NCBI GenBank assembly: GCA_029101305.1 | Contig: JAQXQS010000011.1 | Coordinates: 1 to 53,411, forward strand | Reading direction: 5' to 3' | From: Clostridia bacterium | GTDB taxonomy: Bacteria; Bacillota; Clostridia; Lachnospirales; Lachnospiraceae | DNA length: 53,411 nt | Shown here: in pieces, positions 1 through 53,411 of the stretch | How positions within the stretch are numbered: the first letter of the stretch is position 1 | How the letters are laid out: every line of letters begins with the position of its first letter | Notes under the pieces: generated by a model | Databases searched by the model: none | The model's input: the letters and a program-made list of their open reading frames with translations, nothing else | What the model was told of the DNA's origin: nothing | Position numbers and translations under genes: made by a program

Positions 1-62
1 ACAAAATCTTCCACAAATTGTGACGCACATCTTGCAGAAAGTCTTTTGGGCGGCATGCTCTA
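1..62 (+). repeat. Right arm of dispersed palindromic repeat
   Basis: This segment matches the right arm of the full palindromic repeat at 38550-38713 almost base for base; both share TTGTGACGCACATCTTGCAG. Only part of the copy is inside the window. Read on the minus strand it begins TAGAGCATG, and that TAG is the stop codon of the sensor kinase gene. The terminal motif has drifted from the TAGAGCGTGTTTGAAAAA seen in the intact copy. Confidence 0.8.
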
Positions 63-1781
63 GGAAAGCTCGGCCTGGTTCAGATGAATCGTAATCTCCA
101 CAACAGCGCCATGGGGTGTCCCATTATAGCATCGGATGTTGGCGCGGTTCTGATAAATAAGGGAAAGCCGCTCCATACAGTTATAAATACCGGTTCCCAG
201 AAGTTCGTTTTTTACATGGGATTTCTGGTATTCCCCGATAGCCTCCAGAATTTCAGGAGAGAAGCCTTCGCCCTGATCCTGTATACATATCTGAATCACA
301 AATGGTTCAATCTGTGTAGCCTGAATGCGCAGCATAATCTGATCGTTTTCGTCCTGGCCGTATTTCAAACTGTTTCCAACAAAGCTTTCCAACAGAAACG
401 GTGGAATCGGAACGATATCAATTCCATTTTCGCATTGGATTTCGTAGTTTAGTTTTCTTGGAAAACGGATTTTCTGGAGATTAAGAAAATTCTCAATATG
501 CTCCAGCTCTTGCCCAAGATTTACATAACGGGATTCCACATTTACCACATAACGGTAATATTTGGAAAGAAGCCGGATGATCTTCCGTGTGGCTTCCACA
601 TCCCGGTTGCTGTAGGTATACAGCGTATTCAGGGAGTTCAGGATAAAATGAGGCTGGATTTGCTGGGAAAGATAACGCAGCTTGGTTTCGTTCTGCTCCA
701 GCTCCTGCTGGTAGATCTGAATCTGCATATCTTTTAACTGTTCCATCATGTGATTGAACTCTGTTTCGATTTTCTGAAACTCCAGACTGGCTCCAGGCGT
801 TGTCTGGATGCGGTGGTCGATATCGCCGCCCGCAATCTGCTCAATGCCTTGTGTCAGACCTTTCACCGGAGTAAGTACCCAATGGGAAATGGCAAGGATG
901 ACACATAAGATCAGTAACAGGGAAAGGATTACCACAGCAAGAAAATTATGGGAGTACCAGTGCTCGGAAAGGGAAAAATCAGTATCTCCTAATATTCTGA
1001 CAATGTAAACTCCAGGGTGGAGTACCTGGCGGGAAAGGGTAACCTGGTTTTGTTCTTTCACAGTTGTTCCCAGTGTTTCCCTGGAAATTGAGGTTATATT
1101 CTGTCCCTGTGCTGGATGATTCTGCCTGGAAGTCAGTACATTTCCTACAAAATCGGTGAGCAGGTATCCTGTATTGTCGGTCTGGAAATTGCCGCTTTCA
1201 TTCTGACAGATATAGGAAAGCAGTGCATCATAGGAAATCCAGGCGCCGAGACAATAGCCGTCTTTTGGGTAAAGCCAGTACAGATAGTAACCGTTTTCGG
1301 TGGAAATTGTATGCCAGAGCCTGGCAGCCGTTTTTGTTTCCTCATTTTGAGTCGTTGCATCTTTGATAACAGTAGTCATCTGCGGGTTTACCTGATCGTT
1401 GAGAAAAAGCTCCTGATCCGGATAATAAACGAAGATGTTCTCCATAAAAGGATAGATTTCCTTTATGGAAGAAAGCTGTTCTTTTATACTGATCACCAGG
1501 CTCCAATGCTTCTGGGTGTCTGACTGGGGAAAGGCGGTCAGCTGATGAAAACTGCTGTTGTTAATAGGAAGATATAAAAGGGTTTCTTCCAACAGGTCAA
1601 AAATATGATCCATGGAAGAGGCGTATAATGCAAGCTCGTCTTCAGCCTTGGTAATCTGCTGCTCCTGCCAAGTGTCACGGGTAGTACTACCATTCAGATA
1701 GACAATGAAAATAACAGGAAGGACGATCAGCAGGATGACGATGGTGATCTTGCCGGTAAGTGTCTGGATAAAATGTTTCAT
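60..1781 (-). CDS. YesM-type sensor histidine kinase
   Basis: Membrane sensor kinase of about 573 residues. A first membrane helix lies near residues 10-30, followed by an extracellular sensing region of about 250 residues, a second helix (FLAVVILSLLLILCVILAI), a HAMP linker, a His_kinase domain with the phosphoacceptor in QQIQPHFILNSLNTLY, and a C-terminal ATPase domain containing GTGIYN. This order is that of the YesM/LytS class, which usually works with an AraC-type YesN regulator on sugar-uptake genes. No such regulator is inside the window; it may lie beyond the left edge. The ATG at 1781 is preferred over the in-frame ATG at 1793 because GAGG sits 6 bases before it. The gene diverges from the GH43 gene and ends on the TAG of a dispersed repeat. 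Confidence 0.9.
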   Translation of the reverse strand: MKHFIQTLTGKITIVILLIVLPVIFIVYLNGSTTRDTWQEQQITKAEDELALYASSMDHIFDLLEETLLYLPINNSSFHQLTAFPQSDTQKHWSLVISIKEQLSSIKEIYPFMENIFVYYPDQELFLNDQVNPQMTTVIKDATTQNEETKTAARLWHTISTENGYYLYWLYPKDGYCLGAWISYDALLSYICQNESGNFQTDNTGYLLTDFVGNVLTSRQNHPAQGQNITSISRETLGTTVKEQNQVTLSRQVLHPGVYIVRILGDTDFSLSEHWYSHNFLAVVILSLLLILCVILAISHWVLTPVKGLTQGIEQIAGGDIDHRIQTTPGASLEFQKIETEFNHMMEQLKDMQIQIYQQELEQNETKLRYLSQQIQPHFILNSLNTLYTYSNRDVEATRKIIRLLSKYYRYVVNVESRYVNLGQELEHIENFLNLQKIRFPRKLNYEIQCENGIDIVPIPPFLLESFVGNSLKYGQDENDQIMLRIQATQIEPFVIQICIQDQGEGFSPEILEAIGEYQKSHVKNELLGTGIYNCMERLSLIYQNRANIRCYNGTPHGAVVEITIHLNQAELS

Positions 1782-1812
1782 GGAAATCCTCATAAAATAG
1801 TGAGTTTATTTA

Positions 1813-1950
1813 CTATGAAAGTCCTGGACGGTATGAGTAAATAAGGCGATAGCCCAGATTACGAATACAGTCGGCGATTGCGGGAGCACCAAAGACGCGG
1901 TACAATCGACTTTCATTTCTAGTGATGTCTACGTAAGAAGACATGTCCAT
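1813..1950 (-). CDS. Possible small protein upstream of kinase
   Basis: An open frame of 45 codons (43 from the inner ATG at 1944) lies 31 bases upstream of the sensor kinase on the same strand. The translation has the mixed composition of a real protein and contains SYVDITRNESRLYRVFGAP and IADCIRNLGYRLIYSYRPG. No Shine-Dalgarno site is clear. The frame could instead be the trace of a longer gene or of a mobile fragment. The DNA also carries a 9-base terminal inverted repeat (ATGAAAGTC at 1815-1823, GACTTTCAT at 1909-1917), so a structured RNA remains possible. I do not recognise the family and propose no function. Confidence 0.45.
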   Translation of the reverse strand: MDMSSYVDITRNESRLYRVFGAPAIADCIRNLGYRLIYSYRPGLS

Positions 1951-1953
1951 TTA

Positions 1954-1988
1954 ATTATAAAGGTATAGCAAAATAGAAAATCCGTCAA
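1954..1988 (-). promoter_or_regulatory. Candidate promoter, small ORF and kinase
   Basis: On the minus strand TTGACG (1988-1983) is followed after 15 bases by TATACC (1967-1962), and TATAAT lies just downstream (1959-1954). Spacing to either -10 is not ideal, so the exact promoter is uncertain. The rest of 1951-2130 is AT-rich and shows no other gene; it must also hold the promoter of the divergent GH43 gene. Confidence 0.3.
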
Positions 1989-2130
1989 TAGAAAGTCATA
2001 ATTGGAAAGGTTTCAGTCACTTCCGTACATTATATAAAGAAGAAATTGCTGATAAGATAAAGGTAACAAAAGGAAATGGAATGTGTTTGCATTCTGGAGT
2101 TTTTTATGCGATGAAAAGGAGCGAGAGAGA

Positions 2131-4158
2131 ATGAAAAAGTTAATTGTACTGGCTATGACAGGTTCTCTTCTTCTGACCGGAAATGCGGTAAACGTGCTGG
2201 CAGAAGAAAACGTTGAGACAGTAGAAGAGGGTGCAACCGAAGCGGACAATGCAGCAGACGAAACCAATGCAGATTCTAATGAGGCAGAAGCCACAGATGA
2301 GTCTTCTACAGACGGCATTTCAAAATACCGTGCCTGCGAGCATACCAACAGCTATAAGCTTGCTGAGGACAGCCACGAGGCAACTGACACAGAGGGCGGT
2401 CTCCGTCATTATGTGTGCAGCGAGTGCGGAGCGGAGTATTCCTATCAGACAGATCCGCTGGTGTATGATGTAAACCCGAAAACAGGTGAGCCGGCAGACC
2501 AGTCTGGTGCAAGCAATCCTCTTCTTCCGTCCTGGGAATATGTACCGGATGGAGAACCGCATGTATTCTGGTCAAGAGATGATGAAGAGTGGCGCGTATA
2601 TCTTTATGGTTCCCATGATAAAGAGGGAAAAAGCATGTGCAGTGCCGAGCAGGTTCTGTGGTCTGCGCCGGTTTATGATTTAAGTGAATGGAGATATGAA
2701 GGGGTGATTCTGGACATTTCAGAAGGAAACACCTATGGCGGAAATATGCTGTTCGCACCGGATGCAGAATACGATGTAACTACAGATACTTATTACATGG
2801 TATCCAGCCAGGTATTTGACAATTCTGTACTTCGTTCTTCCACAAGCCCGGCAGGCCCATGGGATCCGGAACAGGCTCTTCTTACCATTCCGATCAAGAA
2901 CAGCTATGATCCAAGTCTTTATATCGAAGATGGAACGATTTACATGGCAGTTTCCAATATGACCTCCGGCTATGCGGATAACGAAGAAATCAGTAAAATG
3001 GTAGAGGAAGACAACTATACAACTGGTATGAAGCATGTTGCGTCTATCTACAAACTGGATGGAAATGCAGATGATGGTTACGAAATTGCAGAGACAACCT
3101 GGTGCCCAACCGATGAGCGCGGTTACCTGCCGATTTTCGAAGGTCCATCCCTAACTGGATATGTGGATGAACTTGGTGCGTACGTCCTTCTTTATGTAAG
3201 CTATGAAGTTGGTGCTGACGGAGCATTCTATAATTCTGCTATTTCTTATGTATGGACAGATGACCTGATGAATGGAACCTGGCATTATGGCTCCAATGGA
3301 ATTGATAATGATGTGGTAGGATATGACACAAGTGTGCTGGTCAGTGGAGATCACGGCAATGTGATTTCTGATACAAGTGGCCGTTATGTGAAGAATCAGG
3401 AAACCGGAGAGATGGAATTTACTGATTTTGCAACTTACATCAGTGGAAACAACCATGGTGGTATGGCAAAAGTAAATGGAAAATGGTATTTCTTCGGACA
3501 TCGCCAGACGAATGCAAGCAATGCTTCTCGTCAGGCAATCGTAGGTCAGATCGGTGTTGGAACTGCTGAGGATGGAAGCCCTGTGATCACACCAATGGAA
3601 TTTACCTCCTGTGGCGCAGCCGACAGCCTGGACGCATTTTCAACCTGGAATGCAAATGCTACAACCTATCTTCTTGAGGCAGAAGATCATGCGGCACCAT
3701 CTACAGAAGCGAATAATGTACATAGTGACTGTCTGGCAAATGGGCCATACATTGTAGCAGACCGTGATCAGGAGGCTGTTCACACAACATGTGTTACCAA
3801 CCTGAAAGATAATAACATTGTAGGTTATAAATATCTTGACTTTGGAGAAGCTGGAAATGTTGCCCTGAATCTGCTGGTATCCAAAACAGGAGACTGTGCA
3901 GATGGTACTGTTGATATTTATCTGGATGCACCGTCAGAGGACCAGGGTGGAACCCTTGCAGGAACAATGGAACTGACTGCTGACGCTGTAGAAAATGCAG
4001 AAAACAAAGAAGAGGGTTCTGACGGTTCCTCCTGGAGCTGGCTGAGCGCAGACTGCCAGCAGGAGATGTCAGGAGTACATGCAGTGTACTTTGTTTTCCA
4101 TGGTGGAGACGGCAAAATGATCTGCAGCATGGATCAGTTTGGATTTGAGAGAAAGTAA
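2131..4158 (+). CDS. Secreted GH43-family glycosidase
   Basis: Protein of 675 residues starting at the ATG 8 bases after AAGGAG; a Sec signal peptide (KKLIVLAMTGSLLLTGNAV, cleavage near VLAEE) is followed by an acidic Ala/Glu/Asp-rich linker. The catalytic five-blade propeller starts at NPLLPSWEYVPDGEPHVF. SYDPSLYIEDGTIYMAVS and IFEGPSLTGYVDELG fit the aspartate and glutamate of family 43, and NNHGGMAKVNGKWYFFGHRQ is a late blade. A C-terminal beta-sandwich of CBM6-like character carries GYKYLDFGEAGNVALNLL. Family 43 enzymes are mainly arabinofuranosidases, arabinanases and xylosidases; the substrate cannot be read here. Between linker and propeller is a Cys/His segment (CEHTN ... HYVCSECGAEYS). 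The protein is a secreted paralogue of the next gene and probably makes the first cut outside the cell. Confidence 0.87.
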   Translation: MKKLIVLAMTGSLLLTGNAVNVLAEENVETVEEGATEADNAADETNADSNEAEATDESSTDGISKYRACEHTNSYKLAEDSHEATDTEGGLRHYVCSECGAEYSYQTDPLVYDVNPKTGEPADQSGASNPLLPSWEYVPDGEPHVFWSRDDEEWRVYLYGSHDKEGKSMCSAEQVLWSAPVYDLSEWRYEGVILDISEGNTYGGNMLFAPDAEYDVTTDTYYMVSSQVFDNSVLRSSTSPAGPWDPEQALLTIPIKNSYDPSLYIEDGTIYMAVSNMTSGYADNEEISKMVEEDNYTTGMKHVASIYKLDGNADDGYEIAETTWCPTDERGYLPIFEGPSLTGYVDELGAYVLLYVSYEVGADGAFYNSAISYVWTDDLMNGTWHYGSNGIDNDVVGYDTSVLVSGDHGNVISDTSGRYVKNQETGEMEFTDFATYISGNNHGGMAKVNGKWYFFGHRQTNASNASRQAIVGQIGVGTAEDGSPVITPMEFTSCGAADSLDAFSTWNANATTYLLEAEDHAAPSTEANNVHSDCLANGPYIVADRDQEAVHTTCVTNLKDNNIVGYKYLDFGEAGNVALNLLVSKTGDCADGTVDIYLDAPSEDQGGTLAGTMELTADAVENAENKEEGSDGSSWSWLSADCQQEMSGVHAVYFVFHGGDGKMICSMDQFGFERK

Positions 4159-4197
4159 AAGACACAGAAACACATTATGAAAAACTGAAGTATTTAT

Positions 4198-4241
4198 AAA
4201 AAGGCATTGTGAAAGTTGTATACTTTCCCGATGCCTTTTTT
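4198..4241 (+). terminator. Terminator after first GH43 gene
   Basis: AAAAAGGCAT pairs with ATGCCTTTTTT, with a second inner stem of GAAAGT and ACTTTC. The hairpin is followed by a T run and lies 40 bases past the GH43 stop codon, so the two GH43 genes are probably separate transcripts. Confidence 0.8.
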
Positions 4242-4248
4242 GCTGTTG

Positions 4249-4372
4249 TACACTTTACAGCTAAAAATTGTTCAACGGAATCTTGTTTCGATTTTATGGC
4301 TTTGTACTATTTGCGATAAATTTATTACACTTTACGTCAAAAACACGCACATAAATTTCCGGATGTTATAAT
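4249..4372 (+). promoter_or_regulatory. Control region of second GH43 gene
   Basis: An extended -10 element, TGTTATAAT (4364-4372), lies about 90 bases before the gene and has no good -35. Two exact 10-base direct repeats TACACTTTAC lie upstream at 4249-4258 and 4326-4335, 77 bases apart. A weak -35 with upstream direct repeats suits an activator-dependent promoter, for instance one using an AraC-type protein. That reading is inference. No gene was found between 4159 and 4462. Confidence 0.45.
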
Positions 4373-4462
4373 GACATCATAATATAGATCATGCTGTCTG
4401 CTGACTGGAAACGAAGAAAAAAGGCGGCAGCAGAGCAAAAACAATAAATGGAGGATAAAGGT

Positions 4463-5914
4463 ATGAAAACAAAGCAGGCTGTAAATCCGTACCTGCCAAG
4501 CTGGGAGTACGTGCCGGATGCGGAACCACATGTTGTGGATGGGCGTGTATACATATATGGTTCTCATGATCTTTTTAACGGCTTGAATTTCTGTCTGGGC
4601 GATTATGTATGCTGGTCAGCCCCGGTAGATGATCTGGGAAATTGGCACTATGAGGGCGTTATTTTTAAAAGAGAGCAGGATCCGGCGGCACCGCGTATTC
4701 GTCTCACCAATGGTCTGGCAGCCCCGGATATGATTCAGGGACCGGATGGAAGATTTTATCTTTACTACTTCATGGGCGGCACCAAGATGATTTCTGTAGC
4801 TGTCTGTGATAAGCCGGCTGGCAAATACGAATTCTATGGTTATGTAAAATATGCAGATGGCACACCGATTGGAAAGAAGGGAGAGCCGCTGCAGTTTGAT
4901 CCTGGCATGTTCATGGATGATGATGGAAGGCTGTATCTTTACAGCGGATTCGCACTTCAGGGAAATCCACTTCTGCTGGATGGTTCCAAGCCTACCGAGC
5001 ATGGTTCGATGTGCTTCGAGCTTGATCCTGCAGATATGCTTACTGTGAAAATGGGACCGAAATATATCGGAATCGCCAGTGAGAAGGAAGCACCGGGAAC
5101 CTCTTATGAGGGACATCCATTCCTGGAAGCAAGCTCCATGCGTAAATTTAACGGAACCTATTATTTCATTTACAGTTCTTTAAACAGTCATGAGCTTTGC
5201 TATGCAACAAGTGACAACCCTACAGAAGGTTTTGAATTTGGCGGTGTTCTGGTCAGCAACGGAGACATCGGCCTTCCTGGAATCACTGATGTAAAGAATG
5301 CGAGAAACTGCACCGGAAATACCCACGGAAGTCTGATCGAGATCAACGGAAATTATTATGTCTTCTATCACAGACACAGTAACCGCAAGCAGTCCTCCCG
5401 TCAGGCCTGTGCAGAACGTATCCGCTTTGAGGATGGGAAATTCTATCAGGCTGAGATGACTTCCTGTGGTCTCAACGATGGCCCGTTAAAAGGCAAGGGC
5501 AATTATCCAGCATACATCGCATGTAATGTGTATGGCAAAAAAGGCACCCGTTTCCTCAGCATGATCAAGCATCCGAAGTCAGGTCACCCTTATCTTACCC
5601 AGGAGGGAAAAGACCGTGAGCAGGGACCAGACCAGTACGTTGCAAACGTATGTGACGGAGCTGTTATCGGATACAAATATTTTGATCTGAGAGAGACTTC
5701 CAAAGTGCGCATTAATATTAAGGGAAAAGCAACTGGAGTTGTATATGTAACGACAGAAGAAGGCGGCAAGCCAGTAGCACAGATCCAGGTAAAACCATGC
5801 AAAGAGCAGCATGGATACGGAGCTGACATCACCGGACTTGGGGAGAAGGAAGCACTGTATTTCAGCTTTAAGGGAACTGGCTCATTTGACTTTATGTCAT
5901 TTGACCTGAAATAA
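4463..5914 (+). CDS. Cytoplasmic GH43-family glycosidase
   Basis: Protein of 483 residues, clearly related to the secreted GH43 enzyme upstream: NPYLPSWEYVPDAEPHVV and YIYGSHDLFNG open the propeller. LAAPDMIQGPDGRFYLYY and QFDPGMFMDDDGRLYLYSG carry aspartates, SYEGHPFLEASSMRKFNG carries the likely acid glutamate, and NTHGSLIEINGNYYVFYHRH is a late blade. The C-terminal 100 or so residues repeat the CBM6-like sandwich (GYKYFDLRETSKVRINI). No signal peptide is present, so it probably acts on imported oligosaccharides. The ATG at 4463 is used because GGAGGA sits 7 bases before it; the upstream ATG at 4448 overlaps that site. It is followed at once by the GPH transporter gene. Confidence 0.87.
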   Translation: MKTKQAVNPYLPSWEYVPDAEPHVVDGRVYIYGSHDLFNGLNFCLGDYVCWSAPVDDLGNWHYEGVIFKREQDPAAPRIRLTNGLAAPDMIQGPDGRFYLYYFMGGTKMISVAVCDKPAGKYEFYGYVKYADGTPIGKKGEPLQFDPGMFMDDDGRLYLYSGFALQGNPLLLDGSKPTEHGSMCFELDPADMLTVKMGPKYIGIASEKEAPGTSYEGHPFLEASSMRKFNGTYYFIYSSLNSHELCYATSDNPTEGFEFGGVLVSNGDIGLPGITDVKNARNCTGNTHGSLIEINGNYYVFYHRHSNRKQSSRQACAERIRFEDGKFYQAEMTSCGLNDGPLKGKGNYPAYIACNVYGKKGTRFLSMIKHPKSGHPYLTQEGKDREQGPDQYVANVCDGAVIGYKYFDLRETSKVRINIKGKATGVVYVTTEEGGKPVAQIQVKPCKEQHGYGADITGLGEKEALYFSFKGTGSFDFMSFDLK

Positions 5915-5926
5915 AATACATGATTT

Positions 5927-5950
5927 CAGGGGCAAAATTTTTTGCCCCTG
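5927..5950 (+). terminator. Hairpin between GH43 and transporter
   Basis: CAGGGGCAAAA and TTTTGCCCCTG form a perfect inverted repeat separated by two bases. The U run is inside the stem and none follows it, so termination is probably partial. It could act as an attenuator or protect the 3' end of the GH43 message. Confidence 0.55.
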
Positions 5951-6014
5951 GCATTAATACATTGAATGAATTAGGAAAGAGAGTTTTAAATAAAAACCTC
6001 AGGAGGCGAAACAC

Positions 6015-7589
6015 TTGAACATTACAAATTTTGCAAAAAAAATTGCGGAAAAGCCGGTTTTTAAAACCAGGATCAAATCTGACCAGGTGAAGATCCCGGA
6101 AATGATCATCGGTTATTTCCTGGCTCCTTTTTGTGCCATGTTTGCAAACTCCATTTTCGGTGCTTATCTGAACCGCTATTATGTGGATGTACTTGGCTGG
6201 ACCAAATTCGGAGCATTTGCCACACTTCTGCCGATCGTATCCGTGATCTTCGTAGTTCTTGGAAACTTAATGATCGGACAGTGGATCGATAATACCAGAA
6301 GTACCCAGGGAAAAGCAAGACCGTATCTGATTCTTGCTGCTCCGATGCTGATCGTGGCGATCATTCTTATGTTTATGACGCCAACAAAGGGCAACAATGC
6401 TATTCAGATGATCTGGATTGCAGTGTCCTATAACCTGTACTATGCACTTGCATATCCATGCTTTTACTGTGCACACAGCTCCATGGTTTCCCTTTCCACC
6501 AGAAATTCCGAGAGCCGTGGACTTCTTGCAACACTGTCAAATGCGGCTATGGTTGCTTCCGCAGGAGTTGGAGCCAGCATTATCGTGCCGATCCTTCTTC
6601 AGAGCTTCCTGTTCGTGACAAAGGATGGCGGAATCGATGTGGATGCCAGCTATGCACACTGGAGAATCATTTCCATCGTGCTTTGCCTTGTAAGTGCATT
6701 CGGTTGTCTTCTGGAGTACTATTTTACAAGAGAGCGTATTACAGAAGAGACTATAGACCTGAATGTAAAAGAAGAGAAGCTTCCGCTAAAAAAACAGCTG
6801 GAAGGCTGTATTCATAACAAATACTGGTGGATCATCATTCTCTATTTCCTGATCTTCCAGTTTGGACAGCTGATCAAGAACAGCTCCATGAGTTTCTATG
6901 TAAGATGGATGTTTGACAGTGTAATTAGTTCCTCAAATCCGGAACAGACTTCCGGTGCGCTGATGTCTACACTTGGTCTGGTTGGTGGAATTCCTACTGC
7001 TGTTGGTATGGTGGTGGCATGGCCGATCGCCCGTAAGCTTGGTAAAAAAAGAGCCGTTGTTTCCGGCCTTTGCTTCTCTGTTGTTGGCGGACTTGTATGC
7101 TTCTTAAATGTCCACAGCTTCGGAATGGTTGCAGCAAGTATGGTACTGAAGGGAATCGGAAGTATTCCGGCTATGTATGTAACCATGGCACTTCTTTCTG
7201 ATGTATTGGATCATCTGGAAGCGAAGAATGGTTTCAGAAGTGATGGTTTTACAATGTCTGTTTACAGCTCCATTATGGTAGGTCTTAGCGGACTTTGCAT
7301 TGGTGTGCTGAACAGCCTTCTTACATTTGCAGGCTACAGCAATACTGGTATTGCATGCAATCCGCAGACTCTGGAGATTATTGACAATGTGGCAAATTAC
7401 ACAGGCCAGGTGGTATACCGTCAGATGGGCGGCGTAGAGCAGGTGCTTGCATTTGCATTCCTGGCAGCAGACGTGATCACATATGCGATTGTTATCATTC
7501 TTATGAGCCGTCTGGATGTGGAAAAGCACATTGAAGAGGATCAGAATACAATTAAGGAAAACCAGAAAAAAGCAGCGGAAAGAAAGTAA
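6015..7589 (+). CDS. GPH-family sugar:cation symporter
   Basis: Integral membrane protein of 524 residues with about twelve hydrophobic segments, resembling the glycoside-pentoside-hexuronide:cation symporters (MelB, XynB-type transporters). The N-terminal half shows IIGYFLAPFCAMFANSIFG and the signature-like region GNLMIGQWIDNTRSTQGKAR, in which the Asp and Arg residues match the GPH loop. It begins with TTG, 8 bases after a strong AGGAGG at 6001. It follows the cytoplasmic GH43 gene and most likely imports the short arabinosides or related oligosaccharides that the secreted GH43 enzyme releases. The C-terminus is a charged cytoplasmic tail. Confidence 0.88.
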   Translation: MNITNFAKKIAEKPVFKTRIKSDQVKIPEMIIGYFLAPFCAMFANSIFGAYLNRYYVDVLGWTKFGAFATLLPIVSVIFVVLGNLMIGQWIDNTRSTQGKARPYLILAAPMLIVAIILMFMTPTKGNNAIQMIWIAVSYNLYYALAYPCFYCAHSSMVSLSTRNSESRGLLATLSNAAMVASAGVGASIIVPILLQSFLFVTKDGGIDVDASYAHWRIISIVLCLVSAFGCLLEYYFTRERITEETIDLNVKEEKLPLKKQLEGCIHNKYWWIIILYFLIFQFGQLIKNSSMSFYVRWMFDSVISSSNPEQTSGALMSTLGLVGGIPTAVGMVVAWPIARKLGKKRAVVSGLCFSVVGGLVCFLNVHSFGMVAASMVLKGIGSIPAMYVTMALLSDVLDHLEAKNGFRSDGFTMSVYSSIMVGLSGLCIGVLNSLLTFAGYSNTGIACNPQTLEIIDNVANYTGQVVYRQMGGVEQVLAFAFLAADVITYAIVIILMSRLDVEKHIEEDQNTIKENQKKAAERK

Positions 7590-7629
7590 AAAAGTACGGT
7601 TGCAATCCAGAATTTTCATTAAAATATAA

Positions 7630-7658
7630 TTGTTTCAGAACCTGTTTCCTGTTATACT
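7630..7658 (+). promoter_or_regulatory. Candidate promoter before a terminator
   Basis: TTGTTT and TATACT are spaced by 17 bases. Transcription would start near 7665, only about 25 bases before the terminator at 7689-7730, so the product would be a short RNA or a leader of about 65 bases. It may be fortuitous. Confidence 0.35.
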
Positions 7659-7688
7659 ATTACTATCTTTAGTTAGTGTAAGTGATTC

Positions 7689-7730
7689 CGGCCTTCTGGT
7701 GCAGCGTCACTGTACCGGGAGGCCGTTTTT
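7689..7730 (+). terminator. Terminator after transporter gene
   Basis: CGGCCTTCTGGT pairs with ACCGGGAGGCCG across a 13-base loop, with a two-base internal mismatch, and is followed by five Ts. It separates the transporter transcript from the regulator operon. Confidence 0.8.
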
Positions 7731-7750
7731 CGTAATTTTAGCGGGGGATT

Positions 7751-7779
7751 TTGAATTATTGTGTGTCTGTTTTTATAGA
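7751..7779 (+). promoter_or_regulatory. Promoter of LytTR regulator operon
   Basis: TTGAAT and TATAGA stand 17 bases apart, giving a good vegetative promoter about 35 bases before the regulator start codon. It lies after the terminator at 7689-7730. Confidence 0.6.
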
Positions 7780-7820
7780 CTATAGATAACAACGATCAAC
7801 AGGACGGGTGAGAAACAATT

Positions 7821-8531
7821 ATGATAAGAATTGCGATTGTGGAAGATGACCGGCATGACCGGGAAGCATTGAAAAAGTGCCTGAACCGTTATGAAAAGGA
7901 GAACCAGGTGAAATTCTCTGTAACGGAATTTCAGGATGGAGAAGATATTGTGACGGATTACACTGCCAGCTATGACCTTATTATTCTGGATATTGAGATG
8001 ACTTTTCTCAATGGAATGAAAGCTGCCCAGAAAATCCGTGAACTGGATACAAATGTGATCATTATTTTTATTACCAATATGCCCCAGTATGCCATTGAGG
8101 GGTATAAGGTAAATGCGCTGGATTATATTCTGAAGCCTATTTCCTATTTTTCATTTTCCGAGAGCATGGCGAGAGCTTTGACCCGGGTGAAAGCGCCGGA
8201 GAAAGAGTACATTACCATTGTGCTGAAAGGTGGAAAAAAGAAACTGGACGTGGCAAGGATCTGTTACGTGGAGGTTCAGGATCATGTGCTGATCTACCAT
8301 ACGCTGGACGGTGATTTTGAGACGAAGGGCACCATGCGGGATACGGACAATCAGTTTGATCCGAAGAAATATTTCCGGTGCAATCGTTGTTATCTGGTGA
8401 ATCTGGAATTTGTAGAGACTTATCAGGGCAGCGATATCATGGTAAATGGCGATACCATTCAGGTAAGCAGGAGCAGACGTAAGCCGTTCCTGGATGCTTT
8501 GAATGAATACATGAATGAGGTGGGAAAATGA
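7821..8531 (+). CDS. LytTR-type response regulator
   Basis: Response regulator of 236 residues. The receiver domain (1-120) shows the acidic pair VEDD at its start, the phosphoacceptor Asp in YDLIILDIEM and the Lys of LDYILKPISYF. The C-terminal half is a LytTR DNA-binding domain with VARICYVEVQDHVLIYHT and FRCNRCYLVNLEFV. Such regulators bind direct repeats upstream of their targets. The stop overlaps the kinase start in ATGA, so the pair is translationally coupled and surely a cognate two-component system. Target genes probably include the following rhamnosidase and perhaps the sugar genes before it. Confidence 0.92.
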   Translation: MIRIAIVEDDRHDREALKKCLNRYEKENQVKFSVTEFQDGEDIVTDYTASYDLIILDIEMTFLNGMKAAQKIRELDTNVIIIFITNMPQYAIEGYKVNALDYILKPISYFSFSESMARALTRVKAPEKEYITIVLKGGKKKLDVARICYVEVQDHVLIYHTLDGDFETKGTMRDTDNQFDPKKYFRCNRCYLVNLEFVETYQGSDIMVNGDTIQVSRSRRKPFLDALNEYMNEVGK

Positions 8532-9865
8532 GTGGCACAGTAGTTAATACTCCAGGGTATTACTATGCGATTTCTTATTTTCTGTCTGCATTAGTGATCG
8601 TTGTAGTGGATGGCAGATGGAAAGAGCGGAATGCACTGTGGTATCTGTACAATGTGCTAGGGTTTGTCAGCATTTTCTGTGCAATGTTTTTTACGGATGG
8701 AATCAAGCAGATTTTCTTCATCCCGCTTATGCTTTGTGTTTTTGGACTTATGTTCTTTTATATAAAAATAGCCGGAGAGCTTTCTTGGCGTGAGACGGGC
8801 TTTTTCTGTGCGAAAGCATTTATTAGTGCGGAATTTGCTGCTTCCCTTTGCTGGCAGATCATATATTTTTACACAGGAGATTTCTCGATTTATGCGGCAG
8901 AGAAAGGGGAGACTGTTCAGATCATCTGGCGGGCTGTTCACATGTTTGTGATTTATGCAGTGCTTTATTCTCTGATCTATATGATCGAACGCTATTTGAA
9001 AAGGGATATAGAAGAGTTGCAGATCAGCAGACGGGAGATGTTTGTTGCATGTATTGTAACGGTTATTGTGTATAGTATCAGTAATCTCAGCTATGTAGAT
9101 GCAAACAGTCTTTTCAGCGGCGGAACTGCTATGGATGTGTTCATTATCCGTACCCTGGCAGATCTTAGTGGAATGGCAGTGCTTTACGCATATCATATCC
9201 AGGTGAAGGAGATTCAGCTGCGCTTCGAGAAGGACACCCTCCGGAGCATTATGAATATGCAGTACAGCAATTACAAGCTTTCTAAGGAAAGCATTGACAT
9301 TGTAAACCAGAAATACCACGATCTGAAGCATCAGATCAATCTGTTGAAGAGCGGCGCCGATTCTGAGAAATCCGGGGAATATCTGGAGCAGATGGAGCGT
9401 GAGATCAAGATTTATGAAACCCAGAATAAGACAGGAAATAAAGTTCTGGATACCATTCTCACAAGTAAAAGCATGCATTGCCAGAGACATGGTATCGAGC
9501 TGAAATTCATGGGAGAAGGACAGCTTCTGAATTTTATGGAAGATATGGATATCAGTGCCCTTTTTGGAAATATGCTGGACAATGCCATTGAGAGTGTTGT
9601 AAAGATCAAAGAGCGTGAGAAGCGTCTGATCGCACTCCACGTGATCCAGGATAAACAATTTATCCGCATCCGTACAGAGAATTACTGTGAGGAAAACGTC
9701 CAGTTCCAGGACGGACTTCCCATTACGACTAAGAAAGATAAACGATTCCATGGTTATGGAATGAAAAGTATGAAGAAAATTGTGGAGAAATATGGCGGTT
9801 CGGTTGTGGCAGATAAAAAGGACAACTGGTTTGAACTGAAAATATTGATCCCGATGAGACGATAA
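8528..9865 (+). CDS. GHKL-type sensor histidine kinase
   Basis: Sensor kinase of 445 residues in the AgrC-like GHKL class. About six membrane helices fill the first 230 residues, with little extracellular domain. A coiled segment leads to the histidine box KYHDLKHQINLLKSG. The ATPase domain shows the N box in GNMLDNAIESVVKI and a glycine box in HGYGMKSMKKIVEKYGG. It overlaps the LytTR regulator by four bases and is followed after 16 bases by the GH78-like gene, so signal detection and enzyme production share one transcript. Many AgrC-like kinases sense peptides, but the context here suggests a sugar or envelope signal. The ligand is unknown. Confidence 0.9.
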   Translation: MSGTVVNTPGYYYAISYFLSALVIVVVDGRWKERNALWYLYNVLGFVSIFCAMFFTDGIKQIFFIPLMLCVFGLMFFYIKIAGELSWRETGFFCAKAFISAEFAASLCWQIIYFYTGDFSIYAAEKGETVQIIWRAVHMFVIYAVLYSLIYMIERYLKRDIEELQISRREMFVACIVTVIVYSISNLSYVDANSLFSGGTAMDVFIIRTLADLSGMAVLYAYHIQVKEIQLRFEKDTLRSIMNMQYSNYKLSKESIDIVNQKYHDLKHQINLLKSGADSEKSGEYLEQMEREIKIYETQNKTGNKVLDTILTSKSMHCQRHGIELKFMGEGQLLNFMEDMDISALFGNMLDNAIESVVKIKEREKRLIALHVIQDKQFIRIRTENYCEENVQFQDGLPITTKKDKRFHGYGMKSMKKIVEKYGGSVVADKKDNWFELKILIPMRR

Positions 9866-9881
9866 TTTAGGAGGAAACAAA

Positions 9882-11465
9882 ATGCCATCATACAGCATTA
9901 TTGAAAATTTTGAAATACATAAAAATAACCGTTTTCTGGAAATTGCAGAGTCTTTGAAACCGGAGCTTCATCATAAAGAAATCCAGGCGGCCAAGGAAAT
10001 CATGGTGGGGAAAGACCGCCAGATGAGAACAATCGTGACAGAGGAACATCCTATTGAACATCTGTACGAAAAATCCCTGAAGAGAAACGATACCGTGTAT
10101 GTGGATTTCGGAGATCATGCAGTTGGCTATGTGACTCTGGAGCTTAGCAAAACAGGAAGTCACCAGGATGCGCCGGTTTATTTTTATCTGAAATTCGGGG
10201 AACGTCTGGAGGAAATGACAGATAAAACCGCTGATTACGATGGCTGGCTCAGCCGTGGATGGATCCAGGAGGAGTATATTCATGTGGATGTGCTTCCGGC
10301 GAAAGTGAAACTGCCAAGAAGATATTCTTTCCGCTACATGGAGCTTCGTGTGATCGATACCTCTGCCAAATTCCAGCTGAAAATTGATGGGGTTTCCTGT
10401 GATACAGTTTCTGCAGTTGATATGGATTCCGTAGAGAATATTGATTTCGGGGATCCGCTCCTGAATCAGATCGATCTGGTCAGCCGTAAGACCTTGAAAG
10501 AATGTATGCAGGATGTATTTGAAGATGGACCGAAGCGAGACCGCAGAATGTGGCTTGGAGATCTGAGACTTCAGGCAAGAGCCAATTATTATACATTTAA
10601 GAATTATGATCTTGCGAAACGCTGTATGTATATTTTTGCAGGATTACTTTTTAATGAGGGCAAATTGAGCGCCTGTGTATTTACAGAGCCGGAGCTTGAG
10701 CCAGATGATACTTATCTTCTTGACTATGCCCTGTTTTTCACATCTGTGCTTCTGGATTATTATGAGGCAACCGGCGATATGGAAACTTTGAAGGATCTGT
10801 ATGATGTGGCAATAGACCAGATCCGCATCGCTATGACACAGCTGAATGAAAAAAATGTTGTAGAAGATCTGGGAGATGCATTCTGGTGCTTCCTGGACTG
10901 GGGAGATGGTCTGAATAAGCAGGCAGGCGCTACAGCAGTGCTGATCTATTGCATCCGTTACGGAATCCGTCTGGCGAAAATCCTGGATAAGCAGGATGAT
11001 ATCAAGTGGCTGGAGGAGAAGCAGGAAATGCTGAAGGAGGCTGCTGTAAAGGAATTCTGGGATGAGGAGCTTGGAATGTTTGTAAGTGGTTCGGACCGCC
11101 AGGTTTCCTGGGCAACACAGATCTGGATGATTCTTGCACGTGTATTTGATAAGGAAACCAACCGCAGGCTGATCCATCACGTGATGGAAGTGAATCCGCG
11201 AATCCGTATGGTAACACCTTATATGTATCATCACTATATCGATGCTCTGATCCGTTGTGATGAGAAAGAACTAGCACTTGAGGAAATGAAACGCTACTGG
11301 GGTGAGATGATCCATGACGGCGCGGATACTTTCTGGGAACTTTATAATCCTTATAACAGGGAAGAATCTCCATATGGTTCCAGTATGGTAAATAGTTATT
11401 GCCATGCATGGAGCTGCACACCGACTTATTTCCTTAGAAAATTTTATATGAATAATGAGAAATAA
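9882..11465 (+). CDS. GH78-like alpha-L-rhamnosidase
   Basis: Protein of 527 residues without signal peptide. It resembles bacterial alpha-L-rhamnosidases: a beta domain in the first 185 residues (DTVYVDFGDHAVGYVTLEL, FYLKFGERLEE), then an (alpha/alpha)6 barrel that begins at FGDPLLNQIDLVSRKTLKEC. The stretch DVFEDGPKRDRRMWLGDL resembles the D-G-xx-R-ER-W-GD motif of the family, with Arg-Asp-Arg-Arg-Met-Trp here. It is shorter than most GH78 enzymes because accessory N-terminal modules are absent. A strong AGGAGG precedes the ATG. Its likely job is removal of terminal rhamnose from imported oligosaccharides or glycosides; another six-hairpin glycosidase activity is possible. Confidence 0.75.
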   Translation: MPSYSIIENFEIHKNNRFLEIAESLKPELHHKEIQAAKEIMVGKDRQMRTIVTEEHPIEHLYEKSLKRNDTVYVDFGDHAVGYVTLELSKTGSHQDAPVYFYLKFGERLEEMTDKTADYDGWLSRGWIQEEYIHVDVLPAKVKLPRRYSFRYMELRVIDTSAKFQLKIDGVSCDTVSAVDMDSVENIDFGDPLLNQIDLVSRKTLKECMQDVFEDGPKRDRRMWLGDLRLQARANYYTFKNYDLAKRCMYIFAGLLFNEGKLSACVFTEPELEPDDTYLLDYALFFTSVLLDYYEATGDMETLKDLYDVAIDQIRIAMTQLNEKNVVEDLGDAFWCFLDWGDGLNKQAGATAVLIYCIRYGIRLAKILDKQDDIKWLEEKQEMLKEAAVKEFWDEELGMFVSGSDRQVSWATQIWMILARVFDKETNRRLIHHVMEVNPRIRMVTPYMYHHYIDALIRCDEKELALEEMKRYWGEMIHDGADTFWELYNPYNREESPYGSSMVNSYCHAWSCTPTYFLRKFYMNNEK

Positions 11466-11479
11466 TCGATGATGATTGA

Positions 11480-11511
11480 AAAAACAGCCCCACTATAAGC
11501 GGGGCTGTTTT
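11480..11511. terminator. Bidirectional terminator
   Basis: AAAACAGCCCC and GGGGCTGTTTT form an 11-base stem with a loop of about 9 bases, flanked by A and T runs on both sides. It lies between convergent genes and can serve both. Confidence 0.88.
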
Positions 11512-11527
11512 GTAATCAACAATATGA

Positions 11528-12028
11528 TCATTTCTTGGATTTCTTAGATTTCTTACTTTCATTCTGGGCTGCCTGAGCTTCCTCGGCAGATTTCTTAAAG
11601 CGGGCAAAGAAGCCTTTTTTCTTCTTAACCGGAGCGTCCAGGTTACCACGGATCCCTTTCACACCTACTATGTAAAGACCACTTACTTCAGCCTTGATCT
11701 CTTTCTTCACAGGGATAAGGTCGAATACCTTTTCATCTGCAATAAGGATGGAAATCTTCGGACCAACCTTCGCCTTAACGATCGGAAGCTTGGAACGACG
11801 GAGAAGCTTAGGAGTCTGGTCGATGACCATCTGTGGGAGACCTGATTCCTTAAGTGGCATTCTCTTCTTATCAATAACGAGCATGGAAACGGTCTGTTTA
11901 CTTGCCTCGATCTGTGCCTGCTGTTCTTCCTGTTTCTTCTGGGTCTTCTTACCAAAGAAATATAAACCAACCAGTAATCCGATGAGGATTACGAGAATCA
12001 CCAGAAGGACGATTGTTACTGGATGCAT
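11528..12028 (-). CDS. Membrane-anchored protein, unknown function
   Basis: Protein of 166 residues. One N-terminal membrane helix (VTIVLLVILVILIGLLVGLYF) is followed by a basic, Gln-rich coiled stretch, a beta-rich domain of about 80 residues (SMLVIDKKRMPLKESGLP, KVGPKISILIADEKVFDLIP, KAEVSGLYIVGVKGIRG) and a lysine-rich tail. The start is well set by GGAGGA on the minus strand. With the helix at the very N-terminus and a basic body, the domain probably faces the cytoplasm. I do not recognise the family. It stands alone between the terminator and the divergent deacetylase gene. Confidence 0.8.
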   Translation of the reverse strand: MHPVTIVLLVILVILIGLLVGLYFFGKKTQKKQEEQQAQIEASKQTVSMLVIDKKRMPLKESGLPQMVIDQTPKLLRRSKLPIVKAKVGPKISILIADEKVFDLIPVKKEIKAEVSGLYIVGVKGIRGNLDAPVKKKKGFFARFKKSAEEAQAAQNESKKSKKSKK

Positions 12029-12279
12029 ACTTATCCTCCTACCATATAAAGTTTCTTGTTATTACATAAAAAGTATTTTAACATCATTTTTCTGAAAAGG
12101 CAATTATAATTAGAAAATATTAACACCGGATAATTGTAAAGGAGAGGTGGTAATTAAAAGGAAATTCATGTATAATGAAATCTGCTGATTACAAAATGGA
12201 TAAGATTATCTGATATGGTTAAAATAATAAAGCTGGCAATACTTTATGAGGGGAACTAACAGATAAGGAGTTATACGAT

Positions 12280-14019
12280 ATGAAGAAATCTGATACAGAG
12301 CAGCAGGAAAAGGCTCTGGAAGAGGAGAAAGTTCCCAAGGAAAAAATAGCAGAGGAACTTGATGGGGAATTACAGGAGCAGGAAGAAAGCCGCAGGGAAG
12401 AAGCGTATTACGAAGAGCGCAGGCGCCTGAGGCACGAACGGAATCTGAAAAGAAAGAAGAGGCAGATACGGAACCGTAATCTGGCTCTTCTTATTACTGC
12501 GCTATTGGTAGCCGGGTGTGCTGGATATTATTTCAGAGACCAGCTTGGTCTGCAGGAGAAAGCGGAGATACTGATCGCCAGGGCGAAGGAACTGTTTCCA
12601 GAGGAAAGTGAAGAGAAAACGGCTTCTGGCGGCAGAGCAGATGGAACTACGACAGAAGACAACGGAACCGAAATCGAAAAAGAGGAAAACCAAGGGGAAG
12701 CTTCCGGAAATCAGGAACAGTCCCAGCAGGAGGTAACCCAGACTGCAGCAAAGGATGTAAACGGCGTGATGCCGCAGGCAGCGGCCGCCGGAGCCGGCAT
12801 CATCAGAAGACAGATCCGCCATGAGAAGAAGGTTCTGACCACAGCGAAGGAGAAGGCAGCCCAGTACGATTATGATGGAGCTATCAGTCTTCTTCAAAAG
12901 GACAATGCATATGTGAGAAATGTGCATTTCCAGAATGCAGTACAGAAATTCCAGGAGACAAAGGATAATTGCGTGGCCTGGTCTCCGGAACAGGTGACCC
13001 ATATCTTTTACCATTCCCTGATCGTGGATACCTCCAAGGCATTTGATGGAGACTATAAGACCGATGGTTATAACCAGGTTATGACCACTATGGACGAGTT
13101 TAATAAAATTACCCAGACCATGTATGACGAAGGGTATGTGATGGTAAATCTTTATGACCTTGCAGGGCTGGATGAGAATGGAAATATGAAGGCGAAGCAG
13201 GTTTATCTGCCGAAGGGAAAGACGCCTTTTGTCTTGTCCCAGGATGATGTGTGTTATTACCATTCCCAGGATGGGGACGGCATTGCGACGAAACTTGTAG
13301 TGGATGAAGAGGGAAAAGTACGGAATGAATATGTACAGGATGATGGAAGCACGGTTGTGGGAGATTATGACGTGGTACCTCTGATCGACCGGTTTGTAGA
13401 AGCCCATCCGGATTTTTCCTATCATGGACATAAGGGAATCGTGGCACTTACCGGCTATAACGGGATACTTGGATACCGGACCGATATCAGTTACCAGACA
13501 AGGCCGGATGATCTGAATGATGATAAGAAGGCATGGCTTGAAGCCCATGCGGATTTTGACCTGGAGACAGAGCGTACCGGAGCGAAGAAAGTTGCAGATG
13601 CCATGAAGGCAGAGGGATGGACTTTTGCAAGCCATACATGGGGGCATAAGAATATGTCCACGGTTTCCATGGAGCGCCTGGAGACAGATACCCAGAATTT
13701 TAAGGAAAATGTGGATCCGCTTATTGGGGGTACAGATATCATTATTTTTGCTTTTGGCGCTGACATCAATCAGGGCGGCGAATATACAGGGGATGAGAAA
13801 TTCCAGTATCTGAAATCCCAGGGATATGATTATTATTGTAATGTAGACTCTAACAGGTATTTCGTGCAGATTACAGACAAATATTTCAGGATGGGACGTA
13901 GAAATGTAGATGGGTACCGGATGTATTATAATCCGGATCTTCTTGCTGATCTGTTTGATGCAGGTGAGGTATTTGATTCGTCCAGACCGACACCGGTACC
14001 GCCTATGAATGGTGGTTGA
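12280..14019 (+). CDS. Membrane-anchored polysaccharide deacetylase-like protein
   Basis: Protein of 579 residues. A charged coiled N-terminus of about 65 residues is followed by one membrane helix (residues 68-85), an acidic linker, a helical region and a C-terminal NodB-like domain. The zinc motif H-x3-H is clear in ASHTWGHKN (His452 and His456). The usual TFDDG motif is replaced by LSQDDVCYY (Asp322 and Asp323). The long cytoplasmic part before the helix is unusual for this family. The natural substrate is probably peptidoglycan or another wall glycan, outside the membrane. Three genes on the same strand follow: a PPIase lipoprotein, nagA and a second NodB protein, so an envelope cluster is plausible. 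Confidence 0.8.
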   Translation: MKKSDTEQQEKALEEEKVPKEKIAEELDGELQEQEESRREEAYYEERRRLRHERNLKRKKRQIRNRNLALLITALLVAGCAGYYFRDQLGLQEKAEILIARAKELFPEESEEKTASGGRADGTTTEDNGTEIEKEENQGEASGNQEQSQQEVTQTAAKDVNGVMPQAAAAGAGIIRRQIRHEKKVLTTAKEKAAQYDYDGAISLLQKDNAYVRNVHFQNAVQKFQETKDNCVAWSPEQVTHIFYHSLIVDTSKAFDGDYKTDGYNQVMTTMDEFNKITQTMYDEGYVMVNLYDLAGLDENGNMKAKQVYLPKGKTPFVLSQDDVCYYHSQDGDGIATKLVVDEEGKVRNEYVQDDGSTVVGDYDVVPLIDRFVEAHPDFSYHGHKGIVALTGYNGILGYRTDISYQTRPDDLNDDKKAWLEAHADFDLETERTGAKKVADAMKAEGWTFASHTWGHKNMSTVSMERLETDTQNFKENVDPLIGGTDIIIFAFGADINQGGEYTGDEKFQYLKSQGYDYYCNVDSNRYFVQITDKYFRMGRRNVDGYRMYYNPDLLADLFDAGEVFDSSRPTPVPPMNGG

Positions 14020-14119
14020 TACCTTTCTTAAGAAAAGAATGGATGGAATTGCATCAGTAGGCTTCCTTTTTGGAAGAAAATATGATATTTTATATAAGAG
14101 TAACTGAAGGGAGTATGAG

Positions 14120-15403
14120 ATGAAAAGAAAAGCATATTTAGCAGCATTGGTAATGTGTATGGCACTTGCCGTAAATGGCTGCGGAAGTGATAAAGAAACA
14201 AGTACTGGAAGTGATAACACTGCAACCGAACAGCAGACCACAGAAGATGCAAATACAGAGGATACAGCCGTTTCTTACACAGATTCCACAGGTGCTACAC
14301 GCCTTGTTTCCGTGGATAATGTGGAGAAATATATCACGATCGCGGAGTATAAGGGGATAACTCTTGATAATTCGGTACAGGAAGTGACAGATGAAGATAT
14401 AGATAACCGTGTTTCAGAGAACCTGAAGGACAAATCTGTAGAAGTGACAGATGAGAATGCTACTGTACAGAATGGAGATACGGCTACGATCAATTTTGTG
14501 GGAACGAAAGATGGAGAGGCATTTGAAGGCGGTACTGGCAATAATTACGATCTTGTAATTGGAAGTGGAACCATGATCCCTGGATTCGAAGAGGGAATTG
14601 TGGGAATGAAAAAAGGCGAGACCAAGGATGTGCCGGTTACTTTCCCGGAGAGCTACAGAAGCACAGAGCTTGCTGGCCAGGATGCGGTGTTCCAGATTAC
14701 AGTGCAGAGCTTTAAGAGACCACCGGAACTGACAGACGACTGGGTGGCTGAGAATACAGATTATAAGACAATTGACGAGTATAAGGCTTCTGTTCGTACA
14801 CAGCTTGAGCAGGAAGCCCAGGATCAGGCAGATAGCAGTCTGCGCAGTACAGCGTGGACTACGATCTTTACCAATTCTGAGGTTATGGAATATCCGGAGA
14901 AAGATGTGGAAGAAGCGGCTAAAACCTTCAGAAAACAAGCAGAGGCTTATGCGAAACAGGGAAATATGGAACTCAAGGACTTTGTAGAGTCACAGGGTGT
15001 TTCCATGGATGATTTCGAAGCACAATGTCAGCAGTATGCACAGGCGAAAGTGAAGCAGGATCTGATCATTCAGGGAATTATGGATGCGGAAGGAATGACT
15101 CTGGAGGATGATGAGAGCCTTGCAATCCAGAACCAGCTGGTAGAGCAGTATGCTTCCGGAGACCTGGCAACCCTGATCGATACTTATGGCCAGGTTGCGG
15201 TAGACGAGAGTATCGGACTTATGAGAGTACAGGATTTTATCATTGCAAACGCAAATTATGACCAGACTGTTGCAGGAGATGCTTCCGCTGAGGCAGATGC
15301 GGCAGCTGCAGATGCAGATGGTCAGAGTGCGGACAGTGAAGACACAGCCGCTGATACAACTGCAGACAATCAGGCTGGGCAGGATACAAATACAGAGAAT
15401 TGA
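14120..15403 (+). CDS. Trigger-factor-like PPIase lipoprotein
   Basis: Protein of 427 residues. The signal ends in a lipobox (ALAVNGC, lipidated Cys21), so the protein is anchored on the outer face of the membrane. A FKBP-type domain covers roughly residues 110-200 (NGDTATINFVGTKDGEAFEG, MIPGFEEGIVGMKKGETKDV). It is followed by a helical domain like the C-terminal chaperone arms of trigger factor (DYKTIDEYKASVRTQLEQEA onward). The ribosome-binding tail signature of true trigger factor is absent. The last 45 residues are an acidic Ala/Asp/Thr tail. It probably folds or isomerises exported proteins, in the place that PrsA fills elsewhere. Confidence 0.83.
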   Translation: MKRKAYLAALVMCMALAVNGCGSDKETSTGSDNTATEQQTTEDANTEDTAVSYTDSTGATRLVSVDNVEKYITIAEYKGITLDNSVQEVTDEDIDNRVSENLKDKSVEVTDENATVQNGDTATINFVGTKDGEAFEGGTGNNYDLVIGSGTMIPGFEEGIVGMKKGETKDVPVTFPESYRSTELAGQDAVFQITVQSFKRPPELTDDWVAENTDYKTIDEYKASVRTQLEQEAQDQADSSLRSTAWTTIFTNSEVMEYPEKDVEEAAKTFRKQAEAYAKQGNMELKDFVESQGVSMDDFEAQCQQYAQAKVKQDLIIQGIMDAEGMTLEDDESLAIQNQLVEQYASGDLATLIDTYGQVAVDESIGLMRVQDFIIANANYDQTVAGDASAEADAAAADADGQSADSEDTAADTTADNQAGQDTNTEN

Positions 15404-15425
15404 TCCCAGGAGGGACGATAGAATC

Positions 15426-16529
15426 ATGATTATTAGAAGTGGTGAAGTATTCCAGGAAGATGGAAGCTTTAAGATCCAGGATTTATATGTTGAGAATCAT
15501 AAGCTGGTGGCTTCCATGGATGAGATTACAGATAAGACAACTGTAGATGCAACGGGACTAAAAGTGATTCCAGGACTGGTAGATATTCACAGTCATGGGG
15601 CATTCGGACATGATTTTTCAGATGCAGATCCGGAAGGTCTGAAGATTATACTGAAATATGAGAAGGCTCACGGAATTACATCTTACTGCCCTACATCCAT
15701 GACGTTGCCGGCAGAAGAACTGAAAGATATTTTTTCCACTATTAAGACAGTGGGGGAAGTGAAAGATGGTGCCACTGTCAGAGGAATCAATATGGAGGGA
15801 CCCTTTCTGGATCCTAAGAAAAAGGGTGCCCATGTAGAAGAATATATCCGTAAAGCGGATGCCGGATTTTTCAGGGAACTCAACGAATACTCTGGAAATA
15901 TGGTGAAGCTTGTAACTCTTGCCCCTAATATGGAAGGGGCAATGGAGTTCATAGATGAAGTACATAATGAGGTGTGCATTTCCCTGGGACACACCAGTGC
16001 AGATTATGACATTGCAGCAGAAGCAATGAGAAGAGGGGCACATCATGTGACTCATCTGTATAATGCCATGCAGCCGCTGGCACATAGGGCACCGGGACTT
16101 ATCGGAGCTGCTTCCGATGATGAACAGTGTATGGTGGAAATGATCTGTGACGGAATTCATATTCATCCGTCTGTGATCCGGGCTACATTCCGGATGTTCG
16201 GCCCGGAAAGAATCGTACTGATCAGTGATTCCATGATGGCTACCGGAATGGAGAATGGAACTTATCAGCTGGGGGGACAGGAAGTCACCATGAAAGACTG
16301 TAAGGCTACTTTGAAAGATGGTACGATTGCAGGGTCTGCAACGAACCTGTATGACTGCATGCGTAAAGTGGTTTCTTTTGGTGTGCCGATGAAGGAGGCA
16401 ATCTGGGCGGCTACGCGTAATCCGGCGAAAAGTATAGGAATTTATGATGCAGTAGGTTCTCTTTCCGTGGGAAAGGAAGCGGATATTCTTCTTGTAACAG
16501 ATGATCTGGAGTTGAAGAAAGTATTATAA
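15426..16529 (+). CDS. nagA: N-acetylglucosamine-6-phosphate deacetylase
   Basis: Cytoplasmic amidohydrolase of 367 residues that removes acetate from GlcNAc-6-phosphate, feeding amino sugars to glycolysis or to wall synthesis. Visible family marks are the metal motif in PGLVDIHSHGAFGHD, the substrate loop ITSYCPTSMTL, the conserved SLGHTSADYD, HVTHLYNAMQPLAHR, CDGIHIHP and the catalytic Asp in VLISDSMMATG. The ATG at 15426 lies 11 bases after AGGAGGG. A longer reading into the previous gene's 3' end has no support. No nagB is nearby. Its position between two wall deacetylases suggests amino-sugar recycling. Confidence 0.93.
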   Translation: MIIRSGEVFQEDGSFKIQDLYVENHKLVASMDEITDKTTVDATGLKVIPGLVDIHSHGAFGHDFSDADPEGLKIILKYEKAHGITSYCPTSMTLPAEELKDIFSTIKTVGEVKDGATVRGINMEGPFLDPKKKGAHVEEYIRKADAGFFRELNEYSGNMVKLVTLAPNMEGAMEFIDEVHNEVCISLGHTSADYDIAAEAMRRGAHHVTHLYNAMQPLAHRAPGLIGAASDDEQCMVEMICDGIHIHPSVIRATFRMFGPERIVLISDSMMATGMENGTYQLGGQEVTMKDCKATLKDGTIAGSATNLYDCMRKVVSFGVPMKEAIWAATRNPAKSIGIYDAVGSLSVGKEADILLVTDDLELKKVL

Positions 16530-16640
16530 TAATATGTGCCAGAGCTTGTCTGGAAAAATTTTTCAGCGAAATATGCTATTGTAAGCGTAACTCGTTTTAC
16601 GGGCTTTGGCTGGGTAACTATGGATAAAGAGGGAATATAA

Positions 16641-17960
16641 ATGGATAGAAGGGTATTGCGCGAGAGGATGCGCAGAAAACAGCGCCAGATACGGAGAAGG
16701 AAGATTATCAAGCTAGTCACCTATGTTGTTGCGTTGGTGCTGGCGGTAATATTTGTGATACGCGGCGTGATTTTCCCAATTGTAAGCCGGATTGGAGGGA
16801 AGAGCACCGGGGAGTCACAGCAGGTACAAGCCGATGCAGATACAACTGGGAACAGTGGTGGAAGTTCCAATGAGGCACTACGACAGCCATTGAAGGGACA
16901 GAGTGATGTTACGAAAGTTGCGTCTCTGACTCCTGGATGGCATGAGGATGATAATGGACGCTGGTATCAGAACGCAGACGGTACATATTATGCAAATGGT
17001 TTTGCACAGGTTGATGGTGTAGAATATTCATTTGATGAAAATGGATATATGCAGACCGGATGGGTTACAAAGGGCTCAAAGGACTATTATTTCAATGATG
17101 ACGGATCCTATAATGAAGAAAAGAAGCGTCCTATGATCGCTCTTACGTTTGATGATGGACCAGGGGAGTACACATCTGAACTTCTGGACTGTCTGGAAGA
17201 GAATAATGCCCATGCTACGTTTTTTATGCTGGGACAGAATGTTGAACTTTATCCGGATGAAGTGAAGCGTATGGTGGAGCTTGGTTGTGAGATCGGCAAC
17301 CATTCCTGGGATCATGCCAATATGTTTGAACTGGATATTGACAGTGTGGTGAAGCAGTTTAGTGACGCAGACCAGGCGCTGATCAATGCATGTGGCCAGG
17401 CATCTACCGTAGTCAGGGCTCCTTATGGAAATGCCAATGAAGATATTATGGCAGCTGTAGGCAAGCCGTTCTTTATGTGGTCCTTGGATTCCCTTGACTG
17501 GAAATATAAAGATGTGGATCTGGATTATAAGTCCATTATGGAAGACAACAGCAGTGTTATCAAGGATGGAACCATCATTCTGATGCACGATATTCATGAG
17601 CCATCTGTAAAAGCAGCTGAGAGAATCATTCCGGAGCTTATCAGCATGGGGTACAAGCTGGTTACAGTCAGTGAAATGGCAGAAGCTAAGAACGTTACCC
17701 TTCAGGTAGCATCATATAATAACTTCTGGCAGGATATCCTGGACTCAGGACAGGTACCGGGATATGCCGGAAACAGTTCTTCTGATGCCTCTTCTGAAAA
17801 CGGATCCGACAGCAGCGGTTCAGAGGATTCTTCAGGCGACAGCCAAGGAGAAGATTTCAGTGATGGCTCCGGTGATGAAGGCGACAGCAGTGAAAATGAT
17901 GGATACACGGATGGCAGCGAAGACAGCGAGGGCGATTTCAGCAGCGATTCGGAAGGATGA
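16641..17960 (+). CDS. Wall polysaccharide deacetylase with GW-type repeats
   Basis: Protein of 439 residues. A basic N-terminus and a membrane helix (about 24-46) anchor it outside. Residues 95-150 hold Gly-Trp repeats of the choline-binding type (GWHEDDNGRWYQNADGTYYA, GYMQTGWVTKGSKDYYF). The NodB domain follows, with TFDDGPG (Asp171, Asp172), NHSWDH (zinc ligands His221 and His225), RAPYGN, and ILMHDIHE carrying the catalytic His. All catalytic residues seem intact. The tail is a 60-residue Ser/Asp/Gly/Glu low-complexity stretch. It probably deacetylates peptidoglycan GlcNAc or MurNAc, which gives lysozyme resistance in relatives. Confidence 0.9.
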   Translation: MDRRVLRERMRRKQRQIRRRKIIKLVTYVVALVLAVIFVIRGVIFPIVSRIGGKSTGESQQVQADADTTGNSGGSSNEALRQPLKGQSDVTKVASLTPGWHEDDNGRWYQNADGTYYANGFAQVDGVEYSFDENGYMQTGWVTKGSKDYYFNDDGSYNEEKKRPMIALTFDDGPGEYTSELLDCLEENNAHATFFMLGQNVELYPDEVKRMVELGCEIGNHSWDHANMFELDIDSVVKQFSDADQALINACGQASTVVRAPYGNANEDIMAAVGKPFFMWSLDSLDWKYKDVDLDYKSIMEDNSSVIKDGTIILMHDIHEPSVKAAERIIPELISMGYKLVTVSEMAEAKNVTLQVASYNNFWQDILDSGQVPGYAGNSSSDASSENGSDSSGSEDSSGDSQGEDFSDGSGDEGDSSENDGYTDGSEDSEGDFSSDSEG

Positions 17961-17989
17961 CACCTGATAATATAATTTGATGGGATAAG

Positions 17990-18035
17990 ATACGTCTGTA
18001 CTTAAGAAATATGAAAAGTACAGGCGTATTTTTTT
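17990..18035 (+). terminator. Terminator after deacetylase gene
   Basis: ATACGTCTGTACTT pairs with AAGTACAGGCGTAT, one G-U pair included, with a loop of about 12 bases and seven Ts after it. It separates the deacetylase from glgB. Confidence 0.87.
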
Positions 18036-18111
18036 ACAGTAATAATTGATTTGCAGACTTGTTTTTTTATGAATAATAGACAAATTTGTGGTGGTATGGG
18101 TGGAAAGAGTA

Positions 18112-18120
18112 TGCTATAAT
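18112..18120 (+). promoter_or_regulatory. Extended -10 promoter of glgB
   Basis: TGCTATAAT is a perfect extended -10 element about 40 bases before the glgB start. No -35 at the right spacing is obvious, which extended -10 promoters tolerate. Confidence 0.55.
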
Positions 18121-18159
18121 GTGCATAAGAAATTGAAAGTTTAGGGAGGTAGCTTTCTG

Positions 18160-20043
18160 ATGGGAGAGAAATTACAGTTTACAGAGCTTGACCAGTATCT
18201 GTTTGGTCAGGGAACCCATTATGATATTTACAGGAAGCTTGGTGCACATCCGGTGAAAGATGGGGATGAAGAAGGCGTTTATTTTGCAGTATGGGCACCG
18301 AATGCACAGGCTGTTTCCGTAATCGGCGAGTTTAACAATTGGGATGAAGAAGCTGACCAGATGACAAAGGTTGGACCCATTGGTGTTTTTGAGACCTTTG
18401 TCCCGAAAGCGAAGATTGGTCAGCTGTATAAATTTTTCATTATCGGAATAAACGGAGAGCATATTTATAAAGCAGATCCTTACGCAAATGAAGCAGAGCT
18501 GCGCCCGGGAACCGCCTCCAGGATCACTGACATCAGGGATTATAAATGGAAAGACGGTACCTGGATGAAGAACCGGCAGAAATTTGACGAGACGAAAGAT
18601 GCCATGGCTATCTATGAAGTACATCCAGGTTCCTGGATGAAGCACCCGGCGACGGAGGAGAATGAAAAAGGCTTTTACAATTACAGAGAGCTTGCAGTAA
18701 AGCTTGCCCAGTATGTGAAGGATATGGGCTATACACATGTGGAACTGATGGGAATCGCGGAGCACCCATTTGACGGATCCTGGGGCTATCAGGTTACCGG
18801 TTATTATGCTCCTACCTCCCGTTACGGAACTCCACAGGATTTTAAATATATGGTAGATTATCTTCACAGACAGAAGATCGGAGTCATTCTGGACTGGGTG
18901 CCGGCACATTTCCCGAAGGATGCGCATGGCCTGGTGAATTTTGATGGAACGGCTGTTTATGAGCATGCAGATCCCAGACAGGGAGAGCATCCGGACTGGG
19001 GAACCAAGATCTACAATTATGGCAGACCGGAGGTCAAGAATTTTCTGATTGCCAATGCTTTGTTCTGGATTGAGGAATGTCATGTGGATGGTCTTCGTGT
19101 TGATGCAGTTGCATCCATGTTGTATCTGGATTATGGCAAAAATGATGGACAGTGGGTTGCCAATAAATATGGTGGAAACCAGAATCTGGAAGCGATTGAA
19201 TTCTTCAAGCATCTGAATACCGTTGTCCTTGGAAGAAACCATGGAACTGTGATGATCGCAGAGGAATCTACTGCGTGGCCGAAGGTGACTGGAAAGGCTG
19301 AGGATGATGGCCTTGGATTTTCCCTGAAGTGGAATATGGGCTGGATGAATGACTTCCTGGAGTATATGAAGCTGGATCCTTATTTCCGTAAATTTAACCA
19401 TAATAAGATGACCTTTTCCATGACTTATGCGTATAGCGAGAAGTATGTGCTGGTGATTTCCCATGATGAGGTGGTTCATCTGAAGAAGTCCATGCTGGAG
19501 AAAATGCCAGGAGAGCCAGATGATAAGTTCCGGAATCTGAAAGCAGCATATACATTTATGTTCTGTCATCCTGGAAAGAAGCTTTTGTTCATGGGACAGG
19601 AGTTTGGCCAGCTCCGTGAATGGAGTGAGGAGCGGGAGCTTGACTGGTTCCTTCTCGGAGAAGAGAAGCATCGTGACCTGAAGGATTTTGTGCAGGCACT
19701 TCTTAAGATGTACCGCAAATATCCGGCACTTTACGGAATGGACAATGACCCATCCGGATTTGAGTGGATCAATGCAGACGACGGAGACAGAAGTATCTAT
19801 AGCTTTGTGAGAAAGTCACCTACTGGGCGGAATAATCTTCTGGTAGTATGTAATTTTACACCTGTAGACCGGCCGGATTACCGCGTAGGGGTTCCGAAGA
19901 AGAAGCAATATACACTGGTTCTGGACGAGAATGGATCAAGTGCAAAGAAGGTATTTAAAGCAGAAAAAAGTGATTGCGACAATCGGCCGTTTTCTTTTGC
20001 GTATCCGCTTCCTGCTTATGGAGTGGCGGTTTTCCAGTACTAG
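18160..20043 (+). CDS. glgB: 1,4-alpha-glucan branching enzyme
   Basis: Glycogen branching enzyme of 627 residues, GH13 family. An N-terminal CBM48 domain (VYFAVWAPNAQAVSVIGEFN) precedes the (beta/alpha)8 barrel. The catalytic nucleophile is in VDGLRVDAVASMLY, the acid in MIAEESTAWP and the third carboxylate in VISHDEVVH. The C-terminal beta domain is complete and the length is typical. No other glycogen gene (glgA, C, D or P) lies near, so it is detached from the usual operon. The RBS is GGGAGGT. The stop codon TAG at 20041-20043 is also the first three bases of a dispersed palindromic repeat. Confidence 0.95.
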   Translation: MGEKLQFTELDQYLFGQGTHYDIYRKLGAHPVKDGDEEGVYFAVWAPNAQAVSVIGEFNNWDEEADQMTKVGPIGVFETFVPKAKIGQLYKFFIIGINGEHIYKADPYANEAELRPGTASRITDIRDYKWKDGTWMKNRQKFDETKDAMAIYEVHPGSWMKHPATEENEKGFYNYRELAVKLAQYVKDMGYTHVELMGIAEHPFDGSWGYQVTGYYAPTSRYGTPQDFKYMVDYLHRQKIGVILDWVPAHFPKDAHGLVNFDGTAVYEHADPRQGEHPDWGTKIYNYGRPEVKNFLIANALFWIEECHVDGLRVDAVASMLYLDYGKNDGQWVANKYGGNQNLEAIEFFKHLNTVVLGRNHGTVMIAEESTAWPKVTGKAEDDGLGFSLKWNMGWMNDFLEYMKLDPYFRKFNHNKMTFSMTYAYSEKYVLVISHDEVVHLKKSMLEKMPGEPDDKFRNLKAAYTFMFCHPGKKLLFMGQEFGQLREWSEERELDWFLLGEEKHRDLKDFVQALLKMYRKYPALYGMDNDPSGFEWINADDGDRSIYSFVRKSPTGRNNLLVVCNFTPVDRPDYRVGVPKKKQYTLVLDENGSSAKKVFKAEKSDCDNRPFSFAYPLPAYGVAVFQY

Positions 20044-20106
20044 AGCATGTTAAAAGGCTTTTTGTAAGCTGTGCGTTGGAATCTGCACGCTCCGCTTTAC
20101 GGTATA
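20041..20106 (+). repeat. Degenerate copy of palindromic repeat
   Basis: TAGAGCATGTTAAAAGGC at the glgB stop resembles the terminus of the intact repeat at 38550-38713 read from its right end. The following ATCTGCACGCTCCGCTTTAC resembles the intact copy's left arm. The copy looks internally deleted. The rest of the gap to 20286 contains only a promoter. Confidence 0.6.
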
Positions 20107-20202
20107 CTGGATTTTTCTGTATGAAAAATGCCGAAAGAACGAGGAGAAACAAGGTCCTGTTTGTGACTGTTGGGGATTTTTCTCAGAAGGTCAAAAATTT
20201 GT

Positions 20203-20230
20203 TGATATTTGGGAAAAGTTGCGCTATAAT
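20203..20230 (+). promoter_or_regulatory. Promoter of 77-residue protein gene
   Basis: TTGATA and TATAAT are 16 bases apart, and the gene starts 57 bases after the -10. The match to consensus is strong, so high basal expression is likely. Confidence 0.7.
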
Positions 20231-20286
20231 GAGCCCGAACGAAAAGAAATGGAAAAAGTTGTACATGTTGAAAGGAGAATATTGAC

Positions 20287-20520
20287 ATGAAGGTATCTAA
20301 TATTAAAGACATTCAGAAATTTTTTGATGTAGTAGACAGCTGCGCTGGTAAAGTAGAGCTGGTAACTGGTGAAGGTGACAGACTGAACCTGAAATCTAAA
20401 TTATCACAGTATGTATCTCTTGCAAACATCTTCTCTAACGGTGAGATTCCGGAACTTGAGATCGTTGCATATGAGAAAGAAGATATTGATAAACTTATGC
20501 ACTTCATGATCAACGGCTGA
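20287..20520 (+). CDS. Small acidic conserved-type protein
   Basis: Protein of 77 residues starting MKVSNIKDIQKFFDVVDSCA and ending DIDKLMHFMING, with GEGDRLNLKSKLSQYVSLA in the middle. It has no signal peptide, membrane helix or Cys pair. Good RBS (AAAGGAG), strong promoter and own terminator show that it is a real monocistronic gene. The composition suggests a small soluble alpha/beta protein. I do not recognise a function. It precedes the metal GTPase pair but is separated from it by a terminator. Confidence 0.85.
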   Translation: MKVSNIKDIQKFFDVVDSCAGKVELVTGEGDRLNLKSKLSQYVSLANIFSNGEIPELEIVAYEKEDIDKLMHFMING

Positions 20521-20555
20521 TCTGCATAAATCTGTGAAATCAGGATAATATATCA

Positions 20556-20586
20556 GGGGGATGTGACATAGTCATGTCCCCTTTTC
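20556..20586 (+). terminator. Terminator after 77-residue protein
   Basis: GGGGATGTGAC and GTCATGTCCCC pair with two internal mismatches around a three-base loop, followed by TTTT. It lies about 35 bases after the stop codon. Confidence 0.7.
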
Positions 20587-20663
20587 TAACAGTAAGGAAC
20601 CAGGGGGTATATGTGCTTCCTGGTCATAGCATTTTGTGCAAAAATAGAAAGGGGAAATATAAA

Positions 20664-21881
20664 ATGGTAAAGATTGACATTATTTCCGGTTTTCTTGGAG
20701 CCGGTCAGACAACTCTTATTAAGAAACTTCTGAAAGAAGCTTTTGCAGGTGAGCAGGTAGTGCTTATCGAGAATGAGTTTGGTGAGATCGGCATTGATGG
20801 TGGTTTCCTGAAGGATGCTGGAATTGAAATCCGTGAGATGAATTCCGGATGTATCTGCTGCTCTCTGGTTGGCGATTTCGGTGCTTCCCTGAAGGAAGTT
20901 GTAGAGAAATACCATCCGGACCGCATCCTGATCGAGCCATCCGGTGTAGGCAAGCTTTCTGACGTTATCAAGGCTGTACAGGGAGTAGAAGAGGATGTTG
21001 ATATCCAGCTGAACAGCTATACAACTGTTGTAGATGCGAAGAAATGCAAAATGTACATGAGAAACTTTGGCGAATTTTTCGATAACCAGGTACAGTATGC
21101 CGGTGCCATTATCATGAGCCGTACGGATATTGTAGATGAGAAGAAGGCAATGGAGTCCATGGAGCTTCTTCGTTCTATTAATGAGAAGGCTGCAATCATC
21201 ACTACCCCTATTGAGAAGCTTGATGGAAAGAAAATCCTGGAGGTTATGGAGCATCCGGTATCCTTAGCTGACGAGCTGCTGGAAGAAGAGCATGAGCATC
21301 ATCATCACCATCACCACGACCATGACGATGAGTGCGGTTGCGGACATGACCATGATCATGAGCACCACCATCACGACCACGATGAGGAATGCGGTTGCGG
21401 ACATGACCATGAGCATGAGCACCACCATCACGACCACGATGAGGAATGCGGTTGCGGACATGACCATGATCACGAGCACCACCATCACGACCACGACGAG
21501 GAATGCGGTTGCGGACATGACCATGAGCATGAGCACCACCATCACGACCATGATGATGAGTGTGGCTGCGGACATCACCATGACCATCACCATCATCATG
21601 CAGACGAAGTATTTACCAGCTGGGGACGTGAGACGATTAAGAAATTTACAAGAGAAGGCCTTGAGAAGATGCTTGAGAGCCTTTCTGCTTCAGAGGAATA
21701 TGGCGTGATCCTCCGTGCGAAGGGAATGCTTCCGGCAGAGGACGGAACCTGGATTTACTTTGATATGGTTCCGGAAGAAACTGAGATCAGGGAAGGATCT
21801 CCGGAATATACCGGACGTCTTTGCGTGATCGGTTCCAAACTGAACGAGGACAAGCTGGCAGAGTTGTTCGGCGTAGCCTAA
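20664..21881 (+). CDS. COG0523 metal GTPase with His/Cys repeats
   Basis: Protein of 405 residues related to CobW/ZNG1/YciC-type metallochaperone GTPases. The N-terminal GTPase domain has the family's metal site CICC in MNSGCICCSLVGDF, and the switch region VLIENEFGEIGIDG. The P-loop reads GFLGAGQTT: Gln15 stands where the family has an invariant Lys. Residues about 209-313 are a His/Asp/Glu-rich loop with five Cys-Gly-Cys-Gly-His units. A CobW_C-like domain follows (LRAKGMLPAEDGTWIYFDMV). Such proteins move or store zinc, nickel or cobalt. The next gene is a second GTPase of the same kind, 18 bases away, so the two probably act together. The ATG at 20664 follows AAAGGGG. Confidence 0.88.
   Translation: MVKIDIISGFLGAGQTTLIKKLLKEAFAGEQVVLIENEFGEIGIDGGFLKDAGIEIREMNSGCICCSLVGDFGASLKEVVEKYHPDRILIEPSGVGKLSDVIKAVQGVEEDVDIQLNSYTTVVDAKKCKMYMRNFGEFFDNQVQYAGAIIMSRTDIVDEKKAMESMELLRSINEKAAIITTPIEKLDGKKILEVMEHPVSLADELLEEEHEHHHHHHHDHDDECGCGHDHDHEHHHHDHDEECGCGHDHEHEHHHHDHDEECGCGHDHDHEHHHHDHDEECGCGHDHEHEHHHHDHDDECGCGHHHDHHHHHADEVFTSWGRETIKKFTREGLEKMLESLSASEEYGVILRAKGMLPAEDGTWIYFDMVPEETEIREGSPEYTGRLCVIGSKLNEDKLAELFGVA
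21287..21603 (+). repeat. 57-bp coding minisatellite, His/Cys-rich
   Basis: TGCGG(T)TGCGG-type cores recur at 21333, 21390, 21447, 21504 and (as TGTGGCTGCGG) 21561, exactly 57 bases apart. Each unit encodes 19 residues of the form HDHDEECGCGHDHEHEHHH. The frame is kept, so the array can change length without breaking the protein. Confidence 0.93.
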
Positions 21882-21899
21882 AAAGGAGGTTTCTGTAAC

Positions 21900-22850
21900 A
21901 TGGACGAAATTACAGTACCGATTTATCTCATTACCGGTTTCCTGGAAAGCGGCAAGACCTCATTCCTCAGCTTTACCCTCCAGCAGGATTACTTCCGTAC
22001 AGAGGGTAAGACACTTCTCATTCTCTGCGAAGAGGGCGAAGAAGAGTATGATGAGGAAGCTCTTGCAAAAGATAATGTTGTAGTAGAGGTTATTGAGAAA
22101 GAGGAAGACTTCACACCAGAGCGCCTGCAGGCGCTGGATATCATCCATCAGCCGGAGCGTGTAGTCATGGAATATAATGGAATGTGGCTGGTAAGCAAGT
22201 TTGAAGAAATGAAAGCCCCGGCAGGCTGGGGAATCGAACAGCACATTACCTGTGTTGACGCCAGCACTTTCCAGGTATATATGCAGAATATGAAATCCCT
22301 TTTCATGGATATGGTCCGCAATGCAGACATGGTTGTATTTAACCGTTGCAGGAAAGAATATCCTCTTGCGAACTTCCGCAGAAGCATTAAGGTTGTAAAT
22401 CCAAGTGCTGAGGTTATTTTTGAGGACGAAGAAGGAGAGATGACAGATATTTTTGCAGACCAGATGCCATTTGACCTGGATGCTGATATCGTAGACATCC
22501 CGCCGGAGGATTACGGAATCTGGTTTGTAGATGCTATGGATCACCCGGACCGTTATGTGGGAAAAACCCTTCGCTTCAAGGCACGTGCAAGACGCCCGAG
22601 AGGAATGGGAAGCAAGTTCTTTATTCCGGGACGTACTGCCATGACTTGTTGTGCAGATGACACTTCTTTCCTTGGATATATCTGTAAAAGTGCTTATGCA
22701 CCAAAGCTGAAGCCAGGTGAGTGGGTAGAAGTTACGGCCAAGGTAGCATTTGAGAACCGCTCAGAGTACCAGGGAGAGGGAATTGTTCTCTATGCAGAGA
22801 ATGTGACCCCATGTGAGCCCCTGGCTGACGAGATGGTTTATTTTAACTGA
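21900..22850 (+). CDS. COG0523-like GTPase fused to DUF1980-like domain
   Basis: Protein of 316 residues. The first 190 residues form a CobW-like GTPase with an intact P-loop (TGFLESGKTSF), but the CxCC metal motif is absent. CEEGEEEYDEEAL takes the place of the usual switch region. The C-terminal 110 residues (GKTLRFKARARRPRG, MTCCADDTSFLGYICKS, WVEVTAKVAFENRSEYQG) resemble the DUF1980 domain of YcgQ, a partner of the YcgR permease and tied to zinc stress in Bacillus. The fusion of the two domains supports a role in metal handling. It starts 18 bases after the first GTPase, with AAAGGAGG before the ATG. Confidence 0.78.
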   Translation: MDEITVPIYLITGFLESGKTSFLSFTLQQDYFRTEGKTLLILCEEGEEEYDEEALAKDNVVVEVIEKEEDFTPERLQALDIIHQPERVVMEYNGMWLVSKFEEMKAPAGWGIEQHITCVDASTFQVYMQNMKSLFMDMVRNADMVVFNRCRKEYPLANFRRSIKVVNPSAEVIFEDEEGEMTDIFADQMPFDLDADIVDIPPEDYGIWFVDAMDHPDRYVGKTLRFKARARRPRGMGSKFFIPGRTAMTCCADDTSFLGYICKSAYAPKLKPGEWVEVTAKVAFENRSEYQGEGIVLYAENVTPCEPLADEMVYFN

Positions 22851-22859
22851 TGATCGTGC

Positions 22860-22882
22860 TGCCGGCAGGTTGACTGCCGGCA
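22860..22882 (+). terminator. Hairpin after GTPase pair
   Basis: TGCCGGCAG and CTGCCGGCA form a perfect 9-base stem with a five-base loop. No T run follows, so it may pause or protect rather than end transcription into pth. Confidence 0.5.
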
Positions 22883-22913
22883 ACGTGTTGTTTGAATATA
22901 AGGATTATAATAT

Positions 22914-23489
22914 ATGTATTTAGTTGTTGGACTGGGAAACCCAGGGAAGCAATATGAGGCGACCCGCCACAATATGGGTTTTGACACTATTGACGTGCTT
23001 GTGGAGCGTCATAAAATCCCACAGGGAGGCGTAAAATTTAATGCCATGTACGGCTCCGGTATCATCGGTGGGGAAAAGGTTATGTTCATGAAGCCACTGT
23101 CCTTTATGAATTTAAGTGGCGGTCCGGTGCAGGAGATGGCGGCCTATTTCAAAATTGATCCGGAGAGTGAACTGATCATCATCCAGGATGATATTGATCT
23201 GGAGCCGGGACAGCTGCGTATCCGCAAGCAGGGCAGTGCTGGTGGCCATAATGGACTAAAAGATATTATCAGCAGACTGGGCACCCAGAAATTTATGCGT
23301 GTAAAGATAGGCGTGGGAGCAAAACCAAAGGGATGGGATCTTGCAGACCATGTGCTTGGCCGCTTTTCACCAGATGACCGGAAACTTGTGGACGAAGCAA
23401 TCGAGCTTGCCGCAGATGCAGTAGAAAAAATTATAACAGATGGCCCGGATGCGGCCATGAATGAATACAACCGAAAGAAGTCCAGTTAA
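22914..23489 (+). CDS. pth: Peptidyl-tRNA hydrolase
   Basis: Enzyme of 191 residues that frees tRNA from peptidyl-tRNA released by stalled ribosomes. It has the full family pattern: VVGLGNPGKQYEATRHNMGF with the catalytic His of TRHNMGF, the Asn in FMKPLSFMNLSGG, IIQDDIDLEPGQLRI with the catalytic Asp, and GSAGGHNGLKDI. Length is normal. AAGGAT stands 8 bases before the ATG. It is followed by mfd, the usual order in Firmicutes. Confidence 0.96.
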   Translation: MYLVVGLGNPGKQYEATRHNMGFDTIDVLVERHKIPQGGVKFNAMYGSGIIGGEKVMFMKPLSFMNLSGGPVQEMAAYFKIDPESELIIIQDDIDLEPGQLRIRKQGSAGGHNGLKDIISRLGTQKFMRVKIGVGAKPKGWDLADHVLGRFSPDDRKLVDEAIELAADAVEKIITDGPDAAMNEYNRKKSS

Positions 23490-23508
23490 TAAGCTGGGCT
23501 TCTTTTTC
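23475..23508 (+). terminator. Terminator overlapping the pth stop codon
   Basis: AAGAAGTCCAG and CTGGGCTTCTT pair, followed by TTT. The left arm lies inside the last codons of pth and the loop contains the stop codon, so ribosomes reaching the end would melt it. This could link termination before mfd to translation. Confidence 0.75.
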
Positions 23509-23593
23509 CCCTTACTGAGTGATAAAGGGAGAAGCTGATCAAAAAGAGATAGACAGCTGTTCTATGGAAATATAGCGATAAAGGAGGAAAGCC

Positions 23594-26500
23594 ATGCTTT
23601 CATTTATCCAGCCCCTTAATGGAATGGTGGAATTTGAAGAAATAGAAAAAAGTCTGGAGAAGAACCAGGGAATCGTTCAGATCACAGGCTGTCTGGAATC
23701 CCAGAAGGCACACCTGATACATGGGCTTTCCGGTAAAGCTTCCATGCGGCTTGTAATCGCAGGGGACGAGCGGCAGGCCAAGGAAATTTATGAAGATCTG
23801 CGCTTTTATGATAAAAATACCATGTTTTATCCTGCCAAGGATCTTTTGTTTTTCCAGGCGGATATCCAGGGAAATCTGCTGATCCGCCAGAGGATGTGCG
23901 TGGTAAAGGCACTTCTGGAACAGGAAGAGCTTACGGTTGTTACAAGCATTGACGGATGTATGGATTATCTGATGCCTCTGGAAGAAATCGGCAAAAGAGT
24001 GCTCCACTTTTATGCTGACAGTGTGATCAATATGGATGTGTTGAAAAATACACTGGTGCAGCTTGGCTATGAGCGTGTAGGCCAGGTAGAAATGCCAGGC
24101 CAGTTTTCCGTGCGAGGGGGCATTGTAGACATTTACTGTCTTACAGAAGAGAACCCCTGGAGAATTGAGCTGTGGGGAGATGAGGTGGATTCCATCCGAA
24201 GCTTTGACGCAGAAAGCCAGAGATCCCTGGAAAACCTGGATGAAATCGCCATCTATCCGGCGGTGGAATGGACCAATGGCAAGAAGATGGTCTCCTTTGC
24301 AGATTATTTTCCAAGGGAAAAAATGCTTTTGTTCCTGGATGAACCAAATCGTATTCTGGAAAACGGAATGGGTGTGGAGGAAGAGTATGAGCAGAGCCGT
24401 ATGCACAGAGAGGAAAAAGGAGAACAGGATCTTCCCGTACAGTGGCTTTGTCAGTTTGCCAAGGTCCAGAAGGAACTGAACAAGTGCCGTGCGGTGTCCT
24501 TGTCTGCTCTGGAACCAAGAGGTGTGGAGTGGAACTTTGCACCGGAGAAATATAATCTGACGGTGCAGAGCGTAACCTCTTATAACAGCAGTTTCGAGCT
24601 TCTGGTAGAGGATCTGAAGAAATACAAGAAAAAGGGATATCAGATCATTCTGCTGTCCGGTTCCAGGACAAGGGCAGAGCGTCTGGCGAAGGATCTCCAG
24701 GAGAATGAACTGAACGCCTTTTACGGTTCTGATTATGACCGTGTGATAAATGCAGGGGAGATCATGGTTCTGTACGGACATGCCCGGAAGGGATTTGAGT
24801 ATCCACTGATCAAATTTGCAGTTATTACAGAGTCTGATATTTTCGGCCAGGAACAGAAAAAAAAGAAAAAGAAGAAAACCTATAATGGCAAGCGAATCCA
24901 GGATTTTGCCGAGCTGTCCATCGGTGATTATGTGGTGCATGAGAAACATGGACTTGGAATTTACCGTGGAATTGAAAAAGTAGAAGTAGACAAGGTGGTA
25001 AAGGATTATATCAAGATTGAATACCGTGACGGCAGCAATCTGTATATTCTGGCAACCCAGCTGGATCTTCTGCAGAAATATTCCGGTGCAGATACGGCGA
25101 AAACTCCGAAACTGAACAAGCTTGGTACCCAGGAATGGAACAGAACCAAATCCAAGGTAAAAGGTGCGGTCAGAAATATTGCAAAAGAGTTGGTGGAGCT
25201 TTACGCCGTACGCCAGGAAAAGGAAGGGTATGTATGCGGTCCGGATACAGTATGGCAGCGGGAATTCGAGGAAATGTTCCCGTATGAAGAGACGGAAGAC
25301 CAGCTGAATGCCATCGAAGATACGAAGCATGACATGGAGAGCACCAAGATCATGGACCGGCTCATATGCGGGGATGTAGGATATGGCAAGACGGAGGTTG
25401 CCCTTCGTGCTGCTTTTAAAGAAGTACAGGAGAGCAGGCAGGTTGTCTATCTTGTGCCCACCACCATTCTGGCACAGCAGGTATATAACACCTTTGTCCA
25501 GAGAATGAAGGAATTTCCGGTGCGTGTAGATCTGCTCTGCCGTTTCCGTACTCCTGCCCAGCAGAAAAAGACCATCCAGGATCTGAAAAAAGGACAGGTG
25601 GATATTGTGATCGGTACACACCGGGTCCTTTCCAAGGATGTGGAATACAAAAATCTGGGTCTTCTGATCATTGATGAAGAGCAGCGTTTTGGTGTTACCC
25701 ACAAGGAGAAAATCAAACAGCTGAAAAAAGATATTGATGTCCTAACCCTGACTGCGACTCCCATACCGCGAACCCTTCATATGAGTATGATCGGAATCCG
25801 TGACATGAGTGTGCTGGAGGAGCCCCCTATTGACCGTATGCCGATTCAGACTTATGTGATGGAATACGATGAGGAGACGGTCCGGGAAGCTATCGGAAGA
25901 GAGCTTAGACGAGGCGGCCAGGTTTATTACGTTTATAACCGTGTCACGGACATTGATGAGGTGGCTCTTCGGATTTCCAGGCTGGTGCCGGATGCAAGAG
26001 TGGATTTTGCCCATGGACAGATGAGTGAGAGAGAATTGGAACGGGTTATGTATGACTTTATCAATGGGGATATTGATGTGCTGGTTTCCACCACCATTAT
26101 TGAAACCGGGCTTGATATTTCCAATGTAAATACCATGATCATTCATGACTCGGATAAATACGGACTTTCCCAGCTTTACCAGCTGCGTGGCCGGATCGGG
26201 CGCTCTAACAGGACTGCGTATGCGTTTCTTATGTATCGGAGAAATACCATGCTCAGGGAGGTAGCAGAGAAACGGCTTTCTGCCATCCGTGAATTTACAG
26301 ATCTGGGAAGCGGCTTTAAGATCGCCATGCGTGACCTGGAGCTTCGCGGTGCAGGAAATCTTCTTGGGGCGCAGCAGCACGGGCATATGAATGCAGTAGG
26401 CTACGATCTGTACTGTAAAATGCTCAGCGAGGCAGTCAAGGAGGCGAAGGGTATTCACACTATGGAAGACTTCGAGACTACCATTGATCTGAATATGGAT

Positions 26501-26959
26501 GCGTTTATCCCGGATACTTACATCAGCAATGAATTCCAGAAACTGGATATTTACAAGCGTATTGCCGGGATTGAGTCCCAGCAGGAATACGATGATATGC
26601 TGGAGGAGCTGATCGACCGGTTCGGGGAGCCGCCGAAAGCCGTGCTGAACCTTCTTGCCATCGCCAGGCTGAAGGCGCTGGCTCATCAGGGTTATATTAC
26701 GGAAATCAAGCAGATGCAGCGGGAAATCCGTATTACTCTTTACGAGAATGCACATCTGAATCCGGAGGGAATTCCGCCCCTTGTGGCCAAGTACCGCAGA
26801 CAGTTACAGTTTAAACCGGATAAAGAGCCGAAGTTCCTGTTTGCACCGATTGGAGATATTGTGCAGGCACTGACAGTATTTGCCAAGGAGCTGGTGGAAC
26901 TGGTAGAAGAAGACCAGATTGGAAAAAAGGACCAGACAGGGAAAAAAGAGCAGGAATAA
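23594..26959 (+). CDS. mfd: Transcription-repair coupling factor
   Basis: ATP-dependent translocase of 1121 residues that removes RNA polymerase stalled at DNA lesions and recruits UvrABC. The UvrB-like N-terminal domains include [20 protein letters not shown]. The RNA-polymerase-interacting domain starts near [20 protein letters not shown]. The RecG-like motor has Walker A in [17 protein letters not shown], Walker B in [12 protein letters not shown], motif III in [14 protein letters not shown] and the TRG-type RGRIGRS. A C-terminal D7-like domain and a short Lys/Glu tail ([12 protein letters not shown]) end it. A polylysine run ([14 protein letters not shown]) lies just before the polymerase-binding domain. 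RBS is AAAGGAGG. Confidence 0.96.
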
Positions 26960-27041
26960 GGAAAAACGGTAACCATCCAGCGCAAGTTGCGAAAATTGTG
27001 TGAATTATGTCAGAAATTATGGCGGAAATTCCCCTTTTTAC

Positions 27042-27070
27042 TTGCCCTTATGGAAAAAAAGTTTTATACT
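27042..27070 (+). promoter_or_regulatory. Promoter of PPIase lipoprotein gene
   Basis: TTGCCC and TATACT stand 17 bases apart. The gene begins about 130 bases downstream, leaving a long untranslated leader with no structure that I recognise. Confidence 0.5.
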
Positions 27071-27202
27071 CTTATTAACGTGTCTGTAAAGTGGGCGTAC
27101 TGAGCGTAGGAATGATTTTTGGGGTACGTTTCTGGTTATTGCGTAGTTTATCATGGGCAGTAATGAACCGGCACATCAGTGAAAGGGTAATTGGTGATCA
27201 AT

Positions 27203-28504
27203 ATGAAGAAAATCGTGAAAAACACAACCGTAGCAGCATTGGCTGGCGTAATGGCGATGGGGATGCTTTCCGGCTGTGGAAGTAAAACAATAGATGGAGA
27301 GAAGACGGTTGCAACTGTAGACGGCACAGACATTCCTATGGGAATTGTAAGCCTGTATGCCCGCGAATCACAGGCACAGACCGTTGCTATGTACAAGAGC
27401 TTTATGGGAAGCGCAGGTAATATCTGGAGCCAGGTGGTAGATGAAGAATCTGGCAAAACATATGGTGAGCAGGCCGTAGAGCAGTTTATGGAGCAGGTTG
27501 AGCTGATGTACATCATGAAAGAGAAAGCAGCAGATTATGGCGTTGAAGTTACTTCTGATGATGAGACTGCCATTGCAGATGCAGCTTCCCAGTTTATGCA
27601 GGATAATGATGAGGAGACTCTGAAAGAACTGGCAGTGACAGAAGACCAGGTGAAGACACTTCTGGAGCTTGAGACCTACCGCCAGAGAATTTATGATCCG
27701 ATCCGTAACGAAGCAGAGGTTAACATAACAGACGAAGAGGCGCAGCAGTCCTCTTTCAGTTATGTAAGTATTTCCATCAGCGGAGAAGATCTTTCCGATG
27801 ATGATATTGCCACCCGTAAGGAGCAGGCGCAGGAGATCCTGGATAAGATGAAGGAAGATCCCACAGCAGATATGGGAGAGACAGCTAAGGCTGTAGATGA
27901 AAGCTATAGCGGACTGACCGGAAGCATCTTTGCAAATGACAGTGATGACGAGGACATCTCCAATTCTTATGATGACGCGGTTGTTGAGGCACTTAGAACC
28001 CTGAAGGACGGCGAGGTTTACGACGAGCTTGTAGAGACAGACACCAATGTATACGTTCTTCGTATGGACAAGGTAAACGACGAGGATGCGACTGCCTCTA
28101 AGAAAGAAACTCTGGAGAATACAAAGCGTAGCAATTATTATACAGAGACAACTCAGAAATGGCTGGATGATGCCGATGTTACTGTAAATGATAAAGTACT
28201 TTCTACTTTGACAATTACAGATGACCACAGCTTCACGATCAAAGAGACCACTGCGGACAGTACTACAGACACAACTGCTGATACAACAGAGTCCAGTACA
28301 GATGCAGCCACGGACACAAGTGAGGCTTCTGATACAGAGGAAGACAGCAGTGCAGACAGTGCCGCAGAAGATACGAATGAGGCGGACACCACAGATGAGA
28401 CTGCTTCTGACGCAGAGACAGACAGTGAAACAGAGGAAACAGCCAAGGACAGCGGTGCAGATGCAAGTGCTGACGACGCAGAAGAGACAACAGAAAATAA
28501 CTAA
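27203..28504 (+). CDS. Parvulin/SurA-like lipoprotein chaperone
   Basis: Lipoprotein of 433 residues: a basic start, a hydrophobic stretch and a lipobox (GMLSGCGS) anchor it outside. The N-terminal half is helical and resembles SurA/PrsA chaperone domains (DGTDIPMGIVSLYARES, EQAVEQFMEQVELMYIMKEK). The central part resembles a divergent PpiC domain (FSYVSISISGEDLSDDD, VVEALRTLKDGEVYDELVET), though the usual catalytic residues are hard to place. The last 90 residues are a Thr/Asp/Glu/Ala tail. Start choice: the ATG at 27203 has GGTGATC in front of it, which pairs with the 16S tail; TTG at 27191 and GTG at 27194 are in frame alternatives. It probably aids folding of exported proteins. Confidence 0.8.
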   Translation: MKKIVKNTTVAALAGVMAMGMLSGCGSKTIDGEKTVATVDGTDIPMGIVSLYARESQAQTVAMYKSFMGSAGNIWSQVVDEESGKTYGEQAVEQFMEQVELMYIMKEKAADYGVEVTSDDETAIADAASQFMQDNDEETLKELAVTEDQVKTLLELETYRQRIYDPIRNEAEVNITDEEAQQSSFSYVSISISGEDLSDDDIATRKEQAQEILDKMKEDPTADMGETAKAVDESYSGLTGSIFANDSDDEDISNSYDDAVVEALRTLKDGEVYDELVETDTNVYVLRMDKVNDEDATASKKETLENTKRSNYYTETTQKWLDDADVTVNDKVLSTLTITDDHSFTIKETTADSTTDTTADTTESSTDAATDTSEASDTEEDSSADSAAEDTNEADTTDETASDAETDSETEETAKDSGADASADDAEETTENN

Positions 28505-28518
28505 GTTTTAATGAAAAT

Positions 28519-28553
28519 AAGCCTGCCTGGGGAGATTCGGGCAGGCTTTTTCT
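28519..28553 (+). terminator. Terminator after lipoprotein gene
   Basis: AGCCTGCC and GGCAGGCT pair across a 12-base loop and are followed by a T run. The next gene starts within 25 bases. Confidence 0.88.
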
Positions 28554-28575
28554 AATGATAAATGAGGTGGGATGG

Positions 28576-29487
28576 ATGAGAAAAAGAAGTATATTTGCCG
28601 CATTATTACTGGGTGTTATTTTAACTGGTGTTCCGGTAAATGCGCAGACAGTATTTGATGAAAAAGAGGTGGAAATTCCGGGAATTCAGAAGGAATACAC
28701 CATTGCTGTAGTGAACGACCAGCATATTATCGTGGAAGATGGAGATTATACGAAAGAAAAAGAAGAGGAAGTAGAAAGCCGCCATGACCTTTTCTGCGAT
28801 TTGGATGGAGTCCCCTCGTCAGAAGCCTGGAAGGGGATTGTGGCAGCGGTAAATGATCTGCAGCCAGACGGTGTGATCCTGGATGGAGATATGGTGGATT
28901 TCTTTTCCCAGGCCAATCTGGATTGTGTCATGGAAGGACTGAATGAGATCGAAGTACCTGTCATGTATATTCGAGCGGATCATGATCTGGCATCCTGGTA
29001 CAGTGACACTCTGACAAACAAGGAAATACGGAAAAAGGAGAAGGCTGCCTGGGAAATGGATTCTGTAATGGTGCAGGATTATGGCGAATTTCTGGTAGTG
29101 GGAATCAATAATAATACCAGCCAGCTTTCTAAGAAAGGTCTGAAGAAAATAAAGGAAATCTGGCAGCAGGACAAGCCTGTTATCCTTGCCATGCATGTAC
29201 CGCTGCAGTCCACGATCAATGATGAATTGGACAAAGCGTCCAGGGAAGCATGGCAGGACAGAGCACTTATCTGGGGCAATAAGGACTGTTATTATGAACC
29301 AAATGAAGTAACCAGGGAATTTCTGGATATGGTTTATGCTGTGGATAGCCCGGTGGTGGCTGTGATCGGGGCGCATCTCCATTTTGCCCATGAGGATCAG
29401 CTGAATGAGAAGATGATTCAATATGTATTTGATGCTTCTTATAAAGGAACCGTTGGGGTTGTGAAAGTGAAGGGTACGGAAAATTAA
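28576..29487 (+). CDS. Exported metallophosphoesterase-like protein
   Basis: Protein of 303 residues with an N-terminal signal peptide (SIFAALLLGVILTGVPVNA, cleavage near NAQT) and a calcineurin-like phosphoesterase fold. Metal-binding motifs are VVNDQHI (D-x-H), LDGDMVDF (GD-xx-D), AMHVPL, and GAHLHFAHED in place of the usual GH-x-H. The GNHD motif is replaced by RADHDL, which keeps the His and Asp. With the main ligands present it is probably active on a phosphoester outside the cell; the substrate is unknown. GAGGTGG precedes the chosen ATG. Asparaginase follows after 18 bases. Confidence 0.83.
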   Translation: MRKRSIFAALLLGVILTGVPVNAQTVFDEKEVEIPGIQKEYTIAVVNDQHIIVEDGDYTKEKEEEVESRHDLFCDLDGVPSSEAWKGIVAAVNDLQPDGVILDGDMVDFFSQANLDCVMEGLNEIEVPVMYIRADHDLASWYSDTLTNKEIRKKEKAAWEMDSVMVQDYGEFLVVGINNNTSQLSKKGLKKIKEIWQQDKPVILAMHVPLQSTINDELDKASREAWQDRALIWGNKDCYYEPNEVTREFLDMVYAVDSPVVAVIGAHLHFAHEDQLNEKMIQYVFDASYKGTVGVVKVKGTEN

Positions 29488-29505
29488 AAGAACCGGAGGA
29501 ACCTG

Positions 29506-30507
29506 ATGAAAAAAATACTTCTTATTGCAACTGGAGGCACCATTGCTTCCAAATATACGGCAGAAGGTCTGGCACCTCAGATTTCTGCAGAGGAATTACT
29601 TGAATATATTCCGGAGGCGAAGGAATTCTGTACCATTGACACGGTACAGCCATTTGCTCTGGACAGTACCAATGTGTGTGCAGATCACTGGCTGAAGCTT
29701 GCCAGACTGATCGAATCCAAATATGAATTTTATGATGGCTTTGTTTTGTGTCATGGGACAGATACTATGGCTTATACAGCTGCGGCACTGTCATATCTCA
29801 TCCAGAATAACCGTAGGCCGATCGTGATCACAGGAGCACAGAAGCCCATTGACCTGGCCATTACAGATGCGCGCTCCAATCTTCTGGACAGTCTGCGATT
29901 TGCATCCCATGACCGTGCACATGGAATTTCTATTGTATTTGGTGGAAAAGTGATTGCCGGAACCAGAGCAAAGAAGGAATTTTCCAAGAGCTATAATGCA
30001 TTTTCAAGTATCAATTATCCGGATATTGCATCCATTCACGACAATAAAATTATATTCTATATCGATGACAAAGACCAGTCCACCAGACCTCTTGTGTTTT
30101 TTCATGAAATGAATCAGAAAATATTTCTGTTGAAGCTGATACCGGGAATTGACGGGAAGGTACTGGACGCCCTTTTTCCATCTTATGATGGGCTGATCAT
30201 TGAGTCCTTCGGAGTAGGCGGTCTTCCTCATTATGAAAATGATGATTTTCTGGAGGAAATCGGCCATTGGATTGAAGCGGACAAGCCGGTCTGCATGGCG
30301 ACGCAGGTTACCCATGAAGGCAGTGACATGGAGGTTTATCAGGTGGGGAAGATCATCAAAGAGAGATTCCCGGTGCTGGAATCTTATGATATGACGCTGG
30401 AAGCTTCTGTGACGAAGATGATGTGGGCTCTTGGCCAGACAAGGAATATGGAAAAATTTAAAGATTTGTTTTATACTACCATTAATCATGATCTGCTGTT
30501 TTTGTGA
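29506..30507 (+). CDS. ansA: L-asparaginase, cytoplasmic type I
   Basis: Enzyme of 333 residues that hydrolyses asparagine to aspartate and ammonia. It starts with the family threonine motif in LLIATGGTIASKYT and has the second motif in VLCHGTDTMAYTAAALSYLI, which gives the Thr-Lys-Asp triad with Lys in ITGAQKPIDL. No signal peptide is present, so it is the cytoplasmic, low-affinity kind. GGAGG precedes the ATG. It may be cotranscribed with the phosphoesterase before it and the DUF4317 gene after it. Confidence 0.93.
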   Translation: MKKILLIATGGTIASKYTAEGLAPQISAEELLEYIPEAKEFCTIDTVQPFALDSTNVCADHWLKLARLIESKYEFYDGFVLCHGTDTMAYTAAALSYLIQNNRRPIVITGAQKPIDLAITDARSNLLDSLRFASHDRAHGISIVFGGKVIAGTRAKKEFSKSYNAFSSINYPDIASIHDNKIIFYIDDKDQSTRPLVFFHEMNQKIFLLKLIPGIDGKVLDALFPSYDGLIIESFGVGGLPHYENDDFLEEIGHWIEADKPVCMATQVTHEGSDMEVYQVGKIIKERFPVLESYDMTLEASVTKMMWALGQTRNMEKFKDLFYTTINHDLLFL

Positions 30508-30570
30508 GAGAAACTTTGCAGCTGTAGTTACAAGGATTTATGGTTACAAAAAATACAAGGAGTCAGATAG

Positions 30571-31737
30571 ATGAATAAAAAAGAAATTTCCGAGATCAAG
30601 AAGCAGTTTACGCCAGCTAATTGTAACATTACCCGTATTTGCGGATGCTACGTGGATGGCGATAAAAACAAGAAAACAGAGCTGAAAGAGGCATTTCTCT
30701 CTCTTTCCGAGGAAGAAATGTTCAAGTATTTTGACATTTTCAAAAAATCACTTTCCGGTACATTGGGAAAGAACCTGATGAACATGGAGTTCCCATTACA
30801 GGAGGAAAAAGAAGGGGGTAAGCATGAATTCCTCATGAAGCTTCGCACCAGCAAGCTGAAGGATGATGCCCTGCTTGAGAGCTTTTATGACAAAATTATC
30901 GAAAATTACGATTATCCGGAAAATTACTACATAATTCTGGTCCACGGGGTATATGATATTCCGGGAAGAACCTCTGACGGTATTGATATGGATGATGCTT
31001 CAGAGGAAATTTATGAATATATTTTGTGCAGCATTTGCCCGGTGAAATTATCAAAAGCAGGGCTTTGCTATAACGCGGAAGCCAACCTGATCCAGGACCG
31101 CATCCGCGACTGGTTAGTGGAAATGCCGGAAAATGGTTTCCTTTTCCCGGTATTTAATGAGAGAAGTACAGATATTCATGGCATGCTCTATTATTCCAAG
31201 AATGCAGAGCAGCTTCATGATATTTTTGTGGACGAGATGTTTGGGTGTACGGCACCTCTTTCCGCAGGCGGTCAGAGAGATTCCTTCAATATGCTGGTGG
31301 AGGAAACCCTTGGGGATGACTGTCAGTACGATACTGTGGTAAATATCCATGAGAAGCTGAATGAGATCATTGAGGCGCAGAAAGACTCACCGGATCCGGT
31401 AGTGCTCACCCAGTCTGAGGTGAAGCGCCTTTTCGAAGACTGCGGGGTAGAAGAGGAGAAGCTGGAAACATTTGATAACCAGTATGAAGCTGTTGCAGGA
31501 GAAAAAGCAACGATGGTTGCCTCGAACATAACCAATACCCGTAAATTCGAGATCAAAACGCCGGATGTGGTGATCCATGTAGAGCCGGAGAAAGTGGAGC
31601 TGGTGGAAACCAGGATCATTGACGGGCGTAAGTGCCTGGTGATTCCTATGGAAGATGTGGAAATCAACGGAATCCGGGTGAGAATGGGCAGTGATGAAAG
31701 CGATGACAGCGATAACTATGAGGAGGAATCTGTATGA
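30571..31737 (+). CDS. DUF4317 family protein
   Basis: Cytoplasmic protein of 388 residues beginning MNKKEISEIKKQFTPANCNI and ITRICGCYVDGDKNKKTELK, which I recognise as the opening of the DUF4317 family common in Lachnospiraceae. The middle contains YYIILVHGVYDIPGRTSDGI and a Cys-containing ILCSICPVKLSKAGL. The last third is acidic. No catalytic motif is evident and the family has no established function known to me. Its last codon overlaps the LysR start in ATGA, so the two are translationally coupled. Confidence 0.88.
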   Translation: MNKKEISEIKKQFTPANCNITRICGCYVDGDKNKKTELKEAFLSLSEEEMFKYFDIFKKSLSGTLGKNLMNMEFPLQEEKEGGKHEFLMKLRTSKLKDDALLESFYDKIIENYDYPENYYIILVHGVYDIPGRTSDGIDMDDASEEIYEYILCSICPVKLSKAGLCYNAEANLIQDRIRDWLVEMPENGFLFPVFNERSTDIHGMLYYSKNAEQLHDIFVDEMFGCTAPLSAGGQRDSFNMLVEETLGDDCQYDTVVNIHEKLNEIIEAQKDSPDPVVLTQSEVKRLFEDCGVEEEKLETFDNQYEAVAGEKATMVASNITNTRKFEIKTPDVVIHVEPEKVELVETRIIDGRKCLVIPMEDVEINGIRVRMGSDESDDSDNYEEESV

Positions 31738-32645
31738 CATTGGCACAACTCCGATACGCCATAACGGTAGCCAATTCCAATTCCATGAATGAGGCGGCCC
31801 GCACCCTTTTTATTTCCCAGCCAAGTCTTTCTTCCGCAATCCGGGAACTGGAGGAAGAAATCGGGGTGGAGCTTTTCCGCAGGACTAACCGGGGAATTTC
31901 TGTCACTCCTGAGGGTGAAGAATTCCTGGGTTATGCCCGACAGGTGGTAGAGCAGTACGAGCTGATCGAGTCCAAATATGTTTCCAAGGAACACACCAAG
32001 AAGAAATTCAGTGTATCCATGCAGCATTATACCTTTGCGGTAAATGCTTTTGTGGAAATGGTAAAACAGTTCGGAATGGATGAATACGAATTTGCAGTCC
32101 ATGAGACACGGACTTATGACATTATTACGGATGTAAAGGATTTTAAAAGTGAGATCGGTATTCTTTACCTGAATGAATTCAATCATAAAGTCCTGGAAAA
32201 ATTATTCCATGAGTTTAATCTGGAATTTCATCCGATCCTGGAATGCAGTATTTATGTCTATATGTGGAAAGGACATCCCCTTGCAGACCGGGAGCTGATC
32301 ACACTGGAGGATCTCCGAGAGTATCCCTGCCTTTCTTTTGAGCAGGGAACCTATAATTCCTTCTATTTTGCAGAGGAGGTTCTGAGCACTTATGAATATA
32401 AGCGTCTGATCAAAGCCAATGACCGTGCCACTCTGTTGAATCTGATGGTTGGTCTCAACGGTTATACACTTTGCTCGGGAATTATCTGTGAGGAACTAAA
32501 TGGTTCTGATTACTGTGCTGTCAAGCTGGATTCTGATGAGGTTATGACCATCGGTTATCTTGCACGCAAAGGCACTACGATCAGTAAGCTGGGCCAGAAG
32601 TATTTGGAGGAGATCGCGAAGTACAAGGATAAAGCACTGCGTTAG
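31734..32645 (+). CDS. LysR-type transcriptional regulator
   Basis: Protein of 303 residues. The N-terminal winged helix is canonical: TLAQLRYAITVANSNSMNEA and LFISQPSLSSAIRELEEEIG, then VELFRRTNRGISVTPEGEEF. The C-terminal part is a periplasmic-binding-protein-like effector domain. Unusually for this class, it is co-oriented with its neighbours rather than divergent from a target. It is coupled to DUF4317 by ATGA, and the methionine importer lies next downstream, so that operon is a candidate target. The TAG stop at 32643 is the first three bases of a dispersed repeat. Confidence 0.93.
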   Translation: MTLAQLRYAITVANSNSMNEAARTLFISQPSLSSAIRELEEEIGVELFRRTNRGISVTPEGEEFLGYARQVVEQYELIESKYVSKEHTKKKFSVSMQHYTFAVNAFVEMVKQFGMDEYEFAVHETRTYDIITDVKDFKSEIGILYLNEFNHKVLEKLFHEFNLEFHPILECSIYVYMWKGHPLADRELITLEDLREYPCLSFEQGTYNSFYFAEEVLSTYEYKRLIKANDRATLLNLMVGLNGYTLCSGIICEELNGSDYCAVKLDSDEVMTIGYLARKGTTISKLGQKYLEEIAKYKDKALR

Positions 32646-32674
32646 AGCGTGTTTGAAAAGTCCTCCACAAATAG
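32643..32674 (+). repeat. Repeat terminus at LysR stop codon
   Basis: TAGAGCGTGTTTGAAAAG matches 17 of 18 bases of the intact repeat terminus at 38550. CCTCCACAAAT, next to it, resembles the intact copy's inner right arm. The remainder up to about 32695 holds a separate small inverted repeat, GCTATAG and CTATAGC. Confidence 0.75.
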
Positions 32675-32713
32675 CTATAGCTTTAAACTATAGCCAGCCC
32701 TAAATTTTAAGAA

Positions 32714-32743
32714 TTAACACTTTTACTCCAGAAGTGTTATAGT
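32714..32743 (+). promoter_or_regulatory. Promoter and operator of metNIQ
   Basis: TTAACA (32714) and TATAGT (32738) are 18 bases apart. An inverted repeat, AACACTT-N9-AAGTGTT (32716-32738), exactly fills the space between them. A protein bound there would cover the promoter, so this looks like a repressor operator. The hairpin form is also possible in RNA, but it lies upstream of the start point. No S-box or T-box leader was seen. Confidence 0.6.
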
Positions 32744-32826
32744 AACCTTATCGACGATGAAACAAAGATGGAAGGCCTGAAAGAAAATGATTTTCAGACC
32801 AGCCCAATTAAGGAAAGAGGAAAGAC

Positions 32827-33846
32827 ATGTCTTCAATATTAATCCAAGATGTGAGCAAAACCTTCGAAACCAAAGACGGTTCCGTACAAGCCCTGAAACA
32901 TGTAAGTCTCTCCATAGAATCCGGAGATATTTACGGAATCATCGGAATGTCCGGTGCAGGAAAAAGTACCCTGGTACGTTGTATGAACTTTCTGGAGGTT
33001 CCATCTGAAGGTAACGTTCTGATAGACGGAAAACCACTTAGTGGATTTTCTCCAAAAGAGCTCCGTAAGGAGCGGGAAAAAATAGGAATGATCTTCCAGC
33101 ATTTTAACCTGCTGATGCAGAAGAATGTTATGGAAAATGTCTGCTTCCCACTGTACATTCAGGGGAAGAAAAAAGCAGATGCAAGAGCAAGAGCCATGGA
33201 GCTTCTGGAAATCGTAGGCCTGGCAGACAAAGCAAAAGCTTATCCGGCCCAGCTTTCCGGTGGACAGAAACAAAGAGTAGCCATTGCCAGAGCACTGGCT
33301 TCAGATCCGCAGATTTTACACTGTGATGAAGCTACTAGTGCGCTGGATCCACAGACCACATCCTCCATACTGGAGCTTTTGCAGGATATTAACCAGAAAT
33401 TCGGAATCACCATTGTGATCATTACCCACCAGATGTCAGTTGTCCGTGAGATCTGTACCCACGTGGCAATCATGAAGGATGGTGAAGTGAAAGAACAGGG
33501 CCTGGTAGAAGAAATCTTCAGTCACCCGAAATCACAGGTTGCCAAAGAGCTGATCAGCCGGGATACAGGATCTGACCTTGAAAGCCAGAAGCTTACCCAG
33601 TCTGAGATCCAGAGCGGCGAAGTCATCCGTGTGGTATTTTCCGAAAACTCCGCATTCGAACCGGTTATCGCAAACCTTGTACTTACCTTCCACGAGCCTG
33701 TAAATATCTTAAAGGCAGACACCAAAAATGTAGGTGGTGTGGCAAAGGGCGAGATGATCCTTCAGTTTATGAGTGGCAGCACTCATGTACAGGAAATGAA
33801 AGATTATCTTACAGAACGTGGACTTGAGATAGGGGAGGCGAACTGA
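32827..33846 (+). CDS. metN: Methionine ABC importer, ATPase
   Basis: ATP-binding subunit of 339 residues. Walker A is GMSGAGKSTLVRC, the signature is LSGGQKQRVAIARAL, Walker B is ILHCDEATSALD and the switch His is in IVIITHQMS. The C-terminal 75 residues form the NIL domain of MetN, which binds methionine and shuts the transporter down when the cell has enough. Permease and binding protein follow directly. The RBS is AAAGAGGAAAG. Confidence 0.94.
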   Translation: MSSILIQDVSKTFETKDGSVQALKHVSLSIESGDIYGIIGMSGAGKSTLVRCMNFLEVPSEGNVLIDGKPLSGFSPKELRKEREKIGMIFQHFNLLMQKNVMENVCFPLYIQGKKKADARARAMELLEIVGLADKAKAYPAQLSGGQKQRVAIARALASDPQILHCDEATSALDPQTTSSILELLQDINQKFGITIVIITHQMSVVREICTHVAIMKDGEVKEQGLVEEIFSHPKSQVAKELISRDTGSDLESQKLTQSEIQSGEVIRVVFSENSAFEPVIANLVLTFHEPVNILKADTKNVGGVAKGEMILQFMSGSTHVQEMKDYLTERGLEIGEAN

Positions 33847-33848
33847 TT

Positions 33849-34508
33849 ATGTGGACAAAGCAAGTAACAGATATGATTATCGCAGGTGTAGGGGAAACCT
33901 TATATATGACTCTGTTTTCCACTTTTTTCGGATATGTGTTTGGAATGCCGTTGGGCATTCTGCTGAAAGTATCTGATAAAGAAGGCCTGCGGCCGAATCC
34001 GGTACTATACAAGATCCTGGATGTGATTGCCAATATTTTCCGAAGCATTCCCTTCCTGATCCTTCTGATCCTGCTCATTCCATTTACCAGATTTCTGGTT
34101 GGAAAAAGCTATGGAACAACGGCTACGATCGTCCCTCTTACCATTGCAGCGATTCCTTTTATTGGACGTATGGTAGAGTCTTCACTGAATGAAGTAGACC
34201 CGGGAGTTATCGAAGCAGCCAGATCCATGGGAGCAAGCAATCTTCAGATCGTATTCAAGGTAATGCTGGTAGAGGCCAGGACATCCCTGATCTCAGGAGC
34301 TACCATTGTGACAGGAACCATTCTTGGCTACTCTGCAATGGCAGGAACGGTCGGCGGTGGTGGACTTGGAGATATCGCAGTCCGTTATGGTTACAACCGC
34401 TGGCAGACAGACATCATGCTGGTTACCGTTATCCTTCTGGTAGTACTGGTACAGATTTTCCAGACAATTGGTATGTTCATTGCCAACAAGCTGGATAAAC
34501 GAAAGTAG
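33849..34508 (+). CDS. metI: Methionine ABC importer, permease
   Basis: Permease of 219 residues with about five membrane helices. The coupling loop carries SSLNEVDPGVIEAARSMGAS, the EAA-type motif that contacts the ATPase. It starts two bases after metN, with AGGGGAGG inside the end of that gene. Length and order are those of MetI. A hairpin follows it, before the binding-protein gene. Confidence 0.94.
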   Translation: MWTKQVTDMIIAGVGETLYMTLFSTFFGYVFGMPLGILLKVSDKEGLRPNPVLYKILDVIANIFRSIPFLILLILLIPFTRFLVGKSYGTTATIVPLTIAAIPFIGRMVESSLNEVDPGVIEAARSMGASNLQIVFKVMLVEARTSLISGATIVTGTILGYSAMAGTVGGGGLGDIAVRYGYNRWQTDIMLVTVILLVVLVQIFQTIGMFIANKLDKRK

Positions 34509-34515
34509 ATAATCG

Positions 34516-34537
34516 ACAGGCTTTTTAGAAAGCCTGT
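34516..34537 (+). terminator. Hairpin between metI and metQ
   Basis: ACAGGCTTT and AAAGCCTGT form a perfect 9-base stem with a four-base loop. No T run follows. It probably stabilises or partly terminates the upstream message, letting metQ be made at a different level. Confidence 0.55.
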
Positions 34538-34599
34538 TCATTATAAAATGAATGCAATGTAACAATTTAATATATCAAAAAACGAGGAGGAACTTTATT

Positions 34600-35532
34600 A
34601 TGAAAAAATTAATCGCAGCAGCTCTTACAGGAGCATTGGTACTTGGAACTGTTGGAACATCCGTTGTATTTGCGGCAGACGATGACAAAACCATCACAGT
34701 AGCAGCTTCAGAGACACCACATTCTGAGATTCTTGAGGCAGCGAAGCCAATCCTTGAGGAAGAAGGCTATGACCTTGAGGTAACTGTATTTGATGACTAT
34801 GTACAGCCGAACGAAGTTGTAGAGAGTGGCGATTTTGATGCTAACTACTTCCAGCATATTCCATATCTGAACAGCTTTAACGAAGAGAAAGGAACACACC
34901 TTGTAAATGCAGGTGGAATTCATTACGAGCCATTCGGAATCTATCCGGGAACAAAAACAAGCCTTGACGATATCGCAGATGGTGACACGATCGCAGTACC
35001 AAACGATACCACCAATGAAGCCAGAGCACTTCTTCTCCTTCAGGATAATGGAATCATCACACTGAAAGATGGCGTTGGTCTGGAAGCAACTGTAAATGAT
35101 ATTGAAGAGAATCCATACAATGTAGAAATAGTAGAGCTTGCAGCTGAGCAGGTTGCACGTGTTGCAGAAGAGACCTCCTACATTGTACTTAATGGAAACT
35201 ATGCACTTCAGGCCGGATATTCTGTGTCCAAGGATGCCCTTGCATATGAGACTTCTGATTCTGAGGCTGCAAAAACATATGTAAACGTAATCGCAGTAAA
35301 AGAAGGCAATGAGAACAGCGATAAGATCAAAGCTCTTGTAGACGTATTAAAATCTGATGAGATCAAAGACTTCATCAATGAGAAATATGACGGCGCTGTA
35401 ATCCCATTTGATGATAGCGATACTGCTGAAGCTGATGCTACAGAAGAAGCAACAGAAGAGAATGCAGATGAAAGCGCAGATGCAGAGGCTGATACAACAG
35501 CTGATGCTGCAGAAGAGACAGACGCTGAATAA
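34600..35532 (+). CDS. metQ: Methionine-type substrate-binding protein
   Basis: Binding protein of 310 residues in the NlpA/MetQ family: TVAASETPHSEILEAAKPIL, FDANYFQHIPYLNSF and GDTIAVPNDTTNEARALLLL are typical. It follows metN and metI. Gram-positive MetQ proteins are normally lipoproteins, but this one has a plain Sec signal ending VVFAADDD and no lipobox Cys. I see no Cys anywhere in it. Retention near the membrane would need another route. The last 40 residues are an acidic Ala/Glu/Asp/Thr tail. GAGGAGG precedes the ATG. Confidence 0.9.
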   Translation: MKKLIAAALTGALVLGTVGTSVVFAADDDKTITVAASETPHSEILEAAKPILEEEGYDLEVTVFDDYVQPNEVVESGDFDANYFQHIPYLNSFNEEKGTHLVNAGGIHYEPFGIYPGTKTSLDDIADGDTIAVPNDTTNEARALLLLQDNGIITLKDGVGLEATVNDIEENPYNVEIVELAAEQVARVAEETSYIVLNGNYALQAGYSVSKDALAYETSDSEAAKTYVNVIAVKEGNENSDKIKALVDVLKSDEIKDFINEKYDGAVIPFDDSDTAEADATEEATEENADESADAEADTTADAAEETDAE

Positions 35533-35605
35533 ACAGCAGAGTTGCAGCAAGTGAAAGAAGGAAAATTATTTCTGCAATATTTCCAATAACAAAATAGGTA
35601 AGAAT

Positions 35606-35653
35606 AACAGGCTGAAGAGATATTTCCACAGGGAGATACTTCAGTCTGTTTTT
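35606..35653 (+). terminator. Terminator after metQ
   Basis: AACAGGCTGAAG and CTTCAGTCTGTT pair with one G-U pair around a loop of about 21 bases, followed by a T run. It ends the importer operon. Confidence 0.8.
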
Positions 35654-35708
35654 ATGTAATAGGAAATTTTGCTGGAATTCCCTGCTACAGCATGTTCAAG
35701 AAAAACAG

Positions 35709-35737
35709 TTGAAAATACAGTAAGAATCTGCTATTAT
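35709..35737 (+). promoter_or_regulatory. Promoter of small membrane protein
   Basis: TTGAAA and TATTAT are 17 bases apart, about 36 bases before the GTG start of the next gene. Confidence 0.6.
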
Positions 35738-35773
35738 AGATACGAATTTTTTCAGGTATCGAGGTGAGGCCTA

Positions 35774-36175
35774 GTGCAGAAAACTGAATGTCGAAACCGT
35801 CTGGTCTGTCTGTTTTTCAGTATGATGATCGCGGTTTTATGCGTATTCTTTGCAGGTATGGAAGCAAGGAATATCACGTACGTTTATGATCTGGCTCCGG
35901 CCTCCGCTTCTTTGATCTCACCAGAGCTTTCCAGAAGCACCCAGACAAGTGCAGAAGAACTGACAGGACTTCGGCAGGTGTCTGTAAGGCTGGAGGCGGA
36001 CCAGCGCCTTGGCCGCAGGGGCAGTGTGGAAATACTGGTGCTCATCATGCTTGCAGTTCTGCTGGCGAATACCGTATTTTATAAAGCCAGGAAGCGTCTG
36101 AACACAAGAAACGACGCGGATGGCAGAAAATTTATCATCTGTTATATCCATCATCAGGACGGACAGAAACGCTGA
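35774..36175 (+). CDS. Small two-helix membrane protein
   Basis: Protein of 133 residues beginning with GTG after a good GAGGTGAGG. A first membrane helix (VCLFFSMMIAVLCVFFAGM) and a second (VEILVLIMLAVLLANTVFY) flank an outside segment of about 55 residues rich in Ser and Thr. The C-terminal 30 residues are basic and cytoplasmic. I do not recognise a family. It has its own promoter and no obvious partner; the transporter operon follows 125 bases later. Confidence 0.72.
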   Translation: MQKTECRNRLVCLFFSMMIAVLCVFFAGMEARNITYVYDLAPASASLISPELSRSTQTSAEELTGLRQVSVRLEADQRLGRRGSVEILVLIMLAVLLANTVFYKARKRLNTRNDADGRKFIICYIHHQDGQKR

Positions 36176-36204
36176 AAATCGTATACTGTTGTTTAAATAT
36201 TGCG

Positions 36205-36254
36205 AATTGCTGTGATCGTATTTGTTTATAAAAATACCGCAGCTTTAAGCAATT
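36205..36254 (+). promoter_or_regulatory. Stem-loop leader before transporter operon
   Basis: AATTGCT (36205-36211) pairs with AGCAATT (36248-36254), and an inner GTATTT (36218-36223) pairs with AAATAC (36232-36237), giving a two-level hairpin of about 50 bases. It is 30 bases before the RBS of the microprotein. It matches no riboswitch class that I can name. Confidence 0.35.
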
Positions 36255-36299
36255 ATTTTCCATGTAAACAAACGTATATGATTGGAGGTATGACACTAT

Positions 36300-36395
36300 A
36301 TGTTACTTAATATTTTTATAGGAATACTGATTGTTGTTTCCATCGCTGTTGGTCTTTGGATGGCGTGGTATGACAGTCGTGGAGGAAAGAAATGA
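36300..36395 (+). CDS. 31-residue membrane microprotein
   Basis: A 31-codon gene begins at the ATG 11 bases after GGAGG and encodes one membrane helix (NIFIGILIVVSIAVGLWMAW) with a short polar tail ending YDSRGGKK. Its stop codon overlaps the transporter ATG in ATGA, so the two are translationally coupled. The tail also supplies GGAGG for the transporter. By analogy with KdpF-like peptides it could be a small subunit or stabiliser of that transporter. The alternative is a pure leader peptide for coupling. Confidence 0.65.
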   Translation: MLLNIFIGILIVVSIAVGLWMAWYDSRGGKK

Positions 36396-37744
36396 TAGCA
36401 CAGATTTTAGCAGTAATTATTTTCCTGGCGATGTTCATTCTGATCATCACAGAAGTCTGGGAAAGACATATTGTTACCTTGGGATGTGCTGTTCTTACAC
36501 TGGTTCTCGTATTTGGACTTTGTATGCACAGCCCTTCCGCAATTATTGAAACCCTGAATATACATAGTATATTTTCTACTGGATTCTGGCACACAGCTGG
36601 TGAGGCCAGCGAAGCTTCCGCCGGAATCAACTGGGAGACCATCGTGTTCATCGCTGGTATGATGATCATGGTGGAAGGAATGGCAAACTCCGGATTTTTC
36701 CGCTGGTTATGTATGAAAATCGCGAAAATGGTTAAATACCAGATCATCCCGATCTTCATCACATTTATGCTCCTGTCCTTTGTACTTGCCATGTTCATTG
36801 ACAGTATCACCGTAATCCTGTTCCTGGCAGCAGTTACTGTAGAGCTGTCGCAGCTTTTGAAATTTAATCCGGTACCGATGATCCTTGCAGAGATCTTCTG
36901 TGCCAACCTTGGTGGATCCGCTACCATGTGCGGAGACCCGCCGAACATTATCATCGGAACATCCCTTGGATTTTCCTTTGCTGACTTTGTGACAAATACA
37001 GGTCTGATCGCAGTTGTAGCACTGGTATTGGTTGTAATCTATTTCTATTTTATTTTCCGCAAAGAGCTGACTGAGAATGCAGGAAAGATTGATCCATCCA
37101 CATTGCCGGATCCGGAAGAGGCAATTGTGAGCAAGAGAGGCTTTACAATCAGCTGTGTTATCTTCCTTTGCGCAGTTGTTCTTCTGGTAACTCATTCACA
37201 GACTGGTCTTACCGTATCCTGTATCGGTGTATTTATCGCAGCTGTGACACTGATCACATCCGGAAAAGATGCACTGGATCTTCTGAAAAAGGTTGATTAC
37301 AAGACTCTGCTGTTCTTTGTAGGACTTTTTGTAGTAGTCGGTGGTCTGGAGCAGACTGGTATCCTTACTATCCTGGCTGGATTTATCGGTAAGGTAAGCG
37401 GCGGTAACCTGAAGGTTATGATCGCGATCATCATCTGGGTATCGGCTATCGCCAGCGCATTTATTGACAACATTCCGTTTGCAGCTACCATGATCCCGGT
37501 TATCGATAGTCTGGCAGCAGCACAGGGAATTGATATTTCCATTCTGGCATGGGCTCTTGCAATGGGTACTGACATTGGCGGAAGTGCTACTCCGATCGGA
37601 GCTTCTGCAAACGTAGTTGGTATTGCAACAGCTGCGAAGAGTGGTCACATGATCAAATGGGGCAAATATTGTAAGGCTATGGCACCTGCTACGATTCTGG
37701 TAGTCCTTGTTTCCATGCTGATGATTTACGCAAGATATTTATAA
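36392..37744 (+). CDS. ArsB/NhaD-superfamily ion transporter
   Basis: Integral membrane protein of 450 residues with about eleven helices and two-fold pseudosymmetry. The repeated signature motifs are FCANLGGSATMCGDPPNIII and MGTDIGGSATPIGASANVVG, typical of the ArsB/NhaD/CitM (SLC13-like) superfamily, and FIDSITVILFLAAVT and FIDNIPFAATMIPV precede them. Members export arsenite, exchange sodium for protons or carry dicarboxylates. No arsenic genes lie nearby, so a sodium/proton or organic-anion role is as likely. It is coupled to the 31-residue gene before it and followed by a kinase-like gene. Confidence 0.88.
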   Translation: MIAQILAVIIFLAMFILIITEVWERHIVTLGCAVLTLVLVFGLCMHSPSAIIETLNIHSIFSTGFWHTAGEASEASAGINWETIVFIAGMMIMVEGMANSGFFRWLCMKIAKMVKYQIIPIFITFMLLSFVLAMFIDSITVILFLAAVTVELSQLLKFNPVPMILAEIFCANLGGSATMCGDPPNIIIGTSLGFSFADFVTNTGLIAVVALVLVVIYFYFIFRKELTENAGKIDPSTLPDPEEAIVSKRGFTISCVIFLCAVVLLVTHSQTGLTVSCIGVFIAAVTLITSGKDALDLLKKVDYKTLLFFVGLFVVVGGLEQTGILTILAGFIGKVSGGNLKVMIAIIIWVSAIASAFIDNIPFAATMIPVIDSLAAAQGIDISILAWALAMGTDIGGSATPIGASANVVGIATAAKSGHMIKWGKYCKAMAPATILVVLVSMLMIYARYL

Positions 37745-37867
37745 TTTCAGGTGACTGTTCAGCGCTTGTTCTGTTATGAGAAAATAGCAAAGCGGATCAT
37801 AAATATCCGTTTAATGCCAGGGATATCTGCAAAAAAGCAGGTAGCTCCGGCTAGAAGGGAGGATACC

Positions 37868-38476
37868 ATGAAACCACAGAAACAGGTGATCATTTCCATC
37901 GGACGAGAGTTCGGAAGTGCAGGACATGAGATCGCAGAGCGAATCGCGAAACGCTACGGTCTTTCCCTGTACGATCACAATCTTTTAAGAGAGGTGGCAG
38001 ACAGCCATAATGTAAAGACTGAAGAGCTTGAAATCTTTGACGAGATGAAGCATAACAAATTCCTTTACCGTACTGTTAAGGGAATGAGCAGTTCTCCGGC
38101 AGATAACGTAGCTCTTATGCAGTTTAATTTCCTTCGTGAGAAGGCAGATAAAGGCGAGTCCTTCGTAGTTGTTGGACGATGCTCCGAGACGATCCTGAAG
38201 GATTACCCAAGCCTGATCTCCATTTTTATTCTTGGTGATATGGAGCATAAGGTAGCGCGTGTAGCCCGCCTTTATGGAAAATCAGACAAAGAAGCAGAGC
38301 GCTTTATCAAAGAGAAAGACAGAAAGAGAAAGAAATACCACGACAGCCACTGCAATTCCAAATGGTCAGAGTCACATACTTATGACCTGAGCCTGAACAG
38401 CAGTACACTGGGCGTGGAAGGAAGCGTTGAATTTTTGTCTGAGTATATTGACAAAAGGATATCGAGAATGAAATAA
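37868..38476 (+). CDS. Cytidylate kinase-like protein
   Basis: Cytoplasmic protein of 202 residues of the cytidylate-kinase-like family. The P-loop region reads IISIGREFGSAGHEIAERIA, where the usual GxxGxGKS becomes GREFGSAGHE, a common variant in this family. RYGLSLYDHNLLREVA and the arginine-rich lid KEKDRKRKKYHDSHCNSKW follow. The substrate is uncertain; the true Cmk is normally a separate longer gene. GGGAGG precedes the ATG at 37868. It follows the ion transporter by about 120 bases and ends in a strong hairpin. Confidence 0.86.
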   Translation: MKPQKQVIISIGREFGSAGHEIAERIAKRYGLSLYDHNLLREVADSHNVKTEELEIFDEMKHNKFLYRTVKGMSSSPADNVALMQFNFLREKADKGESFVVVGRCSETILKDYPSLISIFILGDMEHKVARVARLYGKSDKEAERFIKEKDRKRKKYHDSHCNSKWSESHTYDLSLNSSTLGVEGSVEFLSEYIDKRISRMK

Positions 38477-38487
38477 TAAGATTAATG

Positions 38488-38535
38488 ACAAAGGTTCTGC
38501 CAGGACGCATGGGAGTGTCATGGCAGGACCTTTGT
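38488..38535 (+). terminator. Terminator after kinase-like gene
   Basis: ACAAAGGTTCTGCCA pairs with TGGCAGGACCTTTGT with one mismatch, a long and stable stem. No clear T run follows, but the position just after the gene suits an end of transcription. Confidence 0.65.
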
Positions 38536-38549
38536 GTATACAAAAGGGC

Positions 38550-38713
38550 TAGAGCGTGTTTGAAAAATCATTCCTGCAATCTGCGCGCCCCACTTTGCGG
38601 TATATTTTGCCCTCTTTCAGTCAGCGTAGCCCGCTACGCCTCCCTCAATCGGACAAAATCTCCCACAAATTGTGACGCACATCTTGCAGAAAGCCTTTTT
38701 CAAACACGCTCTA
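38550..38713. repeat. Complete 164-bp palindromic repeat (MITE-like)
   Basis: The element has perfect 18-base terminal inverted repeats: TAGAGCGTGTTTGAAAAA at 38550-38567 and its exact complement at 38696-38713. At the exact centre is GCGTAGC-CC-GCTACGC (38624-38639). The two arms between match each other as an imperfect palindrome along their whole length, for instance CTGCAATCTGCGCG on the left and CTGCAAGATGTGCG on the right strand. It encodes no protein. Other copies or remnants are at 1-62, 20041-20106, 32643-32674 and 41735-41750. It could be a non-autonomous mobile element or a REP-like structure. Confidence 0.88.
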
Positions 38714-38782
38714 AAAATGGTAAGAGAGAAAATAAGCCATTGGGAAGCTTTTGTATTTGAAAAGGATGAGAAGGAGAACGAC

Positions 38783-40768
38783 ATGTTTCTTGAAAAAAAC
38801 AGAGACCGGATAGAAAAAGACTTTGAAGATTTTTCCAGGGAACTGCCCCAGAAAGCCGAAGAAATAAAGAAAAGAATGGAAGCCCTAAACGCAGATATTG
38901 TGATTGGAATGAAATATCTGTACAGCAATATGCCTTACAGCGACATAGGTAATTACACTTTTGATACCTACCTGGATTATGTGCAGCAGGGAATCTGTCT
39001 ATGGGAAAATTCCCCTTATGTGAAGAAATACCCGGAGCTTTATTTCCTGAACTATGTGCTGTTTCATCGGACAAATGACGAGGAAATCAAGCCCTGCCGT
39101 ACTTTTTTCTGGGAAAAGATAAAGGAGCGTATTCAGGGCATGAATATGATGGAAGCAGCGCTGGAGATCAATCACTGGTGTGCCGGGGAAGTAATGTATC
39201 AGGGTACAGATATGCGGACCGGTTCTGCACTGGAGATTTACAGAAGTGGAGTCGGACGCTGTGGAGAGCAGGCTGTTTTTGTAGTAAATGTACTGCGAAG
39301 CGCGGGAATCCCAGCCAGAATGGTGTATGTACCAAGGTGGTCCCATCGTGATGATAATCATGCCTGGGTGGAAGTCTGGTGCGATGGCGACTGGCATTAT
39401 CTGGGAGCCTGTGAGCCAGAACCAGTTCTGGATAAGGGGTGGTTTACAGGTGAGGTATCAAGAGCGATGATGATCTGCTCCAGATGGTACGACCGGGCGA
39501 TGCCTGATGAAGAAGTAATCGGCAAGGTGGGAATGAATCGCATTCTGAACCTTCTTGGAAGATATGCAAAGACCAGGCGGATCACCATCCAGGTGGAAGA
39601 TCTGGATGGAATGCCGGCAGCGGGAGCAAAAGTGCAGGCTGAAGTGATGAATTACGGTGGATTTTCCCCGGTGGCACAGATGCTGACAGATGAAAATGGA
39701 TGCATTTCTTTTGAAACCGGGCTGGGCAGCTTATTGATCTGCGCTGTTTATGAGGGGGCTTACGGGGAAAAGGTAGTTGATACAAGAGAAGCAGAGCGCT
39801 TTGTGTGTACCCTTGGCGAAGAGTATGCAGATGAGCTGTGGGTGGATTTCGATATGAATGCGCCGGAAGAAAACTGCCAGACCAGCTGGGATGTTTCCAA
39901 AGAGCAGGAGAAGGAAAATAATCTCCGCGTAGCTGCAGAAGCAGAACATTGCCGTGAAAAAATTGAGAAATTCCAGCCACTGTGGAAGCGTTGTCTGTTT
40001 GGTCATACCCTGGAAGAAGTGGAACCTATGATGGCTGTTTTGTCAGAGAAAGACAGGAGGGATGCTTTTCCAGAAGTACTGGAGGGACATTATCAGGAGG
40101 CGTCCGTTTACCGGGAATTTAACCCGGACGAGATATACATTCCTTATGTATGGAATCCACGTGTGGAAAATGAGGTTCTGACGAAGTGGAGAAAGAAAAT
40201 TCTTGGCTGCTTTGACAAAAAGCAGCGGGACGCTTTTGAGGCGGATCCAAAGAGAATCTGGACCTGGATCCAGGAAAATATTTCCGTGCGAAATGACAAA
40301 GAACATCTGACTGCATATACTACTCCGGGAGCAGCACTGGATCTGAAAATTGCGGGAGAGAAGTCCCAGAAGGTATTGTTTGTGGCGATCGCAAGATCCC
40401 TTGGAATCCCGTCCCGTCTTAGCCCAACTGATGGAGCGATTGAATACTGGGATGGAATGAAATTTGTAGCGGTACTTGAAAAGAGCCGCAAGGAAGCCCA
40501 TCTGGTCGTTATTGCAGAAAAAAGTGAGGACTGGGTTTATCATCAGAACTGGACACTGGCAGTAACAGATGGACAGGGATATCTCACACTGGATTTCGGC
40601 GAATGTACATGGAAAGATGGAAAGCTGGAACTGGATATCATGCCTGGAGATTACCGGATTCTCACCGGAAGCCGTCTGCCAGATGGGAATATCCTAGGGA
40701 AAAGATATGATTTCCATATAGAAAAGAATGAAGTGAAAAAGGTGGAACTGGAGCTTCGCGTGAGGTAA
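38783..40768 (+). CDS. Transglutaminase-like protein
   Basis: Cytoplasmic protein of 661 residues. A helical N-terminal region of about 125 residues leads to a transglutaminase-like papain fold, with catalytic Cys in SGVGRCGEQAVFVVNVL, His in DDNHAWVEVW and the acidic residue in YLGACEPEP. A beta-sandwich of the carboxypeptidase-regulatory type follows (ITIQVEDLDGMPAAGAKVQA). The C-terminal region has a second, Cys-less, transglutaminase-like portion (TTPGAALDLKIAGEKSQKVL, ARSLGIPSRLSP). It may act as a protease or cross-linking enzyme; with no signal peptide its place is unclear. The ATG at 38783 follows AAGGAG. Upstream in-frame ATGs lie in or next to the repeat element and lack an RBS. Confidence 0.83.
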   Translation: MFLEKNRDRIEKDFEDFSRELPQKAEEIKKRMEALNADIVIGMKYLYSNMPYSDIGNYTFDTYLDYVQQGICLWENSPYVKKYPELYFLNYVLFHRTNDEEIKPCRTFFWEKIKERIQGMNMMEAALEINHWCAGEVMYQGTDMRTGSALEIYRSGVGRCGEQAVFVVNVLRSAGIPARMVYVPRWSHRDDNHAWVEVWCDGDWHYLGACEPEPVLDKGWFTGEVSRAMMICSRWYDRAMPDEEVIGKVGMNRILNLLGRYAKTRRITIQVEDLDGMPAAGAKVQAEVMNYGGFSPVAQMLTDENGCISFETGLGSLLICAVYEGAYGEKVVDTREAERFVCTLGEEYADELWVDFDMNAPEENCQTSWDVSKEQEKENNLRVAAEAEHCREKIEKFQPLWKRCLFGHTLEEVEPMMAVLSEKDRRDAFPEVLEGHYQEASVYREFNPDEIYIPYVWNPRVENEVLTKWRKKILGCFDKKQRDAFEADPKRIWTWIQENISVRNDKEHLTAYTTPGAALDLKIAGEKSQKVLFVAIARSLGIPSRLSPTDGAIEYWDGMKFVAVLEKSRKEAHLVVIAEKSEDWVYHQNWTLAVTDGQGYLTLDFGECTWKDGKLELDIMPGDYRILTGSRLPDGNILGKRYDFHIEKNEVKKVELELRVR

Positions 40769-40773
40769 AGTGT

Positions 40774-41553
40774 ATGAACAGAGACCAGATCAAATATATA
40801 GCCATGTTCACCATGCTGCTGAATCACATTGCGAACATATTCCTGGAACCAGGCACAATCCTTTTCGAGGTGATGGTGGACATTGGCTATTTTACAGCCA
40901 TTACCATGTGCTATTTCCTGGTGGAAGGTTACGGATACACCCATTCAAAAGAGAGCTACGGTAAGCGGTTACTTTTGTTTGCTATAATCTCAGAAATTCC
41001 GTTTTGCCTGGCGTTTACAGAAGAAGGAATTATCAGCTTCGTAAGCATGAATATGATATTTACCCTGTTTCTGTGTTTTCTGATCCTTTATGTCCGGGAA
41101 AAGCTTCCTGCGGGCACTCGCCAGACGCTTGTTATATGGGGGCTGGTGCTGGCTTCGGCATACAGCGACTGGGCAATTCTGGCACCAATTTTTACCTGGT
41201 GGTTTGCAGTATGCAGGGACAGGTCGGTACAAACTGGATCAGTTGCTGGGAAAAACGTTGGCAGTTTACCAGAAAAAGAACGCAGAGAAAAACTGTGGGG
41301 TGTTTTCGGAAAAGCTATGCTGCTTTTCGGCATTTTAAGCTTTATAGAAAATATAGAAAACATGCCACCAGCTATGAGCTTGCTCCGGGCACTGGGGGCT
41401 GTTCTGGGAATTTTCCTGTCGGGGCTTTGCATCATTTATCTGTACAATGGCAGACGGGCTGTGAAGGGCAGGAATTTTTCAAAGTGGTTTTTCTATATTT
41501 TTTATCCGGCACATTTGCTGGTGCTGGGGATTTTGCGGGTGATTTGCAGATAG
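40774..41553 (+). CDS. TraX-like membrane protein
   Basis: Protein of 259 residues with about seven or eight membrane helices. The opening MNRDQIKYIAMFTMLLNHIA and the later YFTAITMCYFLVEGYGYTHS fit the TraX family, named for a conjugation-linked pilin acetylase but widely present as chromosomal genes. FSKWFFYIFYPAHLLVLGIL is the typical C-terminal helix with FYPAH. It starts 5 bases after the transglutaminase-like gene, so they share a transcript. A role in acetylating an envelope component is inference. Confidence 0.85.
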   Translation: MNRDQIKYIAMFTMLLNHIANIFLEPGTILFEVMVDIGYFTAITMCYFLVEGYGYTHSKESYGKRLLLFAIISEIPFCLAFTEEGIISFVSMNMIFTLFLCFLILYVREKLPAGTRQTLVIWGLVLASAYSDWAILAPIFTWWFAVCRDRSVQTGSVAGKNVGSLPEKERREKLWGVFGKAMLLFGILSFIENIENMPPAMSLLRALGAVLGIFLSGLCIIYLYNGRRAVKGRNFSKWFFYIFYPAHLLVLGILRVICR

Positions 41554-41620
41554 GGGATATTATGGTTTGAATTTCAGACACAGTGTTTCGGAAATTTGCC
41601 ATGGCAGCCTGCAGAAAAAC

Positions 41621-41649
41621 TTGTGCAGCCAAAACGACTGTGTTAAAAT
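41621..41649 (+). promoter_or_regulatory. Candidate promoter of Wadjet operon
   Basis: TTGTGC and TAAAAT are 17 bases apart. Transcripts would begin near 41656, pass the hairpin at 41690-41716 and reach jetA. The match is only moderate. Confidence 0.4.
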
Positions 41650-41689
41650 ACAAATAACTGGCTCTGACAGTTTCAAATAGAGTAAGATT

Positions 41690-41716
41690 TTAGGGGCAAA
41701 GTAATTTGCCCCTTCT
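41690..41716 (+). terminator. Hairpin before jetA
   Basis: AGGGGCAAA and TTTGCCCCT form a perfect stem with a four-base loop, followed by TCTATTATATT. It could end the TraX transcript. If the promoter at 41621 is real, it would also act as an attenuator in the Wadjet leader. Confidence 0.6.
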
Positions 41717-41734
41717 ATTATATTGTAAGAAGGA

Positions 41735-41750
41735 TTTTCAAACACGTTTA
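41735..41750 (+). repeat. Remnant terminus of palindromic repeat
   Basis: TTTTCAAACACGTTTA matches 14 of 16 bases of the right terminus of the repeat at 38550-38713. It lies 39 bases before jetA. Confidence 0.5.
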
Positions 41751-41788
41751 GTACCAAAAGCGTGTTGCAAATAGAAAGGACACAACCT

Positions 41789-43207
41789 ATGTTTCATGTA
41801 ATTCCGGGCAATTTTTTTGTCCCATTGTCCTCACCCAACCGGATCGTATACTGGGAGTGCATCAGCCGGCTTTTTTCCATAATGGAGCATCAGCTTTCCT
41901 TTGGCGTGGAAAGAAATGTACTGGTAGACGAACTGGAATTTTATTTTGACCAGGAAAATGCGGCGCAGCTGGTAGAAGAGGAATTCGAGTCCAGCGACAG
42001 CAGAAGCCGGGCAAACGGCATTCTCCGTCGCCTGGAATATTACGGCTGGATCGAAGTGGAGACAGATAAAAGCTATGTGCAGCGCGTGAATTTCAAAGAA
42101 TACGCGGTGAAAGTGATCAAGACGCTGCTGGATATCGCAGACGGTAAACAAATTGAATATCAGGGCTATATTTATACCATTTACAGCCTGGTGCGGGGAA
42201 ATATGGACAAGCCTGGAATTGTGCTTATGCAGATCTGGGAAAACACAGATTATCTGATCACCGGTCTTAAGAACCTGAATTCCAATATCAAGCATTATAT
42301 TGACGATCTGACCAGACACAGAACAGTGGCAGAAATTATGGATGCCCTGTTTAATGACTACATTACGAACATTGTGGACAAAGCCTATCACCGTCTTCTG
42401 ACCTCGGACAATGTCTCCAAGTTCAGACCGGAGATCATCGAAAGGCTGGAGAGTAAGAGCCGTAATGAAGGTTTTCTGGAAAACGCAGCGGCAGAAATCG
42501 CTGCAATCCGTGAAGTCTCCATAGAAGAAGGACGGGAGATGACTTACCGCTATCTTCATGAGATCATAGAAGCGTTTCGCAACATGGATGAGATTCTGCA
42601 GGAAATCAACCAGAAAAACACCCAGTATCAGCGTGCAGCCATTAACCGTGCCAAGTTTCTCCTTGCAGGAAATGAGGACGTACGTGGCCAGCTGAAGGAG
42701 ATTCTTATGGGCATTAATGAGGAAATCAACCGGGAAAATATGGACCTTGGCGGAATATACCGTATTGATTTTCTGGACGACCTGGTGCGAATTTACCAGT
42801 GCGCGATCCTGGAGCAGAGCTCTCTTTATCTGGCCGTGGAAGGCAAGCGTGAATTTACGCCGGCCAGCGTGGATATGGCAGAACCGGACGAAGAACTTCG
42901 CAGGGAAAAAATGAGAAGAATGGCGGAGAAGATCCAGAAGGTCATCAGTGTGGAAAAAATCCAGACCTATGTCAATCACCAGCTGGAAGGAAAAGAGGAA
43001 ATGGAAGCCAGCCAGCTTCCTCTTAATAATGAAGATGATTTTATCAAACTGATCTATGTGCGCCTTTACGGTCAGCGTAAAAAGATGGGTTATACAGTAG
43101 AGACACTGGAAGAACGGGAAGTAAACGGATACCGGTTCAAAGATTTTCGGATACGGAGGAAAGAAAATGGAATTTCTGGAAGGAATGCTGCAAAAGGACA
43201 AGGATAA
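41789..43207 (+). CDS. jetA: Wadjet system protein JetA
   Basis: Protein of 472 residues of the JetA kind formerly called DUF5716. It is the kleisin (MukF-like) subunit of the Wadjet condensin. Recognisable segments are FHVIPGNFFVPLSSPNRIVY at the start, ILRRLEYYGWIEVETDKSYV in the N-terminal winged helix, and IKHYIDDLTRHRTVAEIMDA. The coiled helical middle and the C-terminal winged helix (GYTVETLEEREVNGYRFKDF) complete it. The ATG follows GAAAGGA. It overlaps jetB by 41 bases. The system traps and cuts closed circular plasmids, so this is a defence locus against plasmid entry. Confidence 0.9.
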   Translation: MFHVIPGNFFVPLSSPNRIVYWECISRLFSIMEHQLSFGVERNVLVDELEFYFDQENAAQLVEEEFESSDSRSRANGILRRLEYYGWIEVETDKSYVQRVNFKEYAVKVIKTLLDIADGKQIEYQGYIYTIYSLVRGNMDKPGIVLMQIWENTDYLITGLKNLNSNIKHYIDDLTRHRTVAEIMDALFNDYITNIVDKAYHRLLTSDNVSKFRPEIIERLESKSRNEGFLENAAAEIAAIREVSIEEGREMTYRYLHEIIEAFRNMDEILQEINQKNTQYQRAAINRAKFLLAGNEDVRGQLKEILMGINEEINRENMDLGGIYRIDFLDDLVRIYQCAILEQSSLYLAVEGKREFTPASVDMAEPDEELRREKMRRMAEKIQKVISVEKIQTYVNHQLEGKEEMEASQLPLNNEDDFIKLIYVRLYGQRKKMGYTVETLEEREVNGYRFKDFRIRRKENGISGRNAAKGQG

Positions 43208-43784
43208 TTTCGGCAGAGTCTGCAACCGCCTTCTGGGAACCTGCTTTTTGTGCAAGGGCAACCAGAATACCAGAGGTGACTATTATTTTGTGCTGAAATA
43301 CAGAAAAGAATTTAAAGAATACCTGGGAGTCCTGGGGTATCGTCTTGAAATAAATGAGGAATATGGAGTGATCCAGCTGACCAGTCCAAGGGGCTATAAC
43401 CGAATGAACCTGAAGCTTTACGACTCCATTGTTCTTCTTATTCTGAGAATCCTTTATGATGAGAAAAAGCGGGAGCTCTCTGCAATTGAAGAAGTGATCG
43501 TAAATCTTGGGGATATTCAGGATAAGTTCCTGAGCCTGAAGATCCGGGACAAGATCATTGACAAAACAACCATGCGTAATGCCCTTAGTCTGTTCCGCAG
43601 ATACCAGATCGTGGAGCTGCTGGATAAGGATATGGGAGATGAGGAATCCAGAGTCCTGATCTACGATTCCATATTAATGGCGGTGCGTGTAGAGGACATT
43701 AAGGCTGCATATGAGAAGCTGGAGACATACAGAAAGGGAAAGAATACTAACGATGAAGAAACTGACGAGGATGAAGCTGATTAA
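43167..43784 (+). CDS. jetB: Wadjet system protein JetB
   Basis: Protein of 205 residues of the DUF4194 family, the MukE-like dimer that sits on the kleisin. GDYYFVLKYRKEFKEYLGVL, GVIQLTSPRGYNRMNLKLYD and VNLGDIQDKFLSLKIRDKII are typical of its two winged helices. The acidic tail (NDEETDEDEAD) overlaps the start of jetC by 32 bases. GGAGGAAAG precedes the ATG inside jetA. Overlap on both sides shows tight coupling, which suits fixed subunit ratios. Confidence 0.92.
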   Translation: MEFLEGMLQKDKDNFGRVCNRLLGTCFLCKGNQNTRGDYYFVLKYRKEFKEYLGVLGYRLEINEEYGVIQLTSPRGYNRMNLKLYDSIVLLILRILYDEKKRELSAIEEVIVNLGDIQDKFLSLKIRDKIIDKTTMRNALSLFRRYQIVELLDKDMGDEESRVLIYDSILMAVRVEDIKAAYEKLETYRKGKNTNDEETDEDEAD

Positions 43785-46700
43785 CTGGCACAGGTTCAAT
43801 AACTGTACCATAGATTTTGGAGATTCCACTCTTTTGTCTGGTGAGAACGGTGCTGGAAAATCCACTCTCCTGGATGCGATCCAGTTTGTGATTATCTGTT
43901 CTGCCAGCAATTTCAACAAGGCTGCGCATGAAAACGGCAAGCGTAAACTCTCGGGATATATCCGCTGTAAATCTGGAAAAGAGAACCAGCCATACCAGCG
44001 TACCGGTGAGATCAGTGCCCATGTAGCACTGGAATTTTATGAGGAAAGCAAAGACCGGTATTTTATTCTGGGAGCCGTGGTGGATTCCGCTTCCGAAGAG
44101 CAGGAGACCACAGTGCGTTATCTGATAGAGAATACAAGGCTTTCAGACGACCTTTTCCTGTATGGAAACCAGGTGAAATCCATTGCCGAATTCCGTGCCT
44201 CTAATATTGATATCCGCCAGTGGTGCAAGACCCAGGTGGAGGCCCGCAAAATGGTCACAGCAAGGCTTGGAAGAATCGAGGATAAGTTCTTCCGGCTGAT
44301 TCCTAAAGCCCTTGCATTTAAGCCCATAGATGACATCAAGGACTTCGTTTATTCCTATGTGCTGGATGAAAAAGAGGTCAATATTGATGTGCTGCGGGAA
44401 AATGTGCGCACTTATCAGGACATGGAGCGCACCCTGGATAATGTGAAAAAACGGATGAAAAAGCTGGAAAATATTGAAAGGCTGTATCAACGTGTGCAGG
44501 AGCGCATTGAGAAGGATAAGATGTATGAATACTTCCTGAAGCGCAGCAATTTGGACCTTGTGGAAGGGCAGCTAAGGAGCACGGATACGGCGAAAAAGAA
44601 TGAAGAAATCCGCCTTTCACAGGCCCAGACTCAGTTGGAAATGCTTCAGAAGGAGCGGAACGAGAAGCAGGAAATGGCTACCAATATCCGTGTAGAGCTG
44701 CGCCATAACCAGGAATTTGTAGCCCTTGAAGAAGAGAAAAAGGAACTGGCAAGACTCCGGGACAAAGAGGAAAATGCCCTTGCGGAAGAAGCAGAATTGA
44801 AGAAAAGCGTGGTACAGGCTGCAAGAAATTGCGAAGACTTGTTGAAGGCTGTGCAGGAGCAATCACTGCATGGGGAAAATGCAGGCGCATCTGTGGAGGA
44901 TACAGATTTCCTGACTTGTATCAGGGAATACCGTCAGCAGCTCCAGCTTCTGGAAAAGGAGGGGAATACTGCCCAGCTGAGAAGCCTTACCGATGATGTG
45001 ATCCATTACAAACAGAAGCATTTCGGAGAACTGCAGGGAGAGCTGGCCAGACAGCAGATTGAGCTGAACCAGAACCGTACAGAGCTGGAAAAACTGAATA
45101 AAAAAATCAATAAACTGAACCGCAAAAAGCTTACATATCCATCTGGGGTAGAGCTTCTTGTGGAAACTGTCCGGGAGGAATTTGAGCATCTGGGAAGAGA
45201 AATCCAGCCAGGAATCCTTTGCGAAATGCTGGAAATCCAGGACGAAGAATGGCGGAATGCAGTGGAAGGTTACCTGAATACACAGCGCTTTTATGTGCTT
45301 GTAGAGCCAGAAAGCTTTGACATTGCACTTGGCATTTATGACCGTCTGCGCCGGGAGAAAAAAGTGTATGGAGTAGGTCTTATCAACACCAGAGACCTGG
45401 AAAATTATAACACTGCACTGGCAGGAACCCTTGCAACCATGGTGACGTCCCAGAACAAATACGCCCGCCAGTATTGCAACATGATCCTTGGAAAAGTACA
45501 GATGTGTGAGGACTATGAAGATCTGAAAAAGTATTCTATTTCCATTACCAAAGGCTGTATGAGATACCAGAACCGGGTGGCAAGTGCCATTAAACCGGAG
45601 GTATTTAAGGTTCCTTTTATTGGAAAAAACGCTTTCAAAGTACAGCTGGCACAGGCGGAAGAAGAGCTTAAGAAGCTTAGTGAAATCATAGAAAATCAGA
45701 AGAGTCAGCAGAATAAGACCATGGAGATTCTGGGGCTTCTTTCTACGGAATGCGATGTGGATATCAAGTACCGCCTGGATGTGATCAATACCCTTCGCAT
45801 GGTGAAAAAAGCCATTTCCAAATGTGAAGAGAACATCCGGAAGCTGAAAGAAAATTCCACATTGATCCAGAAGCAGATACAGCTGGAGGAACTGGATAAG
45901 GTATTAAGGGGACTGGAGCAGTCGATCAGCTCTGATACAGAAAAAATAGGTGGAATGCGAACAAGAATTCAGGATCTTATTGCCAGGAAGCAGGCACTTC
46001 TGGAAAAACAGGTCACAGAAAAAGCGGCAGTAATTTCCCTTGGAGAAGAGGCAGGCAATATCTTAAACAGCTGGAATACAGAATATGAAAAGGCTCTGGG
46101 AACAAGACCAATTGAGCAGTTCCAGAGTGAATATTTCTATAGACAGCCTTCTAATAAAAGAAAATATAATAGTGACAGGTGCCAGATCGCGAAAGATGCA
46201 ATGGTAAATGCCATGGTAGAATACAAAACAGAGCATGACTTTGGCGCGGCGGCTACTCTGGAGGGATTCCCGGAATTTGCAGCAGTTTATGAAAGGCTGA
46301 AGAACTCGGAACTTCTTGATTATGAAGAGAAAGTGCAGTCTGCACGTGAGGCTGCAGAAACGGAATTCCATGAGCAGTTCCTGGCAAAGCTGCAGGAGAA
46401 CATGAAGCTGGCACAGGGTGAGTTTAAGGAGCTGAACAAGGCATTAAAGGGCATTGATTTCAGCAGTGAACGTTATGAATTCCAGTTTATGCCAAGCAAG
46501 AAATACCGCAGCTATTACGAGATGATCATGGATGATTTTAATGTAACCCAGGGAGAATCCCTGTTTTCAGGAATCTTCCATGAGGCGCATAAGGATGTAA
46601 TCGAGGAGCTGTTTGAGCGTCTTTCCTTAAGTGGTGAAAACAGTGCGCAGACACTGGATGAGTTTACGGATTACCGTACTTATATGGATTATGATATCAA

Positions 46701-47055
46701 GATCATCCACAATGATGGAAGTTATTCTTATTATTCTAAGGTATGTGAAGAGAAGAGTGGTGGAGAGACACAGACCCCGTTCTATGTGACCGTTGCAGCG
46801 TCTTTTGTACAGCTTTACAGTAACAATATTGGCGGCGAGGCAGCCGGACTGGTGTTATTTGATGAGGCATTTAACAACATGGATGACGAACGAATCGGCG
46901 GTGTTCTGGAATTTCTGCGCCGTCTTCCGTTGCAGCTTATTATTGCTGCGCCGCCGGATAAGATCCAGTATATTGGCCCGGCTATGGATGAGATCATGCT
47001 TGTTATGACAGACCAGAAGCGCAGTTATGTGGAGGAATATCATAATGCAGTATGA
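43753..47055 (+). CDS. jetC: Wadjet SMC-like ATPase JetC
   Basis: SMC-type ATPase of 1100 residues. Walker A is in LLSGENGAGKSTLLDAIQF, the ABC signature in EEKSGGETQTPFYV and Walker B in GLVLFDEAFNNMDDERIGG. Between the heads run long coiled coils (about 260-440 and 650-820) around a MukB-like hinge near IQPGILCEMLEIQDEEWRNA. This is the motor that extrudes DNA loops and senses small circles. The inner ATG at 43753 is chosen because it opens directly onto KKLTRMKLINWHRFNNCTID, the normal start of the family. It overlaps jetD by 11 bases. Confidence 0.94.
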   Translation: MKKLTRMKLINWHRFNNCTIDFGDSTLLSGENGAGKSTLLDAIQFVIICSASNFNKAAHENGKRKLSGYIRCKSGKENQPYQRTGEISAHVALEFYEESKDRYFILGAVVDSASEEQETTVRYLIENTRLSDDLFLYGNQVKSIAEFRASNIDIRQWCKTQVEARKMVTARLGRIEDKFFRLIPKALAFKPIDDIKDFVYSYVLDEKEVNIDVLRENVRTYQDMERTLDNVKKRMKKLENIERLYQRVQERIEKDKMYEYFLKRSNLDLVEGQLRSTDTAKKNEEIRLSQAQTQLEMLQKERNEKQEMATNIRVELRHNQEFVALEEEKKELARLRDKEENALAEEAELKKSVVQAARNCEDLLKAVQEQSLHGENAGASVEDTDFLTCIREYRQQLQLLEKEGNTAQLRSLTDDVIHYKQKHFGELQGELARQQIELNQNRTELEKLNKKINKLNRKKLTYPSGVELLVETVREEFEHLGREIQPGILCEMLEIQDEEWRNAVEGYLNTQRFYVLVEPESFDIALGIYDRLRREKKVYGVGLINTRDLENYNTALAGTLATMVTSQNKYARQYCNMILGKVQMCEDYEDLKKYSISITKGCMRYQNRVASAIKPEVFKVPFIGKNAFKVQLAQAEEELKKLSEIIENQKSQQNKTMEILGLLSTECDVDIKYRLDVINTLRMVKKAISKCEENIRKLKENSTLIQKQIQLEELDKVLRGLEQSISSDTEKIGGMRTRIQDLIARKQALLEKQVTEKAAVISLGEEAGNILNSWNTEYEKALGTRPIEQFQSEYFYRQPSNKRKYNSDRCQIAKDAMVNAMVEYKTEHDFGAAATLEGFPEFAAVYERLKNSELLDYEEKVQSAREAAETEFHEQFLAKLQENMKLAQGEFKELNKALKGIDFSSERYEFQFMPSKKYRSYYEMIMDDFNVTQGESLFSGIFHEAHKDVIEELFERLSLSGENSAQTLDEFTDYRTYMDYDIKIIHNDGSYSYYSKVCEEKSGGETQTPFYVTVAASFVQLYSNNIGGEAAGLVLFDEAFNNMDDERIGGVLEFLRRLPLQLIIAAPPDKIQYIGPAMDEIMLVMTDQKRSYVEEYHNAV

Positions 47056-48622
47056 CAGGCTGCTGCTGAATAATCTGATGGATTCCTATGAAAAAAGTCT
47101 GCTTTCTTCCGGGAAAAATAAGGTTCAGATTCGGATTGCCATGACTTTTTCCAAAAGAAATCTGCTGGAATATTTTGATGAAAGTTCCATGGTTTATGAG
47201 GAAATCCATGTGGCTGCGAATGAACTGGAAAAGCGCGGATTCCTTACGATTCAGTGGAAAAACAGGAAAACGGGAACCATTATTGAGAAGATTATTCTCA
47301 ATGCCGAAAAGGTGGACGAGATCTATCAATACCTTGGGCGGACTCCGAAAGCGGATGATGAGAAGCTGACAAGGGAGATTCTGGAAGAATATCTGACAAA
47401 ATCCTGTTCTCCGAATGTATTTCAGCAGCGTTCAGGCTCAAAAAAGTCAGTGCAGCAGTTTGCAGGAAATGTAAATTGCAGTGCATATTTTGATGATGAT
47501 TTTCCAAAAGACCGCACGGGGATAACAGAAAATTTTGTCCACTATCTCCTGCAACGTCTGGATTTGGGAAAATCAGTAAAAGAATATATTGATATCTCGG
47601 ATCAGGCAGAGACCAGAGATTTGCTAAGAGTTCTGAAAGCAATTGAAGGAAATCAGAAGGAATCATATATCCGTGAATTTTCTATAGAACATCTGGGAGA
47701 TTCGAAAAAGCTGGAAAATATGCTGGGGCTGATTGGCAAGATTATGCGTAGATTTGGCAGCGGATATGAGGATATGGGAACAGAGGAAATTCTGGCAGAG
47801 TATCAGATTTACCATACGCCAAACTATGTGTATTTTAAAGGAGATTGCTGCCTGATAAAAAACGCATGGGATATAGAAAAGAAAACGATTCAGATAGAGG
47901 CTGGCTTGGAAGAAGATAATCTGGAAAGCTGTGCTGCGGTAGAAACTGAATTGGAGAAAAAGAGGTTATCAGATAATAAACTATACATTAACCTTTCGGC
48001 ATTGCAACAGGGGATTGGCATTTCTGGAGAAGATATCGAAAGCTTATGTTTGTCCGAAACTTCCCATATTAAACAGGTGATCACAATTGAAAATCTGACC
48101 ACTTTTTACCGCTGGAACGAGCCGGGCAGTATTTTAATTTATCTTGGCGGTTATCACAATCAGGTGCGCCGGAATCTTTTACAGATGATCTATCAGCAGC
48201 TTCCTAATGCGAAATATCTTCATTTTGGAGATATTGATGTGGGCGGCTTTGAGATATATCTTGATCTTTGCAGGAAAACCGGCATTCCATTTCAGCTGTA
48301 CCACATGGGAATCCAGGAGCTGAAAAAGTATGCGAAATATGGCAGAAAGCTTACAGAGAATGACAACCGACGGTTAGATAAATTGTTGGAGAAAATAGAA
48401 AGAAGAACAGTCGAAAAGATGCCGGATAAAGCAATTGGAAAAACAGCGGAAAAAATGCCGAATAAAGTAATAGAAAAAACGTTTGGTGAAATATCTGCGC
48501 AAATTCAGGAAAATCCTGCAGATAGCAGTTGCCAGGAAATTGCCGGGGTATTAAAATATATGAAAATAACGCAGCTGAAACTGGAGCAGGAGTGCATGAA
48601 TCTACGTGATTTTATCGACTGA
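47045..48622 (+). CDS. jetD: Wadjet nuclease JetD
   Basis: Protein of 525 residues, the DNA-cutting subunit of Wadjet. The N-terminal half has arm-like winged-helix regions (YEEIHVAANELEKRGFLTIQ). The C-terminal half is a Toprim domain related to topoisomerase VI subunit A, with ITIENLTTFYRW holding the Toprim Glu, LIYLGGYHNQVRRNLL, and the Asp-x-Asp of LHFGDIDVGGFEIY. All acidic residues of the metal site appear present, so it should be active. A 36-base tandem duplication lies in the Toprim part. GGAGGA precedes the ATG inside jetC. Confidence 0.9.
   Translation: MQYDRLLLNNLMDSYEKSLLSSGKNKVQIRIAMTFSKRNLLEYFDESSMVYEEIHVAANELEKRGFLTIQWKNRKTGTIIEKIILNAEKVDEIYQYLGRTPKADDEKLTREILEEYLTKSCSPNVFQQRSGSKKSVQQFAGNVNCSAYFDDDFPKDRTGITENFVHYLLQRLDLGKSVKEYIDISDQAETRDLLRVLKAIEGNQKESYIREFSIEHLGDSKKLENMLGLIGKIMRRFGSGYEDMGTEEILAEYQIYHTPNYVYFKGDCCLIKNAWDIEKKTIQIEAGLEEDNLESCAAVETELEKKRLSDNKLYINLSALQQGIGISGEDIESLCLSETSHIKQVITIENLTTFYRWNEPGSILIYLGGYHNQVRRNLLQMIYQQLPNAKYLHFGDIDVGGFEIYLDLCRKTGIPFQLYHMGIQELKKYAKYGRKLTENDNRRLDKLLEKIERRTVEKMPDKAIGKTAEKMPNKVIEKTFGEISAQIQENPADSSCQEIAGVLKYMKITQLKLEQECMNLRDFID
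48407..48478 (+). repeat. Tandem 36-bp duplication inside jetD
   Basis: Two adjacent 36-base units encode TVEKMPDKAIGK and TAEKMPNKVIEK. They agree at about 30 of 36 bases and keep the frame. The insert lies between the Toprim core and the final helices of JetD. Confidence 0.8.
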
Positions 48623-48665
48623 TTCTGTGTATCTGGAAAACAGCCGCAAAAAGGAGGTACCATAT

Positions 48666-48962
48666 ATGACTACATTGGAAATTCTGGACCGTCTTCAGTG
48701 TGATGCCCTGAAAGATGGCGAGCTTCGGAAGAAGCTTTTGTCAACCCGTTTGGAAAAGGATCCTCTCACTGTTTTTTGCAGGCTGTGCAGGAGTCTTGGT
48801 TATGAACTCTATGAAATGGATCTGGTATCTGCGGGAGAAGATTTCTATGCGACCATGCGTCGTAGTACTAATGGTGGTGGGGAGAATTCTCCTAAGCTGG
48901 AGGGGGAAGACGATTTCTACGAGCTTCTGATGGCAAGCCTGGAGGCTGCGGAGAAAAATTAA
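48666..48962 (+). CDS. Nif11-like small protein after Wadjet
   Basis: Protein of 98 residues 43 bases after jetD, behind a perfect AAAGGAGGT. The first 60 residues (LEILDRLQCDALKDGELRKK, FCRLCRSLGYELYEMDLVSA) resemble the Nif11 fold, with its L-x-D-ELRKKL and GYEL-x-x-x-DL pattern. A short TNGGGENSP stretch and an acidic helix (EGEDDFYELLMASLEAAEKN) follow. Nif11-like sequences often act as peptide-modification leaders, but no modifying enzyme is nearby and the tail does not look like a core peptide. A Wadjet accessory role or an independent gene are both open. The family call is tentative; the gene itself is firm. Confidence 0.72.
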   Translation: MTTLEILDRLQCDALKDGELRKKLLSTRLEKDPLTVFCRLCRSLGYELYEMDLVSAGEDFYATMRRSTNGGGENSPKLEGEDDFYELLMASLEAAEKN

Positions 48963-48985
48963 ATAGCAAGAAACGGAGCATGAAA

Positions 48986-49669
48986 ATGGATGAATTAACA
49001 ACGCTGCAGAAGCAGTTATTCGAATTACAGGATTTAAAATACCGTGATTTCCACAGCAAATTAATGCCCGGGACAGACATAGAAGCAGTCATCGGAATCC
49101 GTATTCCGGTGCTTCGGAAATTTGCGAAAAAATTTGCGAAAACTCCAGAGGCAGAAGCCTTCCTACAGCAGCTTCCTCATCAATTTTATGAGGAAAACAA
49201 CCTTCATATGATGCTGATCACCGAAATAAAAGATTACCAGACCTGTATGAGGGAGATAAAAAGATTTCTTCCCTATATAGACAACTGGGCTACCTGTGAT
49301 TTCTCAGAGCCAAAATGCTTTCGGGCACATAAAGCCGAGGTGCTGGCTGAGGTAAAAAACTGGATCCGCTCGACGGAAACCTACACTATTCGTTACGGAA
49401 TCGGTATGCTTATGCGCCTTTTTCTGGATGAAGACTTTTCTCCGGAATACCTGGAACTGGCAGCAGGAGTAAAATCGCAGGAATATTATGTAAACATGAT
49501 GATCGCCTGGTACTTTGCAACGGCACTTGCGAAACAATGGGATGCCACAGTTCCCTATATTGAACAGCATAAGTTATCTGACTGGGTACATAGAAAGACC
49601 ATTCAGAAGGCCGTAGAAAGCTACCGGATCACACCAGAACAGAAGGTGTACCTGAAAAGCTTCCGATAA
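48986..49669 (+). CDS. AlkD-like DNA alkylation repair protein
   Basis: Protein of 227 residues built of HEAT-like helical repeats, of the DNA alkylation repair (AlkC/AlkD) family. Family marks are VIGIRIPVLRKFAKKFAKTP, IDNWATCDFSEPKCF with the conserved Trp and Asp near the substrate pocket, RYGIGMLMRLFLDEDFSPEY and YVNMMIAWYFATALAKQW. AlkD releases alkylated bases such as 3- and 7-methylpurines. The ATG at 48986 has GGAG 7 bases before it; the ATG at 48980 is too near that site. It follows the Nif11-like gene by 23 bases and is probably on the same transcript as Wadjet. Confidence 0.9.
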   Translation: MDELTTLQKQLFELQDLKYRDFHSKLMPGTDIEAVIGIRIPVLRKFAKKFAKTPEAEAFLQQLPHQFYEENNLHMMLITEIKDYQTCMREIKRFLPYIDNWATCDFSEPKCFRAHKAEVLAEVKNWIRSTETYTIRYGIGMLMRLFLDEDFSPEYLELAAGVKSQEYYVNMMIAWYFATALAKQWDATVPYIEQHKLSDWVHRKTIQKAVESYRITPEQKVYLKSFR

Positions 49670-49755
49670 AAAATTGAGACAGTTTATAATATGTCAAATA
49701 AAGTGCGTGTATTTTTTGGCTTTTAATAATGGAAAAAAGGATTAAAATATAAAAG

Positions 49756-49802
49756 AAAAAGCAGTTGATTGGTGAATGTGATCACGGATCAGCTGCTTTT
49801 TC
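49756..49802. terminator. Bidirectional terminator
   Basis: AAAAAGCAGTTGAT pairs with ATCAGCTGCTTTTT with one mismatch around a loop of about 18 bases. It lies between the convergent AlkD-like and amylase genes. Confidence 0.85.
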
Positions 49803-49814
49803 AGTACTTACTTT

Positions 49815-51596
49815 TTAGCGGAAGCTCTTCAGCCAGTTAACCAAAGAATCATGCCAGATATTATCATAAACGGTTTTCTTCATCTGGTCAGTGACCGGAC
49901 CGTTATTTGCCATCTTGGCGAGGATTCCGGCCTGGAGTTCTTCTACAGTCATATCCTCCGGACGTTTGGACCAGTCTACGGTGATTTCGGATTTCTCAGA
50001 ATCGGTAGGCTGGATACTTGAAGAAACTGTAGTTTGTGCCTGGGCAGTTTCATTTGAATTAGTCTGTATCTGTGAATTTTCCTCCGAAACAGGTGCATTC
50101 GCATTTACGTCATTCTGTTCAGTTTTCTGTCCTGCTTCCTGCTCTGCGACTGTGGCAGCAGCCTCTGCTTTTGCTTTTTCTGCATCGGTCAATTCAGATT
50201 TTTCAGCTTCTGCCTTTTCCGGCATTTTTCCATTCATTTCTACAGGTTTATATTCTGGCATATCACCTGCCGGAACCCAGATATTTCCGCTGTTTCCGGC
50301 AACAGATATATTGATACGGCCGTTTTCTACCGGTACTTTTTCACCAGTCAGGGTGCCAACATATTCTGCTGCGTTTCCAGCAGGTAAACTCATGGAAGAA
50401 GCATTATCATCATTATTTACGGTCACGATCACACGCACGCCATCGAGATCACGGGCGAAAGCGTACTGACGGTTGGTGAGCATCAGCTCAGCATAGCTTC
50501 CGTAATTCAGTGCTGGTGTATTCTGGCGTACTTTTCCAAGGGCTGCAACAAGTGCTGTGCATGGATTTTTCTCTATGGCATCCTTGTAATCATCGAGATT
50601 CAGTGCCGGCCGCAGGCTGTCATCAGAAGTTCGTTCTTTGCGTCCCTCGATTCCGAATTCAGAACCATAATAAATACTTGGCACACCTGGAAGTGTGTAA
50701 AGAAGTACATGGACAGGAGCGAAATGTGCCTTGTTGGAAAGCTTGGTGTAAATACGCTCCACATCATGGTTGTCCACGAAATTGTAAAGATCTAGATCGC
50801 CCATGTTCTGCAGATATTTCACAGTGTGTGCAATCTCGAAATAGTTGTGGTCATTATGACCGCTGTAAAGGGCTTTATGGAGGGCATAGTTGGTAACACT
50901 GTGAAGAGTGCTGCCGTTTACCCAGCGGCTGTAATCTCCGTGGATTACCTCACCCATCAGCCAGAAATCAGGTTTCACTTCTTCAGCAGTGCGGCGGAGC
51001 TGTTTCATGAAATCAAAATCCAGAACGTCCGCAGCATCAAGACGGATACCGTCTACATCGAACTCGGAAACCCAGAAACGGATCACATCACAGATGTAAT
51101 TCTGCACCTCAGGATTGCGCTGGTTTAATTTTACCAGAAGGTTATAGCCGCCCCAGTTTTCATAGGAAAAACCGTCGTTATACTCGGTATTTCCGGAAAA
51201 ATTCACATTACAGTACCAGTTTACATAAGTCGAATGCTCGCGCTTCTCCTGAATATCCTTAAATGCGAAAAAGTCACGCCCAGTGTGGTTGAATACGCCG
51301 TCAAAAATAACTTTAATCCCTTTTTCATGACAGGTGGCAACGAAATTTTTCAGATCTTCGTTGTCCCCCAGACGGGAATCCAGCTTCCGGTAATCTGTAG
51401 TTTCGTAACCATGTCCCACACTTTCAAATAAAGGACCTATATATAATGCGGTGCATCCGATTTCTTTGATATGGTCGATCCATGGAAGAAGAGTATTCAG
51501 TCTGTGAACAGGCTGTCCATAATCATTCTGCTTCGGTGCGCCGGTTAAACCCAGTGGATAAATGTGATAAAAAACTGCTTCGTTATACCAACTCAT
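49815..51596 (-). CDS. GH13 alpha-amylase with C-terminal extension
   Basis: Protein of 593 residues. The GH13 barrel starts at once (WYNEAVFYHIYPLGLTGAP). Its four conserved regions are VIFDGVFNHTGRD, VDGIRLDAADVLD with the nucleophile, WLMGEVIHGDY with the acid and YNFVDNHDVERI. A beta domain ends near residue 455. A low-complexity Ala/Glu/Gln/Asn/Thr stretch of about 90 residues and a terminal helical piece (MTVEELQAGILAKMANNGPV) follow. There is no signal peptide, so the extension is odd for a cytoplasmic sugar enzyme. It probably acts on maltodextrins. The ATG at 51596 is preferred over GTG at 51605 because AGAGGTG lies 6 bases before it. Confidence 0.9.
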   Translation of the reverse strand: MSWYNEAVFYHIYPLGLTGAPKQNDYGQPVHRLNTLLPWIDHIKEIGCTALYIGPLFESVGHGYETTDYRKLDSRLGDNEDLKNFVATCHEKGIKVIFDGVFNHTGRDFFAFKDIQEKREHSTYVNWYCNVNFSGNTEYNDGFSYENWGGYNLLVKLNQRNPEVQNYICDVIRFWVSEFDVDGIRLDAADVLDFDFMKQLRRTAEEVKPDFWLMGEVIHGDYSRWVNGSTLHSVTNYALHKALYSGHNDHNYFEIAHTVKYLQNMGDLDLYNFVDNHDVERIYTKLSNKAHFAPVHVLLYTLPGVPSIYYGSEFGIEGRKERTSDDSLRPALNLDDYKDAIEKNPCTALVAALGKVRQNTPALNYGSYAELMLTNRQYAFARDLDGVRVIVTVNNDDNASSMSLPAGNAAEYVGTLTGEKVPVENGRINISVAGNSGNIWVPAGDMPEYKPVEMNGKMPEKAEAEKSELTDAEKAKAEAAATVAEQEAGQKTEQNDVNANAPVSEENSQIQTNSNETAQAQTTVSSSIQPTDSEKSEITVDWSKRPEDMTVEELQAGILAKMANNGPVTDQMKKTVYDNIWHDSLVNWLKSFR

Positions 51597-51644
51597 GTCT
51601 GTCACCTCTGTTGTTAAAATAAATTTTTATGCTCAACATCCTAT

Positions 51645-51653
51645 ATAATAGCA
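51645..51653 (-). promoter_or_regulatory. Extended -10 promoter of amylase
   Basis: On the minus strand TGCTATTAT is an extended -10 element about 50 bases before the amylase start. No clear -35 was found. Confidence 0.45.
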
Positions 51654-51970
51654 GATTTGGGCAGTTTATTCCATATAAAAATGAGATGGTTATTGTTCAC
51701 TTCATTCACAGCAACATGCTTCGCGATGCACAGAGATCATGCTTTCGCATGATTTCGCGCCGTAAATTCAAAAGGGCTAAAATTTTACTACACTGTAGTT
51801 TTTTTAATAGAAGATTTGGTACAATGCTGTCAAAAGAGAAAGCGAAATGACGGGATATGCTTAAAAATTGTAATAGAAGATTCCAACGAAAAAAATGATT
51901 CCTGTTCATGTGATTAAGGAAAGAAATGTTGTTGAAAGAAATTGTTCTATAATAATGGAGGACGTTCACG
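51654..51970. other. Gene-free AT-rich stretch with two hairpins
   Basis: No gene is supported here. It contains ATCATGC-TTTC-GCATGAT (51736-51753) and ACTACAC-TGTAGT followed by a T run (about 51787-51807). The second looks like a terminator on the plus strand, although no active gene precedes it. The rest is AT-rich, like the decayed gene next to it. Confidence 0.5.
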
Positions 51971-52462
51971 TTGAAAAATAAAAAATGGAAAAAGTTCCAG
52001 AATCTTACTGACAAATGCCATAGTAATATGATTGGTTTTAGTGAAGATAGCAGAATTGGAAAAACTGGAGGATGATATGGATTACGCATATGATATTTCA
52101 GGATGGCTGGACGACTGTCTGGATGAAATGGATATGCGTGAAGAGTACGAAAACCTTTTAAAAATGTGCGAAGACTTATTGAATTTGTTTGGCTGGCCAG
52201 AGTACACTGGTTCAGATTTGAAACTGCGTAAAATATTTGCGTTGCTGCATCTTGGAAGAAAAGAAGAGGCTGGCCACTTTTTCGAAAGAATGATATTATT
52301 TTTACTGCCGCTTCTAAGTTTTATGAAAAGACTGGAAATAAAAAGGCGAAGAAGCAGATTGATAAAGCTTTGGATGAATATGAAAAATACCTGGAGCGGT
52401 ATTTTGCGGGAATGGAAAATGACGAGTTCGATTTTGCTGATGAGGAACTTCCATTTAATTGA
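51971..52462 (+). pseudogene. Decayed helical-repeat protein gene
   Basis: GGAGG at 51957 precedes a TTG start and NKKWKKFQNLTDKCHSNMIG in the first frame. The reading then continues in the next frame as KIAELEKLEDDMDYAYDISG and EEYENLLKMCEDLLNLFGWP, and returns to the first frame as NDIIFTAASKFYEKTGNKKA, KKQIDKALDEYEKYLERYF and a stop at 52460. The three pieces resemble one acidic, TPR-like repeat protein of a kind I associate with Lachnospiraceae. Two frame changes near 52040 and 52285, and apparent loss of material at the second, show an inactive gene. A sequencing fault is less likely with two events. Confidence 0.72.
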
Positions 52463-52590
52463 TCAGGTAAAGTTATGTCTTGGATTTTTTTGAGAAAAAG
52501 GATTTTGGAATCAGAGTTACGCTTACATTGGGTGAACCTTCGGGGCGGTTTCATTTTGGGTAAAATCACAAGCCTGCTCATTTATAGTTT

Positions 52591-52620
52591 TCATATAATT
52601 ATATTGCCTCTGCATACACT
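52591..52620 (+). promoter_or_regulatory. Sigma-E type promoter of spoIIID
   Basis: TCATATA (52591-52597) and CATACACT (52613-52620) are 15 bases apart. The mother-cell sigma-E consensus is KMATATT, 13-15 bases, CATACANT, so the -10 is perfect and the -35 misses one base. Activation of spoIIID by sigma-E is known in Bacillus and Clostridium. Confidence 0.8.
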
Positions 52621-52650
52621 GTAAAAACAGCGTCTTCGGAGGCATTTCTT

Positions 52651-52908
52651 TTGAAAGAGTATATTGAGGAACGGGCAGTGGAAATTGGAAATTATATTGT
52701 GGAAACAAGAGCGACGGTACGTCAGACTGCGAAAAGATTCGGGATAAGTAAGAGCACGGTACATAAAGATGTAACCAGTCGTTTGATGAGCTTAAATCCA
52801 GCACTAGCCAGACAGGCGAGAGCAGTTCTGGATGTAAATAAGTCAGAACGGCATATTAGAGGAGGCATGGCAACGAGGGAGAAATATTTACATCAACATA
52901 ATAAGTAG
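52651..52908 (+). CDS. spoIIID: Sporulation regulator SpoIIID
   Basis: DNA-binding protein of 85 residues that tunes mother-cell gene expression after sigma-E becomes active. The sequence closely follows the known family: KEYIEERAVEIGNYIVETRA, the helix-turn-helix TVRQTAKRFGISKSTVHKDV and the basic tail VLDVNKSERHIRGGMATREK. It begins with TTG; GGAGG at 52638 sits 8 bases before it, and no in-frame ATG fits the conserved N-terminus. The gene shows that the organism belongs to a spore-forming line. It is single and flanked by a decayed gene and the rRNA promoter array. Confidence 0.96.
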   Translation: MKEYIEERAVEIGNYIVETRATVRQTAKRFGISKSTVHKDVTSRLMSLNPALARQARAVLDVNKSERHIRGGMATREKYLHQHNK

Positions 52909-53026
52909 TAAAACTTTTTGAAAAAGCGTTTTGAAGTACACCATATGAACAATTTGTAAAAAAGGTACACAAAATAGACACCAAAAATGGTGCACAAAAA
53001 ATATTGAAACTTTTTGTAAAAAGTGC

Positions 53027-53055
53027 TTGACGATTCCCTGCGACAGTGGTATAGT
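53027..53055 (+). promoter_or_regulatory. Tandem rRNA-type promoter P1
   Basis: TTGACG and TATAGT, 17 bases apart, the first of three promoters with the same layout. The start region continues AAACAAGCTGTCGC, which recurs after P3. Upstream, 52909-53020 is AT-rich with a small hairpin (CACC, AAAAA, GGTG) and could serve as an UP-like region and as the end of spoIIID. Confidence 0.8.
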
Positions 53056-53129
53056 AAACAAGCTGTCGCAAGGAATTGCTTCTGAAATACTAAAAAATAA
53101 AATAGTTTTCAGAAAATTCAAATTAACTA

Positions 53130-53158
53130 TTGACAATCGACTGAACTTATGATAAAGT
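53130..53158 (+). promoter_or_regulatory. Tandem rRNA-type promoter P2
   Basis: TTGACA and TAAAGT, 17 bases apart, 103 bases after P1. The bases after the -10 (AACCAAGTCGC) are related to those of P1 and P3. Confidence 0.78.
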
Positions 53159-53241
53159 AACCAAGTCGCTTGAACAGAACGACAGAAACAAACAACTTTA
53201 GATATGATCTTGAGAAACTCAAAAACTTTTGAAAAAAGTTC

Positions 53242-53270
53242 TTGACAAGCCTTGAAAGATATGATAAAGT
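53242..53270 (+). promoter_or_regulatory. Tandem rRNA-type promoter P3
   Basis: TTGACA and TAAAGT, 17 bases apart, 112 bases after P2. AAACAAGCTGTCGCAA after the -10 matches P1. It has a repeated A/T tract before the -35 (ACTTTTGAAAAAAGTTC), like that before P1. Confidence 0.82.
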
Positions 53271-53411
53271 AAACAAGCTGTCGCAAAGAGATGACAGCGA
53301 ACAACCTTGATAACTAAACAGTGAAACACATACGATTCTCGAAAATTTCTTTATACAATTCATTTTCGAATGAAAACTTTTAAAACAGTAATGACGAGAG
53401 ATAACTAAGCT
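53271..53411 (+). ncRNA. Probable leader of an rRNA operon
   Basis: The 140 bases after P3 encode no protein. They carry GACAGCGAACAACCTTGATA and ACTAAACAGTG, which resemble rRNA leader sequences of clostridia, and an inverted repeat CGAAAAT and ATTTTCG (53339-53368). The end, ATAACTAAGCT, is what I would expect shortly before a 16S rRNA gene. The mature 16S would start just beyond the window. This is inference from the promoter array and leader style. Confidence 0.6.

Follow-up and report, generated by a model that had tools for sequence, protein, structure and literature searches.

Copies of a palindromic repeat in the window, the whole 53,411-nucleotide stretch of DNA analysed here, begin with the bases TAG, and at three places this TAG is exactly the stop codon of the adjoining gene. 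Does the repeat seek out stop codons, is it kept beside genes as a combined stop codon and 3' structure, or does the coincidence have a more ordinary origin? We consider it very likely that the match to stop codons is real and mostly a by-product of the YTAR (CTAG/CTAA) target of a MITE, whose first base, G, rebuilds TAG on insertion. The coincidence would then be explained by ordinary rules: target sequence, element tip and selection.

The 164-bp element and its copies in the window

The copy at 38550 is the only full-length one in the window (Table 1). The perfect 18-base inverted ends, central hairpin and pairing arms reported for it in the initial annotation were all confirmed. The hairpin midpoint, 38631.5, is the exact midpoint of the element, the arms are 73% complementary over 81 nt, and folding gave z scores of -6.8 as DNA and -8.2 as RNA, none of 200 shuffles being equally good. 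Only one of the six reading frames is open (54 codons; + strand, second frame). As an insertion adds 162 bp, or 54 codons, an in-frame copy would be translated through. Counted from the first base of the TAA with which the cytidylate-kinase-like gene ends, the copy starts 76 nt further on. On its other side, a mechanically called ORF in the region of the transglutaminase-domain gene (38672-40768) has its start inside the element.

The TAG triplets of the three other copies proved to be the stops of genes for a histidine kinase, a branching enzyme (glgB) and a LysR regulator, as had been stated. The claim that this register holds in three of three cases stands for the gene-adjacent copies; counted over all copies in the window it is three of four, the 38550 copy lying off any stop. 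The exact 17-base end is present only at 32643 and 38550, and at 32643 the likeness to the MITE arms ends after 17 nt. At 60 and 20041 the ends are degenerate and went undetected even with 3 mismatches allowed. Set against the genome-wide count of 11/80 sampled insertions, stop-located copies are exceptionally frequent in the window.

Table 1. Copies of the element, its parts and the adjoining genes (window coordinates)
Feature	Position	Strand	Detail	Basis
MITE copy, degenerate end	1..62	-	cut by contig start; TAG 60-62 (minus) is the histidine kinase stop	
Histidine kinase gene	60..1793	-		
glgB (branching enzyme) gene	18160..20043	+	stop TAG	
TAG at tip of degenerate MITE copy	20041..20043	+	glgB stop; within CTAG 20040-20043	
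Degenerate MITE copy 3' of glgB	20041..20115	+	extent approximate	judged by eye
LysR regulator gene	31734..32645	+	stop TAG 32643-32645	
Solitary MITE end	32643..32659	+	exact 17-base match; TAG is the LysR stop	
Cytidylate-kinase-like gene	37751..38476	+	upstream of the 38550 copy; own stop TAA 38474-38476	
Full-length MITE copy	38550..38713	.	164 bp (TA-GAGC...GCTC-TA)	end, repeat and fold comparison
Left terminal inverted repeat	38550..38567	+	TAGAGCGTGTTTGAAAAA; TA is target duplication, GAGC... element proper	
Central hairpin, perfect	38624..38639	.	GCGTAG-CCCG-CTACGC	repeat search and folding
Right terminal inverted repeat	38696..38713	-	perfect complement of left repeat	
Transglutaminase-domain gene	38783..40768	+	downstream of the 38550 copy	

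Some other features of the window were recorded. CTAG is about ten-fold depleted over positions 1-53411 (13 observed against 136 expected), and 3 of the 13 occurrences are MITE tips. An Rfam search of the window found only a Clostridiales-1 RNA (RF01699, 53 bits; 1766-1918, + strand), which overlaps the start of the histidine kinase gene and is unrelated to the MITE. Five overlapping repeat copies with 57-bp spacing lie at 21241-21599, within the ORF 20574-21881. Two contigs of this genome start inside MITE copies, the window itself (1-62) and C208 (1-107), and the repeats probably break the assembly. Given that MITE repeats start false reading frames and break assemblies, a record of the family may help annotation.

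Family, target site and likely source

The 17-base end matched this 3.52-Mb genome (G000) 156 times with at most 2 mismatches, against 2 matches for the reversed control. In the part of the genome that was sampled, 16 copies have both ends, 10 of them with a length of exactly 164 bp. Matches to the element (E <=0.001), some of them partial only, were found in 9 of 41 genomes (its own, 24 of the same genus and 16 of the same order), and all nine belong to the genus. End matches total 236 in genome G021 and 80 in G023. Among the matches listed, exact ends also occur in the Lachnospiraceae Anaerobutyricum hallii, Eisenbergiella tayi, Faecalicatena faecalis and Oliverpabstia intestinalis, and single 17-base matches occur in other phyla as well. 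Plasmid records gave no match to the element; phage records gave four matching contigs, all unannotated and human-faecal. One 4.3-kb contig deposited as bacteriophage from human faecal samples (L347, MT839353.1) carries at 1127-1290 a full-length copy that is 85% identical.

The element is a MITE of a new family of well-known kind. It is short (164 bp) with 18-bp perfect terminal repeats, it has no transposase gene of its own, its single open frame having 54 codons, it is flanked by a duplicated TA, and it has its ends in common with an autonomous element. A literature search that included the end sequence itself found no description of this family. The present analysis thus documents an abundant Lachnospiraceae MITE family together with its likely IS5-family source.

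That autonomous element is an insertion sequence of about 883 bp whose ends, TAGAGCGTGTYTGAAAA, are the same as those of the MITE. Of 64 genus genomes, five encode a PF13340 transposase. It lies inside an 882-884-bp IS with MITE ends on both sides in G054, G023, G005 and G059, and outside any unit with these ends in the fifth genome, G004. The IS, present in 13 copies in G054, encodes its transposase in two frames that match NF033580, 'IS5 family transposase' (E 1e-36 and 1.8e-39), PF13340 and the DDE domain PF01609. It may belong to the IS427-like subgroup of IS5. Likeness between MITE and IS is confined to about the terminal 18-20 bases; since their ends are alike, we infer that the MITE is mobilised in trans by the IS transposase. 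In the genome under study no PF13340 match was found among 14 candidates, and G001 and G021 also have none. The mobiliser in this genome may have been lost, be missing from the incomplete assembly or be of another type; the MITEs of these three genomes would now be orphans, or their source is unassembled. At loci L112-L286, no transposase was recognisable from the ORF starts between end pairs 0.6-3.5 kb apart.

An IS630/Tc1-mariner element would be another conceivable parent because such elements also duplicate TA, and PF13358 transposases exceeded the cut-off in 14 of 60 genus genomes. However, the ends found at 12 of 18 PF13358 loci (TAGTGT..., TAGTAC...) all differ from the MITE's GAGCGTGTTTGAAAA, no PF13358 is present in G000, G001 or G021 though MITE ends are many there, and the right ends are carried by the IS5-family element instead. 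We rejected this origin, which appears to us barely credible. At one locus, L360, a MITE-type end abuts an IS630 unit without bounding it.

All 52 two-ended MITE insertions in G000, G023 and G021 are at YTAR (CTAA 28, CTAG 21, TTAA 3) with TA on both sides, in a search that required the flanking TA and left Y and R free. When 68 named loci were added, 78 of 82 two-ended copies were at YTAR and 4 elsewhere. Allowing for the number of sites that intergenic DNA supplies, the MITE uses CTAG about 70 times as often as TTAA and 6 times as often as CTAA. The IS copies behave similarly: all 16 have CTAG (13) or TTAG (3) flanks, the left end being preceded by C or T, respectively, and the right TA being followed by G; one has CA in place of the left TA. 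In PMC10359306, YTAR is given as the highly conserved target-duplication motif of IS5. Insertions at CTAA and TTAA also read TAG at the junction, which places the G after the TA within the element; the duplication is therefore TA. Abutting MITE copies have a single TA in common.

Stop codons as insertion sites

A TAA or TAG stop that follows C or T would itself be a YTAR target. Insertion there would leave TA followed by the element's own G, and hence a TAG stop whatever the old one had been, with the protein unchanged. Insertions within coding sequence would mostly be purged by selection, as their depletion suggests, so that the survivors would be intergenic or on stops. The preferred target, CTAG, is itself strongly depleted in the window; one kind of place where it persists is a TAG stop preceded by C.

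Stop codons are hit by 22 of 163 insertions (11/80 in G000, 5/49 in G023 and 6/34 in G021). These were collected in G000 from 100 of the 156 end matches, those listed, plus the flanks of those places, in G023 from 49 stretches, and in G021 from 31 stretches, 30 of them around exact end matches. Only ends starting with TA and having at most 2 mismatches were taken, which places the degenerate glgB and kinase copies outside the 11/80. For the named loci, 68 of 80 were kept, including unclassified bacteria, and 12 titled as other phyla were dropped; 38 more stretches from the search that gave exact ends in named genomes were left aside. Genes were called with a simple in-house caller, at three cut-offs.

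We compared these counts with the supply of YTAR sites. With sites weighted by target, the weights being derived from the same insertions as tested, 22 of 154 non-coding insertions are on stops where 15.5 are expected (P 0.057). With unweighted sites each genome has a weak excess (P 0.097, 0.20 and 0.059). Adding the named loci gives 31/228 on stops, against 18.5 expected unweighted (P 0.003) or 22.7 weighted (P 0.046). Stricter gene calls give, with weights, 29/228 against 19.8 (P 0.024) and 26/230 against 14.7 (P 0.004). A 1.4-1.8-fold excess at stops may remain.

Such an excess could reflect a true preference, beyond YTAR, for stops or for transcript 3' ends, mediated for instance by a host factor or by some structure at the 3' end, and the density of insertions per weighted site does peak within 60 nt 3' of genes (5.89; all 163 insertions). 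The density on stops themselves, 3.73, is however below that of this neighbouring flank and near those of 5' flanks within 200 nt (2.81 up to 60 nt, 3.17 at 60-200 nt); it is 2.90 at 60-200 nt 3' of genes, 0.67 and 0.53 beyond 200 nt from genes and 0.17 in coding sequence. Because the density on stops does not exceed that of the 3' flank, stops are ordinary gene-edge space for the MITE. Selection against insertions in promoters and regulatory regions would yield an equally mild bias. Intergenic copies have no preference for convergent spacing either: 15 of 122 are convergent (88 tandem, 19 divergent), against 147 of 1023 background YTAR sites (674 tandem, 202 divergent). A true preference is thus unlikely in our view.

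Comparison with homologues shows what the copies beside glgB and LysR landed on. The best 30 loci per search were considered (59 and 60 of 60 genomes matched) and 29 were compared for each gene. All 29 glgB orthologues, which have no element there, share the position of the stop (14 TAA, 13 TGA, 2 TAG), as do 22 of 29 LysR homologues (12 TAA, 5 TAG, 5 TGA). The 21 best-scoring LysR homologues are all among these 22, and the seven that end elsewhere score lower. The element therefore came to lie on glgB and LysR stops that were already there, and it truncated neither gene. The suggestion of insertion at stop codons survives in the sense that existing stops are hit. It fails in the sense of a special target, stops being a subset of YTAR sites.

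These homologues also rule out, for glgB and LysR, the idea that the TAG is a premature stop made by insertion within coding sequence. As a general account this reading draws on the fact that any in-frame TA would yield TAG, and a few frames do end at a TGA 11 nt into an end (C194:1718, C139:14728). An in-frame YTAR, however, is already a stop codon, and we hold truncation to be most improbable.

Conversion of a stop is best seen at locus L450 of G021, where a 164-bp copy occupies exactly the space separating convergent genes for an EAL-domain protein (531 aa counted from the first ATG, in a frame that stays open up to where the stretch ends) and an AraC-family protein (315 aa), each ending with TAG at one tip. 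If the element and one TA are removed in thought, CTAA remains, with a TAA stop on the + strand and a TAG stop on the - strand overlapping. To judge from its sequence, L450 would be the clearest case of a TAA stop turned into TAG, with overlapping convergent stops separated.

Could selection maintain the ends because they serve both as stop codons and as 3' hairpins or terminators, as had also been proposed? The predicted hairpin is very stable and many copies lie just 3' of genes. Against this, only 5 of 22 stop-located copies keep both ends, compared with 52 of 163 insertions overall in the three genomes, so that 17/22 and 111/163 are without a recognisable second end; this low proportion of two-ended copies at stops makes selection for a 3' hairpin less credible. 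A consensus scan for Rho-independent terminators (a GC-rich hairpin followed by a T run) found 0 sites in 38300-38960. Nor did any end motif with up to 3 mismatches start at the stop in the 58 glgB and LysR homologue loci, in a scan that would miss copies as degenerate as the glgB one of the window; two of the loci have a 3-mismatch end match 58 nt downstream, and one has a flank of 50 nt only. Together with the lack of convergent enrichment, these results speak against the proposal, and we think selection of this kind very improbable.

The by-product reading leaves room for one further thought, that a CTAR target and a first base G are an evolved, stop-codon-safe design, with a small true stop preference left over. 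We regard this as improbable, too. If true, such a design would give an IS5-type MITE at least 150 ends per genome in a genome that avoids CTAG: insertion on a TAG or TAA stop would cost nothing, and even overlapping convergent stops could be parted, each becoming TAG (L450). The target, tip and selection rules set out here offer a simple null model for statements that repeats 'supply' stop codons.

Mobility, decay and comparison with known elements

Two genomes, G054 and G074, are 97-99% identical in aligned stretches and differ in their insertions. At the CTAG tip of one MITE the IS is present in G054 only, G074 having no IS there. Conversely, one MITE of G074 is absent from G054 (L495 against L496). 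The element-less allele is short of six further bases of the flank, and the target TA is one of the losses; the site is thus not a clean empty target, and imprecise loss or some different event fits better. One IS locus of G054 was also used to look for an empty site, and no orthologous site was found (none in G074, one short match in G001). A second, unrelated palindromic element of about 160 bp (GTACATCG...CGATGTAC) was also observed in G054 (L499 2284-2446, L376 1830-1992). It is inserted at CTAG with an exact TA duplication, the CTAG being empty in G074 (L500, L504), and its targets are tips of the 164-bp MITE or of the latter's IS.

Once inserted, copies of the MITE would decay, often through deletions at short direct repeats that leave 25-bp, 43-bp and single-end remnants. 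In G000, 78 ends (at most 2 mismatches) have no partner, and the point at which their likeness to the arms ends varies widely. A 25-bp form accounts for 13 of the 78, with a tip that is exact or has one mismatch, and a few break at 43 bp; both break points fall at short repeats common to arm and tip. The 25-bp remnant, 19 nt of one end followed by GCTCTA, is strikingly frequent and is found in several species, also in G023 and the named loci (examples in G000 are C103:5595-5619, C158:4011-4035 and C188:3044-3068). We considered and dropped the idea that it is a mobile micro-element: break points vary, and deletion at the GCT repeat is a simpler account.

The family may be compared with several known systems. 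The parent IS resembles the IS5 family in its transposase (NF033580) and in the YTAR target given for IS5 in PMC10359306; here, however, TA alone is duplicated rather than YTAR, and the MITE has no transposase. Passages of PMC5896051 report TA termini for most bacterial MITEs, and a copy of QMITE2 of Coxiella that, lying at the 3' end of a gene, changes the position of the protein's stop. QMITE2 and the Correia elements of Neisseria are likewise small inverted-repeat elements, with other sequences and hosts; systematic regeneration of stop codons does not appear in those passages. RUP of Streptococcus pneumoniae, as described in PMC2229807, is a 107-bp repeat with about 108 copies and TA in its target, its mobilisation being attributed to an IS with similar ends, IS630-Spn1. 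It thus resembles the present MITE as an abundant short repeat with a TA in its target and an IS with similar ends as the presumed mobiliser. It differs in being linked to IS630 and in that every one of its six frames contains stops; the 164-bp MITE has one open frame.
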